Source: Acidobacteriaceae bacterium (GTDB lineage Bacteria > Acidobacteriota > Terriglobia > Terriglobales > Acidobacteriaceae). From it: DNA of 64,000 bases. A program made the position numbers and the translations under genes. The stretch is from NCBI GenBank assembly GCA_030041515.1, contig JASHNS010000027.1, forward strand, positions 1 through 64,000, in the 5' to 3' direction. Each line of letters starts with the position of its first letter. The first letter of the stretch is position 1. Positions 1-64,000 of the stretch are shown here, one piece after another. The notes beneath the pieces were generated by a model. The model did no database searches. It saw only the letters and a program-made list of their open reading frames with translations, and was not told the DNA's origin.

Positions 1-172
1 AGGCGATCGTGGTGGACTTCAGCTCATTGTTGACGACCATGGCGCGCCCGATGTCGACCACAAAGCCGGCCATCGCCAGCAACGTAATCAGCAGAAAGGC
101 GAAAACGATGATCGTCTGGCCCTTTTCTTCACGAACCAGTCTCTTGGCTAAAAGTTGGAGTTTGGCTTGCAT
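1..172 (-). CDS. TadG-like pilus assembly protein, N-terminal part (cut by window edge)
   Basis: Only the first 57 residues are inside the window. They show a short basic N-terminus, then GQTIIVFAFLLITLLAMAGF and VVDIGRAMVVNNELKS. That is the N-terminal anchor of TadG-like Flp pilus proteins, in which a hydrophobic helix is followed by a VDxGR motif. I start at the ATG at 172 because GGAG lies 7 nt upstream. An ATG two codons earlier (178) has GGAG only one base away. The gene follows tadE (stop at 192) on the same strand, the usual TadE/TadG pairing. The product would be membrane-anchored with its bulk in the periplasm; the C-terminal domain is unseen. Confidence 0.8.
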   Translation of the reverse strand, partial: MQAKLQLLAKRLVREEKGQTIIVFAFLLITLLAMAGFVVDIGRAMVVNNELKSTTIA

Positions 173-191
173 GGGCATTCTCCGTGGGGAT

Positions 192-704
192 TTACTCAAT
201 CACCTGCTCGATCGTGGAGGTCAGGGTATAGCTCTTGGTTCCGAAATTGATAAAACTCGCGGTATACGGATAGCTGACGGTCAGGGTGACTGTTTGGCCC
301 TCGACCAGAGCAGCTGAGGAGCAGTTCGTCGCTGTGGCGAAGTTGCCGGCCCCGGTGGTGGAAGCAATGGCGGACTGGCCCGAGAGCGTCAGCGTAAAGG
401 TGAGGTTGCTCGCGTTCAGATCCGGGGCGGCGTTGGTGAAGGTCGTCTCGGCGATTTCGCAGGGGTTGTTGCTGCTGGTGGTCTGTCCGCGGCTGATGGC
501 GACCTGCTGGGCGGCGAGCTCGGTAGCATTGCTGATCACGAGCTGTTCGTTGAGCGCGATCCCGAAGACGACCATGCCGAGGCAGAGCAGGAGCAGCAGA
601 GGCGCGACGACGGCGAACTCCAGCAGCGCCTGGCCGGAGGACTCCTCGCTCCCCAACAGGCGACCGCGCGAGAGCAGCCAGCGACCGATTCCTGAAATTT
701 TCAT
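192..704 (-). CDS. TadE-like minor pseudopilin
   Basis: About 170 residues. A basic leader is followed by SSGQALLEFAVVAPLLLLLC, the class-III (Flp-type) prepilin signature with a Gly before the cleavage site, Glu at mature position 5 and a hydrophobic helix. The rest is a Ser/Thr-rich secreted domain with LNEQLVISNATELAAQQVA just after the helix, as in TadE-family proteins. Start chosen at ATG 704, with GGAGG six bases upstream; an upstream ATG at 731 in the same frame lacks this. It lies between a TadG-like gene and a membrane protein gene, all on the minus strand and divergent from the flp-cpa operon. The likely role is a minor pilin processed by the peptidase at 4005-4547. Confidence 0.8.
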   Translation of the reverse strand: MKISGIGRWLLSRGRLLGSEESSGQALLEFAVVAPLLLLLCLGMVVFGIALNEQLVISNATELAAQQVAISRGQTTSSNNPCEIAETTFTNAAPDLNASNLTFTLTLSGQSAIASTTGAGNFATATNCSSAALVEGQTVTLTVSYPYTASFINFGTKSYTLTSTIEQVIE

Positions 705-856
705 GCCTTGCCTCCGCCATCGACGGCGCATGCCTGCCGCTGCACAGGCGACTCTGTATGGGGGAATTGCACCTTTGTAAAGAGCGTAGTTCAGTGGTTG
801 CAGGCGGCAATGGCTCCTTCGGGGGATACGGACCCCGTTTGGTAACGTCCCCCGGA

Positions 857-2458
857 TTACCGGGGGGCTTTCCCGTACCGATTTCGGCCATTTCTTCCGC
901 CGGAGGGCTCCTGGGGCCGCTCAGCCGTGATAGCCGCCCCCTGAAGAGCACCCTGTTCCCTGGGGGCGCTGCGAACGAACACCGCTGCGACCCGATCCTC
1001 GTACACCAGCCGGAACCGAGCGTCCAGGCGGAGGAGTTGCACCAGAGGGGCGCGTACCGGCCCAATCACCAGGCGAGCTGCCAGCAGCTGGGGATCGGTG
1101 GCCCATCCGGGATGCCCCCCCCAGGTTTCCATCGAGCGCGCGATACTCGAGTCGCCGTAGAGGCCGGCTCGGCCGTCAATCGTTACCGGCCGTCCCAGAC
1201 GCCAGATCAGATAGCCCCCCCAGTTGTAGTCGTTGAAGAGCGGGCCGGGATCGTTCTGCTGCTTCACAGCTTCCACAGCCTGGACGGGGAGCTCTTTTGC
1301 CTGAAATGCACGCAGCCGGGCATTGGTGACCTGCAGCCCGAAAAAGCCGATCGCGAACACAGCGGACGTGACGGCGAGCATGGGAAAAACCGCCCAGGCA
1401 GGAGTGCGGTCCGTGTCCTCGATGGGGGGCCGCAACTTCTCGGCGATGAGAGCGACTGCGACGATGGCGAGGATCCATGCATCGCGCTGCGAGCGAAACG
1501 ACAGGATCGCGGATATGGCCAGAAGTAAAACCTCGAAGGGAGCCGGGCAGTCTCGCCGGAAGAGCACGGCTGCAGCCCCGAGGGCGAGGAAAAGGAGCAG
1601 ATAATCGCCGGGCGAGCGGAAAGCCAGGGCGTGCATCTCTCCTACTGTGTTGAGTACGCCGGTTTGGGAGCCCATGATCCACGCATCGCGGTAGATTCCA
1701 AATCCGTAGGGGTTGAGCAGGGGAGCAGCAGCGCAGGCGGCGAACGTGACCCACAGCGGGCGGGCGTTCTGTGAGCTGGGGCCCCACCTGGCCCAGCGCG
1801 CGAGCAGGGGCTCACTCGCGGCGACGCCCAGCATCAGGAGGCCGTCGACGAATTGAATGTGAAGATTGGCCCAAATCGCGAAGATCGGCGGAAGCCAGAG
1901 AAGGATTCCCGCCCGGCCCCCGCGCCGGAACCGCAGCAAAACGTCCAGCTCGATAGCGAACAGCAGGATGGTGAAGAGCCACGGGCGAGGCGTGAAATCG
2001 CGAGCGACGCACAGCAACGCGGCCACGGTCAGAATTCCGCTTTGGATGAAATCCGGTTGTACGCGGCTGATCAGCCGATAGACGGCCCACGTGATCGCCA
2101 CGGCCATGGACGCCGTGTAGAGCACAAGCCCTTTCAGATTGAACCAGGTATACAGCTTGAGCAGGATCAGATCGAAAAGCCAGCTATAGTCCTGCCAGGG
2201 CCGGCCCGCCTCGGTCCACGAGAAGGGGTCGCTGTGCGGCAGGGCATGGTGCTGCAGGATCCAGAGGCCGCTTTGTAATTGCCAGCCGACGTCCGGGTCC
2301 ACAGCGCAGGAAGCGAGTCCGCGAAAGCACATCAGCGCTGGCGCGGCGAGCAGAAGGCCTGCGACCGCGGCGCGCGCGGTCTGTTCCAACGTGCCCTGAG
2401 CGTTGTTTTGCACGTCTCTCGTCTTCCTGGCGGTCTCAACCCGGTCGAGCCAGCCCAT
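857..2458 (-). CDS. polytopic membrane protein, unrecognised (glycosyltransferase-like topology)
   Basis: About 530 residues with roughly ten hydrophobic segments, followed by a soluble C-terminal region carrying FNDYNWGGYLIWRL and VTIDGRAGLYGD. The arrangement of many membrane helices plus a periplasmic YNWGGY..R...IDGR tail recurs in uncharacterised bacterial membrane proteins resembling the ArnT/PMT glycosyltransferase superfamily. I see no proven active site, so function is unassigned. The start is uncertain: ATG 2458 is used, but an in-frame ATG at 2566 is possible and neither has a clear ribosome site. The stop codon lies in the loop of a short GC hairpin (849-866). Its place upstream of tadE on the same strand suggests a link to the pilus or cell surface, but this is only context. 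Confidence 0.65.
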   Translation of the reverse strand: MGWLDRVETARKTRDVQNNAQGTLEQTARAAVAGLLLAAPALMCFRGLASCAVDPDVGWQLQSGLWILQHHALPHSDPFSWTEAGRPWQDYSWLFDLILLKLYTWFNLKGLVLYTASMAVAITWAVYRLISRVQPDFIQSGILTVAALLCVARDFTPRPWLFTILLFAIELDVLLRFRRGGRAGILLWLPPIFAIWANLHIQFVDGLLMLGVAASEPLLARWARWGPSSQNARPLWVTFAACAAAPLLNPYGFGIYRDAWIMGSQTGVLNTVGEMHALAFRSPGDYLLLFLALGAAAVLFRRDCPAPFEVLLLAISAILSFRSQRDAWILAIVAVALIAEKLRPPIEDTDRTPAWAVFPMLAVTSAVFAIGFFGLQVTNARLRAFQAKELPVQAVEAVKQQNDPGPLFNDYNWGGYLIWRLGRPVTIDGRAGLYGDSSIARSMETWGGHPGWATDPQLLAARLVIGPVRAPLVQLLRLDARFRLVYEDRVAAVFVRSAPREQGALQGAAITAERPQEPSGGRNGRNRYGKAPR

Positions 2459-2590
2459 CGGCAGGCACTTTGCCGCGCGGAGCCGGCCTGGCTGGAGGGA
2501 ATCCTTCCAACTATAGCGCGGCAGGCCGGCGCGGCGCGGGAGCCGAAAAAAGCTGGCGCATAACACGAACGGGTCATTGTTGAAGGAGCC

Positions 2591-2612
2591 GGTAACCCCT
2601 ACGTTGGTTACC
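2591..2612. promoter_or_regulatory. inverted repeat GGTAACC-N8-GGTTACC in divergent pilus promoter region
   Basis: A perfect 7-bp inverted repeat with an 8-base spacer lies between the divergent membrane-protein gene and the first flp gene, about 70 bp before the flp1 start. Its position and symmetry fit a dimeric-regulator operator. It is not followed by a T-run, so a terminator is unlikely. No regulator is identified. A related but differently spaced palindrome lies after rpsT. Confidence 0.35.
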
Positions 2613-2683
2613 TAAGGCGCGTCCGCAGGGACGTGCCGCTGGTCTCCTGATGCGGGCCCCAATCCAAACAGGAGGACATACGC

Positions 2684-2854
2684 ATGAAAAGGGCCCGGAA
2701 GGTTTTTGTCAGGGTTTGCTTCGAGGAATCAGGTCAGGATTTGATCGAGTACGCGCTGATTGCTGCCCTGATTGCGCTTGCTGCCGTGGGGGCAATGTCG
2801 TCGGTCGGCAGCAGCATTTCAAATGTCTTCAATTCGGTCGGCAGCGACATTTGA
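2684..2854 (+). CDS. flp: Flp-type pilin 1 (56 aa)
   Basis: A 56-codon gene starting at an ATG with GGAGGA ten bases or so upstream. The leader MKRARKVFVRVCFEESG is followed by QDLIEYALIAALIALAAVGA, the conserved Flp pilin core: cleavage after Gly, Glu at position 5, Tyr at 6, then a hydrophobic helix. The C-terminus (FNSVGSDI) is identical to that of the second pilin at 3072. The product is the structural subunit of a type IVb (Tad) pilus, processed by the prepilin peptidase at 4005 and assembled by the CpaF/TadBC machine downstream. Pilin 1 has a longer, more basic leader than pilin 2 and a Cys before the cleavage site. Confidence 0.9.
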   Translation: MKRARKVFVRVCFEESGQDLIEYALIAALIALAAVGAMSSVGSSISNVFNSVGSDI

Positions 2855-3071
2855 TCCGCAGTGATTTTCGAAACGATAAGGTCCGGCGAAGCACCGAGCC
2901 GAGTTCGAATTGGCGGCGACCTGTCCCGAAGGGACCAATCTCTAACACTTAATGGTCATTGCAAGGAGAGGGGTACCTGCCGCACTGTCTATTGCAGTCA
3001 CCCTCGCAGCACGGTTTTAGGGATGTGGGAGCGAAACGGCTGTGCAGCGAATCCTGAGGAGAAGATACAAA

Positions 3072-3233
3072 ATGAAACAGCTTGTGAAGAACCTTCTGAA
3101 TGACGAGTCCGGTCAGGACCTGATTGAGTATGCTCTGATCGCGGCTCTCATCGCCCTGGCGGCTGTCGGTGCGATGCAGACTGTCGGCAGCAAGATCAGC
3201 AACACGTTTAACTCGGTCGGCAGCGACATCTAA
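3072..3233 (+). CDS. flp: Flp-type pilin 2 (53 aa)
   Basis: The product is 53 residues: leader MKQLVKNLLNDESG, then QDLIEYALIAALIALAAVGA and a tail ending SNTFNSVGSDI. It is nearly identical to pilin 1 over the mature region, so the two arose by recent duplication. ATG 3072 is chosen over an in-frame ATG at 3042 because GAGGAG precedes it by about ten bases and the leader then has normal length. The role is major or alternative pilin of the Tad pilus. A spacer of 217 bp separates it from pilin 1 and may hold its own promoter. Confidence 0.92.
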   Translation: MKQLVKNLLNDESGQDLIEYALIAALIALAAVGAMQTVGSKISNTFNSVGSDI

Positions 3234-3440
3234 CCCATCGCCTGATCCGCTGGCAGCCGGAGAGTGGACTTCGGCTGCCGGACTGCCAGCATTCAGGAGA
3301 TGGCTGTTTGTGGGCCATTCTGCGGGCTCGACCTTCCTGGTGAAGGATGAGTTCGCCTGACCTTTCACGAAATGCCGTTGCATCGACTGCGATGGCCGCC
3401 CCTGCGGTGTCTCGCTGGGGAAGCCAGGAAGTGTGACAAC

Positions 3441-3701
3441 GTGTTCTGCGCGACGAACGAAACACCGGCTTTGACCGGCGGCCAGTCTATCGGTGGCAAT
3501 CGCGACCGGGACAGCCGCAGGCATCATCTCGCCCGTGCCGTCGCCGCCTTGATCGCGAGCGAAGACGGCCAGGACCTTGTTGAATATGGCCTGCTGGCCG
3601 TGTTGATCGCTCTTGTGGGGCTGGCGTCATTCACGACTTTCAACGGCTCTGTCTCACAAAAAATAGTTAACGAGTTCAATACCCTGGGGAGTTATCTGTA
3701 G
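3441..3701 (+). CDS. flp: Flp-type pilin 3, divergent
   Basis: The C-terminal 55 residues hold ASEDG|QDLVEYGLLAVLIALVGLAS, a clear Flp core, and end in FNTLGSYL. The mature part diverges strongly from pilins 1 and 2. The start is debatable. I use GTG 3441 because AGGAAG lies nine bases upstream, giving an 86-aa precursor with an unusually long leader. The ATG at 3372 would add 23 residues without a ribosome site. The product is likely a minor or alternative pilin. It is the last pilin before the peptidase gene, separated from it by a roughly 300-bp stretch in which I see no gene. Confidence 0.8.
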   Translation: MFCATNETPALTGGQSIGGNRDRDSRRHHLARAVAALIASEDGQDLVEYGLLAVLIALVGLASFTTFNGSVSQKIVNEFNTLGSYL

Positions 3702-4004
3702 GATTTCAGGCCGGAAACCGCTGGATTTTGTGGCGGCCCGGTGGCAACATCGAAGGCAGAATCCCGGGCAGATCGTAAGCCGCAAGGGGAGTGGCCTTCG
3801 CCAGTTCCTGCTGGATGCATGCGCAGGCGGTAACTGTCCTTGTAAAGATTGCGCGTTTTGACAGTGCATCGCCGGCAGCGGAGCGCCCTGGAACACGTGC
3901 CCGGCTGCCTGGTGCTCCCCGCCAGGGAACCGGCGGGCGTCCGGTGTGATATTTGGGCGGAACCCTGAGATGGCTCAGGGGAATGCCGATTGGGGATCTC
4001 GGAA

Positions 4005-4547
4005 ATGTTGAAGCTGAATACCGAGCTTTTGTTTCTCATCCTGGCGGTGGTCTGCGCTCTCCTGGGCGCCATCTTCGATATCCGAAGCCGCCGGATTCCC
4101 AATTTCATCACCTTTCCCGGCATCGTAATCGGACTCCTGCTGCACTGGATCCTGGGTGGATGGCATCAGCTCGGTCTGGCCGCCCTGGCCTGCCTGATTT
4201 GCGGCTCGATCTTTCTGGTTTTCTGGCTGGCAGGGGGCATGGGCGCGGGGGACGTGAAGCTGATGGCTGCGGTCGGCTGTCTGGCCGGCATCTCCGGCGT
4301 CGCGTACCTGCTGATTTCCACGGCGCTGGCCGGCGGAGTGATGGCGGTTGTATTTGCACTGTGGCGAGGCCGGCTCAAGGACACCATGCTGAATATGGGC
4401 GCGCTTGCCGTGCATCACCGTTTCGAAGGTCTTAAGCCCCATCCCAGTCTGAACGTAGCCAATGCTTGGACGCTGCGTCTGCCGTACGGGCTGGCCATTG
4501 CGGCAGGCAGCGCGGTGACGCTCTGTCTGCTCGTGGTGCAGAGGTAA
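4005..4547 (+). CDS. cpaA: prepilin peptidase, TadV/CpaA (A24 family)
   Basis: About 180 residues, nearly all hydrophobic. It carries the two aspartate motifs of A24 aspartic peptidases: FDIRSRRIPN near the N-terminus and GGMGAGDVKL in the middle (the GxGD motif). Length fits the small TadV/CpaA type, which lacks the N-methylase domain of PilD. It would cleave the flp, TadE and TadG-like leaders after Gly at the inner membrane. ATG 4005 is used; a TTG at 3990 in frame is the alternative. cpaB follows after 6 bp, so the genes are probably co-transcribed. Confidence 0.92.
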   Translation: MLKLNTELLFLILAVVCALLGAIFDIRSRRIPNFITFPGIVIGLLLHWILGGWHQLGLAALACLICGSIFLVFWLAGGMGAGDVKLMAAVGCLAGISGVAYLLISTALAGGVMAVVFALWRGRLKDTMLNMGALAVHHRFEGLKPHPSLNVANAWTLRLPYGLAIAAGSAVTLCLLVVQR

Positions 4548-4553
4548 ATCGCT

Positions 4554-5363
4554 ATGGCTCGACGCTTCGCCGTTGCCGCTTTCGTGGCTCTCTTCATTAC
4601 ATCTGCTGTTGCCTACTTCTTCTGGCGGAAGATATCGACCAGTAACAAGCCGCCGGTGGTGCAGCCGCCGATCCAGTACGTCACGACGGCGCATCCCATG
4701 AACCCCGGAGAGACTCTGCGAGCCGCGGACCTGACCCTGATGAACTGGCCGCGGACCAATCCCCTGAACGGCGCGTTTGTGCATGTTCAGGATGTGGTGG
4801 GCCGCTCGCTGCTGTATCCGGTGATTCCTGGGCAGCCAATTCTTGACCAGCAACTGGCCGCGATGGGCTCGCCGATTGGGCTCACGGGGGAGATCCCGCC
4901 GGGGATGCGCGCCATCGCGCTCCATTCCGACGAAGTGACGGGCGTGGATGGCTTTGTGATGCCGGGTACTCACGTGGATGTGCTGGTGACTTACCACGAG
5001 GGGAGTGCGCAGGTGCCCATCACGGCGACGGTCCTGCAGAATGTGGAAGTGTTGGCAGCAGGGCATCAGACGCAGCCGGATCCTACGGGAAAGCCCGCCG
5101 ACGTCGACGTAGTCACGCTGTTGCTTTCGCCCCAGGACGCCGAAAAAGCGGTGCTGGCGGCCGCGCAGGGGAACATCCATTTTGTGCTCCGGAACGGACG
5201 GGACGATCAGAGCGCCAAAGCCGCGCCTGTTGATGTCAGCGAGCTGTCCGGCGGGCCTCCCGCGCACCATGCGGTGGTTCGCCGGCCGGGGCCGCCTCCT
5301 CCGAAGCCCTGGGTGGTTGAAACCTGGATGGGAAATCAACGCACAACGGAGAGCTTTCACTGA
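4554..5363 (+). CDS. cpaB: Flp pilus assembly protein CpaB/RcpC
   Basis: The product is 269 residues with an N-terminal membrane anchor (ARRFAVAAFVALFITSAVAY). An SAF-like domain follows (PMNPGETLRAADLTLMNWPR, then PGQPILDQQLA), and then the RcpC/CpaB core with GMRAIALHSDEVTGVDGFVMP. This order is typical of CpaB, a periplasmic protein that works with the CpaC secretin. GAGGT precedes the ATG. It lies between cpaA and cpaC with single-digit spacing, as in other tad operons. The C-terminal tail is Pro-rich. Confidence 0.92.
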   Translation: MARRFAVAAFVALFITSAVAYFFWRKISTSNKPPVVQPPIQYVTTAHPMNPGETLRAADLTLMNWPRTNPLNGAFVHVQDVVGRSLLYPVIPGQPILDQQLAAMGSPIGLTGEIPPGMRAIALHSDEVTGVDGFVMPGTHVDVLVTYHEGSAQVPITATVLQNVEVLAAGHQTQPDPTGKPADVDVVTLLLSPQDAEKAVLAAAQGNIHFVLRNGRDDQSAKAAPVDVSELSGGPPAHHAVVRRPGPPPPKPWVVETWMGNQRTTESFH

Positions 5364-5371
5364 GGCAAGCG

Positions 5372-6895
5372 ATGACCAGGCGACAGACAACGATTCGGAT
5401 TTGGGCTCTGCTTGCTGCGGGGCTGTGTACTGTGGGCACTGCCGGCGCCGCTGCGCAGGCTAAGCTTCCGGAGCAGCCGGCGCCTGCTGCGCAGCCCAGC
5501 GCTCCCCCGCAGCGCAGCGCTCCGGCGCAGCCTGAGGTGTGGGTGCCCACGGTGCACGATACCGCGGGAACGGTTCTGATCGGCAATAACCTCCGCCTGG
5601 TCGTCGGCCGGTCGATGTTTATTAATACGAAGAAGCGGCTTCTCCGCGTCTACGTCAGCAATCCCGATGTGCTGGAGTCGATGACGTCCAACCCCTACCA
5701 GATTGTGGTGACGGCGAAAGCGCCCGGAGTCACGAGCCTGATCCTGTGGGATGAGACGGGCCACACGCAGGCATGGCAGATCACGGTTGATATGGACGTA
5801 GCGGATCTGCGGGAGGCGCTGCATGATGCGCTGCCGTCTGAAGATATCCACGTAGAAGGCCGCGAAGACGAGGCGACTCTCTCCGGGATCGTCTCCTCGG
5901 CCGCAGTCATGGATCAGGCGGTCAAGCTCGCGGGCCTGTATTCGAAAACGGTGGCGAACTCCATGCAGCTGGCCGCACAGCACACGCCGCAGGTGCGGCT
6001 GAAGGTGCGAGTGGTGGAGATCGATCGCTCGCGCGCCGAGCAGATGGGATTCAACTTCTTTGGCACCGGCAAGAACACGTTTGGCGCCCAAACCGGCCAG
6101 TATCCCGCGATCAGCGTCCTGGGCACGACCGTCACTTCGCCGAATGGGACCTCGACGACCAGCGAAGGCGCCCCGGGCGAGGGTTTGATCGCCGTCTCGC
6201 AATTGCTGAATCTGTTCTATTACAACAACGCGCTGGGGGTCGGCGCGGCGCTGCAGGCGCTGATCAATAAGCAGATCCTGCAGATCCTGGCCGAGCCCAC
6301 CATCACCGCGCTCAGCGGTCAAACCGCGTCGTTTCTGTCCGGCGGAGAATTTCCATTCCCGGTCATTCAGGGGGCCTCCAGCGGCTTCACTTCCGTGACC
6401 ATCCAGTTCCGTCCTTACGGCGTGAAGCTGGACTTTACCCCCAATGTCCTGCCCGACGGCACCATCCAGCTGAAGGTGGCTCCGGAGGTCAGCGCCCTGG
6501 ATTACACCAATGCGGTCGTGATTTCCGGATACACGATTCCCGCGCTCTCCACTCGCCGCGCGGATACCGAAGTCGAGCTGAAAAGCGGCCAGAGTTTCGT
6601 CATTTCCGGCCTGCTGGATAATCGCACGACCGACCTCCTGCAGAAGATTCCCGGAATTGGGGATATTCCGATTCTGGGCAAGCTGTTTCAATCGAAGAGT
6701 TCCAGCCATTCTGTCGATGAACTTGCTGTAATCGTGACGCCGACGCTGGTGAACCCTCTTGAGGAGAACCCGCCGACAAGAGAGCCGAAGATGGTGGTGC
6801 CCTTCCTGAATGATCAGCAGTTCGACAAAAAACTGGGCGGCATTGTTCCCAATGGCGATCATCCCCAGACGCCCACGCAGCCGCCGCCGCAGTAA
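5372..6895 (+). CDS. cpaC: Tad pilus secretin CpaC/RcpA
   Basis: The product is 507 residues: signal peptide, Ala/Pro/Gln-rich linker, pilus N-terminal domain (RSMFINTKKRLLRVYVSNPD), a BON-like segment (LREALHDALPSEDIHVEGRE), then the type II/III secretin domain. The secretin part shows VRLKVRVVEIDRSRAEQMGF, LAEPTITALSGQTASFLSGG and DELAVIVTPTLVNPL. It forms the outer-membrane channel for the Flp fibre. Length is normal for CpaC. It starts 8 bp after cpaB and is followed 15 bp later by cpaE. Confidence 0.95.
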   Translation: MTRRQTTIRIWALLAAGLCTVGTAGAAAQAKLPEQPAPAAQPSAPPQRSAPAQPEVWVPTVHDTAGTVLIGNNLRLVVGRSMFINTKKRLLRVYVSNPDVLESMTSNPYQIVVTAKAPGVTSLILWDETGHTQAWQITVDMDVADLREALHDALPSEDIHVEGREDEATLSGIVSSAAVMDQAVKLAGLYSKTVANSMQLAAQHTPQVRLKVRVVEIDRSRAEQMGFNFFGTGKNTFGAQTGQYPAISVLGTTVTSPNGTSTTSEGAPGEGLIAVSQLLNLFYYNNALGVGAALQALINKQILQILAEPTITALSGQTASFLSGGEFPFPVIQGASSGFTSVTIQFRPYGVKLDFTPNVLPDGTIQLKVAPEVSALDYTNAVVISGYTIPALSTRRADTEVELKSGQSFVISGLLDNRTTDLLQKIPGIGDIPILGKLFQSKSSSHSVDELAVIVTPTLVNPLEENPPTREPKMVVPFLNDQQFDKKLGGIVPNGDHPQTPTQPPPQ

Positions 6896-6910
6896 ACGGA
6901 AGGATCGAGC

Positions 6911-8149
6911 ATGATACAGATGACCGGCAATTCGCGCACGCTGACGGTGGCCCTGCTCACGGTGGCCGTCGACCGCGACCTGACCGATCGCATTGTGCAG
7001 GCGGCCAGTCAGTTTTCCTGGTCGGTGACGCACGAGGCCCTGGACGAGTACCTTTCTGCGGCTCGACGGCCCGCCATGTCCCAGGAAACCAAGGCGGCTG
7101 ATGCCGTACTGGCGATTATCGATTTCGATCGCGATGCCCGCGGCGCCATGGATACGGTGGCGTACCTCAACCAGCTCTTCTTCGGCCGCTTCTTCGCGGC
7201 GGCGCTCTCCGGGCGCAGCGATCCGGATTTGCTGCTCGCCGCCATGCGGGCCGGCTGCAACGAATTTCTGCGCAAGCCGATCGATCCGCGCCAGCTCGCG
7301 GATACGTTTGACCGCCAGGAGAAGCAGTGGTCGGCCACCATGGGGCGTACCCGCGCCTCCGGTCACATCATTTCCTTCTTCGGTGCCAAGGGCGGTGTGG
7401 GGACCACGATGGTAGGCGTCACCCTGGCCTACTTTCTGGTGAACCTGCACAAGAAGCGCGTTTTGCTCATCGACAATCATCCGGAGTTCGGGCACGTCTG
7501 CCTGTATCTCGGTCTGGACGGCACTCGCTATCACTTCGACGAGTTAATCCGCAACGTGACTCGCCTGGATTCAGCGCTGCTGCGCGGCTTTATTGCGAAG
7601 CATTCCAGCGGGCTCGAAGTTCTGGCCTCCCCGGAAGCGCACGACCCTTCGCGCACCATCGATCCGGACGCCCTCGAGCGGACTCTTGAGTTTCTTCGCG
7701 GTGAGTACGACTACGTGATCCTCGACTGCCAGACCTCGCTCGAAGAGGCGAATCTGGCGGTGATGGACTGCTCGGATCAGATCTACCTTGTGGCTACGCC
7801 GGATCTCGGCTCCATCCGCGATCTTTCCCGCTACATCGATGGCCTGAGCCGCAACGAATCCACTTCGGCGCGCCTCCACGTGGTCATTAACCGCTATTCC
7901 TCCCATGGAGCCGTATCCATCGAGCAGATCGAGAAAGCCATTCGCGTGCCGGTCGAGGTTCGTTTGCCGAACGCGTACAACGAGTGCCTGCGGGCCATTA
8001 ACATCGGCGAGCCCGTCGCGCCGGATAAGAAATCCGATTTCGCCGCGCAGTTTTCACGGTGGGCGGCTATTCTGACAGGTGCCGTTGAGGAGCAGCCCCA
8101 GCCGGCCCGGAAGGGTTTTTCGCTCTTTGGGCAAAAGAGGACTAGCTAG
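6911..8149 (+). CDS. cpaE: TadZ/CpaE-like pilus localisation ATPase
   Basis: The product is 412 residues. The first 130 or so resemble a degenerate receiver domain ([28 protein letters not shown]), as in TadZ/CpaE. Then comes a ParA/MinD-type ATPase with deviant Walker [12 protein letters not shown], switch II-like [20 protein letters not shown] and a C-terminal [17 protein letters not shown]. The protein is thought to position the Tad machine in the cell. It is encoded directly before cpaF with a 2-bp gap, implying translational coupling. Confidence 0.93.
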
Positions 8150-8151
8150 TT

Positions 8152-9531
<1,380 letters not shown>

Positions 9532-9541
9532 GGCGGGGCGC

Positions 9542-10513
9542 ATGATACTTCTCGTACTGATCTTCGGTCTGGTCTTCGCCCTCTGCTTCGGGCTGGTGGT
9601 GATGGCCATGTCGCCCACGAATGAGGCGAAGGTCTTCCAGAGCCGCATGGATGCCATCGCCGCGCGTGCCTCGGTTGGCGAGGCGCCACAGGAGGCCATG
9701 CAGCTGCTGCGCAAGCAGGCGGTTGCCCGGTTCGAATGGATCGAGCGCGTTCTCAGCCATTACGCGCCGATGCAGCGCCTGCGCCGCTTCATCATGCAGT
9801 CGGGCCTCAAAGACGATCCTGCCATGCTGGTGGTGCAGACGCTGGTGGCGGCGGGCATCGGCTACGTTGTGGTGATGTTCTTCGTCCATATGTTCCTGCT
9901 GGGGGCCGTGGGTGCGCTGTTGTTTGGAACGCTGCCCATGGTGCGCATCTGGTGGGCGAGACGCCGGCGCGTCAAGCTGTTTGAGGATTCGCTGGCTCAC
10001 GGCATCGACATGATGGCCCGCGCTCTGCGCGCCGGCCACTCGATTGCCAGCGCTTTTGAACTGGTCGCGCAGGGAGCCCCGGAGCCGGCCAAGTCAGAAT
10101 TTGCCGAGGTCTTCCGCCAGCAGAACTTCGGAATTCCCCTCCGGGATGCGCTGCTGCAGATGCTGGATCGCGTTCCGTCCCAGGATCTTCGCGTCGTGGT
10201 GACGGGCATCATCGTCCAGCGCGAAACGGGCGGCAATCTGGTGGAGATTCTCGACCGCACCGTCTTCGTCATCCGCGAACGGCAGCGTATCCGCGGCGAG
10301 ATTCGTATCCAAACCGCGCAGGGGCGGCTGACAGGCTGGATTCTGACCATGCTTCCCGTGGCCATGCTGCTGCTGATCAACGTCATGGACCCAGGCTATT
10401 CGAGGGTGCTGCTTCATGACCCAACCGGGCAGAAGATGATGTATGCCGGCATCGGCATGATCATTCTTGGTGGCACGCTCATTAACCGCATCATTAACTC
10501 GATCGATGTTTAG
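9542..10513 (+). CDS. tadB: Tad inner-membrane protein TadB
   Basis: The product is 323 residues with hydrophobic helices at the N-terminus, around residue 100 and at the C-terminus. The central type II secretion F domain has AHGIDMMARALRAGHSIASA and VVTGIIVQRETGGNLVEILD. This is the TadB half of the TadB/TadC platform that couples the ATPase to the growing pilus. It starts 10 bp after cpaF and ends 9 bp before tadC. Confidence 0.95.
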   Translation: MILLVLIFGLVFALCFGLVVMAMSPTNEAKVFQSRMDAIAARASVGEAPQEAMQLLRKQAVARFEWIERVLSHYAPMQRLRRFIMQSGLKDDPAMLVVQTLVAAGIGYVVVMFFVHMFLLGAVGALLFGTLPMVRIWWARRRRVKLFEDSLAHGIDMMARALRAGHSIASAFELVAQGAPEPAKSEFAEVFRQQNFGIPLRDALLQMLDRVPSQDLRVVVTGIIVQRETGGNLVEILDRTVFVIRERQRIRGEIRIQTAQGRLTGWILTMLPVAMLLLINVMDPGYSRVLLHDPTGQKMMYAGIGMIILGGTLINRIINSIDV

Positions 10514-10522
10514 GAGCTGTGG

Positions 10523-11419
10523 ATGACTGTCCAGGTAGCCTTCTTCATTGCGCTGGTCATGGCCATCCTGCTGGGCGTGGCGCTGGCAGCCGCGCCGTGG
10601 CTGCTGCGGCCTTCAGACGAGGCCCGGCGGCTCCTCGATGTCGTCACCAGCAATCGGCCCGACAAGCGAACCGTCCGCAGTAAAGAGATCGCGAAGGAGA
10701 AGGTTCTGGACCTGGCGCGGAGCTTTCGCGCCCGCCTGGGGCTCTCCGAGGATGAAAAGCTGCGCCAGCGCTTCGTCAGCGCCGGATTGAAGGGCGGCAG
10801 CAAGCTCGACGTCTACTTCATCGCACGGTTCCTGATGCCTATGATTGGCATTGTTTCGGGGACATTCATTCCCACGAACACGGCATTTTGGTGCCTGGCG
10901 CTGGGCGCTCTCGGCTATCTTCTTCCCGATATCTGGCTAACTCGCGCGGTGAAGCGGCGGCAGAAGCGGATCAGAAAGGGAATCCCGGACGCTATCGATC
11001 TGCTGGTCATCTGTGTGGAAGCCGGACTGGGCCTGGACCAGGCTATGTTGCGCGTCGGCCAGGAGTTATCCATCAGTTATCCGGAACTGAACGAGGAGTT
11101 TACGCAGATCCACCTGGAGCAGCGCGCCGGCAAGCCCCGCCTGGACGCATGGCAGGGACTGGCGGACCGCACCAAGCTGCCCGAGTTCGCCTCGCTGGTT
11201 ACTATGCTGCAGCAGACGGACCGCTTCGGAACGCCGATTGTGCGTGCTCTCAGCCGTTACTCAGAAGAAATCCGCATCGATCGGCGGCATCGCGCGGAAG
11301 AAGCCGCTGCAAAAACAAAGGTAAAGATTCTGTTTCCGCTGGTATTATTCATCTTTCCTTGCCTATTTATCGTGCTGCTGGGACCGGCCGTACTCAGCAT
11401 CATGAGAAACTTCCACTAA
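10523..11419 (+). CDS. tadC: Tad inner-membrane protein TadC
   Basis: The product is 298 residues. Membrane helices flank a GspF-like domain with DAIDLLVICVEAGLGLDQAM, LRVGQELSISYPELNEEF and LVTMLQQTDRFGTPIVRALS. The end is KTKVKILFPLVLFIFPCLFI, as in TadC. It forms the inner-membrane platform together with TadB. It is the last recognisable core gene of the plus-strand pilus arm; TadD-like TPR and TadF genes are not seen here. Confidence 0.95.
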   Translation: MTVQVAFFIALVMAILLGVALAAAPWLLRPSDEARRLLDVVTSNRPDKRTVRSKEIAKEKVLDLARSFRARLGLSEDEKLRQRFVSAGLKGGSKLDVYFIARFLMPMIGIVSGTFIPTNTAFWCLALGALGYLLPDIWLTRAVKRRQKRIRKGIPDAIDLLVICVEAGLGLDQAMLRVGQELSISYPELNEEFTQIHLEQRAGKPRLDAWQGLADRTKLPEFASLVTMLQQTDRFGTPIVRALSRYSEEIRIDRRHRAEEAAAKTKVKILFPLVLFIFPCLFIVLLGPAVLSIMRNFH

Positions 11420-11465
11420 CCGACTCCGCCTCGTGACACGGGGCGGCGCGAAAGGAGCATTCCCC

Positions 11466-11561
11466 ATGACCGGTGGTCATCTCGTTCAGGTTGTAGCAAT
11501 CGTTGGAGCAGCCATTCTCCTCGTCGTCATCATCATGCGCCGGAGGAGTCGGAACGCCTAG
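11466..11561 (+). CDS. 31-aa single-helix membrane peptide downstream of tadC
   Basis: A 32-codon frame with ATG at 11466 and AGGAG eight bases upstream. The translation is MTGGHLVQVVAIVGAAILLV followed by VIIMRRRSRNA: a 20-residue hydrophobic helix and a strongly basic C-terminus, so N-out/C-in by the positive-inside rule. It lies 46 bp after tadC on the same strand and is likely co-transcribed. I do not recognise the family. The good ribosome site and textbook membrane topology argue for a real gene. It could modulate the pilus platform or be an unrelated small protein. Confidence 0.6.
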   Translation: MTGGHLVQVVAIVGAAILLVVIIMRRRSRNA

Positions 11562-11773
11562 GTCGATTCTCCTGTTCCTGCGCGGTTGAAGAGGACAGAA
11601 ACTGCGGGAATGCCAGTGCTGCGCTGCTGGTGCGCCGCTGGCATACGCCCCCTCCTCCGCCGCCGCAAAGAATTGAGCCTTGTCGCGCCTGCGTCCCGGT
11701 GCGGTGTCAGCCTGTCGCTGGTGCCGCCGCCGGTGCCTGCGCTCCACCGCGGAACGGGCGGTCTTGATTGCCC

Positions 11774-12133
11774 ATGAAGCAGCTTACCGTCACGATCCCG
11801 GCGAAATCCGTTACCATCGGATCGCGCATCGGTTTGGCCAATACCTCACCGACGCGCTTCCTCGGGCTCATGGGGAAGAAATCTCTGGAGCCCGGCTCAG
11901 GGATTCTGATCCGGCCCTCTTCCGGCGTGCATACCATGTTCATGCGGTTCGCGATCGATGTTGTCGGTCTCGATCGCCAGATGCGCGTGGTCAGAATCTG
12001 GCCGCGGCTGCGCCCCTGGCGCCTGACCAGCGTCAGCCTGAAGGTACAAAGCGTTCTCGAGCTGGCGCCTGGCCAGATTGAGCAATGCGGCATCGAGCCG
12101 GGAGATCAGCTGGCTGTGCAGGAAAATGGCTGA
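11774..12133 (+). CDS. DUF192 family protein
   Basis: About 119 residues with the DUF192 pattern: TRFLGLMGKKSLEPGSGILI, SSGVHTMFMRFAIDVVGLDR, then LELAPGQIEQCGIEPGDQL. The family forms a small beta-rich domain of unknown biochemical role and is often found beside tad pilus genes. Start at ATG 11774, with a TTG at 11768 as alternative. No signal peptide, unlike the second DUF192 protein at 59733. The 212-bp gap before it holds no other gene that I can support. Confidence 0.85.
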   Translation: MKQLTVTIPAKSVTIGSRIGLANTSPTRFLGLMGKKSLEPGSGILIRPSSGVHTMFMRFAIDVVGLDRQMRVVRIWPRLRPWRLTSVSLKVQSVLELAPGQIEQCGIEPGDQLAVQENG

Positions 12134-12269
12134 AGCCGCGTTCCCGCTGCCCTTCCTGTCAGGTTTCACCACATTTTTCTGCAACGATTCGCAGCCTCGG
12201 TCATCTCTCTGGTTGATGGCCCGGCGGGCTGATCCCTGACGTCGAGTTCATCCCCGGAAGGAGAAAGCC

Positions 12270-12824
12270 ATGAGTACGACCCCTCAGAATGCCGGTGCAT
12301 CCACCTGGAGCATCGATCCGGTGCATTCCATCGCCGAGTTCCGTGTGAAGCACATGATGATTTCCAGTGTACGAGGGCAGTTCACGGGCGTTTCGGGTAC
12401 GCTTGCTTATAACGAGAGCGATGCTGCGCAATCGCATGTGGAAGCCACGATCGACGTCTCCACGCTGGACACGCACGACGCGCAGCGTGATGCGCACCTG
12501 AAGAGCTCCGATTTTTTCGACGCAGAGAAGTTTCCCAGGTTCAGCTTCAAATCCACCCGTGTGACGCGCCGGGCGAACGGAGCTTTGACAGTTGCCGGTA
12601 CGCTCACCATGCACGGCACTTCAAAAGAAGTTGAATTCCAGGTGGAGGGTCCAACTCCGCCGACCAAAGATCCATGGGGCAATACTCGCATCGGAGTGGC
12701 GGCCACGACGAAGATCAACCGCAAGGATTTCGGCCTGAGCTGGAATGCAGCGCTGGAGACGGGGGGCGTCCTGATTGGCGAGGACGTCTCTATCACTCTG
12801 GAGCTGGAATTCGTCAGGTCCTGA
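12270..12824 (+). CDS. YceI family lipid-binding-fold protein
   Basis: The product is 184 residues with the YceI signature: WSIDPVHSIAEFRVKHMMIS, GQFTGVSGTL, HLKSSDFFDAEKFPRFSFKS, LTMHGTSKEV and DFGLSWNAALETGGVLIGED. YceI proteins have a lipocalin-like barrel that binds isoprenoid lipids. No export signal is seen, so this one is probably cytoplasmic. GGAGAAAG precedes the ATG. It is a stand-alone gene between DUF192 and hypF. Confidence 0.95.
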   Translation: MSTTPQNAGASTWSIDPVHSIAEFRVKHMMISSVRGQFTGVSGTLAYNESDAAQSHVEATIDVSTLDTHDAQRDAHLKSSDFFDAEKFPRFSFKSTRVTRRANGALTVAGTLTMHGTSKEVEFQVEGPTPPTKDPWGNTRIGVAATTKINRKDFGLSWNAALETGGVLIGEDVSITLELEFVRS

Positions 12825-12866
12825 GCGCGCCGGCAGCGACATCCATCACAGTCCTCGGGGGCGCGC

Positions 12867-15290
12867 GTGGCCGATAATGCTCCCCTGGGGGCCTCTGCGA
12901 TTTCTGCCGCCGCGACAATCCGGTGCCAGCTGCGGGTTCGCGGCATTGTCCAGGGCGTCGGCTTCCGGCCGTGGGTCTACAATCTTGCGCGGCGGCATGG
13001 GCTGGCGGGATTCGTGCTGAACTCGCCGCGCGGCGTCTTCATTGAAATCGAGGGTCCGCCTTCGGCCGTCGATGCCTTCCTCTTCGCCATGCGACACGAG
13101 GCTCCGCCCCTGGTGCGTATCGCCGACATGGAACGGCAGGAGATTCCTGCCACCGGCGATGCCGCCTTTGCCATCCGGGAGAGCGAGGCTGCCGGCTCCG
13201 CCTTTGCCCTTGTTCCTCCGGATATCTGCGTTTGCGAAGCTTGCCTAACCGACACGCGCGACCCGTCAAATCGCCGCTTCGATTATCCCTTCACCAACTG
13301 CACGAACTGCGGACCGCGCTACAGCATCATCGTCGACATTCCCTACGATCGGCCCCTGACGACGATGGCAGAGTTTGCGATGTGCTCCGATTGCCGCCGC
13401 GAATACCAGGACCCGGAGAATCGCCGCTTTCACGCTCAGCCCAACGCCTGCCCCATTTGCGGGCCACGGCTCATCCTGAACGTACCAGGCGAAGCTGAGG
13501 CAGGATTGTCAGCCCGAGAAATTCTTACACGCGCAGCGGAGATCCTGCGCCTGGGCGGCATCGTTGCATGGAAAGGACTGGGGGGCTATCAGCTGGCGTG
13601 CGATGCTGCGCAGCCCCTCGCGGTCGAAGAGTTGCGCCGCCGCAAGCATCGGAGCGAGAAACCCTTCGCCGTCATGGTCGCCAATGCCGATGTTGCGGCC
13701 AGCCTCTGTTATGTTTCCGCTGCGGAGCGCGATGTTCTGGTCAGCCGCGAGCGGCCTATCGTGCTCCTGCGCCGCCGGCCCGGTGCGTCCCTTGCCGAGG
13801 CCGTTTCCCCCGGCAATCCGGCCACGGGCCTCATGCTGCCCTGCACGCCGATGCACGACCTTCTCTTTCGCATTCTGCGCGAGCGCTGGGAAGGGGAAGC
13901 TGCGCTGATCATGACCAGCGGCAACATCAGCGAAGAACCGATTGTCATTGAGAACGCTGAAGCGGAAGAGCGGCTCGCGGACGCCGCCGACGCCTTCGTG
14001 CACCACAATCGCCGCATTCACACGCGCGTGGACGACTCCGTCGTTCGTGTTGCGATGGGCGAGACGATGGTGCTGCGCCGCGCTCGCGGCTATGCTCCGC
14101 AGCCTGTCTTCCTGGGCCGCGGCGAAGCCGAAGTACTGGCCGTGGGCGCGCAGCAAAAGAACACGCTCTGCCTCACCCGTGCCGGATTCGCTCTGCCCAG
14201 CCAGCACTTGGGCGACCTCGAGAACTTCGAAACGCTGCGCTTCTTTGAGGAAACGCTGGAGCGGATGAGCCGTCTGTTTCATGTGCGGCCCACTGCCGTC
14301 GCTCATGATCTGCACCCCGGATACCTGAGCACGCAGCTCGCGCTCAAGATGGAGGGCCTGCGGCGGATCCCCGTGCAGCACCACCACGCCCACATCGCCA
14401 GCTGCATGGCCGAGCACCGGCTCGAGGGGCGCGTCATTGGCGTCGCGTGGGATGGCACTGGACTCGGCACCGACCAGACCATCTGGGGCGGGGAATTCCT
14501 GGCGGCAGATTATCGTCGATTCGACCGCTTTGCTCGTCTGCGTCCTGTGCTGCTCCCGGGCGGCGACGCAGGCGTGCGGGAGCCGTGGCGCGTGGCGCGC
14601 AGCTATCTGTTTGACACCTGCGATCCGGGCGCCCACCATGGGCGCCCCCCCTCTGCCCGCTTGTGGCAGAAGTGGCAGTCCCGAATCCCCCCTGAACGCC
14701 TGCGCATCGTCGATACCATGCTGGAGCGGCGGGTCAACACGATCCTGACATCCTCCGCAGGCCGCCTTTTTGACGCCGTCGCTTCACTGATTGGGCTCCG
14801 CCACAGCGTCTCGTTCGAGGGACAGGCAGCCATGATGCTGGAAGCGGCAGCCCAGGAAGCTTCCGATCGGCCGGCATCGCTCATCCCATACCCATTTGAA
14901 ATCGTCGCCGGCTCTGCACCCTCTGAATTCGCTGTGCCGCAGGGGTATTTCAGCCCCCTGGATTTGGATTTCCGCCCCATGATCCGCGAGATTGTCGAGG
15001 AGCTGGCCCGCGGTGAGCCCTTGTCCGGCATTGCTGCCCGCTTCCACGAAACCCTCGCCGCCTCGATTGCCGCCATCTGCCACCGGATGCGCGCTGACCT
15101 CGGCCTCGATCGCGTTTGCCTGAGCGGGGGATGCTTTCAGAACGCTTTGCTGCTGGAAGGATGCGTACGATGCCTGCGCTCCGAGGGCTTCCAGGTCTTT
15201 ATCCACCATGAGATTCCCGCCAACGACGGGGGGATTTCGCTGGGCCAGGCCGCTATTGCCTGCGAAATGCTGGGGGAGAATCTTTCGTAG
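12867..15290 (+). CDS. hypF: carbamoyltransferase HypF
   Basis: The product is 807 residues from a GTG start. Domains in order: acylphosphatase (RVRGIVQGVGFRPWVYNLAR), two zinc-finger pairs (CVCEACLTD...CTNCGPRY and CSDCRREY...CPICGPRL, about residues 117-200), a YrdC/Sua5-like domain with KGLGGYQLACDA and KHRSEKPFAVM, and a Kae1-like domain with HHAHIASCMAEH and GVAWDGTGLGTD. It makes the carbamoyl group that becomes the CN ligand of NiFe hydrogenase. Length and domains are complete. No hypA-E or hydrogenase gene lies in this window, so the partner genes must be elsewhere or absent. Confidence 0.96.
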   Translation: MADNAPLGASAISAAATIRCQLRVRGIVQGVGFRPWVYNLARRHGLAGFVLNSPRGVFIEIEGPPSAVDAFLFAMRHEAPPLVRIADMERQEIPATGDAAFAIRESEAAGSAFALVPPDICVCEACLTDTRDPSNRRFDYPFTNCTNCGPRYSIIVDIPYDRPLTTMAEFAMCSDCRREYQDPENRRFHAQPNACPICGPRLILNVPGEAEAGLSAREILTRAAEILRLGGIVAWKGLGGYQLACDAAQPLAVEELRRRKHRSEKPFAVMVANADVAASLCYVSAAERDVLVSRERPIVLLRRRPGASLAEAVSPGNPATGLMLPCTPMHDLLFRILRERWEGEAALIMTSGNISEEPIVIENAEAEERLADAADAFVHHNRRIHTRVDDSVVRVAMGETMVLRRARGYAPQPVFLGRGEAEVLAVGAQQKNTLCLTRAGFALPSQHLGDLENFETLRFFEETLERMSRLFHVRPTAVAHDLHPGYLSTQLALKMEGLRRIPVQHHHAHIASCMAEHRLEGRVIGVAWDGTGLGTDQTIWGGEFLAADYRRFDRFARLRPVLLPGGDAGVREPWRVARSYLFDTCDPGAHHGRPPSARLWQKWQSRIPPERLRIVDTMLERRVNTILTSSAGRLFDAVASLIGLRHSVSFEGQAAMMLEAAAQEASDRPASLIPYPFEIVAGSAPSEFAVPQGYFSPLDLDFRPMIREIVEELARGEPLSGIAARFHETLAASIAAICHRMRADLGLDRVCLSGGCFQNALLLEGCVRCLRSEGFQVFIHHEIPANDGGISLGQAAIACEMLGENLS

Positions 15291-15374
15291 TTTGATTTCC
15301 TGCTTTCCCTCAACCGCTTTCCGTGCATCTGAAGTCATAAGCTCGGGGAGTGTCTGCACTCCCGCAAGACCCCT

Positions 15375-16514
15375 ATGCCCGATATGGCCTTTGCTCGATC
15401 GATCGTTCGCCGCTGGATGCTCCCCGCGGCCGCAATTCTGCTTTCGGCCCCGCTGACACCGGCTGGGGCACAGTCCCAGACTGCTCAGCCCGCCCCCTCG
15501 GTGGATTACCGGCAGCGTCAGGCGCAGCCCCCGCTGGATGTCGACCGCGACCCGATTCCATCCCCCGATTATGAAGCGCCCATCGCGCCGCAGGCCCCCG
15601 GCAAGCCGCTCACCAGCCAGGGCAACAAGCTGTATACGTTGCAGGAGAACGTCAACGAAGTGCTGCTGAACTGCACCGTCGTCGACCAGAAGAATCGCCT
15701 CGTGAAGGGATTGAACCGGCGGGATTTTCAGGTCTGGGAGGATGGGGTCCCGCAGACGATCGCTTCTTTCGTGGCGCAGGATGTGCCCGTATCCATGGGG
15801 ATTCTTGTGGACGACTCCGGCTCCATGATCGGCAAGCGCGAAACGGCGAATCAGGCCGCGCTGGACCTGATCCATGATTCGAATCCGGATGATAATGCGT
15901 TCATCGTCAACTTCAATCAGCATGCCTACCTGGATACGGCTCTGACCTCGAACGTTGACGATCTGCAGTCCGGCCTGGCTCATTTCGACGACAAGGGAAT
16001 GACGGCGCTCTACGATGCGGTCACCGCTTCTGCGGATGAGCTGTCGCACCACGCCACCCAGCCCAAGCAGGTGCTGCTGATCATTACTGACGGCAGTGAC
16101 GACGCCTCGCGGTTGACCCTGCAGCAGGCTGTGGAGCGGGTGCAGCGGCTTGGCGGTCCGGTCGTGTACTCCATCGGTCTCCTCTACGACGCCATCAGTC
16201 CGGAGGACGCGACCAGCGCCCGCAACGCTCTTGAAACTCTGTCGAACGATACTGGCGGCCTGGCTTTTTTCCCGCGTTCGCCCGACGACATCGACAAAGT
16301 GGTCGCCCAGATCGCCCTGGATATACGCAATCAATACACGATCGGCTACCATCCCACGCGCTCGCCCGGCCTGGGCGGATTCCGCACCGTGCGTGTGGAG
16401 GCTCACGATCGCCATTACGGCACGCTGATCGTACGCACGACGAAGGGCTACTACCCGCGCCAGATTCCGCAGATGCACGAGACGGCGCAGGTGATCCAGT
16501 CCACTTCACACTGA
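15375..16514 (+). CDS. secreted VWFA-domain protein (Acidobacteria VWFA-related type)
   Basis: The product is 379 residues: signal peptide, Gln/Pro-rich linker, a beta segment (LNRRDFQVWEDGVPQTIASF), then a von Willebrand A domain whose MIDAS motif is DDSGSM (MGILVDDSGSMIGKR). It ends RTTKGYYPRQIP, as in the VWFA-related proteins expanded in Acidobacteria. It is probably periplasmic or outer-membrane associated; partner and ligand unknown. It lies downstream of hypF with an 84-bp gap and no sign of functional linkage. Confidence 0.9.
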   Translation: MPDMAFARSIVRRWMLPAAAILLSAPLTPAGAQSQTAQPAPSVDYRQRQAQPPLDVDRDPIPSPDYEAPIAPQAPGKPLTSQGNKLYTLQENVNEVLLNCTVVDQKNRLVKGLNRRDFQVWEDGVPQTIASFVAQDVPVSMGILVDDSGSMIGKRETANQAALDLIHDSNPDDNAFIVNFNQHAYLDTALTSNVDDLQSGLAHFDDKGMTALYDAVTASADELSHHATQPKQVLLIITDGSDDASRLTLQQAVERVQRLGGPVVYSIGLLYDAISPEDATSARNALETLSNDTGGLAFFPRSPDDIDKVVAQIALDIRNQYTIGYHPTRSPGLGGFRTVRVEAHDRHYGTLIVRTTKGYYPRQIPQMHETAQVIQSTSH

Positions 16515-16666
16515 CGAAGACTTCAGCAGCAGGCTGCCGCGATTTTCAACCTGCCGGAGCCGGGAAGCGCGTCTCCTGCGATTCCTCTTGCATCGCGGCC
16601 AAAGCTGCAATATGATGCCTCAAATTTCGATAGCAGTCGCTGAATCGGTCGATCCCGGGTGCTCTC

Positions 16667-18274
16667 ATGAACTTGGAGCTTTCTGGCCTGCGTATTCTGC
16701 GTCCTCTTGCTTTTCGTCGAACTGTTCGCCGTTTCGTAATTCCGCTGGCGTGCCTGGCGCTTCTGCCGGTGGACGGGTGTCTCGGGCACCACTACGTAAA
16801 AACGGATTTCAAGGCCTATGAGACGGCTTTCGCGGAGACCTCCAATCGCGAGCTCCTGCTGAATCTGGCGCGGCTGGAAAATCGCGACCCGGCCTATTTC
16901 TTCAAGATGGGCCAAATCACCAGCAGCTATCGCATGCAGGGCAGTCTGACCACCGCGGGGCAGCTGAGCGCCGTCACCAGCCCGGAAGGCCAGGTTCCCA
17001 CCGGCGGCGGCTCTCCCGGGATCATCTTTGAGAACGACCCCACGTTCCAGTACATCCCTGTGAACGACGACACGAACGCGCGGCTGCTGATGGCTCCAAT
17101 TCAGCCGGAAACTTTCTACGCGCTCTACGAACAGGGCTGGAGGATGGACCAGCTCTTTCGTCTCCTTGTCGACCGTATCGAGACGAGTGTGCCGGACGGG
17201 AATGGCGGATGTTCGGTGGAGACGTTCCGCAATACTCCTCCCCTCGGCGTGCGGAGCGCGGACGGCAGGATGCGCTACGACTCAGTAGCCTTGAGCCATT
17301 ACGTCACGTTTCTGCGCGTCAGCGCCCTGGTCTACGAACTTCAAAAGAGCGGTGTGCTGGTGTTACGAGGGACGAATACGTTTGTGCCTTATGACCCGAA
17401 TGCTGTCCTCCCCCTCGGTTCCGGAAAGGAATCGCCCGGCGATAATGCGGGCACGACGGGTGGCAATGGTCATAGCAATGGGGTTCCTCTTCAACCCAAA
17501 GACCAAAATGACGCTGTAGCGCGCCAGGACATTTGGATGCCCCAGTTTGCGCCCGATAATAAAACCCAGACGGGCTGGATCCTGGGCCGGAAGGTATTTT
17601 CGGGAACCTTTTTGCTGAGTCCGATTCAGCAAAAAGGGGGGAAATTCTCCTCTGATCCGCAGACTGTCTGGGGCGAAATCCTGCCCGAACTTCAATCGAA
17701 TCCGGATGTGTCTGCGCTCATCGACCCCCAAGTCAATCTCAATGACCGTGAAATGAGCAGCATTTCCGCGTTTGTTTTGCCTTTCATGGCGGAAGGCTTT
17801 TCTCTGGAGGGAATCCCCTCTCCGGGGAAAGAACAGGATATCTGCCCCTCCACGCTTGCAGCTCACATCTATATGCGTTCGATCATCGAGGTCATGGCGG
17901 CTTCGTCTCAGGAGGAGAAGCCCTTCATGGACCTGATGAAAGAGAACCCCATGATCCCGGACGACCCGGAGAACCCCAGGGACAGGCCAGTTGGGAGCTA
18001 CGACTTCCGCACGATTGTTCCCCGCATTGAACAAACCCCGGTGCTGCGCCTGCAATGGAAAGATGTGCACGCGGATGCGCTCAGACCTCCTCTGGTTTCG
18101 GTGGTCTACCACGACGCCTCATTTAAGGTCACCGATGAAAAGAGCCCTCTCCTCGCGGCCAACGCCACCTGGAATCGCGACATGTTTCGCCTGATTGAGG
18201 GCCTTAGCTCCCAGGTCACCGTGGACATCTCCAAGTTCCCGTTGCCGGAAATCCTCCAGCTGCACTCGGATTAG
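16667..18274 (+). CDS. putative lipoprotein, first gene of the SLOG-patatin cassette
   Basis: The product is 535 residues. The N-terminus is basic and then hydrophobic (RRFVIPLACLALLPVDGC), with Cys38 a possible lipidation site, though Asp two residues before it is unusual. Conserved-looking blocks are NRELLLNLARLENRDPAYFF and PIQPETFYALYEQGWRMDQL. They recall uncharacterised bacterial envelope proteins with an LLLNxxRxxxRDPxxF motif. The middle is Gly/Asn-rich and disordered. It is followed 27 bp later by the SLOG membrane protein and 1.5 kb later by a patatin lipase, all on the same strand. Function unknown; the envelope location is inferred from the N-terminus. Confidence 0.75.
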   Translation: MNLELSGLRILRPLAFRRTVRRFVIPLACLALLPVDGCLGHHYVKTDFKAYETAFAETSNRELLLNLARLENRDPAYFFKMGQITSSYRMQGSLTTAGQLSAVTSPEGQVPTGGGSPGIIFENDPTFQYIPVNDDTNARLLMAPIQPETFYALYEQGWRMDQLFRLLVDRIETSVPDGNGGCSVETFRNTPPLGVRSADGRMRYDSVALSHYVTFLRVSALVYELQKSGVLVLRGTNTFVPYDPNAVLPLGSGKESPGDNAGTTGGNGHSNGVPLQPKDQNDAVARQDIWMPQFAPDNKTQTGWILGRKVFSGTFLLSPIQQKGGKFSSDPQTVWGEILPELQSNPDVSALIDPQVNLNDREMSSISAFVLPFMAEGFSLEGIPSPGKEQDICPSTLAAHIYMRSIIEVMAASSQEEKPFMDLMKENPMIPDDPENPRDRPVGSYDFRTIVPRIEQTPVLRLQWKDVHADALRPPLVSVVYHDASFKVTDEKSPLLAANATWNRDMFRLIEGLSSQVTVDISKFPLPEILQLHSD

Positions 18275-18301
18275 AACGTCGAAGGGAGCAGTTTTGCTCG
18301 C

Positions 18302-19828
18302 ATGATGGCAAGACGAGGCGGCAGCCTCCTGCAGGGACAAAAAGGCGCCTACTCGAACATTCGCCTTCCGGCGGTTCTGCCCATCGGCTTTACCGGCCAT
18401 CGCCGCCTTCCGGATGAAGCCGCTTCTCGGGCTGTCCTCCACGAATTTCTGCGCGCATACAAGGCCTCCACCCCCGCAATCGTCTATGGCGTGTCCTCGG
18501 CCGCAGCGGGCGGGGATCTGCTTTTCGCTGAAAGCTGCCTGGAACTGGGTATCCCGCTGCGTATTCTGCTGCCGATGCCCGCCGAGGAATTCCGCGATGA
18601 CTTCGACCCGGAAGGCTGGTCGCGTGCTCAAGGTGTCATGGTGCGCGCCATCTCCGTTGAGGTGACCGGTGAAGGCGGCGACCGCCCCGAACGGTACTAC
18701 GAATGTGGAATCCGCACGGTACAGCAGTCGCGGTTGCTCGTTGCGCTGTGGGATGGCGAAGATGCGCGCGGGCGCGGAGGCACAGCCGAGATTGTCGATT
18801 TCGCCGATAAGGTCGGTCGCCCTGTCGTGTGCTTCCACAGCCAGACGGGCGCTCGGCGCGATCTCCACGCCGACAGGATGGCCCGGCTCCTCGACGATCC
18901 GGAGCTGGATTTCCTGAACCGGCTGCCCGACGCAGGCGTGCCTCCACCCTCCGGCCCGGGGCTGCGTCTCGCGCGCGCCTGGTTCGACAAGATCGACGCC
19001 AATGCCAATCATTTTGCGCCGCGCTCCCGCAAGCTGGCCACCGTTCCGGTCACGTGGACGGCGGCGGCTGCGCTGTTCAGCGGTGTCGCGGCGCGCGCGC
19101 CCGGAGCGACGTTGTGGATGGGCCTGAGCGCCGCGATGGGCGTGGTCGCGGCCGTGCTGCCGTCGCTGCTGCGCCTCGACCACTGGCAGCGCCTGTGGGC
19201 GCGCACCCGAACCGCCGCGGAGGTTTGCCGCTCCATGATTGCCTTGTGGCCCACGCCGGGCGACTACGACCTGATCGGCCCGGAGGCCATCCCGGAGCTG
19301 TCCGGCGTCCTGCTTTCGCTCAATTTCCTGCACAGCAGCGATGCGGCACGCTCAGAGGTTTCCCTCGAGGAATTTCGAAAGGAGTACAGCGAAAAGCGGC
19401 TCCAGAATCAAATCGACTATTTTGACGGAAAGTCGGCCGAGTCGGAACGCGACGGCAACCGCTTTCGCCTCCTGACCTGGACCAGTTCCGGATTGGCGCT
19501 CCTGGTGGCCGCCTGGTGGTTTTCAGGCCGGCTCGATCCGGCGGGCTTGCATCACCATGCCGCCGCCCGCTGGATTCCGCTGCTCATCTCTGCCCTGTTT
19601 CAGGTCGCCACCGTCGCCGGGGCGATGGTGGTCATTCGCGACTGCGACCGCCGCCAGCGGCGTTTTCGCGAGCTGGAACTATGGCTGAGCAACTGGAAGC
19701 CGCAGTTTGAGGCGTTGCACACGCTGCGCTCCGTTCTCGAAATCGCCGCGCGCATCGAACGTGCGCTGCTTGTGGAACTGCTGGAGTGGCGCTCGCTCAT
19801 GCGCCATGCAAAATTGCCGAGGAAGTGA
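18302..19828 (+). CDS. SLOG-domain protein with C-terminal transmembrane helices
   Basis: The product is 508 residues. Residues 25-180 read as a SLOG (DprA/LOG-like Rossmann) domain: PIGFTGHRRLP, SSAAAGGDLLFAESCLELGI, LLPMPAEEFRDDFD and QSRLLVALWDGEDARGRGGT. SLOG domains bind or cleave nucleotide derivatives and are sensors or processors in bacterial conflict systems. Two hydrophobic pairs follow, about 247-290 and 389-444. The cytoplasmic tail ERALLVELLEWRSLMRHAKL is typical of SLOG/SLATT-type membrane effectors. The next gene, a patatin phospholipase, starts 4 bp after the stop, so the two are almost certainly co-translated. The nucleotide ligand is unknown. Confidence 0.85.
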   Translation: MMARRGGSLLQGQKGAYSNIRLPAVLPIGFTGHRRLPDEAASRAVLHEFLRAYKASTPAIVYGVSSAAAGGDLLFAESCLELGIPLRILLPMPAEEFRDDFDPEGWSRAQGVMVRAISVEVTGEGGDRPERYYECGIRTVQQSRLLVALWDGEDARGRGGTAEIVDFADKVGRPVVCFHSQTGARRDLHADRMARLLDDPELDFLNRLPDAGVPPPSGPGLRLARAWFDKIDANANHFAPRSRKLATVPVTWTAAAALFSGVAARAPGATLWMGLSAAMGVVAAVLPSLLRLDHWQRLWARTRTAAEVCRSMIALWPTPGDYDLIGPEAIPELSGVLLSLNFLHSSDAARSEVSLEEFRKEYSEKRLQNQIDYFDGKSAESERDGNRFRLLTWTSSGLALLVAAWWFSGRLDPAGLHHHAAARWIPLLISALFQVATVAGAMVVIRDCDRRQRRFRELELWLSNWKPQFEALHTLRSVLEIAARIERALLVELLEWRSLMRHAKLPRK

Positions 19829-19832
19829 ACCC

Positions 19833-20945
19833 GTGAAACGCATTCTTTCCCTTGACGGTGGCGGCATTCGTGGTGTCTTCAGCCTCGAAATCCTCCTGCA
19901 CATGCAGAAACTGCTGCGCAATCATTACGGCCGCGGCGATTTTCTTCTGCGGGATCACTTCGATTTTTTCGCCGGCACCAGTACCGGCGCCATCATCGCG
20001 GCCTGCCTCGCCTGGGGTTACTCCGTCGAGCAGATCCTGGATCTGTATGTCCGGTTCGGAAAGAAGATGTTCCAGCCGGTTCCCTGGTATCGCCCGCTGA
20101 AGCGGTATGGTATATCGCGCTTCAATGCCCAGCCTCTTTCCCAGATGCTGGAGCGGATCTTCTCGGAGGATGGGGAAGGCAAAGTGCCCGCGCTGCTGGG
20201 GACGGAGAAGCTGCGCATGCCCGATGGCGCCCTGAAGCTTTTGCTGGTGGTGGTGCGCAACCACACCACCGGCTCTGCATGGCCGGTGACGAACAACCCT
20301 TACGCGGAGTTCAATCAGCGCGAACAGGACGAGTGTAATCTCGACATCCCGCTTTACAAGCTGGTTCGCGCCAGTACGGCTGCGCCCGTTTACTTCGATC
20401 CCGAAGTGATCGATCTGGGCAGGCAGCGCAGGCGCAGGTACGTTTTTGTCGATGGCTCAATCACTCCCTACAACAATCCCGCGCTGATCGCCGCGTTGAC
20501 TGCCATTCTGCCCTGTTACCATCTCGAGTGGGAGACCGGCCCGGACAAGATCCGAATGATCTCGCTGGGCACGCTGCGGTTTCCCTCAGGACTGCCCCCA
20601 ACCGCGCATCACCTTTGGGTCGGCTACAACGCCTCGCATATTCCCGCGGCGCTCATCCAGGGCATTGCTTCCGAGCAGGACTATCTCTGTCGCTGTCTCG
20701 GCGAGTGCCTGTACGGCGAGCCGATCGACAGCGAAGTGAAGAGTCTGGTCGGCGTACCGCTTCCGGGGCAGAGCTGGTTCAGCTATATACGCTACAACCG
20801 CTCGTTCAAAGCAGCCGAGGTCACAGATCTGCTGCGCGAGCACCCCAGTCTCGCGCGGCTCGATGCTGTCCATGCCATCCCGGTGCTGCGCCGGCTGGGC
20901 GAGCGCTATGCCGCTGAGCATGTAAAGCCGGAGCATTTGATTTGA
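19833..20945 (+). CDS. patatin-like phospholipase
   Basis: The product is 370 residues from GTG 19833, preceded by GAGGAA about eight bases upstream. It has the complete patatin catalytic set: oxyanion loop DGGGIRG (residues 8-14), nucleophile elbow GTSTGA with Ser50, and the dyad Asp207 in VDGSITPYNNP. The family hydrolyses acyl ester bonds of membrane lipids; bacterial members include CBASS effectors such as CapV. No export signal, so it is cytosolic or membrane-peripheral. It directly follows the SLOG-TM gene (4-bp gap), which suggests that a nucleotide or membrane signal gates the lipase. No CD-NTase gene is nearby. Confidence 0.93.
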   Translation: MKRILSLDGGGIRGVFSLEILLHMQKLLRNHYGRGDFLLRDHFDFFAGTSTGAIIAACLAWGYSVEQILDLYVRFGKKMFQPVPWYRPLKRYGISRFNAQPLSQMLERIFSEDGEGKVPALLGTEKLRMPDGALKLLLVVVRNHTTGSAWPVTNNPYAEFNQREQDECNLDIPLYKLVRASTAAPVYFDPEVIDLGRQRRRRYVFVDGSITPYNNPALIAALTAILPCYHLEWETGPDKIRMISLGTLRFPSGLPPTAHHLWVGYNASHIPAALIQGIASEQDYLCRCLGECLYGEPIDSEVKSLVGVPLPGQSWFSYIRYNRSFKAAEVTDLLREHPSLARLDAVHAIPVLRRLGERYAAEHVKPEHLI

Positions 20946-20998
20946 TCCCTCGGCCCAGAACGAATGGAATCGTGCAAAAATCACGGTGGAGGGAAGCG

Positions 20999-21226
20999 AT
21001 GCCGGGGACTTGCCGAAAGGTATTTGCCATCCTCGGTGCCGCCGTGGTGTCGCTGGGGCTTCTCTGGCTGACAGCGGTTGCTGCGGATCGCGTGACCGTT
21101 TGGCTCTTTGCGCATCCAGGCGGCGCCCAGAGCCGCACGGCGATTTTTGCGGCCGCATGCTTCTTCTTTGCGGCCATGGCGGTTGCGCGGCGACGGCAGC
21201 GACAGCCGGTCGCGCGTCTGCGCTAG
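20999..21226 (+). CDS. small two-helix membrane protein
   Basis: The product is 75 residues with two hydrophobic helices (FAILGAAVVSLGLLWLTAVA and TAIFAAACFFFAAMAVA) and a basic tail RRRQRQPVARLR. Start chosen at ATG 20999, with GGAGGGA six bases upstream. It lies 53 bp after the patatin gene on the same strand and may be the last gene of that cassette. Its 3' end overlaps the convergent EamA-like gene by 4 bp. No family recognised. Confidence 0.6.
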   Translation: MPGTCRKVFAILGAAVVSLGLLWLTAVAADRVTVWLFAHPGGAQSRTAIFAAACFFFAAMAVARRRQRQPVARLR

Positions 21227-21612
21227 AACGCCAGCAGCGTCACGCCCACGCACACCAGAAGAGCGGCCGTCCAGCGCCGCCTGTCGACGTTTTCCTTCAG
21301 GAAGATCTTCGCCGCGACCGCGTTCGTCACGAAGGTGAGCGATGTGGCGGCCGGACCGATCAGGCTCAGTTCACGATGGCTCAGCGCAAAGAGCAAAGAG
21401 AAAAAACTCAGCGCCAGGCAGACCACTCCCACGCCAAAGCGCCCGTTCGAGAGGACCGCGGCAATCGCGCCGAGCATCCCACGCCGCGCGCGGATCACAT
21501 CCAGGTCGCCGATCTGCCGCATTGCGGAGGCGGTAAGAATGTCGCCCGCCGTCGCCGTAATGACAACGCTGGCGATCATGGCGATGGTGGTGAGGATCTG
21601 CAGGGGAGTCAA
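21223..21612 (-). CDS. half-size EamA/DMT-type membrane protein B
   Basis: The product is 129 residues with four hydrophobic helices. It ends VTNAVAAKIFLKENVDRRRW plus a final helix, the second-repeat signature of EamA drug/metabolite transporters (F..E...R.W...L...G). It is only half the length of a normal ten-helix EamA protein. The upstream gene is also half-size and overlaps it by 4 bp. The two probably form a heterodimer, like the paired ArnE/ArnF or SMR proteins. Substrate unknown. Its location next to hpnJ hints at a lipid or lipid-headgroup substrate, but that is inference. Confidence 0.8.
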   Translation of the reverse strand: MTPLQILTTIAMIASVVITATAGDILTASAMRQIGDLDVIRARRGMLGAIAAVLSNGRFGVGVVCLALSFFSLLFALSHRELSLIGPAATSLTFVTNAVAAKIFLKENVDRRRWTAALLVCVGVTLLAF

Positions 21613-22043
21613 AGCAGCGCCTCCTCGAGAACCGCCTCTTCCTCAGGTTCCGGCTGCCCGTTGCCGTGATCCGTATAGGAGGGGCCGCGCGTCACAAAAC
21701 CCACACCCGCAGTGATGAAGACCACCCCCAGCCAGCGCAAGGGAGAAACCTGCTCGTGCAGCCAGAAGCGCGCCAGAAAAGTCATGATGACGTAGCCCAG
21801 CGAGCTGGCTGGGAGCACCCACGTCAGATCGGCCCAGGAGAGTGCGGTCAGGTACGAGGCGAAAAAACCGCACAGCAGCACGATACCGGCCGCTACCCAG
21901 GGAGAGAAGATCGCGTGGATCATTTCTGCCGGATGATGCAGAGAGACCGGGCCCAGGGTTTTCATCCCGCGGGCGAGAAGAGTATCGCCCAGTGAGGAAG
22001 TCAGGGTAACCGCAGCCAGGACCAAATACCGGCGGAATGTCAT
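21609..22043 (-). CDS. half-size EamA/DMT-type membrane protein A
   Basis: About 144 residues with four hydrophobic helices, including TLTSSLGDTLLARGMKTLGP and SLGYVIMTFLARFWLHEQVS, followed by PLRWLGVVFITAGVGFVTRG. It is the EamA pattern again, in half-size form. The C-terminal tail is acidic (QPEPEEEAVLEEALL). Start taken at ATG 22043; an in-frame start at 22079 would add 12 residues. It overlaps its partner gene at 21612 and follows hpnJ by about 80 bp on the same strand. Confidence 0.8.
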   Translation of the reverse strand: MTFRRYLVLAAVTLTSSLGDTLLARGMKTLGPVSLHHPAEMIHAIFSPWVAAGIVLLCGFFASYLTALSWADLTWVLPASSLGYVIMTFLARFWLHEQVSPLRWLGVVFITAGVGFVTRGPSYTDHGNGQPEPEEEAVLEEALL

Positions 22044-22122
22044 CGTGGATCTCGTCACGCGGCCGCCAACCCCCAACACGGATCTGCAGCCACTCTCGCG
22101 GCTGGCCGCCCGAAGGTCTGCA

Positions 22123-23607
22123 TTATGCTTCCGCGTTCACCGCGGAGTTGGAGCCATTTTCGCCCGACTTTTGCGTGCGCGTCTCTTTCACCATGCGATC
22201 CCGCTGCGCCCGCAACTTCAGGAACGATTTCGATTCCTGATAGAGCCGCCCCAGGTCGCGGTTGACAATGGCCTTGCTGATCACCCGCCACGCCGCTTTG
22301 GGCCGGAAGAAATACTCGTCGTAGAAGCGGTTCACCATCTCCAGCACGTACTCGGCGGGAAGGCCGGGATACTCGATGTGCGCGATCTGGTGTCCGCCCT
22401 CATCCACCATCTTGTTGCCATTGGTGATGAAGCCATTCACGCGCGCGTACTCATACAGCTCCGTGCCCGGAAACGCGTGCGCAACCGAAACCTGAATGGT
22501 TTCCACATCCAGCGATTTGGCGAACTGGATGGTATTGCGAATCGATTCCTTCGTTTCGCCTGGCAAGCCGAGGATGAAATCCCCGTGGATGGTGAGCCCC
22601 AGCTTATGACAGTCGCGCGCAAAATCGCGCGCCCGCTCCACGGTGGCGCCCTTCTTGATGTTCTTCAGAATCTGTGGATCGCCCGATTCGAAGCCGACGA
22701 TCAGCAGCCGGCATCCCGCATCGCGCATGGCTTTCAGCGTGTCGTAGTCAGTGGTCACGCGCGAGGTGCTCGACCAGGTCAGCTTCAGCGGCTTCAGTTT
22801 GCCGCATAATTCGACTGTCCGTGCCTTCTGGATGTTGAACGTATCGTCGTCGAAGAAGAACTCCTTCACATTGGGCCACAGTTCCTTGGCGTGTGCCATT
22901 TCCGCGGCGACATCATCCGTGGAGCGCTTGCGCCACGCGTGTCCGCTGGTGGTCTGCGGCCAAAGGCAGAAGGTGCACTGTGCCGGGCAGCCCCGCGTCG
23001 TGTACAGCGACACAAACGGATGCAGCAGGAACGGGACGTTGTACTTCGTTACGTCCAGATCGCGCTTGTACACATCCGTGACCCACGGCAGCGCGTCGAG
23101 ATTTTCAATCTGCGGGCGGTCGGGGTTGTGGACGACCTGACCGTCTTTGCGATAGCTGATGCCGAGGATCTCGCTGAGCGGCTTACCGTTCGCGTACTCG
23201 ACGACGGAGTAGTCGAATTCGCGCCGGCAGATGAAATCGAGGGCCTTGCACTCGGTCAGCGCCTTATCCGGGTCAGTGGTCACGGGCGGGCCGACGAAAC
23301 AAATCTTGATGTTCGGATACGTATCCTTGACCTTCTCGGCCCAGCGCTGGTCGCCACTCCACGCGATGGTGCTGGTGAAGAGGACGAGAAACTCGTAGTC
23401 CTTCAGGATCTCTACGACCTGCGGCCACGAGATGTGGTGCGGATTGGCGTCGAGCAGGCGCGCGCCTTCCAGCATGCCGGCGGGATAGGCCAGCCAGACA
23501 GGGTACCAGTAGGACTCGATTTCGCGCGTGGCCGGCCACCGTGAGCTGGCTCCGCCATCGAAGTTCTCAAACGACGGGGGGTTGAGGAATAAAGTCTTCA
23601 GGGGCAT
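22123..23607 (-). CDS. hpnJ: hopanoid biosynthesis radical SAM protein HpnJ
   Basis: The product is 494 residues: a B12-binding-like N-terminal region (MPLKTLFLNPPSFENFDGGA, IKICFVGPPVTTDPDKAL), then a radical SAM core with CPAQCTFCLW (CxxxCxxC cluster motif) and GFESGDPQILKNIKKG. Sequence order and the opening motif match HpnJ, the enzyme implicated in making the cyclitol ether of bacteriohopanetetrol. The enzyme modifies the extended hopanoid side chain at the inner membrane. No squalene-hopene cyclase is in the window. Neighbouring minus-strand genes encode efflux-type envelope proteins upstream and the half-EamA pair downstream. Confidence 0.9.
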   Translation of the reverse strand: MPLKTLFLNPPSFENFDGGASSRWPATREIESYWYPVWLAYPAGMLEGARLLDANPHHISWPQVVEILKDYEFLVLFTSTIAWSGDQRWAEKVKDTYPNIKICFVGPPVTTDPDKALTECKALDFICRREFDYSVVEYANGKPLSEILGISYRKDGQVVHNPDRPQIENLDALPWVTDVYKRDLDVTKYNVPFLLHPFVSLYTTRGCPAQCTFCLWPQTTSGHAWRKRSTDDVAAEMAHAKELWPNVKEFFFDDDTFNIQKARTVELCGKLKPLKLTWSSTSRVTTDYDTLKAMRDAGCRLLIVGFESGDPQILKNIKKGATVERARDFARDCHKLGLTIHGDFILGLPGETKESIRNTIQFAKSLDVETIQVSVAHAFPGTELYEYARVNGFITNGNKMVDEGGHQIAHIEYPGLPAEYVLEMVNRFYDEYFFRPKAAWRVISKAIVNRDLGRLYQESKSFLKLRAQRDRMVKETRTQKSGENGSNSAVNAEA

Positions 23608-23676
23608 CGGGTTCCCATTAGTTTAACACCGGGGATGCGCCGCCGTTGCGGTCTGTAAGTATCGGTATCTGCTGGA

Positions 23677-25056
23677 TTAAGGCTGTGAGGAAATCCCGGG
23701 ATTCTGCGCCGTGCCCTGCACACTGGCGCCTGCAGGCGCCGTCAGCGACGATTGCACCCAGCTGGTGATCTGGCCGGTCGCGCGCATCAGGTTCAGTTGG
23801 ACCTTCATCAGCGCAAAATCTGCGTCGAGCACGTCCTCGTAGCGTTCGCGTTCCTCGATTTCTGCCTGCCGTGCCTGAATCGGGGTTGCCGCCGGCGTCG
23901 CCGGCGAGCCCGATCCGTTGGCCAGTTCGCTCTGGACTGACTTCAATTGCTCCTGTGAGAGTTCATCCTGAATATGCGCAACGCGCTGCTGCGCCGCCAG
24001 CTCGCGAATGGTGCGGCGCATGGTCAGCGTCTCCTCGCTCACCTGACTCCGTGACGCCTCAGCATCCGCCTCCGCCCTGAGCGCTGCGGCCCGTGAGACG
24101 CGCGCTGCGGCCCGCTTTGCGGCATCGAAAATCGGTAACGTGATCTGAAAACCGATGCCGGCGTTGTTGTACTGAAATACCTTGTAGAACGTCTTGTAGT
24201 CGGCGAAGGGTTCGAAATAGCTGTACTGGGCCCCGAACGTAATCAGCGGCCGAAAGTTTTGCCTTGAATCGCCGAACGCCTCATAAAACTTCGACCTGGC
24301 ATTGGCAAATGCTGCGGCGAGGCCGGCATTGTTCTGCACGGCGAGCCGGTCGTCGTCTCCGGCGCTCAGGGCCGGCGCGGGGGGAACGCTGCTGCTGACG
24401 GTCGTCAGCCCGTCCGCGGTCAATCCCGTCAGATGTCCCAGTTTCTGGCGCATCTCATCCGCGTCGTTCTCCAGATGGATGCGCTTCTCATCCACCTGCG
24501 CCGCTGTCAACTCTGCCTGCAGCTGAGAGGAGCGCGGATCCACGCCTGCCTGCACGCGCTGCTGCTCGATCTGCACAAGCTGGTCGGCGTCGTTCTTTTC
24601 CTCGTCCAGCGCAGCGATCTCCTTCAGATCGTGATCCAGTTCCACGTAATCCAGAGCCACGTCCGCGGCAACCTGCTGCTGAGTATCCTTCAGGTTCAGC
24701 GTCGCGCTCTGCAGCGCCTGCTGGGCGGAGCGAATGTAATCTCGCTGTGAGAAGGAGAAAGCCAACGACTGCGAAGACGCCGTAAAGAGCGATGGCTCAC
24801 CCAGCGGAAAGCCGTAAGCATATCCGGGGGTCGTGCCCATCGTGAGGTTGGGTATGTACACATCTTTACTTTGAGTAAGAGATGCTGCGGCCTGCTGAAC
24901 GCCCGCCGCCGCGGCGTGAACTGTCGGGCTGTTTTTCTCCGCCAGTGCAACCGCGGTGGAAAGAGAAATCTGGGCCCGCGCGGCGAGCGGCAGAACCAGC
25001 GCCAGCACAAGCCCGGCTGCTCCCGGCGCGGTTTTTCGTCTTCCCGATCCTGGCAT
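23677..25056 (-). CDS. TolC-family outer-membrane factor
   Basis: About 459 residues. Start chosen at ATG 25056 because it gives a good signal peptide (AGLVLALVLPLAARAQ) and falls just after the upstream stop at 25074. Two repeats of the outer-membrane efflux protein fold are seen: LSTAVALAEKNSPTVHAAAA and later FKIT-like barrel segments with long coiled-coil helices (QQRVQAGVDPRSSQLQAELT). It would form the outer-membrane exit duct for the HlyD-like adaptor at 26061. No inner-membrane pump gene accompanies it here. Confidence 0.9.
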   Translation of the reverse strand: MPGSGRRKTAPGAAGLVLALVLPLAARAQISLSTAVALAEKNSPTVHAAAAGVQQAAASLTQSKDVYIPNLTMGTTPGYAYGFPLGEPSLFTASSQSLAFSFSQRDYIRSAQQALQSATLNLKDTQQQVAADVALDYVELDHDLKEIAALDEEKNDADQLVQIEQQRVQAGVDPRSSQLQAELTAAQVDEKRIHLENDADEMRQKLGHLTGLTADGLTTVSSSVPPAPALSAGDDDRLAVQNNAGLAAAFANARSKFYEAFGDSRQNFRPLITFGAQYSYFEPFADYKTFYKVFQYNNAGIGFQITLPIFDAAKRAAARVSRAAALRAEADAEASRSQVSEETLTMRRTIRELAAQQRVAHIQDELSQEQLKSVQSELANGSGSPATPAATPIQARQAEIEERERYEDVLDADFALMKVQLNLMRATGQITSWVQSSLTAPAGASVQGTAQNPGISSQP

Positions 25057-25073
25057 CGTTCTGAGTGTACGTC

Positions 25074-26051
25074 TCAGCGGCTGGCCCGCGCCGGTGAACC
25101 GGAGGCCGGAATGCGGTAGCCGGACGCCAGAGCGTGCACCTCGGCGAGCTGCTGCTGCGCTTCCTGTTCCTGGCCGGCATTTTCCAGCAGTTGCGCCAAC
25201 TGGGCGTGGACGGCAAAGGACGGTGCGTCCTCTGACTGCGCCGGTGAAGCCAGATACTCCCTGAGCCACTGGATCGCCGTGCGCGGGTCGCGGCCCGTCG
25301 CGTTTAGATCGGTGGCACCTTCCACCAGGGCCGGACCGTGCTGGCGATCCAGGGCCGCGCCGTTGTAAGCCGCTGTAACCGCGTCGTTCGCGCGTCCGCA
25401 GCGCAGGTAAAAGGCAGCCAGATCCATCCAGGCACTCGCTGGATCTTTCGCCTGAGAGATAGCGGCCCGATAATCGGCTTCGGCGGCAGCGTCGTCTTTT
25501 TTCTCCTCTGCGATGCGCCCCTGAAGGTGCAGCGCATCGTCCGGGTTGACGCTCCGTAACTGCTCGAGCACCGCCTGCGCTCGGCTGAGTCCTCCGCCGG
25601 CCACATACGGCGCGCTCACGTCAAACTCGCCCAAATCTGAAAGTGCTGCTGCGTTATGCGGGTCCAGTTGCACAGCCTGCTGGAATTCGGCCGCAACCTT
25701 GCGAGCCAGTTTGTAGGCGGCCAGTTTGGACGAGATGCTGGCCGCTTTCTGCCCATACGCGCGGCCCAGCCAGAGGTGGTAATTGCTGTTTGTCGCGTCC
25801 AAAAGAGTCGCAGCCTGGCAGTCGGCAATTGCCTGATCCCATTCCTGCTCTTCGTAATAGACACGACAGCGCAGGTTGTGAGCCTCGGCATCGGAGGGAG
25901 TTTGCGCAAGCACGCCGTTCAGGCTTTGCAGGGCCACGTTCGCTCGTCCCAGACTCAGATCGCGACGAACCGGATTCGCGGTGCTGGCGGACATCGCCAA
26001 CAGAACGCTCCCCACCGCGAATGCGCTTCCTGACAGCAACTTCTTCAGCAA
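25074..26051 (-). CDS. exported TPR-repeat protein
   Basis: The product is 325 residues: signal peptide (LLSGSAFAVGSVLLAMSAST), then tandem tetratricopeptide repeats, e.g. AEAHNLRCRVYYEEQEWDQA and DPASAWMDLAAFYLRCGRAN. TPR proteins are scaffolds. This one is periplasmic and lies between the HlyD-like adaptor (10-bp gap) and the TolC gene (18-bp gap), so it is probably part of the same export assembly. No enzymatic motif seen. Confidence 0.88.
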   Translation of the reverse strand: MLKKLLSGSAFAVGSVLLAMSASTANPVRRDLSLGRANVALQSLNGVLAQTPSDAEAHNLRCRVYYEEQEWDQAIADCQAATLLDATNSNYHLWLGRAYGQKAASISSKLAAYKLARKVAAEFQQAVQLDPHNAAALSDLGEFDVSAPYVAGGGLSRAQAVLEQLRSVNPDDALHLQGRIAEEKKDDAAAEADYRAAISQAKDPASAWMDLAAFYLRCGRANDAVTAAYNGAALDRQHGPALVEGATDLNATGRDPRTAIQWLREYLASPAQSEDAPSFAVHAQLAQLLENAGQEQEAQQQLAEVHALASGYRIPASGSPARASR

Positions 26052-26060
26052 ATTGCCCCC

Positions 26061-27302
26061 TTACTGCACAATCGTCACCGGTTGCCCATCGCCCAGTGGC
26101 TGGCCGTTCGTAGTGCCAGTCGCCACGACGTCTCCGGCTTTCAACCCACTGACAATCTGCGCATCGCTCAAATTCAGTTTGCCCAGAGTTACCTGCGTGC
26201 GATGCAGAGATCCGCCGGCGACGCGATAGACGTACGGCGATCCCTGTTCGAAGTACAACGCGTCGCGCGGTATGACTAACACATTAGATTCATTCGCGAC
26301 CGTTACCGTTACACGAACATTCGTGTCCGGAAGCAGGTGTCCATCCGCATCGTCGAGCGAGACGAGCACTTCGCCAACATTCCGGGTTCCAAAGGATTCG
26401 ATCGTCGAGGGCAGCCGGACGATATGTCCGTGCCACACTTCCGCGGGACGTGCGTCCCACACAATGGTTGCGGGCTGGCCCGTCTGCAGATCGCCAATTT
26501 CCGGTTCGTCAAAGTAGGCGATCACCTGTAACTGATGCAGGTCGGCCATGGACAGCAGGCGATCGCCCTGCTGCACGTATTCAGTCGGAGCCACGGGAAG
26601 GGAATACACCGTCCCGGCAAAAGGCGCGTGCACAACGGCCTGCCGCAACGCGTCCTGCGCGGCAGCATAAGCGGCCTGCGCATCCTGGAGGGCGGCCAGA
26701 GCATGCGCTACGTCCGCGGACCCATAGCCATTCTTCTTTTGTTGCTCCAGAACCTGGAGCGCACTGGTGTCCGCCGCCAGACGCTGCTGGGCGGCGCTCA
26801 CCTCACTGGCTGAGGCGGCTCCGGTCGACTCCAGCCGCTGCAGCGCCTGAAGATCCTGCTGCGCCTGGTCTCGTGCAATCCTGGCGTTGTCGAGGTTGCC
26901 GGTCAGAGTGATCTGCTGGGACGGCGTTCCACCGTGGACGGCGGCCTGGTAATTTGCCTCAGCGCCCTTGAGCGCAGCCCGCGCATTGGCCACCTGCTCC
27001 TTCGCCTGACTGTCGTCCATGGCCAGCAGCAGCTTGCCGCCGGGCACCGCTTCGCCAGAGTGAACATACACCGCACGGACCACCCCCGGAAAGGGCGCAT
27101 GAGCCTCAAAGTTCGCCTGGGGTTCGGGTTCCACTTTGCCATTCGTGGCGGAGGTTTTTGTCAGATCCCCGATGGCCGCAGTCGCTACCCGGATGGGCAG
27201 TTTCTCACGAGTGGCCAGGTGAACCACATAAAAAACAAGGATCAGTGCCACAATCGTCAGCAACCAGATTCGCGCCGTATGCCGGGTCTTTTTTGTCGCC
27301 AT
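26061..27302 (-). CDS. HlyD-family periplasmic adaptor
   Basis: The product is 413 residues: N-terminal anchor (ARIWLLTIVALILVFYVVHL), lipoyl-like half-domains (EAHAPFPGVVRAVYVHSGEA and VVHAPFAGTVYSLPVAPTEY), a central alpha-helical hairpin rich in Ala/Gln, and a beta-barrel with VTVANESNVLVIPRDALYFE. This is the membrane-fusion protein of a tripartite exporter. First gene of the minus-strand set followed by TPR and TolC. The expected ABC or RND pump is missing from the window. Confidence 0.92.
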   Translation of the reverse strand: MATKKTRHTARIWLLTIVALILVFYVVHLATREKLPIRVATAAIGDLTKTSATNGKVEPEPQANFEAHAPFPGVVRAVYVHSGEAVPGGKLLLAMDDSQAKEQVANARAALKGAEANYQAAVHGGTPSQQITLTGNLDNARIARDQAQQDLQALQRLESTGAASASEVSAAQQRLAADTSALQVLEQQKKNGYGSADVAHALAALQDAQAAYAAAQDALRQAVVHAPFAGTVYSLPVAPTEYVQQGDRLLSMADLHQLQVIAYFDEPEIGDLQTGQPATIVWDARPAEVWHGHIVRLPSTIESFGTRNVGEVLVSLDDADGHLLPDTNVRVTVTVANESNVLVIPRDALYFEQGSPYVYRVAGGSLHRTQVTLGKLNLSDAQIVSGLKAGDVVATGTTNGQPLGDGQPVTIVQ

Positions 27303-27558
27303 CGAGGGAACCGTGAGTCAGTATATAGGACTCACCTCAGGGCTCTTAGGCTTCTGAAAAGATGACGGTTCCTAATGTGATACGTCCCCGGCCAGCAACG
27401 GGTCTCCCAGCGCGTTGCGGTCTGAAGTGATTCGAGAGCCGCGCCCCATCTGGCTGGCCTCCCCCAAACGGAATTCGCTCCCAGGCATCGCCGGATCGGT
27501 GGCTGGCTGCTCGTCGAAGCCCGAAGCCTCCGGGCAAGACCAGTTCTAGAATGAGACT

Positions 27559-27960
27559 ATGCCCTCTGCAACCCGATACACCGAAGAGCACGCGAAGGCC
27601 GGTCTTGACTTCGATTTCCCCGCCATTGAAACCTGGCCCAATCAATTTCCTGCCTATGAGATCGCGATTGACGATCCGGAGTTCACCTCCGTCTGCCCGA
27701 AGACCGGGCTTCCGGATTTCGGTACCATCACGCTGCGCTACATGCCGCGGGAACGGTGCCTGGAGCTCAAATCCTGGAAGGAGTACCTCTTCTGCTACCG
27801 TAATCTCGGTATTTTTCAGGAGAACGTCGTCAACCAGGTGCTGGAAGACGTTGTGAAGGCCTGTGATCCGGTCTGGGCTGTGGTCAAAGGCGATTTCCGG
27901 CCGCGCGGAGGCATTTCCACGACCATCGAGGCGCGCTGGCCGCGGCCCCTTGCCGAGTAG
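27559..27960 (+). CDS. queF: preQ0 reductase QueF (type I)
   Basis: The product is 133 residues, the length of the short YkvM-type QueF. Catalytic Cys46 and Asp53 lie in SVCPKTGLPDFGTI, and the substrate/NADPH motif ELKSWKEYLFCYRNLGIFQE follows. It reduces the nitrile of preQ0 to preQ1 in queuosine biosynthesis, in the cytoplasm. No other queuosine gene is adjacent. The 256-bp region upstream is gene-free; no preQ1 riboswitch could be recognised by eye. Confidence 0.96.
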   Translation: MPSATRYTEEHAKAGLDFDFPAIETWPNQFPAYEIAIDDPEFTSVCPKTGLPDFGTITLRYMPRERCLELKSWKEYLFCYRNLGIFQENVVNQVLEDVVKACDPVWAVVKGDFRPRGGISTTIEARWPRPLAE

Positions 27961-28044
27961 CTCAGTGCGCCGGCACGGGGCTTTTGCGCGAGTTGAACTG
28001 AATGTGGATGCCGCGGCTCGACAAACAGGAAACCTGTTTCGCGT

Positions 28045-28722
28045 TCAGTCCTGGGGCCGCTGCTGTTCGCGCTGCTGCATCATCTGTTGATACATCTGCG
28101 CCGGGGTTCGCACCGGGAAGTTCAAATTGCCGGCGGGCGGCGGAGGTTGACGCTGATAGAGCGGCTGCTGGTAATCAGGCTCATCGGTCTGCGCGAAGGA
28201 CTGCGGCGACGAAGGAGGAGCGTTCCCGCGCTCGCTCAGTACCAGCTCCCGTGGCGTGCCCTCCGGGGTGACGCCCAGCATCAGCACGTTGTAGCCAGCT
28301 CCCTCAAGAAGTTCCGTGAGAATCTGCCGGGGATTGCCCGGGCCGTACACACCAAAAACACGCTGATCCTGGCTCAGCCCGCTGATGGACATGCCACCCG
28401 ACTTCCCAAGCTGGTCGACGATCTCGTTCAGGCTCGAGTTGTCCGCTTTCACAGAGAGCTTGCCGTCTGCAAGGGTAACGGTCGCAGGTTGCGGCGGCTC
28501 GTCCACCGGCGTGAGCGGTCCTGTCGGCTTTGTCTGGGGGGCGGTGCTGGCTCCGAGTTTCACGTGAGCGCCCGTGTCCGCCTTGATCAGCCTGGCGTGC
28601 GCGTCGCGATGGTGTTCGTGCGTAACGCGCCTCGAAACCGGCTGCGCTGCACAGACCGCCGCAGCCGCCAGGATCGCGATTCCTGCCCATGCCGGCTTGC
28701 GCAGAAAGGATGGAAAGAGCAT
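28045..28722 (-). CDS. exported protein with secretin/STN-like domain
   Basis: About 225 residues from ATG 28722: signal peptide (AGIAILAAAAVCAAQ), His-rich and Pro-rich linker, then a domain reading LSVKADNSSLNEIVDQLGKS and ILTELLEGAGYNVLMLGVTP. The N(x)2L..IL..L......I and L...L.G.GY..... pattern resembles the STN/secretin short domain of secretins and TonB receptors. The C-terminus is Gln/Pro-rich and disordered. Function unknown; probably periplasmic. Divergent from the gene at 28840. Confidence 0.75.
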   Translation of the reverse strand: MLFPSFLRKPAWAGIAILAAAAVCAAQPVSRRVTHEHHRDAHARLIKADTGAHVKLGASTAPQTKPTGPLTPVDEPPQPATVTLADGKLSVKADNSSLNEIVDQLGKSGGMSISGLSQDQRVFGVYGPGNPRQILTELLEGAGYNVLMLGVTPEGTPRELVLSERGNAPPSSPQSFAQTDEPDYQQPLYQRQPPPPAGNLNFPVRTPAQMYQQMMQQREQQRPQD

Positions 28723-28839
28723 CGAACTCCGCAAGGGTAGCAGGACTGAATCCCCGGAACCCGGAACCGCCTGCCACCTGTGTACTAGACTAGCAGTGTT
28801 TCGATTTCGCTCGGGAAAGTGCGGGAAGGGAAGAGCTCG

Positions 28840-29883
28840 ATGCGCCGGCACCTTGTGAGATTCCTCGCTGGTCTCCTGCCCGTGGCTGTGTGCTCTGCCG
28901 CCTGTGCGGTTTCCTGCACCACAGAATCGCAGATGACCGCGGCGCAGCGCATGGCCCTGGAGCAGTCGGCGCTCGCCCTTGCCAACAATGTGCGCGCCGG
29001 CAATTTGACTGCTCTGAAGGCGCAGACGCTGCCCGGCGTGGCGGCTCAGTTTACCGGCATCGCGGACTCCGTACAGGCTGTGCAGCCCTTCATTCAGCGC
29101 GCCACGCTGACAGCTGACGCGCTCTACCAGTTAAATGCCACCGATTTGGCCGCCGCCCAGGAGGCGCAGTTCTTCTGCGGTGTACCCGGGTCCCCGCTCA
29201 TCGTTACGCTGACGATTCCCAACCTGCCGCCTGGCCAGTACGCTTTAGCGGTTCTGCATGCCACCGGCGTGGAGCACCCGCAACAGCTCTCCATGATCCT
29301 TTCGAACTCTGGAGGCGGGGGATGGAAGCTGGCGGGCTTCTTCACCAGGCCCATGACCCTGGGCGGGCACGATGGCGTGTGGTTCTGGCAGCAGGCACGC
29401 GCCTATGCCGCGAAGAAGCAGAGCTGGAACGCATGGTTCTATTACCAGACGGCGCAGTATTTGCTGAATCCTGTCGATTTTCTCTCCAGTCCCAACCTGC
29501 AGAAGTTGCTGCGCGAGGCTGAAGATGTCCAGCCCTCGGGACTGCCGGATGAGCAGCCCATGCACCTCAGCAGCGATGGCCAGGGTTTCGACATCACCAG
29601 TCTCCACACCGGAGAACTCGCTGGTCAGCTGGATCTTATTGTCAACTTCAGGGGAGCCCCGGAACCGGATCCCGTGGCGGAACGTGCCGAAGTGACGGCA
29701 GTGATGCGAGCGCTCCTCCAGCAGCACCCAGAACTCGCCCTCGGCTTTCATGGCCTCTGGGTTTATGCCGATGTACCCGGTCAGCCCGCGTTTGCGCTCG
29801 AATTACCGATGAGCCAGATCCAGAATTCCGTTCCCTCTGCAGGACAACAGAACACATCTCAATCAGGAAAGAAGACAGGTTAG
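28840..29883 (+). CDS. exported or lipoprotein of unknown function
   Basis: About 347 residues. N-terminal signal (HLVRFLAGLLPVAVCSAACA) with several Cys, so either a Sec signal peptide or a lipoprotein anchor near Cys in AVSCTT. The body contains LALANNVRAGNLTALKAQTL, FTRPMTLGGHDGVWFWQQAR and AWFYYQTAQYLLNPVDFLSS, suggesting helical, TPR-like packing. No enzyme motif found. Start at ATG 28840 with GGGAAGAG upstream. The nitroreductase gene follows after 10 bp, perhaps as one transcript. Confidence 0.7.
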   Translation: MRRHLVRFLAGLLPVAVCSAACAVSCTTESQMTAAQRMALEQSALALANNVRAGNLTALKAQTLPGVAAQFTGIADSVQAVQPFIQRATLTADALYQLNATDLAAAQEAQFFCGVPGSPLIVTLTIPNLPPGQYALAVLHATGVEHPQQLSMILSNSGGGGWKLAGFFTRPMTLGGHDGVWFWQQARAYAAKKQSWNAWFYYQTAQYLLNPVDFLSSPNLQKLLREAEDVQPSGLPDEQPMHLSSDGQGFDITSLHTGELAGQLDLIVNFRGAPEPDPVAERAEVTAVMRALLQQHPELALGFHGLWVYADVPGQPAFALELPMSQIQNSVPSAGQQNTSQSGKKTG

Positions 29884-29893
29884 ATTTTCGGGC

Positions 29894-30541
29894 ATGGCCA
29901 GACGAATGGAAAAAACTTTCAGCGAAGCAGTTGAGGAGCGCCGCGCAACCCCCAGTTTCGACGGCGAGCCGATCCCGGAGGCGGATCTGAAGAAAATTCT
30001 CGAAGCTGGGTTGAAAGCTCCCAGCGGCTATAACCTCCAGCCCTGGCGCTTCGTGGTGGTCCGGACGCCCGAGCAGCTCAGGCGTCTGCGCGCCGCCAGC
30101 TTCAACCAGGCGAAGGTCGAGGAGGCTTCGGTGGTCATCGTGGCCTGCGGAGACAAAGACGGCTGGCGCACGGACATGGAAGAGATGATCCGCATGGGAC
30201 GCGAAGGCGGCATGACGGAGAATTACGCCGCCCAGGCGCGGGTGAATATTCCTGAATATCTGGGTGACCATCCCAACTTGTCCGCGTGGCTGAACCGCCA
30301 TGTGATGATCGCGCTGACCACCATGATGTGGATGGCGGAAGTTCTGGGCTACGACACGGCTCCCATGGAGGGCTATGAATCAGCCAAAGTCTGTGAGGTG
30401 CTGCGGTTGCCGCTGAGCTACGAAGTGGTCGCGCTGCTCGGCATCGGCCATCTGCAGGGGCCCGACAAATTCAACGGCGGCCGCTTCAGCATGGCGCATA
30501 CCGTCTTCGACGGCGAGTACGGCAAGCCGTTCCGCCTGTGA
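29894..30541 (+). CDS. nitroreductase-family flavoprotein
   Basis: The product is 215 residues: FSEAVEERRATPSFDGEPIP at the N-terminus (the R-RR-S/T-R FMN-binding start of nitroreductases), then LKAPSGYNLQPWRFVVV, and later WMAEVLGYDTAPMEGYESAK plus LLGIGHLQG. These are the standard FMN and NAD(P)H motifs of the family. The real substrate cannot be told. Its stop overlaps the GTG start of the NUDIX gene (GTGA), which shows translational coupling. Confidence 0.92.
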   Translation: MARRMEKTFSEAVEERRATPSFDGEPIPEADLKKILEAGLKAPSGYNLQPWRFVVVRTPEQLRRLRAASFNQAKVEEASVVIVACGDKDGWRTDMEEMIRMGREGGMTENYAAQARVNIPEYLGDHPNLSAWLNRHVMIALTTMMWMAEVLGYDTAPMEGYESAKVCEVLRLPLSYEVVALLGIGHLQGPDKFNGGRFSMAHTVFDGEYGKPFRL

Positions 30542-30978
30542 GACGCGAATACCCCGATGCGCCCATTCCCGGCGTGGGCGCGGTGATCCTCCGCGGCGGC
30601 GATCCGCCGTCGGTCCTTCTTATCCGTCGCGGCCAGGAACCACTGAAAGGCGAATGGTCGCTTCCCGGAGGAGCCGTGGAGCTGGGCGAAACTCTCGAGG
30701 AAGCCATCCGCCGGGAGGTGCTCGAGGAAACCGGCCTCGCCGTGGAGCCTGCCGGAATCGTTCAGGCTTTCGATCGCATCTCGCGCGACGCTGACGGCCG
30801 CGTTCGCTACCATTACGTACTCGTGGACTTTCTCTGCCGGGTCACCGGCGGCTCGCTGGCCTGCGCCAGCGATGCGACGGAAGCCCGCTGGGCCGGCCCC
30901 GGGGAACTGGACTGTCTAACACCTTTGACGATGGAAGTGATCCAAAAGGCGATGCAGATGGCCTCCGCCGTCATCTAA
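30538..30978 (+). CDS. NUDIX hydrolase
   Basis: The product is 146 residues from GTG 30538. The complete Nudix box is GGAVELGETLEEAIRREVLE followed by ETGL, which matches Gx5Ex7REUxEExGU. The flanking VILRGGDPPSVLLIRRGQEP and WSLPGG are typical of ADP-ribose or nucleotide-sugar pyrophosphatases. Substrate not deducible. Overlaps the nitroreductase gene by 4 bp, so the two are translated together; the alpha/beta hydrolase follows after 30 bp. Confidence 0.95.
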   Translation: MRREYPDAPIPGVGAVILRGGDPPSVLLIRRGQEPLKGEWSLPGGAVELGETLEEAIRREVLEETGLAVEPAGIVQAFDRISRDADGRVRYHYVLVDFLCRVTGGSLACASDATEARWAGPGELDCLTPLTMEVIQKAMQMASAVI

Positions 30979-31008
30979 CCCATCGGCGTTTGCCAGGGTC
31001 GGGGAGAT

Positions 31009-32010
31009 ATGGCCACAACAGCAGCGGCTCCGCAAAAACGGCGACGGTTCCGAAGGGTGCTTCGCTGGCTCTTGCTGGTCGTCGTGCCGCTGCTCTCTGC
31101 TTTGATCTTCTTCGCCCTGCTGCAACCACTGACGCTCCTCGTTGCGGCCACCCAGGCGCGTCTCTGGTTCGATGGCATTCACAGCGAGTACACAGACATT
31201 CCCTTTGCGGGCTCCAGCTACGTCCGGGTCCACTACTTCCAGGGCGGTTCAGGCTCGCCGATCGTGCTGGTTCACGGACTGGGCGGCCGGGCTGAGGACT
31301 GGGCCAATCTGATGCCACTGCTGGTCCGCAATCATCACCGCGTCTATGCGCTCGATCTTCCCGGCTACGGCCGTTCCGACTGGCCGCGCAACGCCAGCTA
31401 CTCCATCGCGGAGGAATCGCAGGCCGTCGAGGCCTTCATGGACCATCTGCATCTGGCGCACGCCGACCTCGCTGGCTGGTCCATGGGCGGGTGGATTGCC
31501 ATGCAGGTGGCACTCGATCAGCCGCAGCGCATTCGCCGCCTGGTGGTCTTCGACAGCGCGGGGATCACCTTTAAACTCAACTGGAACACCGCCCTGTTTG
31601 AGCCGAACACGCCGGAGAAACTGCGCGAACTGGACAATCTGCTGTGGCCCACGCCGGCGCCGGCGGTGCCTGGCTTCATTCAGCACGCCATCTTTCGCTA
31701 CGTCGACCGGCATGGATGGGTCGTCCGGCGCAATATGGATTCCATGCTCACCGGCAAAGCGCTGCTCGATAACAAACTCGGCGCCCTGAAAATGCCGATG
31801 CTGATCGTCTGGGGCCAGCAGGATCACTTGCTGCCCGTTTCCATTGGCGAGCAGATCCACCGCGACGTCCCTCAGTCCGAGCTGGAGATCTTCGTTGGCT
31901 GCGGGCATCTGGGCCCGGAGCAGTGCGCGGGCCGCATGGCCCCGGTGGTGAACGGTTTCCTGGATGAACCGGCGCCGATGCCGGGCCGCGAAGCCATCGT
32001 CCCCAAGTAA
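31009..32010 (+). CDS. alpha/beta hydrolase, membrane-anchored
   Basis: The product is 333 residues. A basic N-terminus and one hydrophobic helix (LLLVVVPLLSALIFFALLQP) anchor it, then an alpha/beta hydrolase fold: oxyanion HGLGGRAEDW, nucleophile elbow GWSMGG (Ser), late Asp region VWGQQDHLLPV and catalytic His in CGHLGPEQ. Esterase or lipase type; substrate unknown. It is the last plus-strand gene of a run that includes the nitroreductase and NUDIX genes, and converges on the membrane protein at 32017. Confidence 0.9.
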   Translation: MATTAAAPQKRRRFRRVLRWLLLVVVPLLSALIFFALLQPLTLLVAATQARLWFDGIHSEYTDIPFAGSSYVRVHYFQGGSGSPIVLVHGLGGRAEDWANLMPLLVRNHHRVYALDLPGYGRSDWPRNASYSIAEESQAVEAFMDHLHLAHADLAGWSMGGWIAMQVALDQPQRIRRLVVFDSAGITFKLNWNTALFEPNTPEKLRELDNLLWPTPAPAVPGFIQHAIFRYVDRHGWVVRRNMDSMLTGKALLDNKLGALKMPMLIVWGQQDHLLPVSIGEQIHRDVPQSELEIFVGCGHLGPEQCAGRMAPVVNGFLDEPAPMPGREAIVPK

Positions 32011-32016
32011 CGTTTC

Positions 32017-32409
32017 CTACGGGTGGCCCGGCTGCCGGAGCTGTTGCTGCAACTCACCGCAGAATCCGCGATAGTGGCGCACAAATCGGAAATCCGCGAA
32101 CAGCGCAGCCCCGGCCACCAACAGGCACGCAAGGAGCACCCAGCGGCTGCGGCGATCCGGATATCGCCCCATCTGGCGGAAGCACACCGAAATCAAAAAC
32201 GCCGCCAGCGTCGCCAGCACGGTCAGCGGAGCCAGTGAATCACAGTGAATCTCCGCCCCCGAACTTCTCCCGATCAGCCATACGGATGCGGCCGCCGCCA
32301 GCAGCGCCAGGAAACCGGTGGCCAGAATGGCGCGAGGGAACCGCCGCGAGGATCCGGGCCGGCCGGTTTCCTGAGCTCTCCGCTCTGAGCTCTGCTCTCT
32401 GTCCTTCAG
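32017..32409 (-). CDS. small membrane protein with probable CTG start, coupled to kdsC
   Basis: The open frame runs to TAG at 32017 and reads about 130 residues. A polar N-terminus (LKDREQSSERRAQETG) is followed by hydrophobic stretches ILATGFLALLAAAASVWLIG, LTVLATLAAFLISVCF and WVLLACLLVAGAALFADF, and a polar tail. The hydrophobic helices start upstream of the first GTG (32220), so that start would cut off a helix. The only plausible initiator upstream is CTG 32409, which overlaps the kdsC stop as CTGA and has AAGGGCGG before it. Three-helix inner-membrane protein of unknown role. The start is an inference. Confidence 0.55.
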   Translation of the reverse strand: MKDREQSSERRAQETGRPGSSRRFPRAILATGFLALLAAAASVWLIGRSSGAEIHCDSLAPLTVLATLAAFLISVCFRQMGRYPDRRSRWVLLACLLVAGAALFADFRFVRHYRGFCGELQQQLRQPGHP

Positions 32410-33077
32410 AATCCGCCCTTTCCGATGTCCATGTTCGCCGGCAATGGATCGCGCTCGTCGATGTAACGCTCCACCGTCTGGTCGAGGATGCCTTTCGCGG
32501 CCAGGATAAACTCCACCGCGTCGCGCCCGGCGCCATGCCCGCCCTCATGCGACGTCACGTAATGCGCCGCCGCTTTCACCTGCTCGCGGGCGTTGGCTAC
32601 AGCGATGGCCAGGCCGCAGACCCGCATCACCGGCAGATCGATGATGTCGTCTCCGACGTACGCGATTTGTTCCAGGCCGATGTTTTCCTTCGCCATCATC
32701 TCGCGCACCGCGTGCATCTTGTACGCCTGGCCCATGTACACGTATTCGATCCGCAAGTCGCGTGCCCGCAGCGCCACGGTCTCCGAGATGCGCTTGGTAA
32801 CGATGGCGCACTTCATGCCGCCAAGCTTCGCCATCGAGATACCCGTGCCATCCTGGGCGTTGAAGCCCTTTGCCTCGACCATGCTCTGCGAGCAAATGCC
32901 GTAGCCGCCTTTGTCTTTGTGTTCATCTGCGCTCTGCGCGGTCGCGTGTCCGGCGGTGTCGCCGCCCGGGGCAGGGAAGATCCAGATGCCGCCGTCGGTC
33001 AGCACCCCGTCGACGTCGAAGATCAGAAGTTGTATGCGGCGCGCGCGTTCCTCAGCGGACAATGTGGTGGATGTCAT
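32406..33077 (-). CDS. kdsC: KdsC-like HAD phosphatase (KDO-8-phosphate phosphatase type)
   Basis: The product is 223 residues of the HAD superfamily type C0. Motif I is FDVDGVLTDG, Thr/Ser motif VTKRISE, motif III region KAKENIG-like MMAKENIGLEQIAYVGDDII with DLPVM. KdsC releases phosphate from KDO-8-P for lipid A core synthesis. It is longer than usual because about 25 residues (PAPGGDTAGHATAQSADEHK) are inserted after motif I, and there is a tail of about 40 residues. The start codon is only 28 bp from the transposon target duplication, so its upstream promoter has probably been displaced. Confidence 0.88.
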   Translation of the reverse strand: MTSTTLSAEERARRIQLLIFDVDGVLTDGGIWIFPAPGGDTAGHATAQSADEHKDKGGYGICSQSMVEAKGFNAQDGTGISMAKLGGMKCAIVTKRISETVALRARDLRIEYVYMGQAYKMHAVREMMAKENIGLEQIAYVGDDIIDLPVMRVCGLAIAVANAREQVKAAAHYVTSHEGGHGAGRDAVEFILAAKGILDQTVERYIDERDPLPANMDIGKGGF

Positions 33078-33104
33078 CTGTTCGCATTGTAACCAGCGTC
33101 ATCT

Positions 33105-33112
33105 CAGCCGGA
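33105..33112. repeat. target-site duplication, left copy (CAGCCGGA)
   Basis: Eight bases immediately outside the left inverted repeat, repeated exactly at 36217-36224 outside the right one. Perfect identity indicates a transposition event recent enough that neither copy has mutated. Confidence 0.9.
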
Positions 33113-33128
33113 GGTAGTGGGCTACTTT
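33113..33128 (+). repeat. left terminal inverted repeat
   Basis: GGTAGTGGGCTACTTT. It matches the reverse complement of 36201-36216 in all 16 positions; similarity breaks at the next base. Probable transposase-binding end. Confidence 0.92.
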
Positions 33129-33172
33129 GAAAACGGCTCTCAAGCGTCGGTCCGTCGTGCCATACTGAGGGT

Positions 33173-33454
33173 ATGCCAAAGCGGAATAGCAAGGCACGCC
33201 CCACCGATATAAACCAGATCGCGCAACTATTGGTCGAAAGATCAACGCAGGAGAGCGAACCGGAAGTTGCGCCCCCGGTAAGGCTTCCCGTGCCTCGTGC
33301 TGTGTCGCGCATCATGTCACAGATGGGCAGAAGGGGCGGCAAGATTGGAGGCAAGCGCCGTCTTGTCACCATGACCGATGAGCAGCGCCGCGAAATTGCT
33401 TCCCGCGCCGCTAATGCCCGGTGGAAAAAGGCGAAATCCACACCCGAGCGGTAA
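33173..33454 (+). CDS. transposon cargo: small basic protein, GGKIGGK / EIASRAANARW type
   Basis: The product is 93 residues. The N-terminal half is polar and disordered. The C-terminal half reads MGRRGGKIGGKRRLVTMTDE then QRREIASRAANARWKKAKS, a Gly/Lys-rich stretch followed by a short basic helix. This pattern (GGKxGGKxR...R.EIA.KAA.ARW) occurs in many small uncharacterised bacterial proteins and suggests nucleic-acid contact, but I know of no proven function. The ATG has only a weak GAGG just before it. First gene inside the left end of the element. Confidence 0.7.
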   Translation: MPKRNSKARPTDINQIAQLLVERSTQESEPEVAPPVRLPVPRAVSRIMSQMGRRGGKIGGKRRLVTMTDEQRREIASRAANARWKKAKSTPER

Positions 33455-33560
33455 TCTTGTCAAGCAACAATTTGTGTGCAACGCCGCTCTCAGGGGATTG
33501 ACTTTGTCAGCATTTTCCACAATCCTCACAGGAGAGAGAATCCCGAAAGGCAATAGGCTC

Positions 33561-33812
33561 ATGGCTTCACATCCACCAAAGAAAGGTCCGCGAATGACCC
33601 GTTTGGCCAGCCAGCCACACGTCAGCCCCGAAGAAGCCGAAAGACTCGAATTTGAAGCCGAACTGGACGGCTCCGCCGACAGGGTATTTAACGCATTAGA
33701 AAAGGCCCGCAATAAGATGACGCCAGAGGAACGCGAGCGCGCCGAACGAAACTCTGCGTCTATCTTGAGGAGCGCCACCGGAAGCGCAAAGCCCGCGCGG
33801 CGGCGCGCTTAA
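33561..33812 (+). CDS. transposon cargo: small hydrophilic protein, unrecognised
   Basis: About 83 residues, highly charged and helical: VSPEEAERLEFEAELDGSAD and ARNKMTPEERERAERNSASI, ending in SAKPARRRA. No family recognised. ATG 33561 is chosen because the frame upstream of it has no recognisable domain, although the frame stays open back to 33378. The 3' end overlaps the convergent gene at 33760 by 53 bp, so one of the two could be non-functional or their expression antagonistic. Confidence 0.55.
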   Translation: MASHPPKKGPRMTRLASQPHVSPEEAERLEFEAELDGSADRVFNALEKARNKMTPEERERAERNSASILRSATGSAKPARRRA

Positions 33813-33957
33813 ATTCCTCGACGTATTCCCGCTTATCCGCTTCCGACAAGTGCGGCGCGTGTTCCGCCAGCAGCGCCTCGAAAGCGGGCAGATCACCCTT
33901 TACAACCAGTTCCCGATAATGCCACCTGAACTCCTGGACATCCCGGCGAGTTGCCAT
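33760..33957 (-). CDS. transposon cargo: small charged helical protein, unrecognised
   Basis: The product is 65 residues, starting at ATG 33957 with AGGAAAA eight bases upstream. Sequence MATRRDVQEFRWHYRELVVK followed by GDLPAFEALLAEHAPHLSEA, ending in basic RALRFRWRSSR. Predicted all-helical and soluble. It lies 41 bp downstream of the winged-helix gene on the same strand and is probably co-transcribed with it. Could be a small partner protein; function unknown. Confidence 0.55.
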   Translation of the reverse strand: MATRRDVQEFRWHYRELVVKGDLPAFEALLAEHAPHLSEADKREYVEEFKRAAARALRFRWRSSR

Positions 33958-33998
33958 CGTGGATTTTCCTGTCAGCGAAACCATCGCTGCCTTTCACG

Positions 33999-34751
33999 TC
34001 ACTGTTGAGCCTGAGCCTTGTACCGTCCGTCTTCGCCTTTCTGCCATCCGTGCTTCTTCACCAAGCGCCCCATCACTAGAGGAAACGACTTTGGTTCAGC
34101 ATTAACCGCATTCACGATTTCGCCGGCGGAAACCCAGTTGCCCTTGCGTTCCTGTTCCAGGTAGGTTTCTATGCGCCGCTCCAATCCAGTGTCCTTCGAG
34201 TCACTGGTTTTTGCTTCTTTGGTTTCGGCAGAGTGTGGCTGTTTTTTTGGTTTCCTGGCGTTTTTCTTTGGGATCCGCTTGGCGCCGCTCTCCTGTGCCA
34301 GTTTGTTGCGCAGATTTTCAGGGTAAAACTCAGCGAGCGCCCATCCTTCCTTAAAGCGCAGCACTTCGCCGTTACCCTTCAGCCGATTCAGGCATCCGGT
34401 GATTACGCCCTCAAAATTATCCGATGTGGACTCAACCCCGCCGCTGCGGAGCGCTGTAGCGATCTCGCGGATGGTCTGCTTGCGCTTCATGGCGTGGAGA
34501 TAAAGCTTGATCGCAGCAGGAAGGCTCTTGCCCAAGAAGGCTCCGCGTGGCAACTCCACCGGCTGCGAATCGCCGCCTCCAGGTATGTAGGCAGAAACAC
34601 TGCCCGTATCGTCCGTGGGGACTAAAGCACCAGTCGCGGCCATAGCCTGCTCAAGATTTCCAATGGCCGCGTCGATGTATGCGCGCACTTTTCGCAGGCC
34701 CACGACAGTCGGACCTAGCCCGAATCCGCCAAGATTCATTTCGTCCGCCAT
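33999..34751 (-). CDS. transposon cargo: putative winged-helix protein
   Basis: The product is 250 residues from ATG 34751, preceded by AGGGGGAA. The N-terminal 80 residues form a Gly-rich/helical segment. A winged-helix-like unit follows (KQTIREIATALRSGGVESTS, then VITGCLNRLKGNGEVLRFKE), resembling HARE-type helix-turn-helix domains. A Lys-rich linker (KRIPKKNARKPKKQP) leads to a second helical DNA-binding-like unit (SAGEIVNAVNAEPKSFPLVM). Probably binds DNA, perhaps to regulate cargo or to help target the element. No catalytic motif. This is the largest passenger gene. Confidence 0.65.
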   Translation of the reverse strand: MADEMNLGGFGLGPTVVGLRKVRAYIDAAIGNLEQAMAATGALVPTDDTGSVSAYIPGGGDSQPVELPRGAFLGKSLPAAIKLYLHAMKRKQTIREIATALRSGGVESTSDNFEGVITGCLNRLKGNGEVLRFKEGWALAEFYPENLRNKLAQESGAKRIPKKNARKPKKQPHSAETKEAKTSDSKDTGLERRIETYLEQERKGNWVSAGEIVNAVNAEPKSFPLVMGRLVKKHGWQKGEDGRYKAQAQQ

Positions 34752-35100
34752 CGGCGTTTCCCCCTTTATCTGTGCGGTGATTCGTGATATACAGAGAAAG
34801 AGCGTAGGGGGCCGGTTCCCCGACCCCTTCACCCTCGCGGGTGCTGGTCATCTCATACGATCACCCCTTCCGGCTGGGGGGGTCCAGTCTGGTTTGGCAA
34901 CTGAGTCTGGACTTCCCCGCTCATCTCACTATACGCCCGAAATCCAAAAAATACGCAAGTGAAAATGAAGGAAAACTGCGATGTGTACGTTTTCCTGCAA
35001 GCGTGGCAGATTGCATCATTTTTGGTCCATGATACGAAAATGTGCCGCTGCCCCCATATTTACTGATTGACATGCTAAAGCGCTATGGTAGCATGTACTC
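34752..35100. other. 349-bp intergenic region inside the transposon
   Basis: Separates the divergent winged-helix and transposase genes. It includes a possible stem (GTCCAG at 34882 pairing with CTGGAC at 34907, framed by G- and C-runs) and an A/T-rich tract from about 34960 to 35070. The transposase promoter and palindrome lie at its right edge. No additional gene is supported. Confidence 0.5.
35067..35095 (+). promoter_or_regulatory. transposase promoter overlapped by palindrome CATGCTA-N11-TAGCATG
   Basis: TTGACA at 35067-35072, a 16-bp spacer and TAGCAT at 35089-35094 form a reasonable sigma70-type promoter. A perfect 7-bp inverted repeat (35071-35077 and 35089-35095) covers both elements. 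The ATG at 35101 is only six bases past the -10 box and has no ribosome site, so the message may be leaderless. The palindrome would suit a repressor, possibly the transposase itself. Confidence 0.5.
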
Positions 35101-35958
35101 ATGAATCGCTTGAGTGCTGCCGAACGAGGACAAATCATCAGGTGCCTCATTGACGGCTGCTCCATTCGTGCAACCGTGCGTATCACCGGAGCAGCGAAGA
35201 AGACTGTTATGCGCGTGCTCTGTGAAGTCGGCGCAGTGTGCGAAGCGTATCAGGACGCGGCCTTCCGCAACTTACCGTGCCGCCGTTTGCAGCTGGATGA
35301 GTGCTGGAGCTGGATTTACTGCAAAGAGAAAAATCGGACTGAAGAGATTGCCCGCGTGAATCCTGATGCTGGCGACGTATGGCTCTGGGTCGCGATTGAC
35401 GCGGATACGAAGCTGGTTCCGTCATGGACCCTAGGCCAGCGCGATCTGAGTACCGCAATGGATTTTGTGAGCGACCTGGCTTCGAGGTTGCGGAATCGCG
35501 TGCAGCTAACCAGCGACGGCCTCCGCGTCTATTTGAACGCCATCGAAGATGTTTTCGGTGCAGATGTAGACTACGCAATTCTGACCAAGGTGTATGCCGC
35601 TGCCCAGGAAAACGAGACGCGCTATTCACCTGCGAAATGCATCGCGTGCGAATCAAAACCCATGATCGGGAAGCCCGACTACAGGCATGTCAGCACGTCA
35701 TTTGTAGAGCGCCAGAACTGGACCCTGCGAACTAACGTGCGGCGCTACACACGCCTCTCAAACGGTTTTAGCCGCAAGCTACAGAACCATGCTGCCGCCG
35801 TCGCGCTAAACTACTTCGCGTACAACTTCATCAAGATTCACCGCACCTTGCGCATGACGCCAGCAATGGCGGCGGGTGTGACGGATCGGTTGTGGGATGT
35901 GCAAGACCTCGTAGCCCTTTGGGGGTCATATGAGCGGAGGGCGGAAAGAGCGGCGTAG
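35101..35958 (+). CDS. IS1-like DDE transposase
   Basis: The product is 285 residues. N-terminal helix-turn-helix (MNRLSAAERGQIIRCLIDGC SIRATVRITG region), then a DDE catalytic domain with QLDECWSWIYCKEKN (first Asp), LTSDGLRVYLNAIEDVFG (second Asp) and TSFVERQNWTLRTNVRRYTR (Glu). The end is FIKIHRTLRMTPAMAAGVTD. This matches the single-frame IS1-type transposases common in environmental bacteria, which differ from E. coli IS1 in needing no frameshift. It would catalyse movement of the surrounding element. The frame is intact. Confidence 0.9.
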   Translation: MNRLSAAERGQIIRCLIDGCSIRATVRITGAAKKTVMRVLCEVGAVCEAYQDAAFRNLPCRRLQLDECWSWIYCKEKNRTEEIARVNPDAGDVWLWVAIDADTKLVPSWTLGQRDLSTAMDFVSDLASRLRNRVQLTSDGLRVYLNAIEDVFGADVDYAILTKVYAAAQENETRYSPAKCIACESKPMIGKPDYRHVSTSFVERQNWTLRTNVRRYTRLSNGFSRKLQNHAAAVALNYFAYNFIKIHRTLRMTPAMAAGVTDRLWDVQDLVALWGSYERRAERAA

Positions 35959-35982
35959 CATAGTGCGCGGAGATAAGGATTC

Positions 35983-36201
35983 ATGAAGAAAGTGGCTTTT
36001 CTCTTCAGCATGTTTGGCGGCGGATTAGCGGCATTTGGGCTGACCGGCTGGCAAGCGCTGGGCAAGCCAGCGTTTATGCTGCCTGGGACTGAAGGGGAGC
36101 TTGGTTGGGACTTTACCGCTGGTTGGCCCCTGCACAGCCAAATTGAAATTGCTTTTGGGGTTGCATTGCTAGTATGCGGCCTGATGCTTAGTAAAGATTG
36201 A
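35983..36201 (+). CDS. transposon cargo: small two-helix membrane protein
   Basis: The product is 72 residues with two hydrophobic helices (VAFLFSMFGGGLAAFGL and IEIAFGVALLVCGLML) joined by a Trp/Gly-rich loop. Start ATG 35983 with GGAGATAAGG upstream. It follows the transposase by 24 bp on the same strand. Its stop codon ends on the first base of the right inverted repeat, so coding space runs to the very edge of the element. No family recognised. Confidence 0.65.
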   Translation: MKKVAFLFSMFGGGLAAFGLTGWQALGKPAFMLPGTEGELGWDFTAGWPLHSQIEIAFGVALLVCGLMLSKD

Positions 36202-36216
36202 AAGTAGCCCACTACC
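36201..36216 (-). repeat. right terminal inverted repeat
   Basis: AAAGTAGCCCACTACC, the exact reverse complement of the left end at 33113-33128. Confidence 0.92.
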
Positions 36217-36224
36217 CAGCCGGA
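36217..36224. repeat. target-site duplication, right copy (CAGCCGGA)
   Basis: Identical to 33105-33112. The right copy lies only 7 bp before the -35 box of rpsT. Confidence 0.9.
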
Positions 36225-36231
36225 TTTGCGG

Positions 36232-36260
36232 TTGACCACCCCGCCGAAAGCCCGTAAACT
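36232..36260 (+). promoter_or_regulatory. rpsT promoter (TTGACC-N17-TAAACT)
   Basis: Good match to a housekeeping sigma promoter: TTGACC at 36232-36237, 17-bp spacer, TAAACT at 36255-36260, about 70 bp ahead of the rpsT start. It begins just right of the transposon target duplication, so insertion left it whole. Confidence 0.65.
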
Positions 36261-36333
36261 GATTCTTTGCGGCGGGCGCGGCTGTGTGCCGCTGTGAGCC
36301 GCATCGATTTCCGAAAGAAAGAGATTACCCTCC

Positions 36334-36603
36334 ATGGCCAACCATGTTTCCGCGCTGAAGCGCGCCCGTCAGACCGAAAAACGCACTGCGGTCAACCGCG
36401 CCAGCCGCAGCCGCTTCCGCTCCAGCCTCCGCGCACTGCGCGAGGCCCTCCAGAAGGGCGACGCGAAGGCTGCCGGCGAGCAGTACCGGTCCACTGTCTC
36501 GGTCATCGACAAAGGCGTGCAAAAGGGCGTTCTTCACGCCAACACCGCTTCCCGCTACAAAAGCCGCCTGAGTGCCCGGGTGAAGGCTTTAGCAGCGAAG
36601 TAA
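36334..36603 (+). CDS. rpsT: 30S ribosomal protein S20
   Basis: The product is 89 residues, normal S20 length. [40 protein letters not shown] and [20 protein letters not shown] are the conserved basic helices that bind 16S rRNA. Start ATG with an A/G-rich AAAGAAAGAGA upstream. It has its own promoter. Essential-type housekeeping gene, which makes the nearby transposon insertion site notable. Confidence 0.98.
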
Positions 36604-36638
36604 CCAGTTCCTTCCCATGTACCAAATCCGGACACGCG

Positions 36639-36657
36639 CGGTTACCCTTGGTAACCG
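36639..36657. repeat. palindrome CGGTTACC-CTT-GGTAACCG after rpsT
   Basis: Perfect 8-bp stem with a 3-base loop, 36 bp after the rpsT stop. No T-run follows, so it is a weak terminator candidate at best. It shares GGTAACC half-sites with the repeat at 2591, so it could also be a protein site. The rest of the 280-bp gap to the PilZ gene holds a possible promoter (TTGTCC at 36774, TACAAA at 36797). Confidence 0.45.
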
Positions 36658-36883
36658 GTTGCTTCACGGCGATAGGCTTGCACCTGGAAGTTATTCTTTC
36701 AAAAGGCATTAGCGTTTAGCCTGCCTTTTCCACGCCGTCGCCCCACTCCTCGAAATCTCCCCCGTTCAGGTCATTGTCCCGCACAATTTGGTGCTGTACA
36801 AAAGAACTCGCACGTGTAAACTTTGGTAATTAGTCCGAATCGCTGGATGCGGGTACTGTAGGGCAAAGGCAGGAGATCGGCCT

Positions 36884-37219
36884 ATGGAATCCGCAACTTG
36901 TTCGGTGTCAAAGGTTCGTGACGAGCGGCCAGCGCGGGGCTCGGTTCGGTATGCGGTGCATTTGCCAGCAACCGTATTGGCAGATGGCGAACAGAACGAG
37001 GCGGTAACGGCGGATATGTCCGCCAGCGGCGTGCTGTTTCAACTGCGACAGCCGCTGCATGTGGGCCAGGAGGTGGAGTTCCTTGTGGAAATCCCCGCCG
37101 GAACGCTGGATTTTTCCCACACCGCGGCCGTGCATTGCCGTGGACGAATCGTCCGCAGTTACTGGAAGGATGGCTCGCCCTGGGCAGCAGCGGTCATTGA
37201 CGAATATCGGTTTCAATAA
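36884..37219 (+). CDS. PilZ-domain protein
   Basis: The product is 111 residues, a single PilZ domain: RGSVRYAVHLPATVLADG, then VTADMSASGVLFQLRQPL (the D/NxSxxG motif as DMSASG) and GQEVEFLVEIP. The domain usually binds cyclic di-GMP, with an RxxxR motif before the barrel. Here Arg residues are present (ERPARGSVR) but spacing is not a textbook match, so ligand binding is uncertain. AGGAG lies upstream of the ATG. The LuxR-type regulator follows 22 bp later. Confidence 0.85.
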   Translation: MESATCSVSKVRDERPARGSVRYAVHLPATVLADGEQNEAVTADMSASGVLFQLRQPLHVGQEVEFLVEIPAGTLDFSHTAAVHCRGRIVRSYWKDGSPWAAAVIDEYRFQ

Positions 37220-37241
37220 TTGAGGCTTTGGCAGTGAGACG

Positions 37242-37976
37242 ATGACGCAGACAAATGGATCGACGAATGGTGCCACCGAAGGACAACCGGAAGTTCGCGT
37301 AATCCTCGCGGATTCGCAGGCAATTTACCGCGTGGGCATGCGCAAAGTATTTGGGCCGGACTCCGGCGTGACGGTCGCCGCAGAGGCCGACAGCCTGACA
37401 GCTCTCCAGGAAGTGGTGCAGCGCCATCCCGCCGACGTGCTGCTGCTGGAAGGTTCCATGATCACCGGAACCGCGAATGCGATTCCCGCCGTCCTGCGCC
37501 ACGCGCCGCAGCTCAAAATCATTGTGCAGTCCGCCTCCACGGACGAATCGCACACCGTTGACCTCTATCGGCGTGGCGTGCGCGGCATCATCCCCCGTTC
37601 CATTTCGCCCGATTTGCTCGTCAAGTGCGTGCGCAAAATCGCTGCCGGCGAAACCTGGATCGACAATCAGTCGGTGAACTGGGTCATCGAGGCGTACCGG
37701 TCCCAGGCCAGCGCTCTGACCAACCCGAAGAATCAGCCGCGGCTCAACCAGAAAGAGATGCTGATTATCGCCGGTATCACCCAGGGCAAGCGCAACAAGG
37801 AGATCGCCTACCAGCTCGGAACGACCGAGCAGGTCGTGAAGAACTACCTGCGCAAGATCTACGACAAGCTGGGCGTTTCCGATCGGCTTGAACTGGCGCT
37901 CTATTGCCTGCATCACCAGCTTCACAAACGCGCCGCGGAAGTGGAATCCCGCGCTCTCGAAGGCACACCCTCGTAA
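37242..37976 (+). CDS. LuxR/NarL-type regulator with degenerate receiver
   Basis: The product is 244 residues: an N-terminal receiver-like domain (about 18-135) and a C-terminal LuxR helix-turn-helix (NQKEMLIIAGITQGKRNKEI then AYQLGTTEQVVKNYLRKIYD KLGV). The position of the phosphoacceptor Asp is Glu70 (DVLLLEGSM). The acidic pair near the N-terminus is Asp24-Ser25, and the conserved Lys region reads GIIPRSIS. So it probably cannot be phosphorylated normally and may be constitutively active or ligand-controlled. No sensor kinase gene is adjacent. Likely co-transcribed with the PilZ gene. Confidence 0.88.
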   Translation: MTQTNGSTNGATEGQPEVRVILADSQAIYRVGMRKVFGPDSGVTVAAEADSLTALQEVVQRHPADVLLLEGSMITGTANAIPAVLRHAPQLKIIVQSASTDESHTVDLYRRGVRGIIPRSISPDLLVKCVRKIAAGETWIDNQSVNWVIEAYRSQASALTNPKNQPRLNQKEMLIIAGITQGKRNKEIAYQLGTTEQVVKNYLRKIYDKLGVSDRLELALYCLHHQLHKRAAEVESRALEGTPS

Positions 37977-38002
37977 TCAGAGAAACCCCGCATCCAGCAG
38001 GC

Positions 38003-38030
38003 AAAGCCTCGCCCCCCGGCGAGGCTTTTC
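38003..38030 (+). terminator. rho-independent terminator after the LuxR-type gene
   Basis: Perfect 11-bp stem AAAGCCTCGCC / GGCGAGGCTTT with a CCCC loop, followed by TTCGTTT. It lies 27 bp beyond the stop codon. Being A-flanked on the other side, it may also act for the minus-strand gene at 38069. Confidence 0.8.
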
Positions 38031-38068
38031 GTTTGAGCGGCCGCCCGAGCCTCTCTCTCCGCAGCGGG

Positions 38069-38335
38069 TCAGGCCGCTGCCGGTTCTTCCCTAACGGCTT
38101 CCGGCGCAGCGATGATCATCTGAATGTGGGCGAAGGGGATAAAGAAGGCCGAGGGCGCCGCGGGTTTTACGTGGAATCTCTCGGCGATCCGGTTGGCCGC
38201 CGCCTCGCTCTCAATCCAGATGCCGGCTGTGTCAACCCCGAGCAAAGTGACGGTTTCCAGCGTGGGCTGATCCAGGAGTGCCGGGCCCAGGACAACGATC
38301 CTGCGCTGCAGAAGCTTCGCCAGCTGCATTTCCAT
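38069..38335 (-). CDS. small conserved-looking protein, unrecognised
   Basis: The product is 88 residues: LAKLLQRRIVVLGPALLDQP, TVTLLGVDTAGIWIESEAAA and APSAFFIPFAHIQMIIAAPE. The alternation of beta-strands with TLxGVDxxGIWIES and a final FFxPFAxIxxI block suggests a small folded beta domain, perhaps Sm- or PilZ-like in size. No signal peptide or enzyme motif. No clear ribosome site. Converges on the LuxR-type gene across a terminator. Confidence 0.6.
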   Translation of the reverse strand: MEMQLAKLLQRRIVVLGPALLDQPTLETVTLLGVDTAGIWIESEAAANRIAERFHVKPAAPSAFFIPFAHIQMIIAAPEAVREEPAAA

Positions 38336-38438
38336 GGACTATGGAGACGCGCCGCCGCGCCGTGGAGTTGTTCCGTAAGCGGGGTAATCGATGGCAACCG
38401 GAGAGCCTTTCCCGCCGATTCTTGCTGATCGCTCAGTC

Positions 38439-39299
38439 TCAGTTCACGCTGGCGGCAATCAGGCTCGCCGAGGGTTGGGCTGCAGCGGGAGCCCGGTCGT
38501 AGCTGCTGTACACGTCAATATGGAAGCAGGCCTGGCGGAACTCCTCCTCCACGTCGATCCTGTCAGCCGTCTGGATGGGCAGGAGCCAGCCGCGCATCCA
38601 GGAGATCTCAGAGAAGGTCATGCCCTTTTTGCCGATATCGATGGCCGCGCCGCTCAGGTGCGGCGAAGCCAGATCGCCTTCCGCCGGTGCGGCATTGCCA
38701 TTGATCAGCAGCAAGTGACGCTGGAAGGAAACCGTCCTGACCGCTGAATCGATCTCGATCGGGCGATGGAATCGCGCGTAGTGGCTGCGAGCCAGCGCGG
38801 CCAGAAAACGCGCCGTCCAGGGGCGGCAGTAGCGGCGATCCGGAGGAAGACTCGCGTTGACGCGCAGCCCGACGCTGACCGGGATGGGCACCAGCTTGCC
38901 AGCGCTTTCCAGATCGAGGAGCTGCGCCTCATCCTGGATTCGGACCAGGCCCTCGGCGTTGTCCCGCTCGTTCTGCCGAAGCAGCGAGGCGCGGGAGCCG
39001 CGCAGCGGCGCCACAAACCCGATCCGCTCCAATCGGCGGGAAAAGCTGTCAGCCGACGCGGGAACGTATACCGCGCGGCGAACATGATGCACGCGGCGCC
39101 CGTACCGGACTTCACGGACGCGAGCCCTGCGGAGGCCTTCGCGATGGATGGCGCGCTGATGCGTCCTCACGGAGCGCGTAGAGACGTGGTGATGCCGGGC
39201 GCGGCGGTGGCGAACAGAAGTAGCGGTGACCGTCGCCGACATCGCTGGCAGCGCCAGACAAAGCACCATCGCAAACAACACAACCGAACGCATACGCAT
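38439..39299 (-). CDS. exported DUF5715-type protein, M15 peptidase-like
   Basis: About 286 residues from ATG 39299: signal peptide (VVLFAMVLCLALPAMSA), an Arg/His-rich linker, then a domain with RPWTARFLAALARSHYARFH, SPHLSGAAIDIGKKGMTFSE and FRQACFHIDVYSSYD. The HxxGxAxDI and HIDV pairs place metal ligands as in M15 D-Ala-D-Ala peptidases (VanY/LAS fold). Likely acts on peptidoglycan in the periplasm. An alternative start at 39293 is equally possible; the frame upstream is low complexity. Confidence 0.78.
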   Translation of the reverse strand: MRMRSVVLFAMVLCLALPAMSATVTATSVRHRRARHHHVSTRSVRTHQRAIHREGLRRARVREVRYGRRVHHVRRAVYVPASADSFSRRLERIGFVAPLRGSRASLLRQNERDNAEGLVRIQDEAQLLDLESAGKLVPIPVSVGLRVNASLPPDRRYCRPWTARFLAALARSHYARFHRPIEIDSAVRTVSFQRHLLLINGNAAPAEGDLASPHLSGAAIDIGKKGMTFSEISWMRGWLLPIQTADRIDVEEEFRQACFHIDVYSSYDRAPAAAQPSASLIAASVN

Positions 39300-39427
39300 G
39301 ATCAGGAGGAGCGGCGGAGCCGCCGAGAGCCCATTCAGAATATCGAACCTCCGTCGAACGAGAAAGTAACGGTTCTGGTTCCTCAGTGTGCAACGAACGG
39401 GGCATGGCGCGAAGCGCGGGGATGCCC

Positions 39428-39454
39428 GGCTCCGGCTCCGGCTCCGGCTCCGGC
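39428..39454. repeat. hexanucleotide tandem repeat (GGCTCC)4
   Basis: Four GGCTCC units plus GGC, about 100 bp upstream of the YIP1 gene start and ahead of the divergent DUF5715 gene. A slippage-prone tract in an intergenic region could vary promoter spacing; nothing shows that it does. Confidence 0.7.
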
Positions 39455-39550
39455 CGATTTTCATTTGCGCTAAGCGGACACCGGAGTAGAATTCCAGCCA
39501 ACCTGCTCTCATCCTGGTTTGATTCACTGAAAATCCACGGAGGTCTCGTC

Positions 39551-40300
39551 ATGCCGGAAGCCCTCACCCAGCCCGAAGCGTCAACGCAGCCCTTAGGCCA
39601 GGTGCAGCGTGTTGTCGATACGTTTATCGCGCCCAGCAAGACGTTTCGCGATATTCAGCGCAGCGCCAACTGGCTTCTGCCCTATCTCATCGCCGTCGTT
39701 GTGACTCTCGGCCTGGGGTTCGCTATCCAGCAGAAGATCGGCTGGCCGCAGACCGCGCAGAACATCCTGAAGCAAAGCCCAAAGCAGATGCAGCAGATGG
39801 AGCAGCTGACTCCCGAGCAGCAGGCGAGGGCTATGACCATGCGCCAGAACATAACGAAAATCGGCTTCTGGGCCACGCCGGTGATTGCGCTCATCATCGC
39901 GCTGATTGCGGCCGGGGTGTTGCTCGGGACGATCAACTTCGGTTTCGGAGGGCGGGCGAAGTTCGGAGAGATGATGGCAGTCTGGATGTTTGCGACCTTG
40001 CCATGGTCCATCCAGGGATTGCTGGGGATAGTTACGGTCTATGCAGGGGTGGATCCGGAAGCATTTAATCTCCAGAATTTTGTCGGCACGAACATCGGGT
40101 ATTACCTGTCCCAGGACATGCCAAGATGGCTGGTCGCATTGGGAACCGCTTTGGATGCGACTACCATCTGGTCGTTGATCCTGCTGACCATTGGCTGCTC
40201 GATTGTGGGCAAGGTCAGGCGCGGCCAGGCCGCGGCGGCGGTGTGGGGATGGTGGGTGATCATCGTGGCTCTGAAGGTTGTCGGCGCGATGTTCTCGTAA
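39551..40300 (+). CDS. YIP1-family membrane protein
   Basis: The product is 249 residues from ATG 39551, with GGAGG seven bases upstream. The Gly-Ser-rich upstream frame is not coding. Sequence opens LGQVQRVVDTFIAPSKTFRD, the start of bacterial YIP1 proteins (a PxxxF...I motif), followed by five hydrophobic helices. The first helix is followed by a Gln/Met-rich amphipathic loop (LKQSPKQMQQMEQLTPEQQA). Role in bacteria is unknown; inner membrane. Ends before a strong bidirectional terminator. Confidence 0.9.
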   Translation: MPEALTQPEASTQPLGQVQRVVDTFIAPSKTFRDIQRSANWLLPYLIAVVVTLGLGFAIQQKIGWPQTAQNILKQSPKQMQQMEQLTPEQQARAMTMRQNITKIGFWATPVIALIIALIAAGVLLGTINFGFGGRAKFGEMMAVWMFATLPWSIQGLLGIVTVYAGVDPEAFNLQNFVGTNIGYYLSQDMPRWLVALGTALDATTIWSLILLTIGCSIVGKVRRGQAAAAVWGWWVIIVALKVVGAMFS

Positions 40301-40317
40301 GCTACGCGGATTCTGAA

Positions 40318-40354
40318 GCAGGAGGGCCCGCCAAAAACTGGCGGGCCCTCCTGC
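40318..40354. terminator. strong bidirectional hairpin between YIP1 and EF-G-like genes
   Basis: Perfect 16-bp stem GCAGGAGGGCCCGCCA / TGGCGGGCCCTCCTGC with loop AAAAC, between two convergent genes. T-rich only weakly (TTCT) on the plus side. Position and stability fit a shared terminator. Confidence 0.75.
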
Positions 40355-40409
40355 TTCTGGTCCGAGGTTTTTCTGTGAAACGCTGAAGGCGATCTGCGGT
40401 GAGCAGCGC

Positions 40410-42551
40410 TTATTCTTCCTCCTCCTCGCCCGCTGGCTTCTTCGCGTTGGCGACAATCTTCTCCATGATCGGCTGCGGAACGAGGTCGTAGTGGTCCATG
40501 TCCATGTGGAAGCTGCCGCGGCCCTGCGTCATCGCGGTGAGGGTTTGGCCGTACGTGAGCATCTCGGCCATGGGAACCTCGGCGCGGATGAGGGTGGTCG
40601 CGCCGTGGGATTCCATGCCCTGGACGCGACCACGGCGCTGATTCAGGTCGCCCATGAGCGCGCCGGCAAACTCTTGGGGAGCTTCGATCTCCACCTTCAT
40701 GATGGGCTCCAGCAGAGACGGCTTGGCCTGCTCCATGCACTTGCGGAAGGCGAGGCGGCCAGCCATCTTGAAAGAGAGCTCATTGGAATCGACATCGTGG
40801 TAGCTGCCGTCGTAGAGGATGACTTTGAAATCAACGACGGGGTAGCCGGCGAGATAGCCCCGGGCGGCTGATTCCTGAATACCTTTTTCGACGGCGGGGA
40901 TGAAGTTGCGGGGAATCGCGCCGCCGAAGACGTCGTTGACGAACTCGAAGCCGCCACCGCGCGGCAGGGGCTCCATTTTGATTTTGCAGTCGCCGTACTG
41001 GCCGTGACCGCCAGTCTGCTTCTTGTGGCGTCCCTGGGCGTCGGCGCGCCCACGGATCGTCTCGCGATAGGGCACGCGGGGCGCCTTCAGCGTCACCTCG
41101 GTGTGATAGCGCTTGCGCAGCTTGTTCACCAGCGATTCGATGTGTGGCTGTCCTGCGGCGGCGATGAGGAACTCGTTCGTCTGCCCGTCGCGGAAGAAGC
41201 GCACCATCAGGTCCTCTTCCATCAGCTTGTGGACGGCGGGTGCGAGCTTGTCCTCATCGGCGCGGGACTTGGGCTCGATGGCCCAGGTCATGGCCGGCTC
41301 CGGCAGCGCAACCGGCTCAAAGAAGATCTCGTGCGCCTTATCGCCGAGGGTGTCGCCGGTCAGGGTTTCCTTCAACTTCGCGACTGCCCCCAGATCGCCG
41401 GCGTGAAGCTCAGAGACGGCTACTGGGTTCCGCCCCTGCATGATCGAGAGGTGCGAAAACTTTTCCGGCGTGCGGCGGCCGAAGTTCTGCACGGACGCGT
41501 CGTTCTTCAGGCAGCCGGAGAAAACCTTGAAAAAGCTGATGCGTCCGGCGAAGGGGTCGGACATCGTCTTGAAAACGTAGAGGGAGAGCGGCTCGGTGTC
41601 ATCGACTTTGCGAGTGATGCCCTCCGATTCCTCGCCGGAGTTTCCGCCGCCGCCGGCAGCGACCGTTTGCAGCGCGGCGCGGGCAGCAACCGGTGCGCGC
41701 TCGATGGGCGAGGGCGCATAGACTTTGATGAAATCGAGGAGATGATCTGTGGCGACGTTCGCCAGGCCGCTCGCGTAGAGCACGGGGAAGATACGGTCCT
41801 CGCGGATAGCTTCGTGGAGCGCCGAGATGAGGTGCTGCTCGGGGATGGTGCCCTCGCGAAAGAACTCTTCCATCAGCTCGTCTTTGCCTTCGGCCACCAG
41901 TTCCACCAGCGTCTCATGAGCCTGCCGGGCCGCCTCGGCCAAATGGGCAGGAATCTCACCGATCTTCCCGTGGCCGTCGCCGCCTGGGGTGTAGAAGAAC
42001 GCCTCCATCGTGACAAGATCGACGACGCCTTCAAAGCCTTTGTCGCTGGCGATGGGCAGCTGAACCGGGATGCACTGGCGCCCGAAGCGCTCGTGCAGCG
42101 TCGAGAGCGTCGTCGCGGCGGATTCACCCGCGCGCGGGTGATCCATCTGGCTGAGCACAAGGACGCGGGGCAGATTGAATTCTTCGGCGTATTTCCACAC
42201 GCGCTCGGTCATGGCCTCCACGCCATCGACGGCATGAACGACGACCAGCGCGGATTCCGCCGGCAACATCGCCGCGCGGGCCTCATGGACGAACATATGA
42301 AAGCCGGGAGTGTCGATAAAATTTGCCTTGATGCCGTTCCATTCGGCGAAGGCCACTGCGTTTTGCATCGTCGTGGCGCGGGCCACGTCTTCCTCGTCAT
42401 AGGCGGTGACGGCCGAACCGTCCTGCACGCGGCCGAGGGTGGGTGTCATTTTGGCGGCATGCAGCAGAGCGGAGACGAGCGTCGTCTTGCCGCTGTGCGC
42501 ATGCCCCACTACAGCTACGTTGCGAATATCACTTCCTGGATAGCTCTTCAT
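40410..42551 (-). CDS. EF-G-like GTPase (type II/FusA2 group)
   Basis: The product is 713 residues. G1 is GHAHSGKTTL, G3 is DTPGFHMF, and G4 is SQMD instead of the usual NKMD. Domains II-V follow, with PLSLYVFKTMSDPFAGRISF, KPSLLEPIMKVEIEAP and MTQGRGSFHMDMDHYDLVPQ. This matches the EF-G-like paralogue group found beside canonical EF-G in many bacteria, so it is not the main translocase. Its role is unclear; some relatives bind ribosomes or act in recycling. It ends in an acidic GEEEEE tail. Monocistronic between terminator and a 307-bp gap. Confidence 0.9.
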   Translation of the reverse strand: MKSYPGSDIRNVAVVGHAHSGKTTLVSALLHAAKMTPTLGRVQDGSAVTAYDEEDVARATTMQNAVAFAEWNGIKANFIDTPGFHMFVHEARAAMLPAESALVVVHAVDGVEAMTERVWKYAEEFNLPRVLVLSQMDHPRAGESAATTLSTLHERFGRQCIPVQLPIASDKGFEGVVDLVTMEAFFYTPGGDGHGKIGEIPAHLAEAARQAHETLVELVAEGKDELMEEFFREGTIPEQHLISALHEAIREDRIFPVLYASGLANVATDHLLDFIKVYAPSPIERAPVAARAALQTVAAGGGGNSGEESEGITRKVDDTEPLSLYVFKTMSDPFAGRISFFKVFSGCLKNDASVQNFGRRTPEKFSHLSIMQGRNPVAVSELHAGDLGAVAKLKETLTGDTLGDKAHEIFFEPVALPEPAMTWAIEPKSRADEDKLAPAVHKLMEEDLMVRFFRDGQTNEFLIAAAGQPHIESLVNKLRKRYHTEVTLKAPRVPYRETIRGRADAQGRHKKQTGGHGQYGDCKIKMEPLPRGGGFEFVNDVFGGAIPRNFIPAVEKGIQESAARGYLAGYPVVDFKVILYDGSYHDVDSNELSFKMAGRLAFRKCMEQAKPSLLEPIMKVEIEAPQEFAGALMGDLNQRRGRVQGMESHGATTLIRAEVPMAEMLTYGQTLTAMTQGRGSFHMDMDHYDLVPQPIMEKIVANAKKPAGEEEEE

Positions 42552-42858
42552 ACGAGGCTCCTTGGTGTACGGGATGGTTGCGGCTCATGGAAATCCGGGC
42601 CGTTGAGGACGGACCAGTAGACAGGAGAAGGGCGCCGGCAGGCCGTGATGCCGGGCACAGGGACATCGGGAAGGCGTCGCGGGAGGCGTCAGGGGAGAGG
42701 CGGAATGAGTTCCGGCGCGCGATTGCGGCGGGCCGGAGGTCCTCGTCCGGCATGGGGGGACCCTGGCGGGGGTGGTTTTGGGTCCACCGACCGCAGAAAC
42801 ACGGATGGTAGCACAGCGAGGGGGTAGCTGGGGACCGGGGGATGGCTGCCGCGGCAGT
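42552..42858. other. 307-bp intergenic stretch
   Basis: Between the EF-G-like and ybjQ-like genes, both on the minus strand. GC-rich, with a short palindrome CTGCCGCGGCAG near 42848. It should contain the promoter of the EF-G-like gene; no gene is supported. Confidence 0.5.
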
Positions 42859-43209
42859 CTATCGGATCGGCTCGACGATGACCGCGGTGCCGTAGGCCAG
42901 GACTTCCGTGACGCCCTGCATGATCTCGGTGGCGTCGTAGCGCGCGCCAATCACGGCGTTGGCGCCCATCTGGCCAGCGTGCTCCAGCATCAGGTTGAAG
43001 GAGTCCTCGCGGGTTTGCTCGCACATTTTGGTGAACAGCGAGATGTTGCCGCCGACCATGGTCTGCAGGCTGGCGCCAATTGTGCCGAAGACGGAGCGCG
43101 AGCGCACAACGATGCCGCGCGCCATGCCCAGGGTGCGCACGATGCGGTAGTTGTCGAGCTCGAACGCGGTGGTGACCATCTCGTGGGCTACAAGTCCTGT
43201 GGGTGGCAT
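42859..43209 (-). CDS. YbjQ/UPF0145 family protein
   Basis: The product is 116 residues: YRIVRTLGMARGIVVRSRSV, then QTREDSFNLMLEHAGQMGAN AVIGARYDATEIMQGVTEVL and AYGTAVIVEP. This is the YbjQ heavy-metal-binding-like family (pentameric alpha/beta), of unknown function. Length is normal. The first ~10 residues may be optional. Adjacent genes give no clue to function. Confidence 0.92.
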   Translation of the reverse strand: MPPTGLVAHEMVTTAFELDNYRIVRTLGMARGIVVRSRSVFGTIGASLQTMVGGNISLFTKMCEQTREDSFNLMLEHAGQMGANAVIGARYDATEIMQGVTEVLAYGTAVIVEPIR

Positions 43210-43324
43210 ATGCGCAACATGCTACGCCGGATCGGCGCGGAGGGTGAGGTATTTTTCAGCGCAGGGGGGCTGGTTTCGCTCTATCCTGATTGCGCAGGAG
43301 GGGGATCGGCGCATCCCAAAATTT

Positions 43325-43516
43325 GTGAGCCAGCATTTCAACTGGATCTGGTTTCTGGGAGCGGCGGTCTGGTTTTTCGACGCCGCGATGGGCATGCACC
43401 ACGGCGCGCTGGGCGTGGGGCTTGCGGATGCGGGGATTTCTGCACTCTTCCTCGGGATTGGCATCTTCTTCCGGCGTCAGGCGAAACGCCAGCATGGCCG
43501 CGACAGCCAACGGTGA
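43325..43516 (+). CDS. small two-helix membrane protein
   Basis: About 63 residues from a GTG at 43325: VSQHFNWIWFLGAAVWFFDA AMGMHHGALGVGLADAGISA region and a second helix LFLGIGIFF, then a basic tail RRQAKRQHGRDSQR. The frame stays open far upstream but that part is antisense to the ybjQ-like gene. A GGAGGGGG lies about 20 bases before the GTG, rather far. Probably a real small membrane protein with an uncertain start. Confidence 0.5.
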   Translation: MSQHFNWIWFLGAAVWFFDAAMGMHHGALGVGLADAGISALFLGIGIFFRRQAKRQHGRDSQR

Positions 43517-43561
43517 AGCGAGTACGGATCGGCACGTGAGAGCGCACCGATCCCCTCCCCG

Positions 43562-44950
43562 TCAGTGGCTGCTCTTGCTCGGCCGGGCCAATTCCTCTTC
43601 AGCGACTCGTACGCACTCCTCGAGAATGTCGAGGGCCACGTCCATTTCCTGCTCGCCGACGATCAACGGAGGCGCCAGCCGCAGGGAATTCTCGCCGCAG
43701 CCCAGGATCAGCAGACCGCGCTCGAAGGCCAGTTCCACAATGCGGTCGCGGAGCTCCGGCGCTGTTTCGCGCGTTTTCTGATCCTTGACGATCTCGATCC
43801 CGATCATCAGTCCGCGGCCGCGCACATCGCCCACGACCGGGTGCCGGGAAGGCCAGCTCTTCAGCCGGCGGAACGCCTGTTCGCCCCGCTGTGCCGCGTT
43901 CCCCAGGCCGTCGCGCTCCAGCACGTCCAGCGTTGCCAGCGCAGCGGCGATACAAACTGGGTTGCCCCCGAAGGTCGAAGCGTGTGAACCTGGCTTCCAG
44001 TCCATGATGTCGGCGCGGCTCATGCACACGCCCAGCGGCATGCCGGAGGCAATGCCTTTGGCCATGCAGACGATGTCCGGCTCGACCCCGGTGTGCTCGA
44101 TGGCCCACCACTTGCCGGTGCGGCCGGCGCCGGACTGGACCTCGTCCGCGACAAGCAGAATGCCGTGCTTGTCGCAGATGCGGCGCAGCTCCTGCATGAA
44201 GATTGTCGGCGCAACCACGTAGCCGCCTTCGCCCTGGATGGGCTCGACGAAGATCGCCGCGACTTCTTCCGGCGCGAGCGTCGTATGGAAGAGCTTGTCC
44301 TCGATGTAGCGTGCACATCCCAGCGCGAAGGCCTCGGCCTCCTGCGGGCCGCCCTCGCAGCCGCGGTAGGCATAGGGATAGCGAATATGCGTCACTCCGG
44401 GAACGAGCGGCGCGAAACGGCGGCGCTGCTGCGGTTTGGAGGCAGTGAGCGACAAGGCGCCCATGGTGCGCCCGTGGAACGCGCCCAGAAAGGCGATGAT
44501 GTTCTGGCGTTGGGTGTGGTATCGGGCCAGCTTCAGCGCGCATTCGATCGCCTCGGCGCCGGAGTTGCCGTAGTAGAAGCGGTGCGGCCCGCGCATAGGC
44601 GCTATTTTGGAGAGCCGCTCGGAGAGCGTGACCAGGCTTTCGTAATAGAAATCCGTGCCGGACATGTGGATGAGCTCGCCGGCCTGCTTCTGGATGGCGC
44701 CAACCACTTCAGGATGGCAATGGCCGGTGGAGCACACAGCAATGCCTGCGGCGAAGTCGAGGAACTCGTTGCCGTCGACATCTTCCACGCGGACGCCGCG
44801 GCCTCGCTTTGCGACCAAAGGGTACGAACGCGTGTAGCTGGGCGAAATCCAGTGATCGTCGGCATCGACGATGCGGCGGGCGTTGGGCCCGGGCAGGGAA
44901 CCGTGGAGTTTGGGGCCATACTGCGCGAGAACTTCGGAAGAAATCGTCAT
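43562..44950 (-). CDS. class III aminotransferase (4-aminobutyrate/acetylornithine type)
   Basis: The product is 462 residues, fold type I PLP enzyme. YYGNSGAEAIECALKLARYH binds the phosphate. LLVADEVQSGAGRTGKWWAI carries the PLP-pyridine Asp. The Schiff-base Lys is in CMAKGIASGMPLG. FGGNPVCIAAALATLDVL follows. It transfers an omega-amino group, e.g. from GABA or acetylornithine, to 2-oxoglutarate; the exact substrate cannot be fixed from sequence alone. No argD- or gabD-like neighbour. Complete and normal length. Confidence 0.92.
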   Translation of the reverse strand: MTISSEVLAQYGPKLHGSLPGPNARRIVDADDHWISPSYTRSYPLVAKRGRGVRVEDVDGNEFLDFAAGIAVCSTGHCHPEVVGAIQKQAGELIHMSGTDFYYESLVTLSERLSKIAPMRGPHRFYYGNSGAEAIECALKLARYHTQRQNIIAFLGAFHGRTMGALSLTASKPQQRRRFAPLVPGVTHIRYPYAYRGCEGGPQEAEAFALGCARYIEDKLFHTTLAPEEVAAIFVEPIQGEGGYVVAPTIFMQELRRICDKHGILLVADEVQSGAGRTGKWWAIEHTGVEPDIVCMAKGIASGMPLGVCMSRADIMDWKPGSHASTFGGNPVCIAAALATLDVLERDGLGNAAQRGEQAFRRLKSWPSRHPVVGDVRGRGLMIGIEIVKDQKTRETAPELRDRIVELAFERGLLILGCGENSLRLAPPLIVGEQEMDVALDILEECVRVAEEELARPSKSSH

Positions 44951-45310
44951 GGGGATTCTCCTTGCGTGCTGAAGGCGGAGGTCAGGACCATCGGAAAAAT
45001 GGCGCGTGGGGAGAAAAGTCCTGTTCGGGCACGGCGCTGAGGGTCTGGGGAGGCGCCGGAGCAGCGGTGACTAGTCGCTGCCGAACAGGCTCGGTCGCGT
45101 GCGGGTGGGCAATACGCGCAGGAAGCGGCGCGGGGCGATGGCGCGGACGAGATTCCGGCTCCAGTAGTGGCGTGCGGACGAATTGGAGGCGACGCGGCGC
45201 ATCGTTACGGTTCACTGAGGATAGCACGCAAGCGAGAGACTCTGCACGAAAGGAACCCCTCCCGTGCCGCTCGATTTCTTGCCGGTGCCCGAGCCTTCTA
45301 TACTGGATGT
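44951..45310. other. 360-bp intergenic stretch
   Basis: Divergent region between the aminotransferase and the nuoI gene. It must carry both promoters, but I cannot place them with confidence. An open frame upstream of nuoI from 45167 has no coding character. Confidence 0.5.
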
Positions 45311-45805
45311 ATGTCTATCGTGCGCAACGCAGCGGCTATCGCCAAAGGCATGAGCATCACCTTCCGCGAGATGTTTCAGCCCACGGAAGTGGAGAATTAT
45401 CCGGACGGCAAGGGACCGACGCGCGGAGCGGTGCTGCAGGAGCGCTTTCGCGGCGCGCACGTGCTCCAGCGCGATGAGAACGGCCTGGAGAAGTGCGTGG
45501 CGTGCTTCCTGTGCGCGGCGGCCTGCCCCTCGAACTGCATTTACATCGAGGCGGCGGAGAACACGGCGGAGAAACGCATCTCCTCGGCCGAGCGGTACGC
45601 GAAGGTCTATAACATCGACTACAACCGGTGCATCTTCTGCGGCTACTGCGTGGAAGCGTGCCCGACCGACGCGATCACGCACGGGCACGGGTTTGAGCTG
45701 GCCAGCCTGAACGCCACGAATCTGGTGATGCGTAAGGAAGACATGCTGGTGCCGGGGGTGGGCATGCCGGGGCGACCGGTGGTCGGGGCGGATTCGACGA
45801 AGTAA
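45311..45805 (+). CDS. nuoI: NADH-quinone oxidoreductase subunit I, stand-alone
   Basis: The product is 164 residues from ATG 45311. The two [4Fe-4S] ferredoxin motifs are CVACFLCAAACPSNC and CIFCGYCVEACPTDA. The start MSIVRNAAAIAKGMSITFRE and the linker ENTAEKRISSAERYAKVYNI are typical of NuoI. It passes electrons in the peripheral arm of complex I. Normally encoded between nuoH and nuoJ; here it stands alone, flanked by an aminotransferase and an esterase. It could be the only nuoI moved out of its operon, or an extra copy. Confidence 0.94.
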   Translation: MSIVRNAAAIAKGMSITFREMFQPTEVENYPDGKGPTRGAVLQERFRGAHVLQRDENGLEKCVACFLCAAACPSNCIYIEAAENTAEKRISSAERYAKVYNIDYNRCIFCGYCVEACPTDAITHGHGFELASLNATNLVMRKEDMLVPGVGMPGRPVVGADSTK

Positions 45806-45907
45806 GGCCCACACTTCTTTCGCCAGCAGCTCGCGCACGGGAACATTTCCAGGTTCGCCAGGATTTACGATGAGAGGTTCGAAGGCCGAGCCAAAGGATC
45901 TCTGTCG

Positions 45908-47443
45908 ATGCGAGCAATTCGCAGTGTTCTTTCTGCCGCTTTGTTGGTGATTCCTCTTCTTTGCTCCGCGCAGGGCGTCACGCCGCAGCCATCGCCCAGA
46001 GCGCGCGTCACCCTCGCGCAGGGCGCGCTCGAAGGAATCGAACCGTCTCCCGGCATCTTCGCCTACTTCGGCATTCCCTTTGCGCAGCCTCCCGTCGGCG
46101 ATCTGCGCTGGAAGCCCCCGCAACCCCCCCGAGCCTGGCAGGGAACGCGCATCGCCGACCATCACGGCGCTCCGTGTCCCCAGCTCGACGAGGGATGGAA
46201 CCACTGGGACTCGCAGCACTGGAGCGAGGACTGTCTGCACCTGGACGTGTGGACGCCGGCGGGCGCGCATAACCTGCCGGTGATGTTCTACATCCACGGT
46301 GGATCGAACCTGGCCGGCGACGGCTTTGCCGATGGCAAGCCGCTGGTACGTCACGGGGTCGTTTTCGTGTCGGTCAATTACCGCATGGACATCTTTGGCT
46401 GGTTCCGCACGCCTGAGCTGGACGCCGAATCTCCCCGCCGCGCCTCGGGCGACTACGGGTTACTCGATCAGATTGCCGCGCTGCAGTGGGTCCACGACAA
46501 CATCGCGAAGTTTGGCGGCGATCCGAGCAAGGTGATGATCTTCGGCCAGTCCGCTGGTGCGGTGGACACCGGGCTGCTGCTGGCGTCGCCTCTTGCGCGC
46601 GGCTTGTTCCGCGCCGCACTGGAAGAAAGCGGACAAGTTCTGGGACTGATGCCGACTTCCGCCCAGGGAGAATCGGAGACGGCCTGGGCGCCCGTGGCGA
46701 AGGCGCTCGGAGCCACGCTGGCGGCGCAACGGGCCATGCCGGCCGCGCAGGTGATGGCCATTGACGCGCAGGCTCCCAAACCGGCGTCAGTGAACTGGTG
46801 GGGCTATCGCGGAGCCAGCGTGGACGGATGGGTCCTGCCCGAAATGCCGTGGCGAGTCTACCAGGACGGCAAAGAGGCGCCGGTGGCACTGGTCCTCGGC
46901 ACCAATGTGCAGGAGATTGTGCCCGAAGGTGAAACCCTCAATGATCTGCGCCACGACATGGCGGAGATACTGGGATACAAGGCGGCGGCGCAACTGGAGA
47001 CGCTCTACGACAAAACGCCGGACCCGTTGCTGGGGACGCCGGAGACGCGGTTCGAAACCGATCACGACTTTCACTGCGCCGTCCGGCTGCTGGCAGCGTG
47101 GCATGCGTCGCATGGGTTCCCGACGTGGGTGTATCGCTTCGACCGGCCGGATCCGGGAGACGCCTCGGCCATCCATACGTCGGAGCTGTATTACGTCTTC
47201 TCGTTCCAGCACAAAGTCAAACCGTCGCCCCAAGACATGGAGATTGCGCACGCCATGCACGAGTACTGGACCAGCTTTGCGAAGAACGCCGTCCCCACCG
47301 GGCCAGCGGCGTGGCCGCAGTACCAGGCGAAGCAGTTCGGGCCGTGGCTGAAAATTCCGAAAACGGGCACCGACATCCACGCGGACGACACGCCCTTCGG
47401 CGGGGATGCCTGCGCGATCATGGATCCGGCGTATCCGAAGTGA
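45908..47443 (+). CDS. secreted type-B carboxylesterase
   Basis: The product is 511 residues: signal peptide (VLSAALLVIPLLCSAQ), then the cholinesterase/carboxylesterase fold. FAYFGIPFAQPPVGDLRWKP, CLHLDVWTP, oxyanion YIHGGSN, and nucleophile elbow FGQSAGA with Ser215 (the usual Glu of GESAG is Gln). Hydrolyses carboxylic esters, probably in the periplasm or outside. Substrate unknown. It ends 24 bp before the convergent enterochelin-esterase-like gene. Confidence 0.93.
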   Translation: MRAIRSVLSAALLVIPLLCSAQGVTPQPSPRARVTLAQGALEGIEPSPGIFAYFGIPFAQPPVGDLRWKPPQPPRAWQGTRIADHHGAPCPQLDEGWNHWDSQHWSEDCLHLDVWTPAGAHNLPVMFYIHGGSNLAGDGFADGKPLVRHGVVFVSVNYRMDIFGWFRTPELDAESPRRASGDYGLLDQIAALQWVHDNIAKFGGDPSKVMIFGQSAGAVDTGLLLASPLARGLFRAALEESGQVLGLMPTSAQGESETAWAPVAKALGATLAAQRAMPAAQVMAIDAQAPKPASVNWWGYRGASVDGWVLPEMPWRVYQDGKEAPVALVLGTNVQEIVPEGETLNDLRHDMAEILGYKAAAQLETLYDKTPDPLLGTPETRFETDHDFHCAVRLLAAWHASHGFPTWVYRFDRPDPGDASAIHTSELYYVFSFQHKVKPSPQDMEIAHAMHEYWTSFAKNAVPTGPAAWPQYQAKQFGPWLKIPKTGTDIHADDTPFGGDACAIMDPAYPK

Positions 47444-47467
47444 GCGAAGCTCCGTCGGAGGGCTCGC

Positions 47468-48574
47468 TCAATTCTTTGTGGCCCGATACCCCTCCCACAC
47501 ATACTCCAGCGCCTCAGGCAGCGTCTGCATCTTCACCGCGTGATCCACATGTCCCGCGTTGCGGGCAAAGATGAACTGATAGGGGTAGCCCTTTGCGGCC
47601 AGCGCCTTCGCCATGTCCTCGTTGGCGACCACCCAGTCGTGCATGCCGTCGCGCATGTCGTTGGGGTTGTAGAGGTCGCGGTCGCCGACCTCCATCCAGA
47701 TGCGCAGCGGCTTGCGCGGGCTCGCCGGAATCAGCTTGTGCGCCAGGTCCCACGCGCCGTCGGGCGTCTTCGGATTCCACGGCCACTGCTGGTTGACGTA
47801 CGTGCCTGAATACGACAGCACGCGGTGGTAGAGCTCCGGGTGATACCACGCCATGATGAAGGCTGCAGCCGCGCCCGAACTGCCGCCCATCGCTGCGCGG
47901 CCGTCCGGATTGCGCGTGAGGCGTACATGGCATTTCGACTCTACGAGCGGAAGAACCTCGTGCTCGACCCACTCCGCGTATTTGCCGGACATGGTGTCGT
48001 ATTCGAGCCCGCGCTCGCTGCCCTGGGCGTCGCCTCCGCCGTTCTCGATGGAAATCGCAATCAGCGCCGGCACCTTCTTTTCGAAGATGAGATTATCGAG
48101 CGCGGTAAACAGGCTGGGATCCGGGCCGTCCTGCTCGACGAGAAATGGGGCTGGGGTTACTGGCATGTACTCGCGCGGCACATAGACGGTAACTGTCCGC
48201 GTCCACGGAGCCGGATGGCTGGTGGTGACGATGAGCCTCCTGGGATTCTTCGGGTCATGCATGCCGAAGGTATGCGGTTCGCGCGCGATGCCCGGATAAT
48301 ACTTCGATTGCGCCGAGGTGATTGTAAAGACGAAAATTCGGCCCTGTGGTACGCCCGGATGGATGCTCATCTCCTGCGCTTCCGGATGAGTGGGGCCGAT
48401 GATGAAGTTGCCGTTCGCATCGGCCGGTGGCACTTGACCATTCGGCAGCTCCGTCGCCTGCACGAATCCCGGACCCAGCGGATTGCGCACCGGCGCGCTC
48501 TGCGCCGCTGCTCCCGCCGCCAGCAGCAGCCCCGCCAGGCCCATCCATCCCATTCGCATGCGTTTTCTCGCCAT
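47468..48574 (-). CDS. secreted esterase, Fes/esterase D-like alpha/beta fold
   Basis: About 368 residues from ATG 48574: signal peptide (GWMGLAGLLLAAGAAAQ), an N-terminal beta domain with GRIFVFTITSAQSKYYPGIA and VTVYVPREYMPVTPAP, then an alpha/beta hydrolase with GGSSGAAAAF (Ser nucleophile), EVGDRDLYNPNDM (Asp) and NAGHVDHAVKM (His). This resembles enterochelin-esterase/feruloyl-esterase-type hydrolases acting on plant or siderophore esters. Exact substrate unknown. Convergent with the carboxylesterase gene. Confidence 0.88.
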   Translation of the reverse strand: MARKRMRMGWMGLAGLLLAAGAAAQSAPVRNPLGPGFVQATELPNGQVPPADANGNFIIGPTHPEAQEMSIHPGVPQGRIFVFTITSAQSKYYPGIAREPHTFGMHDPKNPRRLIVTTSHPAPWTRTVTVYVPREYMPVTPAPFLVEQDGPDPSLFTALDNLIFEKKVPALIAISIENGGGDAQGSERGLEYDTMSGKYAEWVEHEVLPLVESKCHVRLTRNPDGRAAMGGSSGAAAAFIMAWYHPELYHRVLSYSGTYVNQQWPWNPKTPDGAWDLAHKLIPASPRKPLRIWMEVGDRDLYNPNDMRDGMHDWVVANEDMAKALAAKGYPYQFIFARNAGHVDHAVKMQTLPEALEYVWEGYRATKN

Positions 48575-48698
48575 TCGGTGGCCCTTTCTCAGGGGAATTG
48601 TGACGGCCGGGATAGTGTAGAGCAAAGCTGCACGAGTTGCCTCGCCGCGCTTCGAGAATCGCGCGCAATTGGTTAGCATCAAATGGACTCCCCAACTT

Positions 48699-51600
48699 AT
48701 GGCTGATTTCTCCCAACATCCGCTGCGCAGAATTCTCAACGAGCGCATCGCCATCATCGACGGCGCGATGGGTACGACCATCCGCACCTACGGCATGAAG
48801 GAGGCCGATATCCGTGGCGAGCGCTTCCGCGACGCGCAGAAGGACCTGGTGAACAATGGCGATCTGTTCACGCTCACCCAGCCGCAGATGATCGGGGACA
48901 TTCACCGTCGCTTTCTCGAGGCGGGCGCTGACATCATTGAGACGAACACCTTCGGCGCCACCAGCATCGCCCAGAGTGAGTTCTTCGTGGAGGATCCCCG
49001 CGAGCGCGGCGGGCGCAAGGATCCCGAGTTTTATCAGAGGGTCATCGACAACCGCTCTCTCGACGAGCTCGCCTGGGAGATCAATGAGCAGTCGGCGCGC
49101 CAGTGCCGCGAGTGGGCTGATCGCATCGCCAACGCCACGGGCCGCCAGCGCTTCGTCGCCGGAGCGATCGGCCCGCTCACGGTTTCGCTGTCCAATTCAC
49201 CGGACGCCGACGATTCCGGGTTCCGCGTCGTCACCTTCGACCAGGTGAAGCACGCGTATGCGCAGCAGGCGCGGGCGCTCATCGCCGGTGGCGCCGACCT
49301 GCTGCTGGTGGAAACCATCTTCGACGCGCTGAACGCGAAAGCCGCGCTGGTCGCGATTCAGGAAGTCTTCGCCGAGCAGGGCAGGGAATTGCCCATCATG
49401 ATCTCCGCAGCCGTCGGACGTGGCGGCGAAACGATGATATCCGCGCAAACCGTGGCGGCGTTCTGGAACGCCGTGGAGCACGTGCGTCCGTTTTCCGTCG
49501 GTCTCAACTGTTCGCTCGGTCCGGACCTGATGTATCCATTTTTGGAGGAGCTGTCGGACAAAGCCGGCACGGCGATTTCCTGCTATCCGAACGCGGGACT
49601 GCCGAATCCGCTCTTACCCACTGGGTTCGATCTTGGCCCGCAGGATATGGCGCAGCGCTTCAGTCAGTTCGCCCGCGGAGGCCTCATCAACATCGCGGGC
49701 GGATGCTGCGGCAACACGCCCGAGCACATTGCGGCGATTGCGAAGGCGCTGGAAGGTCAGCCCACACGGGAATTGCGCTCCGTCTCGCTTCCCGCAGCGG
49801 GTGCTCCGCCTTTGACCACATCGCCAGCAGCTTGGCAGTTCCGCCCGCTGCGCTTGTCCGGCTCGCGCCCTTTCACGCAGCAGCAAAACGTCTTCATCAT
49901 GATCGGCGAGCGGACCAACGTGGCCGGTTCGCCGAGATTCGCAAAGCTGATCAAGGACGGCAAGTACGAGGAGGCCGTCGCCATTGCGCGCCAGCAGGTC
50001 GAGAACGGCGCAAACGTTCTCGACATCTGCATGGACGAGGGCATGATCGACGGCGTAGCCGCGATGACCCGCTTCCTGCAGTTGCTGGCCAGTGAACCGG
50101 AAGTTGCGGCCGTCCCTTTCATGATCGATTCGTCGAAGTGGGAAGTCATCGAGGCCGGCCTGAAATGCATGCAGGGCAAGGGCATCGTAAATTCCATCTC
50201 GCTCAAGGAAGGTGAAGTGAGATTCCGCGAGCACGCGGCCACGGTGCGCAAGTATGGCGCCGCGGTAGTGGTAATGGCCTTCGACGAGAGGGGACAAGCG
50301 GCGACATTCGAGGAGAAGATACGCATCTGCGAGCGTGCCTACCGCATTCTCACCCATGAGATCGGCTTCCCTCCCGAAGACCTCATCTTCGATCCCAACG
50401 TGCTGACCGTCGCCACCGGGATGGAAGAGCACAACAACTATGCGGTCGACTTCATCCGCGCGACGCGGTGGATCAAAGAGCACCTGCCGCACGCCAAAGT
50501 GAGCGGCGGTATTTCGAACATCTCCTTCAGCTTTCGCGGCAACAACAAGGTGCGCGAAGCGATGCACGCGGCGTTCCTGTACCAGGCAATCGCCGCCGGC
50601 CTCGACATGGGCATCGTGAACGCGGGCCAGCTGGAGATTTACGAGGAGATTGAGCCGGAGCTGAAGACGCTGGTTGAGGATGTGCTCCTGAATCGGCGGC
50701 CGGACGCAACAGAGCGGCTGGTGGCGATCGGCGAGGCTCTGAAAGCTTCTGGTGCGGACGCGGCCATAGTCACAAAACAGGAAGAAGAATGGCGTCAAGG
50801 TACCGTCGAGGAGCGCCTGAGCCACGCCCTGGTGAAGGGCATCGACACGTACATCGAGGTCGACACGGAAGAGGCGCGGCAGAAGCTCGGGCGTCCCCTG
50901 GCTGTGATCGAAGGTCCCCTGATGGACGGCATGAGTGTAGTCGGCGACCTCTTCGGCGCGGGCAAGATGTTTCTGCCGCAGGTCGTGAAATCGGCGCGCG
51001 TGATGAAGAAGGCGGTTGCCTGTCTGACACCGTTCATGGAGGAGGAGAAAGCCGCTCTGGCTGCGGCGGGAAAAGAAGTCCGTTCCCAGGGCAGAATCCT
51101 CCTGGCCACTGTCAGGGGCGATGTTCACGATATCGGCAAGAACATCGTCGGCGTCGTACTGGCCTGCAACAACTACGAAGTGATCGACATGGGCGTCATG
51201 GTTCCGGCGGAGAGAATTCTGGATCGTGCGCGCGCCGAGAAGGTTGATGTCATCGGCCTGAGCGGCCTCATTACGCCATCCCTGGACGAGATGGTGCACG
51301 TGGCGCGCGAGATGGAGCGCCAGGAATTCCGCATTCCCCTGCTGATCGGCGGAGCGACCACGAGCCGCGCGCATACAGCGATCAAGATAGCTCCACATTA
51401 CAGCGCGGCTGTCGTGCACGTCCTCGACGCCAGCCGGGCCGTTCCGGTAGCAAGCAGCCTGCTGGGCGGCGGCAGAAACGAATTCGTCACACATCTGCGC
51501 GATGACTACGCTGCGGTCCGCAAGGCTCACGCGGCACCGGCGCAGCCGCTGGTTTCACTGACCGAAGCCCGCGAGCGCCGCACGCCCATCACGTGGCGTA

Positions 51601-52532
51601 CAGAGGACATTGCCGTGCCTTCGTTTACCGGAGTGCGAGTCCTCGACGATTTCCCGCTGGCCGAGCTGTGCGAATACATCGACTGGAGCCCGTTCTTCCA
51701 CACGTGGGAAATGAAGGGCGTTTATCCCCGCATTCTTGACGATGAGAAGCAGGGCGCGCAGGCGCGGCAGCTCTTCGCGGATGGCCAGGCGTTGCTCAGG
51801 CGCATCGTCGATGAGAAGCTGCTCGCGGCGCGCGCGGTGTACGGATTGTTTCCAGCGAATGCAGTGGGTGATGATGTCGAGGTCTACGCGGATTCGTCCT
51901 CCTCCCGCGTGCTGGAGCGTTTTCACTTCCTGCGCCAGCAGGCGAATCGCGAAGGTTCCGAGCCGTGCCGGTCGCTGGCGGACTTCATCGCTCCAAAGGA
52001 ATCCGGCCTGCACGATTTCATCGGGGCATTCGCGGTTACCGGCGGCATCGGCCTGCAGGAACTGGTGCAGAAATTCAAATCCGAGCATGACGATTACAAC
52101 GCAATCCTCGCCGAAGCGCTCGCCGACCGCCTGGCAGAGGCTTTCGCGGAATGCCTGCACCAGCGCGCGCGCCGCGACTGGAATTACGGCTGCGCCGAAC
52201 ATCTGACCAGAGCCGAACTGATCCAGGAGAAATACCGCGGCATTCGTCCCGCGCCCGGCTACCCTGCCTGCCCCGACCACACGGAAAAGGGCACGCTCTG
52301 GCGGCTGCTGGATGTCGAAGCGAAAACCGGCATCCGCCTCACCGAGTCGTTCGCCATGTGGCCCGGCTCCAGCGTGAGCGGCCTGTATTTCGCCCATCCC
52401 CAGTCGCGATATTTCGCCGTCGGCAAAATCGGCCGTGATCAGGTCGAGGACTACCACACGCGCAAAGGAATGAGCGTGGCTGAAGTGGAACGCTGGCTGG
52501 GACCGAATCTCAACTACGATCCAGCCTCATAG
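48699..52532 (+). CDS. metH: cobalamin-dependent methionine synthase
   Basis: The product is 1,277 residues, full-length MetH from ATG 48699 (TTG 48669 is an alternative). Domains in order: homocysteine-binding (zinc Cys in GLNCSLG and GGCCGNT), pterin-binding ([20 protein letters not shown]), cobalamin cap and B12 domain (DVHDIG with axial His810), and C-terminal SAM activation domain ([20 protein letters not shown]). It methylates homocysteine with methyl-THF. No cobalamin riboswitch was recognised upstream. It overlaps nothing and is monocistronic. Confidence 0.97.
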
Positions 52533-52540
52533 ATCGGCGA

Positions 52541-53728
52541 TCAGTACGTCGATTTGATCGCATAAGTCAGTCCCATTGTGAACTGGAACGAATTAGGCTT
52601 CGTCGGCGGGAACGACGCCGGCGGGTCGTTCAAATAGCTGTCGATAGTTCCCACCGAGAAGCCAAAGTTCTTCCAGGTGGGGAAGGCCACAGTGTCCGTC
52701 TCGTCCGCAGAGTAGGCGTGGGGATTATTGAAGGCCGGAATGTAAGCAAGCTCCTGGGTGAGCGTAAAGATCTTCTCCTTCAGCATGTAATCCGCTGCAA
52801 TCGTCGACCCGATCAGATTCTGGTTGGCGCTGGACGGCCCCGTGATGAACGATTGCTTCTCGTATTGGATCGTGGCTTTGAGGTCAGCTTGCTGTTTGGC
52901 GGAGTGAATCGCCGTCCAGCCAAGGCCGCCACCGTAGATCTGCTGCAGGTTCAGGTTTTGGCTGAAGTTATGGTCAAACGCAGTCTGCGCCAGCCCAAAC
53001 ATTCGCGTTGAGAAGTACTCATCGCGTTCGGCGTCCAGGTGCAGGATGGACGTCTTGGTGGTCGTTGCCGCCACGGGTCCCGTGGGGCCCGCATAGGCCG
53101 GCTGCGTGATCTTGCCGAAGGACCCCGCAAAATCCGCGGAGGTGCGATTGCGGCTGTCGAGCCAGCTGACCGTGGGAACGGTCCGCACCAGGCCGAGGCT
53201 GCCGGAAACGGTGTACTGGTTCTGCGTTGCGCTCACCAGTGTCGCGCCCGCCGTAGCGGAGCCATTCCAGCCCTGGAAAAATCCAGGTACGTGGTAAAGC
53301 TCCTTATCCAGTGTGTCCTTGCTCACGATGAAGGCGGCATCTTTGCTCGGAGTGGGTTGCGGCGCGCTTGTTTGTGCCGCCGGATGCACCGTAACGGACT
53401 CGCTGGTGGCATCCAGCGGGCCGACGGGCAGGCTCGCCGCGGTCTGTTTACCCATCGACTTCATGTGGGCGGGCAGGACCGCGAAGTTCTCCGTGGCATG
53501 CAGCTCCTGGATCTTCGCCCAGGGCACTTTCACGTCCCCCAGCGCAGGGGTGTTGAACGTGACGGTGCCTCCGGCTTCACTCACCAGCGTGCCGCGCAGC
53601 GTGTTGCCGTCCTTTAAAACCAGCGTGTCGGGCGTCGCGGGGGTTTTCTGAGCGTAAGAGAGAGCGGGGGCGCATAGCAGCAATAGCGAAAGCGCGGCGA
53701 GACGAGAGCGCAGGACGTACAGGGGCAT
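52541..53728 (-). CDS. DUF481-like outer-membrane beta-barrel protein
   Basis: About 395 residues from ATG 53728 with GGAAGGAG upstream. Signal peptide (LSLLLLCAPALSYAQ), then a small beta domain (LVLKDGNTLRGTLVSEAGGT, VKVPWAKIQELHATENFAVL), a Thr/Pro linker, and a C-terminal barrel of alternating strands (GWNGSATAGATLVSATQNQY...) ending in a terminal Tyr (YAIKSTY), an outer-membrane-protein signature. DUF481 family. Function unknown. The frame upstream of 53728 is antisense to mqnC and was excluded. Confidence 0.82.
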   Translation of the reverse strand: MPLYVLRSRLAALSLLLLCAPALSYAQKTPATPDTLVLKDGNTLRGTLVSEAGGTVTFNTPALGDVKVPWAKIQELHATENFAVLPAHMKSMGKQTAASLPVGPLDATSESVTVHPAAQTSAPQPTPSKDAAFIVSKDTLDKELYHVPGFFQGWNGSATAGATLVSATQNQYTVSGSLGLVRTVPTVSWLDSRNRTSADFAGSFGKITQPAYAGPTGPVAATTTKTSILHLDAERDEYFSTRMFGLAQTAFDHNFSQNLNLQQIYGGGLGWTAIHSAKQQADLKATIQYEKQSFITGPSSANQNLIGSTIAADYMLKEKIFTLTQELAYIPAFNNPHAYSADETDTVAFPTWKNFGFSVGTIDSYLNDPPASFPPTKPNSFQFTMGLTYAIKSTY

Positions 53729-53908
53729 GAGGGGGTACTCCTTCCTGAGGTTCATAGTTATGTTCTCACCATCCGATGCGCAGGTTGCGGAATAGCGTTG
53801 CAGCCCTGGGACCGTCGGCGGCCTAAAGGAGCGGCTTGCCTCAGGAGTCACAGGCAGTGGCGGCTGCATCGGCTGGACGAGCCGCCGCTTTTTCCAGACA
53901 ATGAGATT

Positions 53909-54955
53909 ATGGCGCTCACCCGGGACCAGGCTCTCGAGTACTTTCGCTCCGACGATCTGATCGGCCTCGGCATGGAGGCGGACGCCGTGCGCCGCCGGCT
54001 GCATCCCGAAGGCGTGGTCACCTACATCATCGATCGCAATATCAACTACACCAATTTCTGCACAGAGTACTGCACCTTCTGCGCCTTTTACCGCCCGCTT
54101 AAAGGCAAGCTCGCCAGCGAGGGCTACATTCTCGATTTCGAGACGATCTACCAGAAGATCGCCGAGACCCTGGAGATGGGGGGAACCGGCGTGCTCATGC
54201 AGGGCGGCCTGCATCCCGATCTGAAAATCGACTGGTTCGAGCGCCTTCTGCGCGGCATCAAGCAGCGCTTCCCGAAGATCTGGCTGCACTGCTTCTCGGC
54301 TTCGGAAATCCTGGCCATCGCCGAGTACAGCGATCTGACCGTCCGCGAGACCATCGAGCGCCTGCGCGACGCCGGCCTCGACTCCATCCCCGGCGGTGGT
54401 GCGGAGATTCTCGACGACGACGTGCGCCAGCGTATCGCGCGCCTCAAGTGTTCGACCGGCGAATGGGTCCTGGTGCATCGCACCGCGCATCAGCTTGGCA
54501 TGAGGACCACGGCAACCATGATGTTCGGCGTCGGCGAGACCCTGGAGCAGCGCGTCAACCATTTCGACGTGATCCGCCGCCTCCAGGACGAAACCGGTGG
54601 GTTCACAGCCTTCATCCCCTGGAGCTTCCAGCCCAGGCACACCGCCCTCGGCGGACGCGGATGGGAAGAAGCGACCGCAGTGGATTACCTGAAGGTCCTT
54701 GCGATTTCGCGTCTCTACCTCGACAATATCGAGAACGTGCAGTCGAGCTGGGTGACGCAGGGACTCAAGGTGCTCCAGATGGGCCTGCGCTTCGGTGGCA
54801 ACGATGTCGGCTCGGTGATGCTGGAGGAAAACGTCGTGCGCGCCGCGGGCACGGCGAACTGCACCACGGAAGAAGAGCTGCGCCGCGTTATCCGCGACGC
54901 CGGCTTCCGCCCCGCCCAGCGCGACACGCTGTACCGCACGATGTTCCTGAACTAG
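53909..54955 (+). CDS. mqnC: cyclic dehypoxanthinyl futalosine synthase MqnC
   Basis: The product is 348 residues, radical SAM. The cluster motif is CTEYCTFCAF (CxxxCxxC), followed by GGTGVLMQGGLHPDLKIDWF, DSIPGGGAEILDDDVRQRI and FIPWSFQPRHTAL. This is the MqnC enzyme that cyclises dehypoxanthinyl futalosine in the futalosine route to menaquinone. ATG 53909 is chosen because residues upstream lack similarity to the family; no strong ribosome site. Other mqn genes are not in the window. Confidence 0.95.
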   Translation: MALTRDQALEYFRSDDLIGLGMEADAVRRRLHPEGVVTYIIDRNINYTNFCTEYCTFCAFYRPLKGKLASEGYILDFETIYQKIAETLEMGGTGVLMQGGLHPDLKIDWFERLLRGIKQRFPKIWLHCFSASEILAIAEYSDLTVRETIERLRDAGLDSIPGGGAEILDDDVRQRIARLKCSTGEWVLVHRTAHQLGMRTTATMMFGVGETLEQRVNHFDVIRRLQDETGGFTAFIPWSFQPRHTALGGRGWEEATAVDYLKVLAISRLYLDNIENVQSSWVTQGLKVLQMGLRFGGNDVGSVMLEENVVRAAGTANCTTEEELRRVIRDAGFRPAQRDTLYRTMFLN

Positions 54956-55016
54956 CGATGACGGGATACGGATTACGGGTTACGCGAAGCGCTGTTCGGT
55001 TCGGAGGAAGCCCACG

Positions 55017-55325
55017 ATGCCCTGGTATGACTACCTCGCCGCATTCTTTGCCGGGATGTTTCTCGCAAATGTGGTTCCCCATTTCGTCCACGGCGTCTCC
55101 GGCGACCCGTTTCCCACTCCATTTGCCAGGCCGCCAGGCCGCGGACTCTCCTCGCCGACGGTGAACGTCCTCTGGGCGCTGCTGAATCTCGTGATCGGTT
55201 ATATTCTGCTGCGTGCCGGGCACGTCTCCCGCGCGAACCACGCGTCTCTCGGCGTCTTCTTCGCTGGGGTCGTATTGCTCAGCATCCAGCTCAGCATATC
55301 CTTCCAGAAAAAGCAGCCTCGATAG
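55017..55325 (+). CDS. small membrane protein, unrecognised
   Basis: The product is 102 residues, start ATG 55017 with GGAGGAAG eight bases upstream. Three hydrophobic stretches: YLAAFFAGMFLANVVPHFVH, VLWALLNLVIGYILL and LGVFFAGVVLLSIQLSISF. A short conserved-looking loop HGVSGDPFPTPFA sits between the first two. Function unknown. Follows mqnC by 61 bp on the same strand; converges on the GH3 gene. Confidence 0.75.
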   Translation: MPWYDYLAAFFAGMFLANVVPHFVHGVSGDPFPTPFARPPGRGLSSPTVNVLWALLNLVIGYILLRAGHVSRANHASLGVFFAGVVLLSIQLSISFQKKQPR

Positions 55326-55330
55326 AGAGG

Positions 55331-57976
55331 TCACGGCACCTGCAAATCCTGCGTCAGCGGCGTGTGCTCCGAGGAATCACCGATATAAACGACGAAGCGG
55401 CCAGGATCCACCTGCCAGTTGTTCTTCGCGTCGCTCCAGTAGGCGAATGATCGGCGATCGAGCGCGAGCGTGACGTGCTTCGTCTCGCCCGGCGCCAGCC
55501 GAACTTTGGCGAAGCCCTTCAGTTCCTTTGTGGGGCGCTTCACTTTCGCCGAAGGATCGCCAACGTACAGCTGCGCCACATCCGCGCCTTTCCGGCTTCC
55601 GGTGTTCGTTACATCGAAAGACACCGTGTAGGCAGGGCTGGCCGCGGAGTTGTCAGCGGAGGGCGCGATGGCGATGTGCGAGAACGAGAACGTGGTGTAC
55701 GAAAGCCCGAAGCCGAAGGGGAAGAGCGGCTGGATGTCGTTCGTCGTGTAGTAGCGGTAGCCGAGGAATACGCCTTCGCTATAGGTGACGTGGGGCGTAC
55801 GGCACGGATGATAGTAGTCGTAGCCGAGGAAAACGCCTTCAGAGTAGGGACACTTCGCTTTTTCTGCCGCTGTGGGCGGGGCGGGGTAGTAGCTGTCGTG
55901 CACAGGATTCTGCTCCCATGACTTCGCCAGACTAATCGGCAAATGACCTTCAGGATCGTGCTCGCCGCTCAGGATCTCCGCGAGAGCGCGGCCGCCTTCC
56001 TGGCCCGGATACCAGTTATGCAGCAGCACCGGCACGTCGGTGAGCCAGCGGTGCATATCCACGTTGCCCCCGGCGGTGATGGTCACGATGGTATGCGGAT
56101 TGGCATGCGCGACCGACTCGATCAGCTGGTCCTGGCCAAAGGGCAGAACGTACGTGCGGTCGAAGCCTTCGCTTTCTTCTGTGGGGTCATAACCTACCGA
56201 GACGACAGCCACATCCGCCATGGCGGCAATGCGTTTGGCTTCGGGTGTCACGAGGTCGCTGACCGCGCGGATGCCCAGACTGATCCGCGGATAGGTGGAC
56301 TGAGTCCAGTAGTCAAGCTGAACTGAGGCGAGCTGCCCAGCCGTAAGGGGAACCTCCGCGTAGAGCGGGCCTTGTCCTTCGCGTGAGGGCTGCACCAGCA
56401 CCGTCTTTCCATTCACCATCAGCTTGTACGCATCACCGCCATCGGCGTGGACGAGAAAAAGATAGTCGCCGGTGGTGGTGGGCTGGTATTGCGCCGTGTA
56501 GCGGACGCTGTGCTCGCTCGGCTTGCCCATCGAAGGCCCAGGGTAGGCCAGGATGTGCGAGACGTGGAAGACACGCGGCGTTCCCTGGAAGTTGGGATTG
56601 TCGAACGACTCCACTTTCACTTCCTGTCCCATCCACGTATTCCGATCGGGCTGGCCACTGGAGTTATAGAAGTTGGTCTGCTGGAACATGTCGTCTTCCG
56701 TGGGCAGACCCCGCGCGTAGAGAACCTTCACTTTCCCCGCAAAGGCGTCCGAGATCCCCGTCATGAAGCTCACCGGCGAGTACGCTTCGACCTGGGAGCT
56801 TCCGCCGCCGCCCGGCACGGCCGGCCACGCATCGGGGCCGAGTACGGCAATGGTGTGGACCTTCGCCATATCGAGCGGAAGCAGATGGTCATCGTTCTTG
56901 AGCAGCGTGATGCTTTCGAGCGCTTCCTGCAGTGCTACCCGGCGGCCGAGCTGACTATATTTGGCGATCGATGGCTCGAGCTGGTCGGCATTGTCATTCG
57001 TCACGAATCCGAAGCGGATCGCTTCGCGGAAAATGCGTCGGACTTTCTGGTCGATCGTGGTGACAGAAACCTGGCCGGACTGGACGGCCGGAGTCAGGTT
57101 CTCCGGGTTCATGAATCGGCCGCTGGGCATTTCGAGGTCGAGCCCGCCATTCGCCGCGCCGACGGCGGAGTAGGTCGCATCCCAGTCCGACATCAGGATG
57201 CCGTGGAAATGCCAGTCCTTGCGGAGAATGTCGATATTGAGGTGCTTGTTCTCGGTAGCGTGAACACCGTTAACGAGGTTATACGAGTCCATGATGGCGC
57301 CGACGTGGCCCTGTTTCACGGCGGCTTCAAAAGCGGGGAGATAGATTTCGCGCAGCGTGCGCTCGTCCATGTCCGCACTCAGATTGTGCCGATTGAACTC
57401 CTCGTTGTTGGCGTCGAAGTGCTTGACCGTGGCGATCACGCCCTGGCTCTGCACGCCCAGGATGTATTGAGCAGCGATTTGTCCGGCAAGGAAAGGATCT
57501 TCGCCAAGGAATTCGAAATTGCGGCCGTCAGGGGCGGCGCGATAGATATTCACGCCGGGGCCGAGGAGGAAGTTCACGCCCCGTGCCCCCGCGTCGTCCC
57601 CGATCGAAACGCCCATCTGGTGCGCAAGCTCGGGATCCCATGAAGCGGCCAGCGCGATGCCGCCGGCATACGCTGTGTCCGGTCCCCAGGTGCGAACGCC
57701 TTCGGGGCCGTCGCTCATCTTGAGCCTCGGAAAGCCCGCCGAGGGTTCGGCCCGGATGAACATGCTGTCCACACCGCCGATCAGGTCGAGCTTCTGCTCG
57801 AGACTCATTTTGGCGATCATTGTGTCGATTTGGTGCTCGATGGCGGGACTGTCGGGAGCAGGCCCGTGAAGTTCCGGCGACGACGATTGAGCGGCGAGGG
57901 GAAGCGCGTAAAGAGCGCAGACAAGATATGCAGCAACAAGACTGAATGAACGGCGCAAGGATTCGCTCCTGGGCAA
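55331..57976 (-). CDS. glycoside hydrolase family 3 beta-glucosidase with PA14 insert
   Basis: The product is 881 residues. Signal peptide (VAAYLVCALYALPLAAQ), GH3 N-domain with catalytic nucleophile Asp264 in ILMSDWDATYSAV, GH3 C-domain with GPDAWPAVPGGGGSSQVEAY, a PA14-like carbohydrate-binding insert (YTAQYQPTTTGDYLFLVHAD), the acid/base region PTEESEGFDRTYVL, and a fibronectin-III-like end (NTGSRKGADVAQLYVGDPSA). Hydrolyses beta-glucosides outside the cytoplasm. A 21-residue near-repeat (YSEGVFLGYDYY/YSEGVFLGYRYY) is an internal duplication. Confidence 0.95.
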   Translation of the reverse strand: MPRSESLRRSFSLVAAYLVCALYALPLAAQSSSPELHGPAPDSPAIEHQIDTMIAKMSLEQKLDLIGGVDSMFIRAEPSAGFPRLKMSDGPEGVRTWGPDTAYAGGIALAASWDPELAHQMGVSIGDDAGARGVNFLLGPGVNIYRAAPDGRNFEFLGEDPFLAGQIAAQYILGVQSQGVIATVKHFDANNEEFNRHNLSADMDERTLREIYLPAFEAAVKQGHVGAIMDSYNLVNGVHATENKHLNIDILRKDWHFHGILMSDWDATYSAVGAANGGLDLEMPSGRFMNPENLTPAVQSGQVSVTTIDQKVRRIFREAIRFGFVTNDNADQLEPSIAKYSQLGRRVALQEALESITLLKNDDHLLPLDMAKVHTIAVLGPDAWPAVPGGGGSSQVEAYSPVSFMTGISDAFAGKVKVLYARGLPTEDDMFQQTNFYNSSGQPDRNTWMGQEVKVESFDNPNFQGTPRVFHVSHILAYPGPSMGKPSEHSVRYTAQYQPTTTGDYLFLVHADGGDAYKLMVNGKTVLVQPSREGQGPLYAEVPLTAGQLASVQLDYWTQSTYPRISLGIRAVSDLVTPEAKRIAAMADVAVVSVGYDPTEESEGFDRTYVLPFGQDQLIESVAHANPHTIVTITAGGNVDMHRWLTDVPVLLHNWYPGQEGGRALAEILSGEHDPEGHLPISLAKSWEQNPVHDSYYPAPPTAAEKAKCPYSEGVFLGYDYYHPCRTPHVTYSEGVFLGYRYYTTNDIQPLFPFGFGLSYTTFSFSHIAIAPSADNSAASPAYTVSFDVTNTGSRKGADVAQLYVGDPSAKVKRPTKELKGFAKVRLAPGETKHVTLALDRRSFAYWSDAKNNWQVDPGRFVVYIGDSSEHTPLTQDLQVP

Positions 57977-58176
57977 CGTTTACCAGAGTCGCAGGTGCCT
58001 GCGCGGTTTGTAAAGCGCCGGGTGAAGCGGAAAGGATACTTCCGTTCGGGAGATCGCTGGTTATGCGAGTAATCTGAGGACTGTCTGGAGCGGAGAGGCT
58101 GGTGCGTGCGTGCTGCGCGCCTGCGCCGCTCCTGTACAATCGCGCGTGGTTTGAACGGCGAGGACCCAACGGAACG

Positions 58177-59091
58177 ATGGCATATTTTCTGGGCGTGGAT
58201 GCAGGCGGGACCAAAGCGGAGTTTGTGCTGGGCGATGAAACGCGTGAGCTGGGCCGCGCGCGCATGGGCACTCTCAAACGGATGAAGACCAATGCGGAAA
58301 CCGCGGAGGCGAATCTGCGAAGCGGATTGGGAGCGCTCGAGGAAGCTACCGGAGTCTCGGCGCGCGCCGTTGCCCGGACCTGCGTGGGCACAGCGGGTGA
58401 GACCGTTCCCCTGGTGACGGATTGGCTGCGCGAGGCTTTTGCCCGGCACGTGGGCGGGGAGTTGCTGATCCTCGGAGACGTCGAAATTGCGCTGGATTCT
58501 GTCTTTGCTGGCGGCCGCGGCGTGCTGGTGCTGGCAGGCACCGGCTCCAACGTCGCGGGAAGGACCGCCGCCGGCAAGGTGTTGCGCGCCGGTGGATGGG
58601 GTCCGGCTCTTGCGGATCAGGGCTCGGGACATTTTCTGGGGCTGGAAGGATTACGACGCGGATTTTTGGCGCGCGACGAGGAGCGCTCGACTGGATTGCT
58701 GGAGGCTGCGCGGAAGTTCTGGGAGCTCGGTTCGGTGGAGGCTCTGGTGGAGTACGCGAACGCCAATCCGGCTCCGGATTTTTCGCCTTTGGCGCCGGGG
58801 GTGGTTGCGCTGGCGGAACAAGGCGATGCCGTGGCGCGGGAAGTGATCGAGCAGGGAGGGCGCGACCTGGCAATGCTGGCCGGGTTGGTAATCGAACGGA
58901 TGCGGATCCTGGAGGGCGGCGCCTTCGAGGTTCCCGCCGTCGCCGTCGCGGGGAGCATTCTGGATCGAGTCGCTCGCCTGCGGGACGCCATGAAGCTCGC
59001 TCTGGCCGCGCGATATCCCGGGATTACGCTGCTGGAGAAGCCGGCAGATCCCGCAGCGGGAGCATTGTGGAGGGCGAGGCAAGATTGCTAG
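58177..59091 (+). CDS. BadF/BadG-type ATPase, N-acetylglucosamine kinase-like
   Basis: The product is 304 residues from ATG 58177. ASKHA fold: phosphate 1 motif LGVDAGGTKAEFVLGD, connecting/phosphate 2 VLAGTGSNVAGRTAAGKVLR, and ADQGSGHFLGLEGLRRGFLA, with adenosine motif AVAGSILDRV. Members phosphorylate amino sugars such as GlcNAc. It follows a divergent GH3 gene, so it might act on sugars released by that enzyme, but this is inference. Its stop codon overlaps the convergent stop at 59088. Confidence 0.9.
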   Translation: MAYFLGVDAGGTKAEFVLGDETRELGRARMGTLKRMKTNAETAEANLRSGLGALEEATGVSARAVARTCVGTAGETVPLVTDWLREAFARHVGGELLILGDVEIALDSVFAGGRGVLVLAGTGSNVAGRTAAGKVLRAGGWGPALADQGSGHFLGLEGLRRGFLARDEERSTGLLEAARKFWELGSVEALVEYANANPAPDFSPLAPGVVALAEQGDAVAREVIEQGGRDLAMLAGLVIERMRILEGGAFEVPAVAVAGSILDRVARLRDAMKLALAARYPGITLLEKPADPAAGALWRARQDC

Positions 59092-59624
59092 TTCGTCGTG
59101 TTGCGCGGCTTGAAGTGGAGTCGCGGCTGGTTCCAGGGCGTGCGGCGCGGCAGCCAGCGGTGCACGTGGGCGCAGTAGTGCTCGTACTCTGCGCCGAATT
59201 TGCGGCGTAGAGTCGGTTCTTCATAAAAACAGACGAAGAGATGCGTTGCCAGCCAGGCGCAGGCCGCATAGACAAGAACACCGGGGCTCGCAAAGAGCAC
59301 TCCTTCTCCCAGAAGGAACAGGAGCACAGAAACATACATTGGGTTGCGAACGTAGCGGTAGAGGCCAGTGACGACAAGGAACTGCGGGGGCAGAGGCGGC
59401 GCGGGCGTGCCGTAGCCTTCCCAGACGAAGCGGCGGAAAGAATCGAGTACGACGATCGCGCCAATGGCCATCAGACCCGCGCTCGCGTAACGAAGGGGAA
59501 TTGGATCCCAGCGCGCGGGAGCGATGCGCCAGCTGGTCATGAGCCAGGGGACAAACCCGACGACGATGCCGGGCACAACCAGAAGGAAGACCGCGGTAAC
59601 GAGGGACGCGCTGGATCGTCTCAT
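59088..59624 (-). CDS. isoprenylcysteine carboxyl methyltransferase-like membrane protein
   Basis: About 178 residues from ATG 59624. Four to five hydrophobic helices (LVTAVFLLVVPGIVVGF, LLFLLGEGVLFASPGVLVYA...). The ICMT/PEMT signature is LVVTGLYRYVRNPMYVSVLL and, near the end, EEPTLRRKFGAEYEHYCAHV HRWLPR. This SAM-dependent methyltransferase-type family (methyltransferase or NnrU-like) is common in bacteria; acceptor unknown. Longer in-frame extension upstream is antisense to the DUF192 gene and rejected. Confidence 0.88.
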   Translation of the reverse strand: MRRSSASLVTAVFLLVVPGIVVGFVPWLMTSWRIAPARWDPIPLRYASAGLMAIGAIVVLDSFRRFVWEGYGTPAPPLPPQFLVVTGLYRYVRNPMYVSVLLFLLGEGVLFASPGVLVYAACAWLATHLFVCFYEEPTLRRKFGAEYEHYCAHVHRWLPRRTPWNQPRLHFKPRNTTN

Positions 59625-59732
59625 GAGGACGCCCCCTGGCTGCCGAAGCCGGCAGGCAAAGCCGCGGCGGAGCCGCCTTTTGCGCCGGAACGGCAACTGC
59701 GAAGAGAATAGACCCGAGAGGATCGGTCCGAA

Positions 59733-60227
59733 ATGAAAAAGCTTCTGGCGACGGTGGTTGTTTTCGCAGGGATGGTGGGCCTTGTGGCGCTGCGCCTTCC
59801 AGCGCAGGAGCCGGTGATTCCGTATGCGCCGCCGCGACCCGCGAATACGCTCGTGATGCTGCCCGATGGATCCACCGTCCACGTCGAGCTGGCCACGACG
59901 GAAGCGCAGAGAGAGTATGGCCTGATGGAGCGCACCCACCTCGCGCAGGGGCGGGGCATGCTGTTTGTTCATCAGCATCTGGCCGACCACGGCTACTGGA
60001 TGTATCACTGCAAAATCGGGCTCGACATCGTCTGGATGGATGCGAGCCACCAGATCGTCGAGATGAGCCCGAACACGCCTCCCTGCCGCGGCAAGGCGGC
60101 AACGTGTCCGACCTACGGCGGACATGAACCGTCGAAGTATGTGCTGGAGCTGCCGGTGGGATCGATTGCTCTGCACCACTTGAAGGTGGGGCAGCGGATC
60201 GATTTCAATCTGGGCAGCAATCAATAG
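59733..60227 (+). CDS. exported DUF192 protein
   Basis: The product is 164 residues with an N-terminal signal (LLATVVVFAGMVGLVAL) and the DUF192 domain: LATTEAQREYGLMERTHLAQ GRGMLF, YWMYHCKIGLDIVWMDASHQ and YVLELPVGSIALHHLKVGQR. Unlike the first DUF192 gene at 11774 it is secreted and carries paired Cys residues (CRGKAATCP). Unknown function. GAGAGGA precedes the ATG; divergent from the ICMT-like gene. Confidence 0.9.
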   Translation: MKKLLATVVVFAGMVGLVALRLPAQEPVIPYAPPRPANTLVMLPDGSTVHVELATTEAQREYGLMERTHLAQGRGMLFVHQHLADHGYWMYHCKIGLDIVWMDASHQIVEMSPNTPPCRGKAATCPTYGGHEPSKYVLELPVGSIALHHLKVGQRIDFNLGSNQ

Positions 60228-60266
60228 TCCGAGTTGTGGAAGAGCTCCCCGGGGAGCGGAGTGGCG

Positions 60267-62063
60267 CTACCGCTTCTTCTTTTTGTGGTCCTTCTTCAGC
60301 GGCTTTGAGGGCTTCGCGGGCCGCTTTACGGCAGGCTTCGCGGCCTTTTTCTTCGAGATTGGTTTCGCAGCCGGTTTGGCGGCCTTCTTTGCGGGTGGCG
60401 CAGGAGCCCTGGGCTTCGGCACTCGTTTGGTCGCCGCCTTCGTCTCCGGTTTCGTTACTTTGGCCGCAGGTTTCCCTTCAACTTTGGCCGCGGTCTTCGG
60501 CTGCGCCTTCGCCGACGCCCTGGCCTCAGGCCTGGCGCTGGGCTTTGCCTCCGACACTGGAGCTTTGCCCGCAACCCTGGGAGCCTCTTTCGCGGCTTTG
60601 CCAGGGCCGCCCTTGCCGGCTGCCTTGGGCGCAGGCGGCAGTTTCTCCGCATACTCCCGCTCTGCCTCCTCGTCCTCATCTTCGTGCTCGTCGTCGGCAC
60701 TGCGGGGAAGATCCAGGTCTTCTTCCTCCTCCTCGATTTTGGGCTCAGCACGGCGTCGCGTGCGGCGAATAACGACCGGCGGGGGCGGAGCCGGTGGTGA
60801 GAACGGCTGCAGGAAGGCGCGAATCTCCTCGTCGGTCTGCAGCTTCGAGTCCATGAACTGGTAGAACAGCGCTTCCGCGACGTTGCCGTAATCCGGCAGG
60901 TCCGGCGTGATGCGCATCTCGGCCATCAGGGCAACCGGAATTTTTTGCCGTGCTTCCGGCCAGACGTTGAAAAAATTATTGAATTTCTCGCGGACCTGCG
61001 CGTTCTTTGAGGAAAACGCCAGCCACAGCACCGCCTCCGGCGAATAGCTGGTCAGCAGTTTCCAGGTGGAAGAGGGTGTGCTCGCCCCTTTACCCAATAG
61101 CTCTTTGGCGAAATCCTTTGCCGATTTTTCCAGGCCGTTCCACTGTTCCACGAAGCCATGGCGCGGGAAAGCACGCTTCAGAGAGGCAATATCCTTGGGC
61201 GGCATCTTCGCCGTCAGCAACTCCATGTGCCCCGCCGAAGTGTCTGCATGCACGCCCAGCATGAGGAGGCGCACGTAAATACGGGTCAGCTCTTCCAGGC
61301 CCTTCACGTCGGCTTTCGCAGCGGTCCAGGAAGGACACAGCGCCTTCATCCACCCCTCAGCTTCCAGCGTTCGAAGCACTTTCAGAGGATCTTCCTCGTG
61401 CGCGATCTCTTCCAGTTCGTACCCGCGCAGGTACGGAGAGATCTGGTCGATAATCCCCTCGGCTTTGGCGTTCTCGTAACGCTGCCTGGTGCGCGCCTCC
61501 ATCTCCCATCCGGTGCGCACAGCCAGCCGAATCGCGCGAATCATCCGCGAAGGATCCTCCAGGAACCCGTAATTGCTGGCGAGACGCAAATGGCGCAACT
61601 CAATGTCGGCAAAGCCATTCAGCGGGTCAAGCAGCAGCCCCCACGAACCCTCGTTCAGCGAAATGGCCATGGCATTGGCCGTGAAGTCGCGGCGCCGCAG
61701 GTCCTCAAGGATAGGCGCCCAGTGGTAAACCGGCTTCCCCGGCTTCGGGTATTCCTCACTCCGGCAGCTGGAAACTTCCACGCGCACCGAGCCAGGGAAC
61801 CAGAAAAAGAGCGTCCGCGAAGGCTCGTGCTCTCCCCACGAGACTGCGCCAGCTTTCTCCAGCACTTTCTTTAACTTGAGGGCGTTACCCTGAACGGAAA
61901 AATCAAGGTCGCGGACGGGAAACCCGCTCGTGAGGTCCCGCACCGCGCCGCCGGCCAAAAACAAAGGCATGCCGGCATTACGGGCGGCATCACGTACAAG
62001 GCGGAGGGCGTTTTGCTGTGCGGCGGAAAGGCGATTTTCGAGAAGATAGTTATAGTCGGGCAT
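60267..62063 (-). CDS. CCA-adding/poly(A) polymerase-family nucleotidyltransferase with histone-like C-terminal tail
   Basis: The product is 598 residues. The head and neck domains are FLAGGAVRDLTSGFPVRDLD F (GGAVRD and catalytic DLD), LRRRDFTANAMAI (motif B) and YELEEIAHEEDPLKVLRTLE. This is the class II tRNA CCA-transferase / poly(A) polymerase family, acting on RNA 3' ends. The fold ends near residue 425. It is followed by an acidic run (about 440-468) and then about 125 residues of Lys/Ala/Pro repeats (AAKPAAKPISKKKAAKP), like histone H1 or AlgP tails. The tail is one continuous frame with no break. Confidence 0.9.
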   Translation of the reverse strand: MPDYNYLLENRLSAAQQNALRLVRDAARNAGMPLFLAGGAVRDLTSGFPVRDLDFSVQGNALKLKKVLEKAGAVSWGEHEPSRTLFFWFPGSVRVEVSSCRSEEYPKPGKPVYHWAPILEDLRRRDFTANAMAISLNEGSWGLLLDPLNGFADIELRHLRLASNYGFLEDPSRMIRAIRLAVRTGWEMEARTRQRYENAKAEGIIDQISPYLRGYELEEIAHEEDPLKVLRTLEAEGWMKALCPSWTAAKADVKGLEELTRIYVRLLMLGVHADTSAGHMELLTAKMPPKDIASLKRAFPRHGFVEQWNGLEKSAKDFAKELLGKGASTPSSTWKLLTSYSPEAVLWLAFSSKNAQVREKFNNFFNVWPEARQKIPVALMAEMRITPDLPDYGNVAEALFYQFMDSKLQTDEEIRAFLQPFSPPAPPPPVVIRRTRRRAEPKIEEEEEDLDLPRSADDEHEDEDEEAEREYAEKLPPAPKAAGKGGPGKAAKEAPRVAGKAPVSEAKPSARPEARASAKAQPKTAAKVEGKPAAKVTKPETKAATKRVPKPRAPAPPAKKAAKPAAKPISKKKAAKPAVKRPAKPSKPLKKDHKKKKR

Positions 62064-62302
62064 TGTGCTGATACAGCTACAGGTCCTTCGGCGCGATTCG
62101 CCTCCGTTGCCCGGGACGACTCCTAATTGCTTGAAGATACAGCCACTTACCGGACAGAGGAGCTGTAATCCGAACTAACAATGTAACATAATGAACGCGT
62201 GCGTTACCAGCGCGTCTGCACAATTTTCGATGCGCGCGAACGCGGATGTGCAACAATCCTTGTTTCTTTTCCCAGGATCTCCTGGGAAACCCCGGGGAAG
62301 CC

Positions 62303-62836
62303 ATGGCATCGAGCCGAAAAAAGGCAATCTTCCGCAAGCTGTCGCGCGACTGGCTGGCGGGCTACCTGCCTGCGGGAGATTTCGTCCACGGCGGCCGCGT
62401 CGAGATGCTCGATTTGGAAGGCAAGGTCGTGTCGCTGGACACCGACGATCTGAAGTGGATCTGCTACGTCCGCGACTTTAACTCCGGGGAACTGAACAAT
62501 CCGGAACGGCTCATTCGAAAAACTTTCGCCGGGCGGCCACGCGGCGATGGATTGTTCCTGCGCGTACGCCTGAAGGACGGTGACCTGGTCGAGGGTCTGG
62601 CAGCCAACGATGCCAGCCTCATCGCCAGCGAAGGTCTGTTTCTCACCCCTCCCGATCTGCGGTCGAATACCCAGCGCATCTGGATTCCGCGAGCCGCCGT
62701 GGAGGAACTGGAAGTGGCGGCCGTGATTGGCGGCAGGAAAAAGGCGGAGGCCCAGGCGCCTGCGCCGGCAGAAGCGGCGCAGGAGGAGCTGTTCGGGGTT
62801 GGCGCCGAGACCCTCCACCCCAAAATGGTTCACTGA
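62303..62836 (+). CDS. conserved-looking soluble protein, unrecognised
   Basis: About 177 residues from ATG 62303 with GGGGAAG upstream. KAIFRKLSRDWLAGYLPAGD, GGRVEMLDLEGKVVSLDTDD LKWICYVRDF, PERLIRKTFAGRPRGDGLFL and LFLTPPDLRSNTQRIWIPRA suggest two small beta-rich domains. It resembles proteins common in Acidobacteria whose function is not known. The tail is Ala/Glu-rich. No signal peptide or enzyme motif. Confidence 0.75.
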   Translation: MASSRKKAIFRKLSRDWLAGYLPAGDFVHGGRVEMLDLEGKVVSLDTDDLKWICYVRDFNSGELNNPERLIRKTFAGRPRGDGLFLRVRLKDGDLVEGLAANDASLIASEGLFLTPPDLRSNTQRIWIPRAAVEELEVAAVIGGRKKAEAQAPAPAEAAQEELFGVGAETLHPKMVH

Positions 62837-62853
62837 AGATCGCGCCAGGACCC

Positions 62854-63339
62854 TCACCGATTCAGCCGGACGATCTCTTCGTTGAGCACCGCGGCAAAGG
62901 CGACCCAGCAGCCATACGGTACGAAACATGCCGCGGCAACGCCGTCCACCTTCCGGACACACCGAATGTAATCGAGAATCAGTGCCTCGAGAAGAACCAC
63001 GTCGGCCAGCGCGACCGCTGGGTTCTGTTTTCCGAAGAAGAGGTGGGTCCACTCAGCGTTGAAAAAAAGCTGCAGAGCCCAGAGACCCAGAGAGCGCGTG
63101 CGCTCCGGCGAGGATTGCGCCCGGAAGGTGCGCCAGCCAGAAACAGTCATCAGCGCGTAGAGAACGGTCCACACAGGTGCGAAGACGGCATTGGGCGGGT
63201 TGAAGGGCGGCTTGCGTAGTTTTCGGTACCAGGTTTTGGTTTTTGGATTTCCTGGGTTATAGCGAGATCCGAACCACGCGGCGGCGGCGACCGCGCCGGC
63301 GAAGCCAGGCAGCAGGATCCATGAGGGCCTGGAATTCAT
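62854..63339 (-). CDS. TspO/MBR family membrane protein
   Basis: The product is 161 residues with five hydrophobic helices. Family motifs: [28 protein letters not shown] near the N-terminus and [20 protein letters not shown] in the middle, then a final helix [20 protein letters not shown]. TspO binds tetrapyrroles and regulates their handling or degradation in bacteria. Gene is complete. Convergent with the unrecognised gene at 62303. Confidence 0.93.
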
Positions 63340-63359
63340 CTGAAGACTCCCATAGTGAG

Positions 63360-63711
63360 ATGGAGCAGACTTTGTGCGCCCTGTCTATCCTGATGCAGGG
63401 AGCAGCCCCCAGGAAGCTGGATGAGCGAGGCGTCAGCTGGAGATCGACCATTGCAACGCGGTGGGAAGAGAGGATTCGGCCCGGCGACGTAGTGAAGTTT
63501 CCTCCGGGTGAGAAGCACTGGCACGGGGCCTTGCCGGCTGCAGCGATGACGCACAGTGCATTTCAGGAAAAGCAGACGGGAAACTCGTGGACTGGCTGGA
63601 GCCGGTCAGCAACGAACGATACCGCGCCTGGGCCCTCCCTGCCGTGGAAGCCGGATATCGAGCCGACGGACAGCAACCGCAAAAGCCGAAGGGTCTGTGA
63701 CTCGTCTAATC
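63360..63711 (+). pseudogene. decayed cupin-domain gene
   Basis: Central frame reads [24 protein letters not shown]...MTHSAF, the metal-binding core of small cupins. About 30 bp later the frame breaks: the sequence for the expected [16 protein letters not shown] is present (63582-63630) but in another frame, after AGGAAAAGCAG. An earlier fragment resembling QRGGK..G also sits in a different frame. The gene therefore has at least one and probably two frameshifts and no proper start. Remnant of a small cupin protein. Confidence 0.65.
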
Positions 63712-63749
63712 TCTAACTTGTTGCCTGACCCCACGCGTGGGAGGTAGAG

Positions 63750-64000
63750 ATGCGGGGAATCGTTGCGGATCTTCGCCTGGCTGGACGCCAGCTGTTGAAG
63801 TCGCCAGGATTTGCGATCATCGCCGTGCTGATGCTGGCGTTCGGCATCGGAGCGACCACAGCAATCTTTTCCGTGGTGGACGGCGTACTGCTCCGGCCGC
63901 TGCCGTTTCCGCATGCGCACCAGCTGGTGACGCTGGGCGACCAGGTCGCGGGGACCAACTGGGGCCAGCACGATCAGGGTCCTGTGACGCCGCATGAAGT
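63750..64000 (+). CDS. MacB-type ABC permease (ADOP-like), N-terminal part
   Basis: First 83 residues only; the gene runs off the window. Start ATG 63750 with GGAGG upstream. MRGIVADLRLAGRQLLKSPG FAIIAVLMLAFGIGATTAIF followed by SVVDGVLLRPLPFPHAHQLV is the classic N-terminus of MacB periplasmic-core/FtsX permeases, expanded in Acidobacteria. Likely an ~800-residue permease whose ATPase partner is elsewhere. Confidence 0.9.
   Translation, partial: MRGIVADLRLAGRQLLKSPGFAIIAVLMLAFGIGATTAIFSVVDGVLLRPLPFPHAHQLVTLGDQVAGTNWGQHDQGPVTPHE

Follow-up and report, generated by a model that had tools for sequence, protein, structure and literature searches.

Catalysis by CCA-adding enzymes is textbook knowledge. 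E. coli poly(A) polymerase I (PAP I), a protein of the same superfamily, has a basic C-terminus that serves as an RNA-binding region. The described proteins closest to the gene analyzed here are the class II CCA-adding enzyme of T. maritima (PDB 3h37/3h38) and the A-adding enzyme of Aquifex (AaL, PDB 4wby/1vfg), represented by the NCBIfam model NF041569. In the Aquifex enzyme, the EDxxR motif carries the ATP-reading residues Asp149 and Arg152, and a short loop is the reported hallmark of the CC-adding enzymes (PMC3925840). Disordered Lys/Ala/Pro tails of 125-200 aa are known from AlgP and PhaF of Pseudomonas, whose KPAA domains bind DNA and position granules (PMC9239181). Our literature search found no paper on a non-catalytic branch of the CCA-adding enzymes or on CCA-type pseudoenzymes.

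In this work, we analyzed a 64,000-nucleotide stretch of DNA from an Acidobacteriaceae bacterium (contig JASHNS010000027.1 of assembly GCA_030041515.1), referred to as the window. It contains a tailed nucleotidyltransferase-like gene, termed paralogue A, and a divergently transcribed neighbor with the following features:

60267..62063, minus strand: paralogue A, class II tRNA nucleotidyltransferase-like protein with a polybasic C-terminal tail, 598 aa plus stop.
61584..62063, minus strand: head (nucleotidyltransferase) domain, residues 1-160, with PolyA_pol (PF01743) at 34-160.
61902..61910, minus strand: catalytic DxD carboxylates D52 and D54, intact in the genus of the window, lost in 23 of 87 relatives.
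60801..61583, minus strand: segment between the head domain and the Pro-rich linker, pLDDT mostly >85 in the predicted model.
60738..60800, minus strand: proline-rich linker and Arg cluster (SPPAPPPPVVIRRTRRRAEPK), residues 422-442; the Pro-rich linker is common to the whole family.
60654..60737, minus strand: acidic run, residues 443-470, net charge -16, lineage-specific.
60270..60653, minus strand: Lys/Ala/Pro-rich tail, residues 471-598, 128 aa, net charge +33, predicted disordered.
62303..62836, plus strand: divergent neighbor DUF6982 (PF22478), 177 aa, modeled as two small beta-barrels.

The original prediction, in which an intact CCA/poly(A) polymerase-family head is followed in the same frame by about 30 acidic and 125 Lys/Ala/Pro-rich residues, describes this gene accurately. 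The ORF starts with ATG and runs through 598 codons of the minus strand without an internal stop, and its head matches PF01743 with an E-value of 5e-18 (66 bits versus a cut-off of 23). Residues 1-421 correspond to a complete class II CCA/A-adding tRNA nucleotidyltransferase with head, neck, body, and tail domains. In the AlphaFold2 model, which was built with 17 aligned homologues, confidence is high from residue 11 to ~421, with a dip near 141-150, and beyond residue 433 it is mostly <50, without secondary structure. Lysine accounts for 19% of the residues after position 420 versus 5.5% in the head. The C-terminal part has the histone-H1-like composition that had been proposed for it, which is also that of AlgP, and it is predicted disordered.

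Residues 1-423 of the model superpose on whole class II structures, including the T. maritima CCA-adding enzyme (3h38, Z 24.2), the Aquifex A-adding enzyme (4wby/4wc2, Z 24.1/23.2), and 1miv; a Foldseek comparison of the model with class II structures gave an E-value of 1.5e-20. The rmsd of the structure matches is large (11-17 A), which probably reflects hinge movement between the domains. With the T. maritima enzyme, A shares the full head-neck-body-tail arrangement and, in the window protein, the catalytic motifs, but it is ~24% identical, accompanies an HD-type CCA enzyme as the second paralogue, carries the polybasic tail, and has lost its active site in several clades. The Aquifex A-adding enzyme provides a near-best structure and the best NCBIfam model, whereas the N-terminal DHH and CBS domains that characterize this family are missing from A, which carries a tail and matches NF041569 partially, at model positions 455-745 only (5.5e-33, 114 bits versus the curated cut-off of 1440). 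An 883-aa acidobacterial homologue matches NF041569 from end to end and yet scores 576 bits, under the cut-off; the relatives that the family profile detects in the phylum outside the class are often such full-length, NF041569-like proteins of ~880 aa. The simplest history suggested by these comparisons is that A descends from the long DHH-CBS A-adding type, the Terriglobia branch having lost the DHH-CBS N-terminal part, with the tail gained afterwards in most lineages.

The genome also carries a separate PolyA_pol protein, paralogue B, composed of PolyA_pol, RNA-binding, HD, and NucTran2_2 domains, and nearly all close relatives have exactly two copies, A and B. As judged by eye, the B motifs are intact in all 10 genomes checked, including three with a degenerate A (G019, G025, and G027), and the B loop is long, as is typical of CCA enzymes, rather than short as in the CC-adding enzymes. 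Each of the 49 tRNA hits in 30 fetched loci has an encoded 3' CCA, some hits being counted repeatedly because the loci overlap; since the tRNA genes encode CCA, CCA addition in these bacteria is a matter of repair. Paralogue A is absent from the whole families f4, f9, and f10, where B or nothing remains; in one genome of f4 (G040, completeness 100), PolyA_pol matches are lacking altogether, for A and B alike. A split of CC and A addition between the two paralogues is disfavored as a class-wide explanation: A is degenerate where B is intact, B does not have the short loop, and the tRNA genes encode CCA.

In the window protein, the GG..RD, DxD, RRD, D....G..D, and EDxxR motifs are all intact, and each of the 12 A sequences from the same genus keeps all 19 tested motif residues. 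Across the A family, the motifs of an active enzyme are not conserved. Among 87 sequences, DxD is lost in 23 and RRD is altered in 24; 29 are hit in one or the other, and 38 retain all 19 tested residues. The DxD losses comprise a clade of nine sequences in which the motif reads ELE or DLE, GG has become GD, and EDxxR is mostly changed; the 13 sequences of family f2 with R[T/V/H/F/L/S]LDF and similar variants and RRD changed to RRG; and one separate sequence (L122). As EDxxR reads ATP in the Aquifex enzyme, sequences without R173 have impaired nucleotide selection as well. A quick maximum-likelihood tree of A, without bootstraps and with some long branches, places six changes for the combined label and has DxD lost on three separate occasions.

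The degenerate clades have core dN/dS values of mostly 0.03-0.13, with 0.23 for one more distant pair, and the intact clades have values of 0.02-0.14; in the degenerate clades, head identity is not below body identity, an observation that weighs against the RNA-holding reading given below. The dN/dS ratios indicate that the degenerate A genes are not pseudogenes. The catalytic residues were lost independently in several clades, while the protein remained under strong purifying selection and usually kept its tail. The presence of A as a second paralogue beside B and the independent loss of its catalytic residues in several clades are points beyond the original prediction. A separate canonical CCA enzyme, encoded CCA, and catalytic loss under purifying selection together imply that the family-wide function cannot be nucleotide addition, and RNA 3'-end processing is not the conserved feature of the A family. 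For the same reasons, the proposed link of RNA 3'-end processing to the nucleoid through this fusion is not supported in its processing part, and the suggestion that it may hold RNA survives.

The same evidence bears on the possibility that, wherever its motifs are intact, as in the lineage of the window, A still functions in A addition or CCA repair, sharing the task with B and using the tail to raise tRNA affinity or processivity. The unbroken motifs of the window genus, the 38 fully intact sequences, the A-adding enzyme as best family model, and the Aquifex enzyme among the closest structures all fit such a role. We nevertheless consider it less likely than RNA holding, given the intact active site and CCA-type loop of B, the CCA already present in the tRNA genes, the degeneration of A in many relatives, and its disappearance from three families. 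For the window genus itself, an active enzyme is fully possible on the basis of the 19 intact residues, which counts against a pure RNA-holding role there.

The basic C-terminus raises a comparison with E. coli PAP I, since a poly(A) polymerase-like A could use its tail as an RNA-binding region in the same manner. The E. coli structure (3aql) matches A at Z 17.1, but over residues 1-299 only. The PAP signature [LIV][LIV]G[RK][RK]Fx[LIV]h[HQL][LIV] (PMC8208693) was not seen by eye in A or B, the pcnB models give lower scores than the A-adding and CCA models and fall far short of their cut-off, and the catalytic residues are lost in relatives, which makes a poly(A) polymerase very unlikely.

The tail was traced through the relatives, as the original prediction had proposed, and it proved to be a general property of the family. 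Mostly metagenome-assembled genomes underlie the loci compared. All 12 same-genus sequences are tailed (163-253 aa; one sequence is truncated by the end of its contig); the tails span 68 to 310 aa within the same family, 32-202 aa in the sister family f2, and ~17-101 aa in more distant members of the class. At least 40 residues follow position 420 in 77 of the 83 complete A sequences of the class, and in all 77 tails the final 40 residues have a net charge of at least +7 (median +14). In six members of the class the tail is very short or absent, and it is thus not indispensable to the A family. Single-contig genomes and an isolate, Granulicella aggregans (L049), show the same head-plus-tail architecture. 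Between relatives, tail dN/dS in the ORF's own frame is mostly 0.08-0.27; the values are rough, the tail alignments being loose, and they point to purifying selection on the tail. The architecture in relatives, the isolate, and the single-contig genomes, together with these ratios, rules out a frameshift or misassembly as the origin of the tail. No plasmid-borne close relatives of A were found, all matches being <60% identical and partial.

The acidic run is limited to the window genus, its nearer relatives, and a few other sequences (L044 and L129); the basic end is the conserved part of the tail and the acidic run a lineage-specific one. In L129 and L044, the negative charge of the acidic run exceeds the positive charge of the basic part (net -18 and -4, respectively), with the terminus of L044 still basic. 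Judging from these two sequences, overall tail charge is not strictly conserved.

Within its own genome, the tail of A is nearly unique. Among 1,659 stop-to-stop ORFs of at least 120 aa from 464 kb, it is the sole 80-aa stretch with 59 K/A/P residues, the runner-up having 36, and a whole-genome search with the tail found no other convincing tail (best E-value 0.07). A generic genome-wide habit of K/A/P tails is ruled out by the composition scan and the tail search. The only other Lys-rich tail in the 464-kb sample is the Lys/Ser-rich C-terminus of an ORF on contig 75 of the genome (L226:95-1532, minus strand).

These observations leave little room for a low-complexity expansion of little function attached to slowly decaying heads. 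The variable length of the tail (47 to 310 aa), its low identity between relatives, and the six relatives without it are what such an expansion would produce, but it is hardly credible in view of the tail dN/dS, mostly <0.3 where measurable, the terminal basic charge held in 77 of 77 tails, the core dN/dS of ~0.1 in degenerate clades with full ORFs throughout, and the near uniqueness of the tail in its own genome. If the tail tethered A to the nucleoid or polyphosphate in the manner of AlgP and PhaF, it would place the protein rather than aid RNA binding; the composition, length, and predicted disorder of the tail resemble the KPAA domains. AlgP and PhaF have a helical domain of another kind as their folded part instead of a nucleotidyltransferase, while A, known here from its sequence and a predicted model, combines the tail with an RNA enzyme fold, and the adjacent acidic run would compete for the tail lysines. 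We consider a tether unlikely.

The DUF6982 gene lies upstream of A and points away from it in 73 of 88 loci, and no other arrangement was seen; several of the 15 loci without it have short flanks. The spacing is ~1 kb in families f2 and f6 and ~2.7 kb in f7; in one f2 locus (L029), the ~1 kb between the genes holds an ORF recognized by eye as a XerC-like recombinase. Scanning the divergent region for promoters and terminators found nothing. In 110 comparable genomes, both genes occur in 89 and neither in 15, with A only in five (all of family f5) and DUF6982 only in one (G393, with 9% contamination); because this pattern comprises few clade-level events, the co-occurrence is no more than suggestive. 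Many genomes of genus g43 have a second DUF6982 copy elsewhere.

Our literature search found no paper on DUF6982. Its predicted model (pLDDT 81) consists of two five-strand barrels, for which the commonest structure matches are Hfq (Z 6-6.9) and Sm/Gemin (Z 5.5-5.9), all weak at Z <8; the best Foldseek match is a tandem Tudor protein (E 3e-3). A replacement of Hfq by DUF6982 is ruled out by a strong Hfq match in most of these genomes. Beside the true Hfq, a second, weak Hfq-like ORF of ~116 aa was observed (G000:C62:71354-71524, minus strand), with counterparts in most relatives. In E. coli, Hfq is reported to stimulate PAP I as well as the CCA-adding enzyme (PMC2175515); on this precedent, an Sm-like partner for A is at most plausible.

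Taken together, these data are best explained by A being an RNA-binding protein built from an A-adding-type enzyme and equipped with a polycationic, RNA-holding tail, to which we assign a probability of about 0.5. The conserved function would be RNA binding, and nucleotide addition, the ancestral activity, would be optional within the family. The retained head-neck-body scaffold may dock tRNA-like or 3'-terminal RNA, and the Lys-rich tail would add a non-specific, multivalent electrostatic grip on RNA and possibly promote multivalent RNA assembly. Where present, the acidic run may tune or shield the tail; its cancellation of the tail charge in L129 and L044 weakens a simple polycation model. 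The A protein of the window genus, with every motif intact, may still add or repair terminal nucleotides.

More tentatively, Terriglobia may possess a family of pseudo-tRNA-nucleotidyltransferases, in which the scaffold was repeatedly turned into a non-catalytic RNA holder bearing a disordered, polycationic tail; together with the Sm-like DUF6982, this holder would belong to an RNA-handling pathway not yet described. We regard this extension as speculative. The A locus points to DUF6982 as a conserved, uncharacterized putative partner gene, and A itself shows that a bacterial protein can combine an RNA-enzyme fold with a histone-H1-like tail. A class-wide acidobacterial branch in which the active site was lost repeatedly and the scaffold stayed under purifying selection would constitute a natural experiment on the role of a tRNA-shaped binding scaffold without the chemistry.
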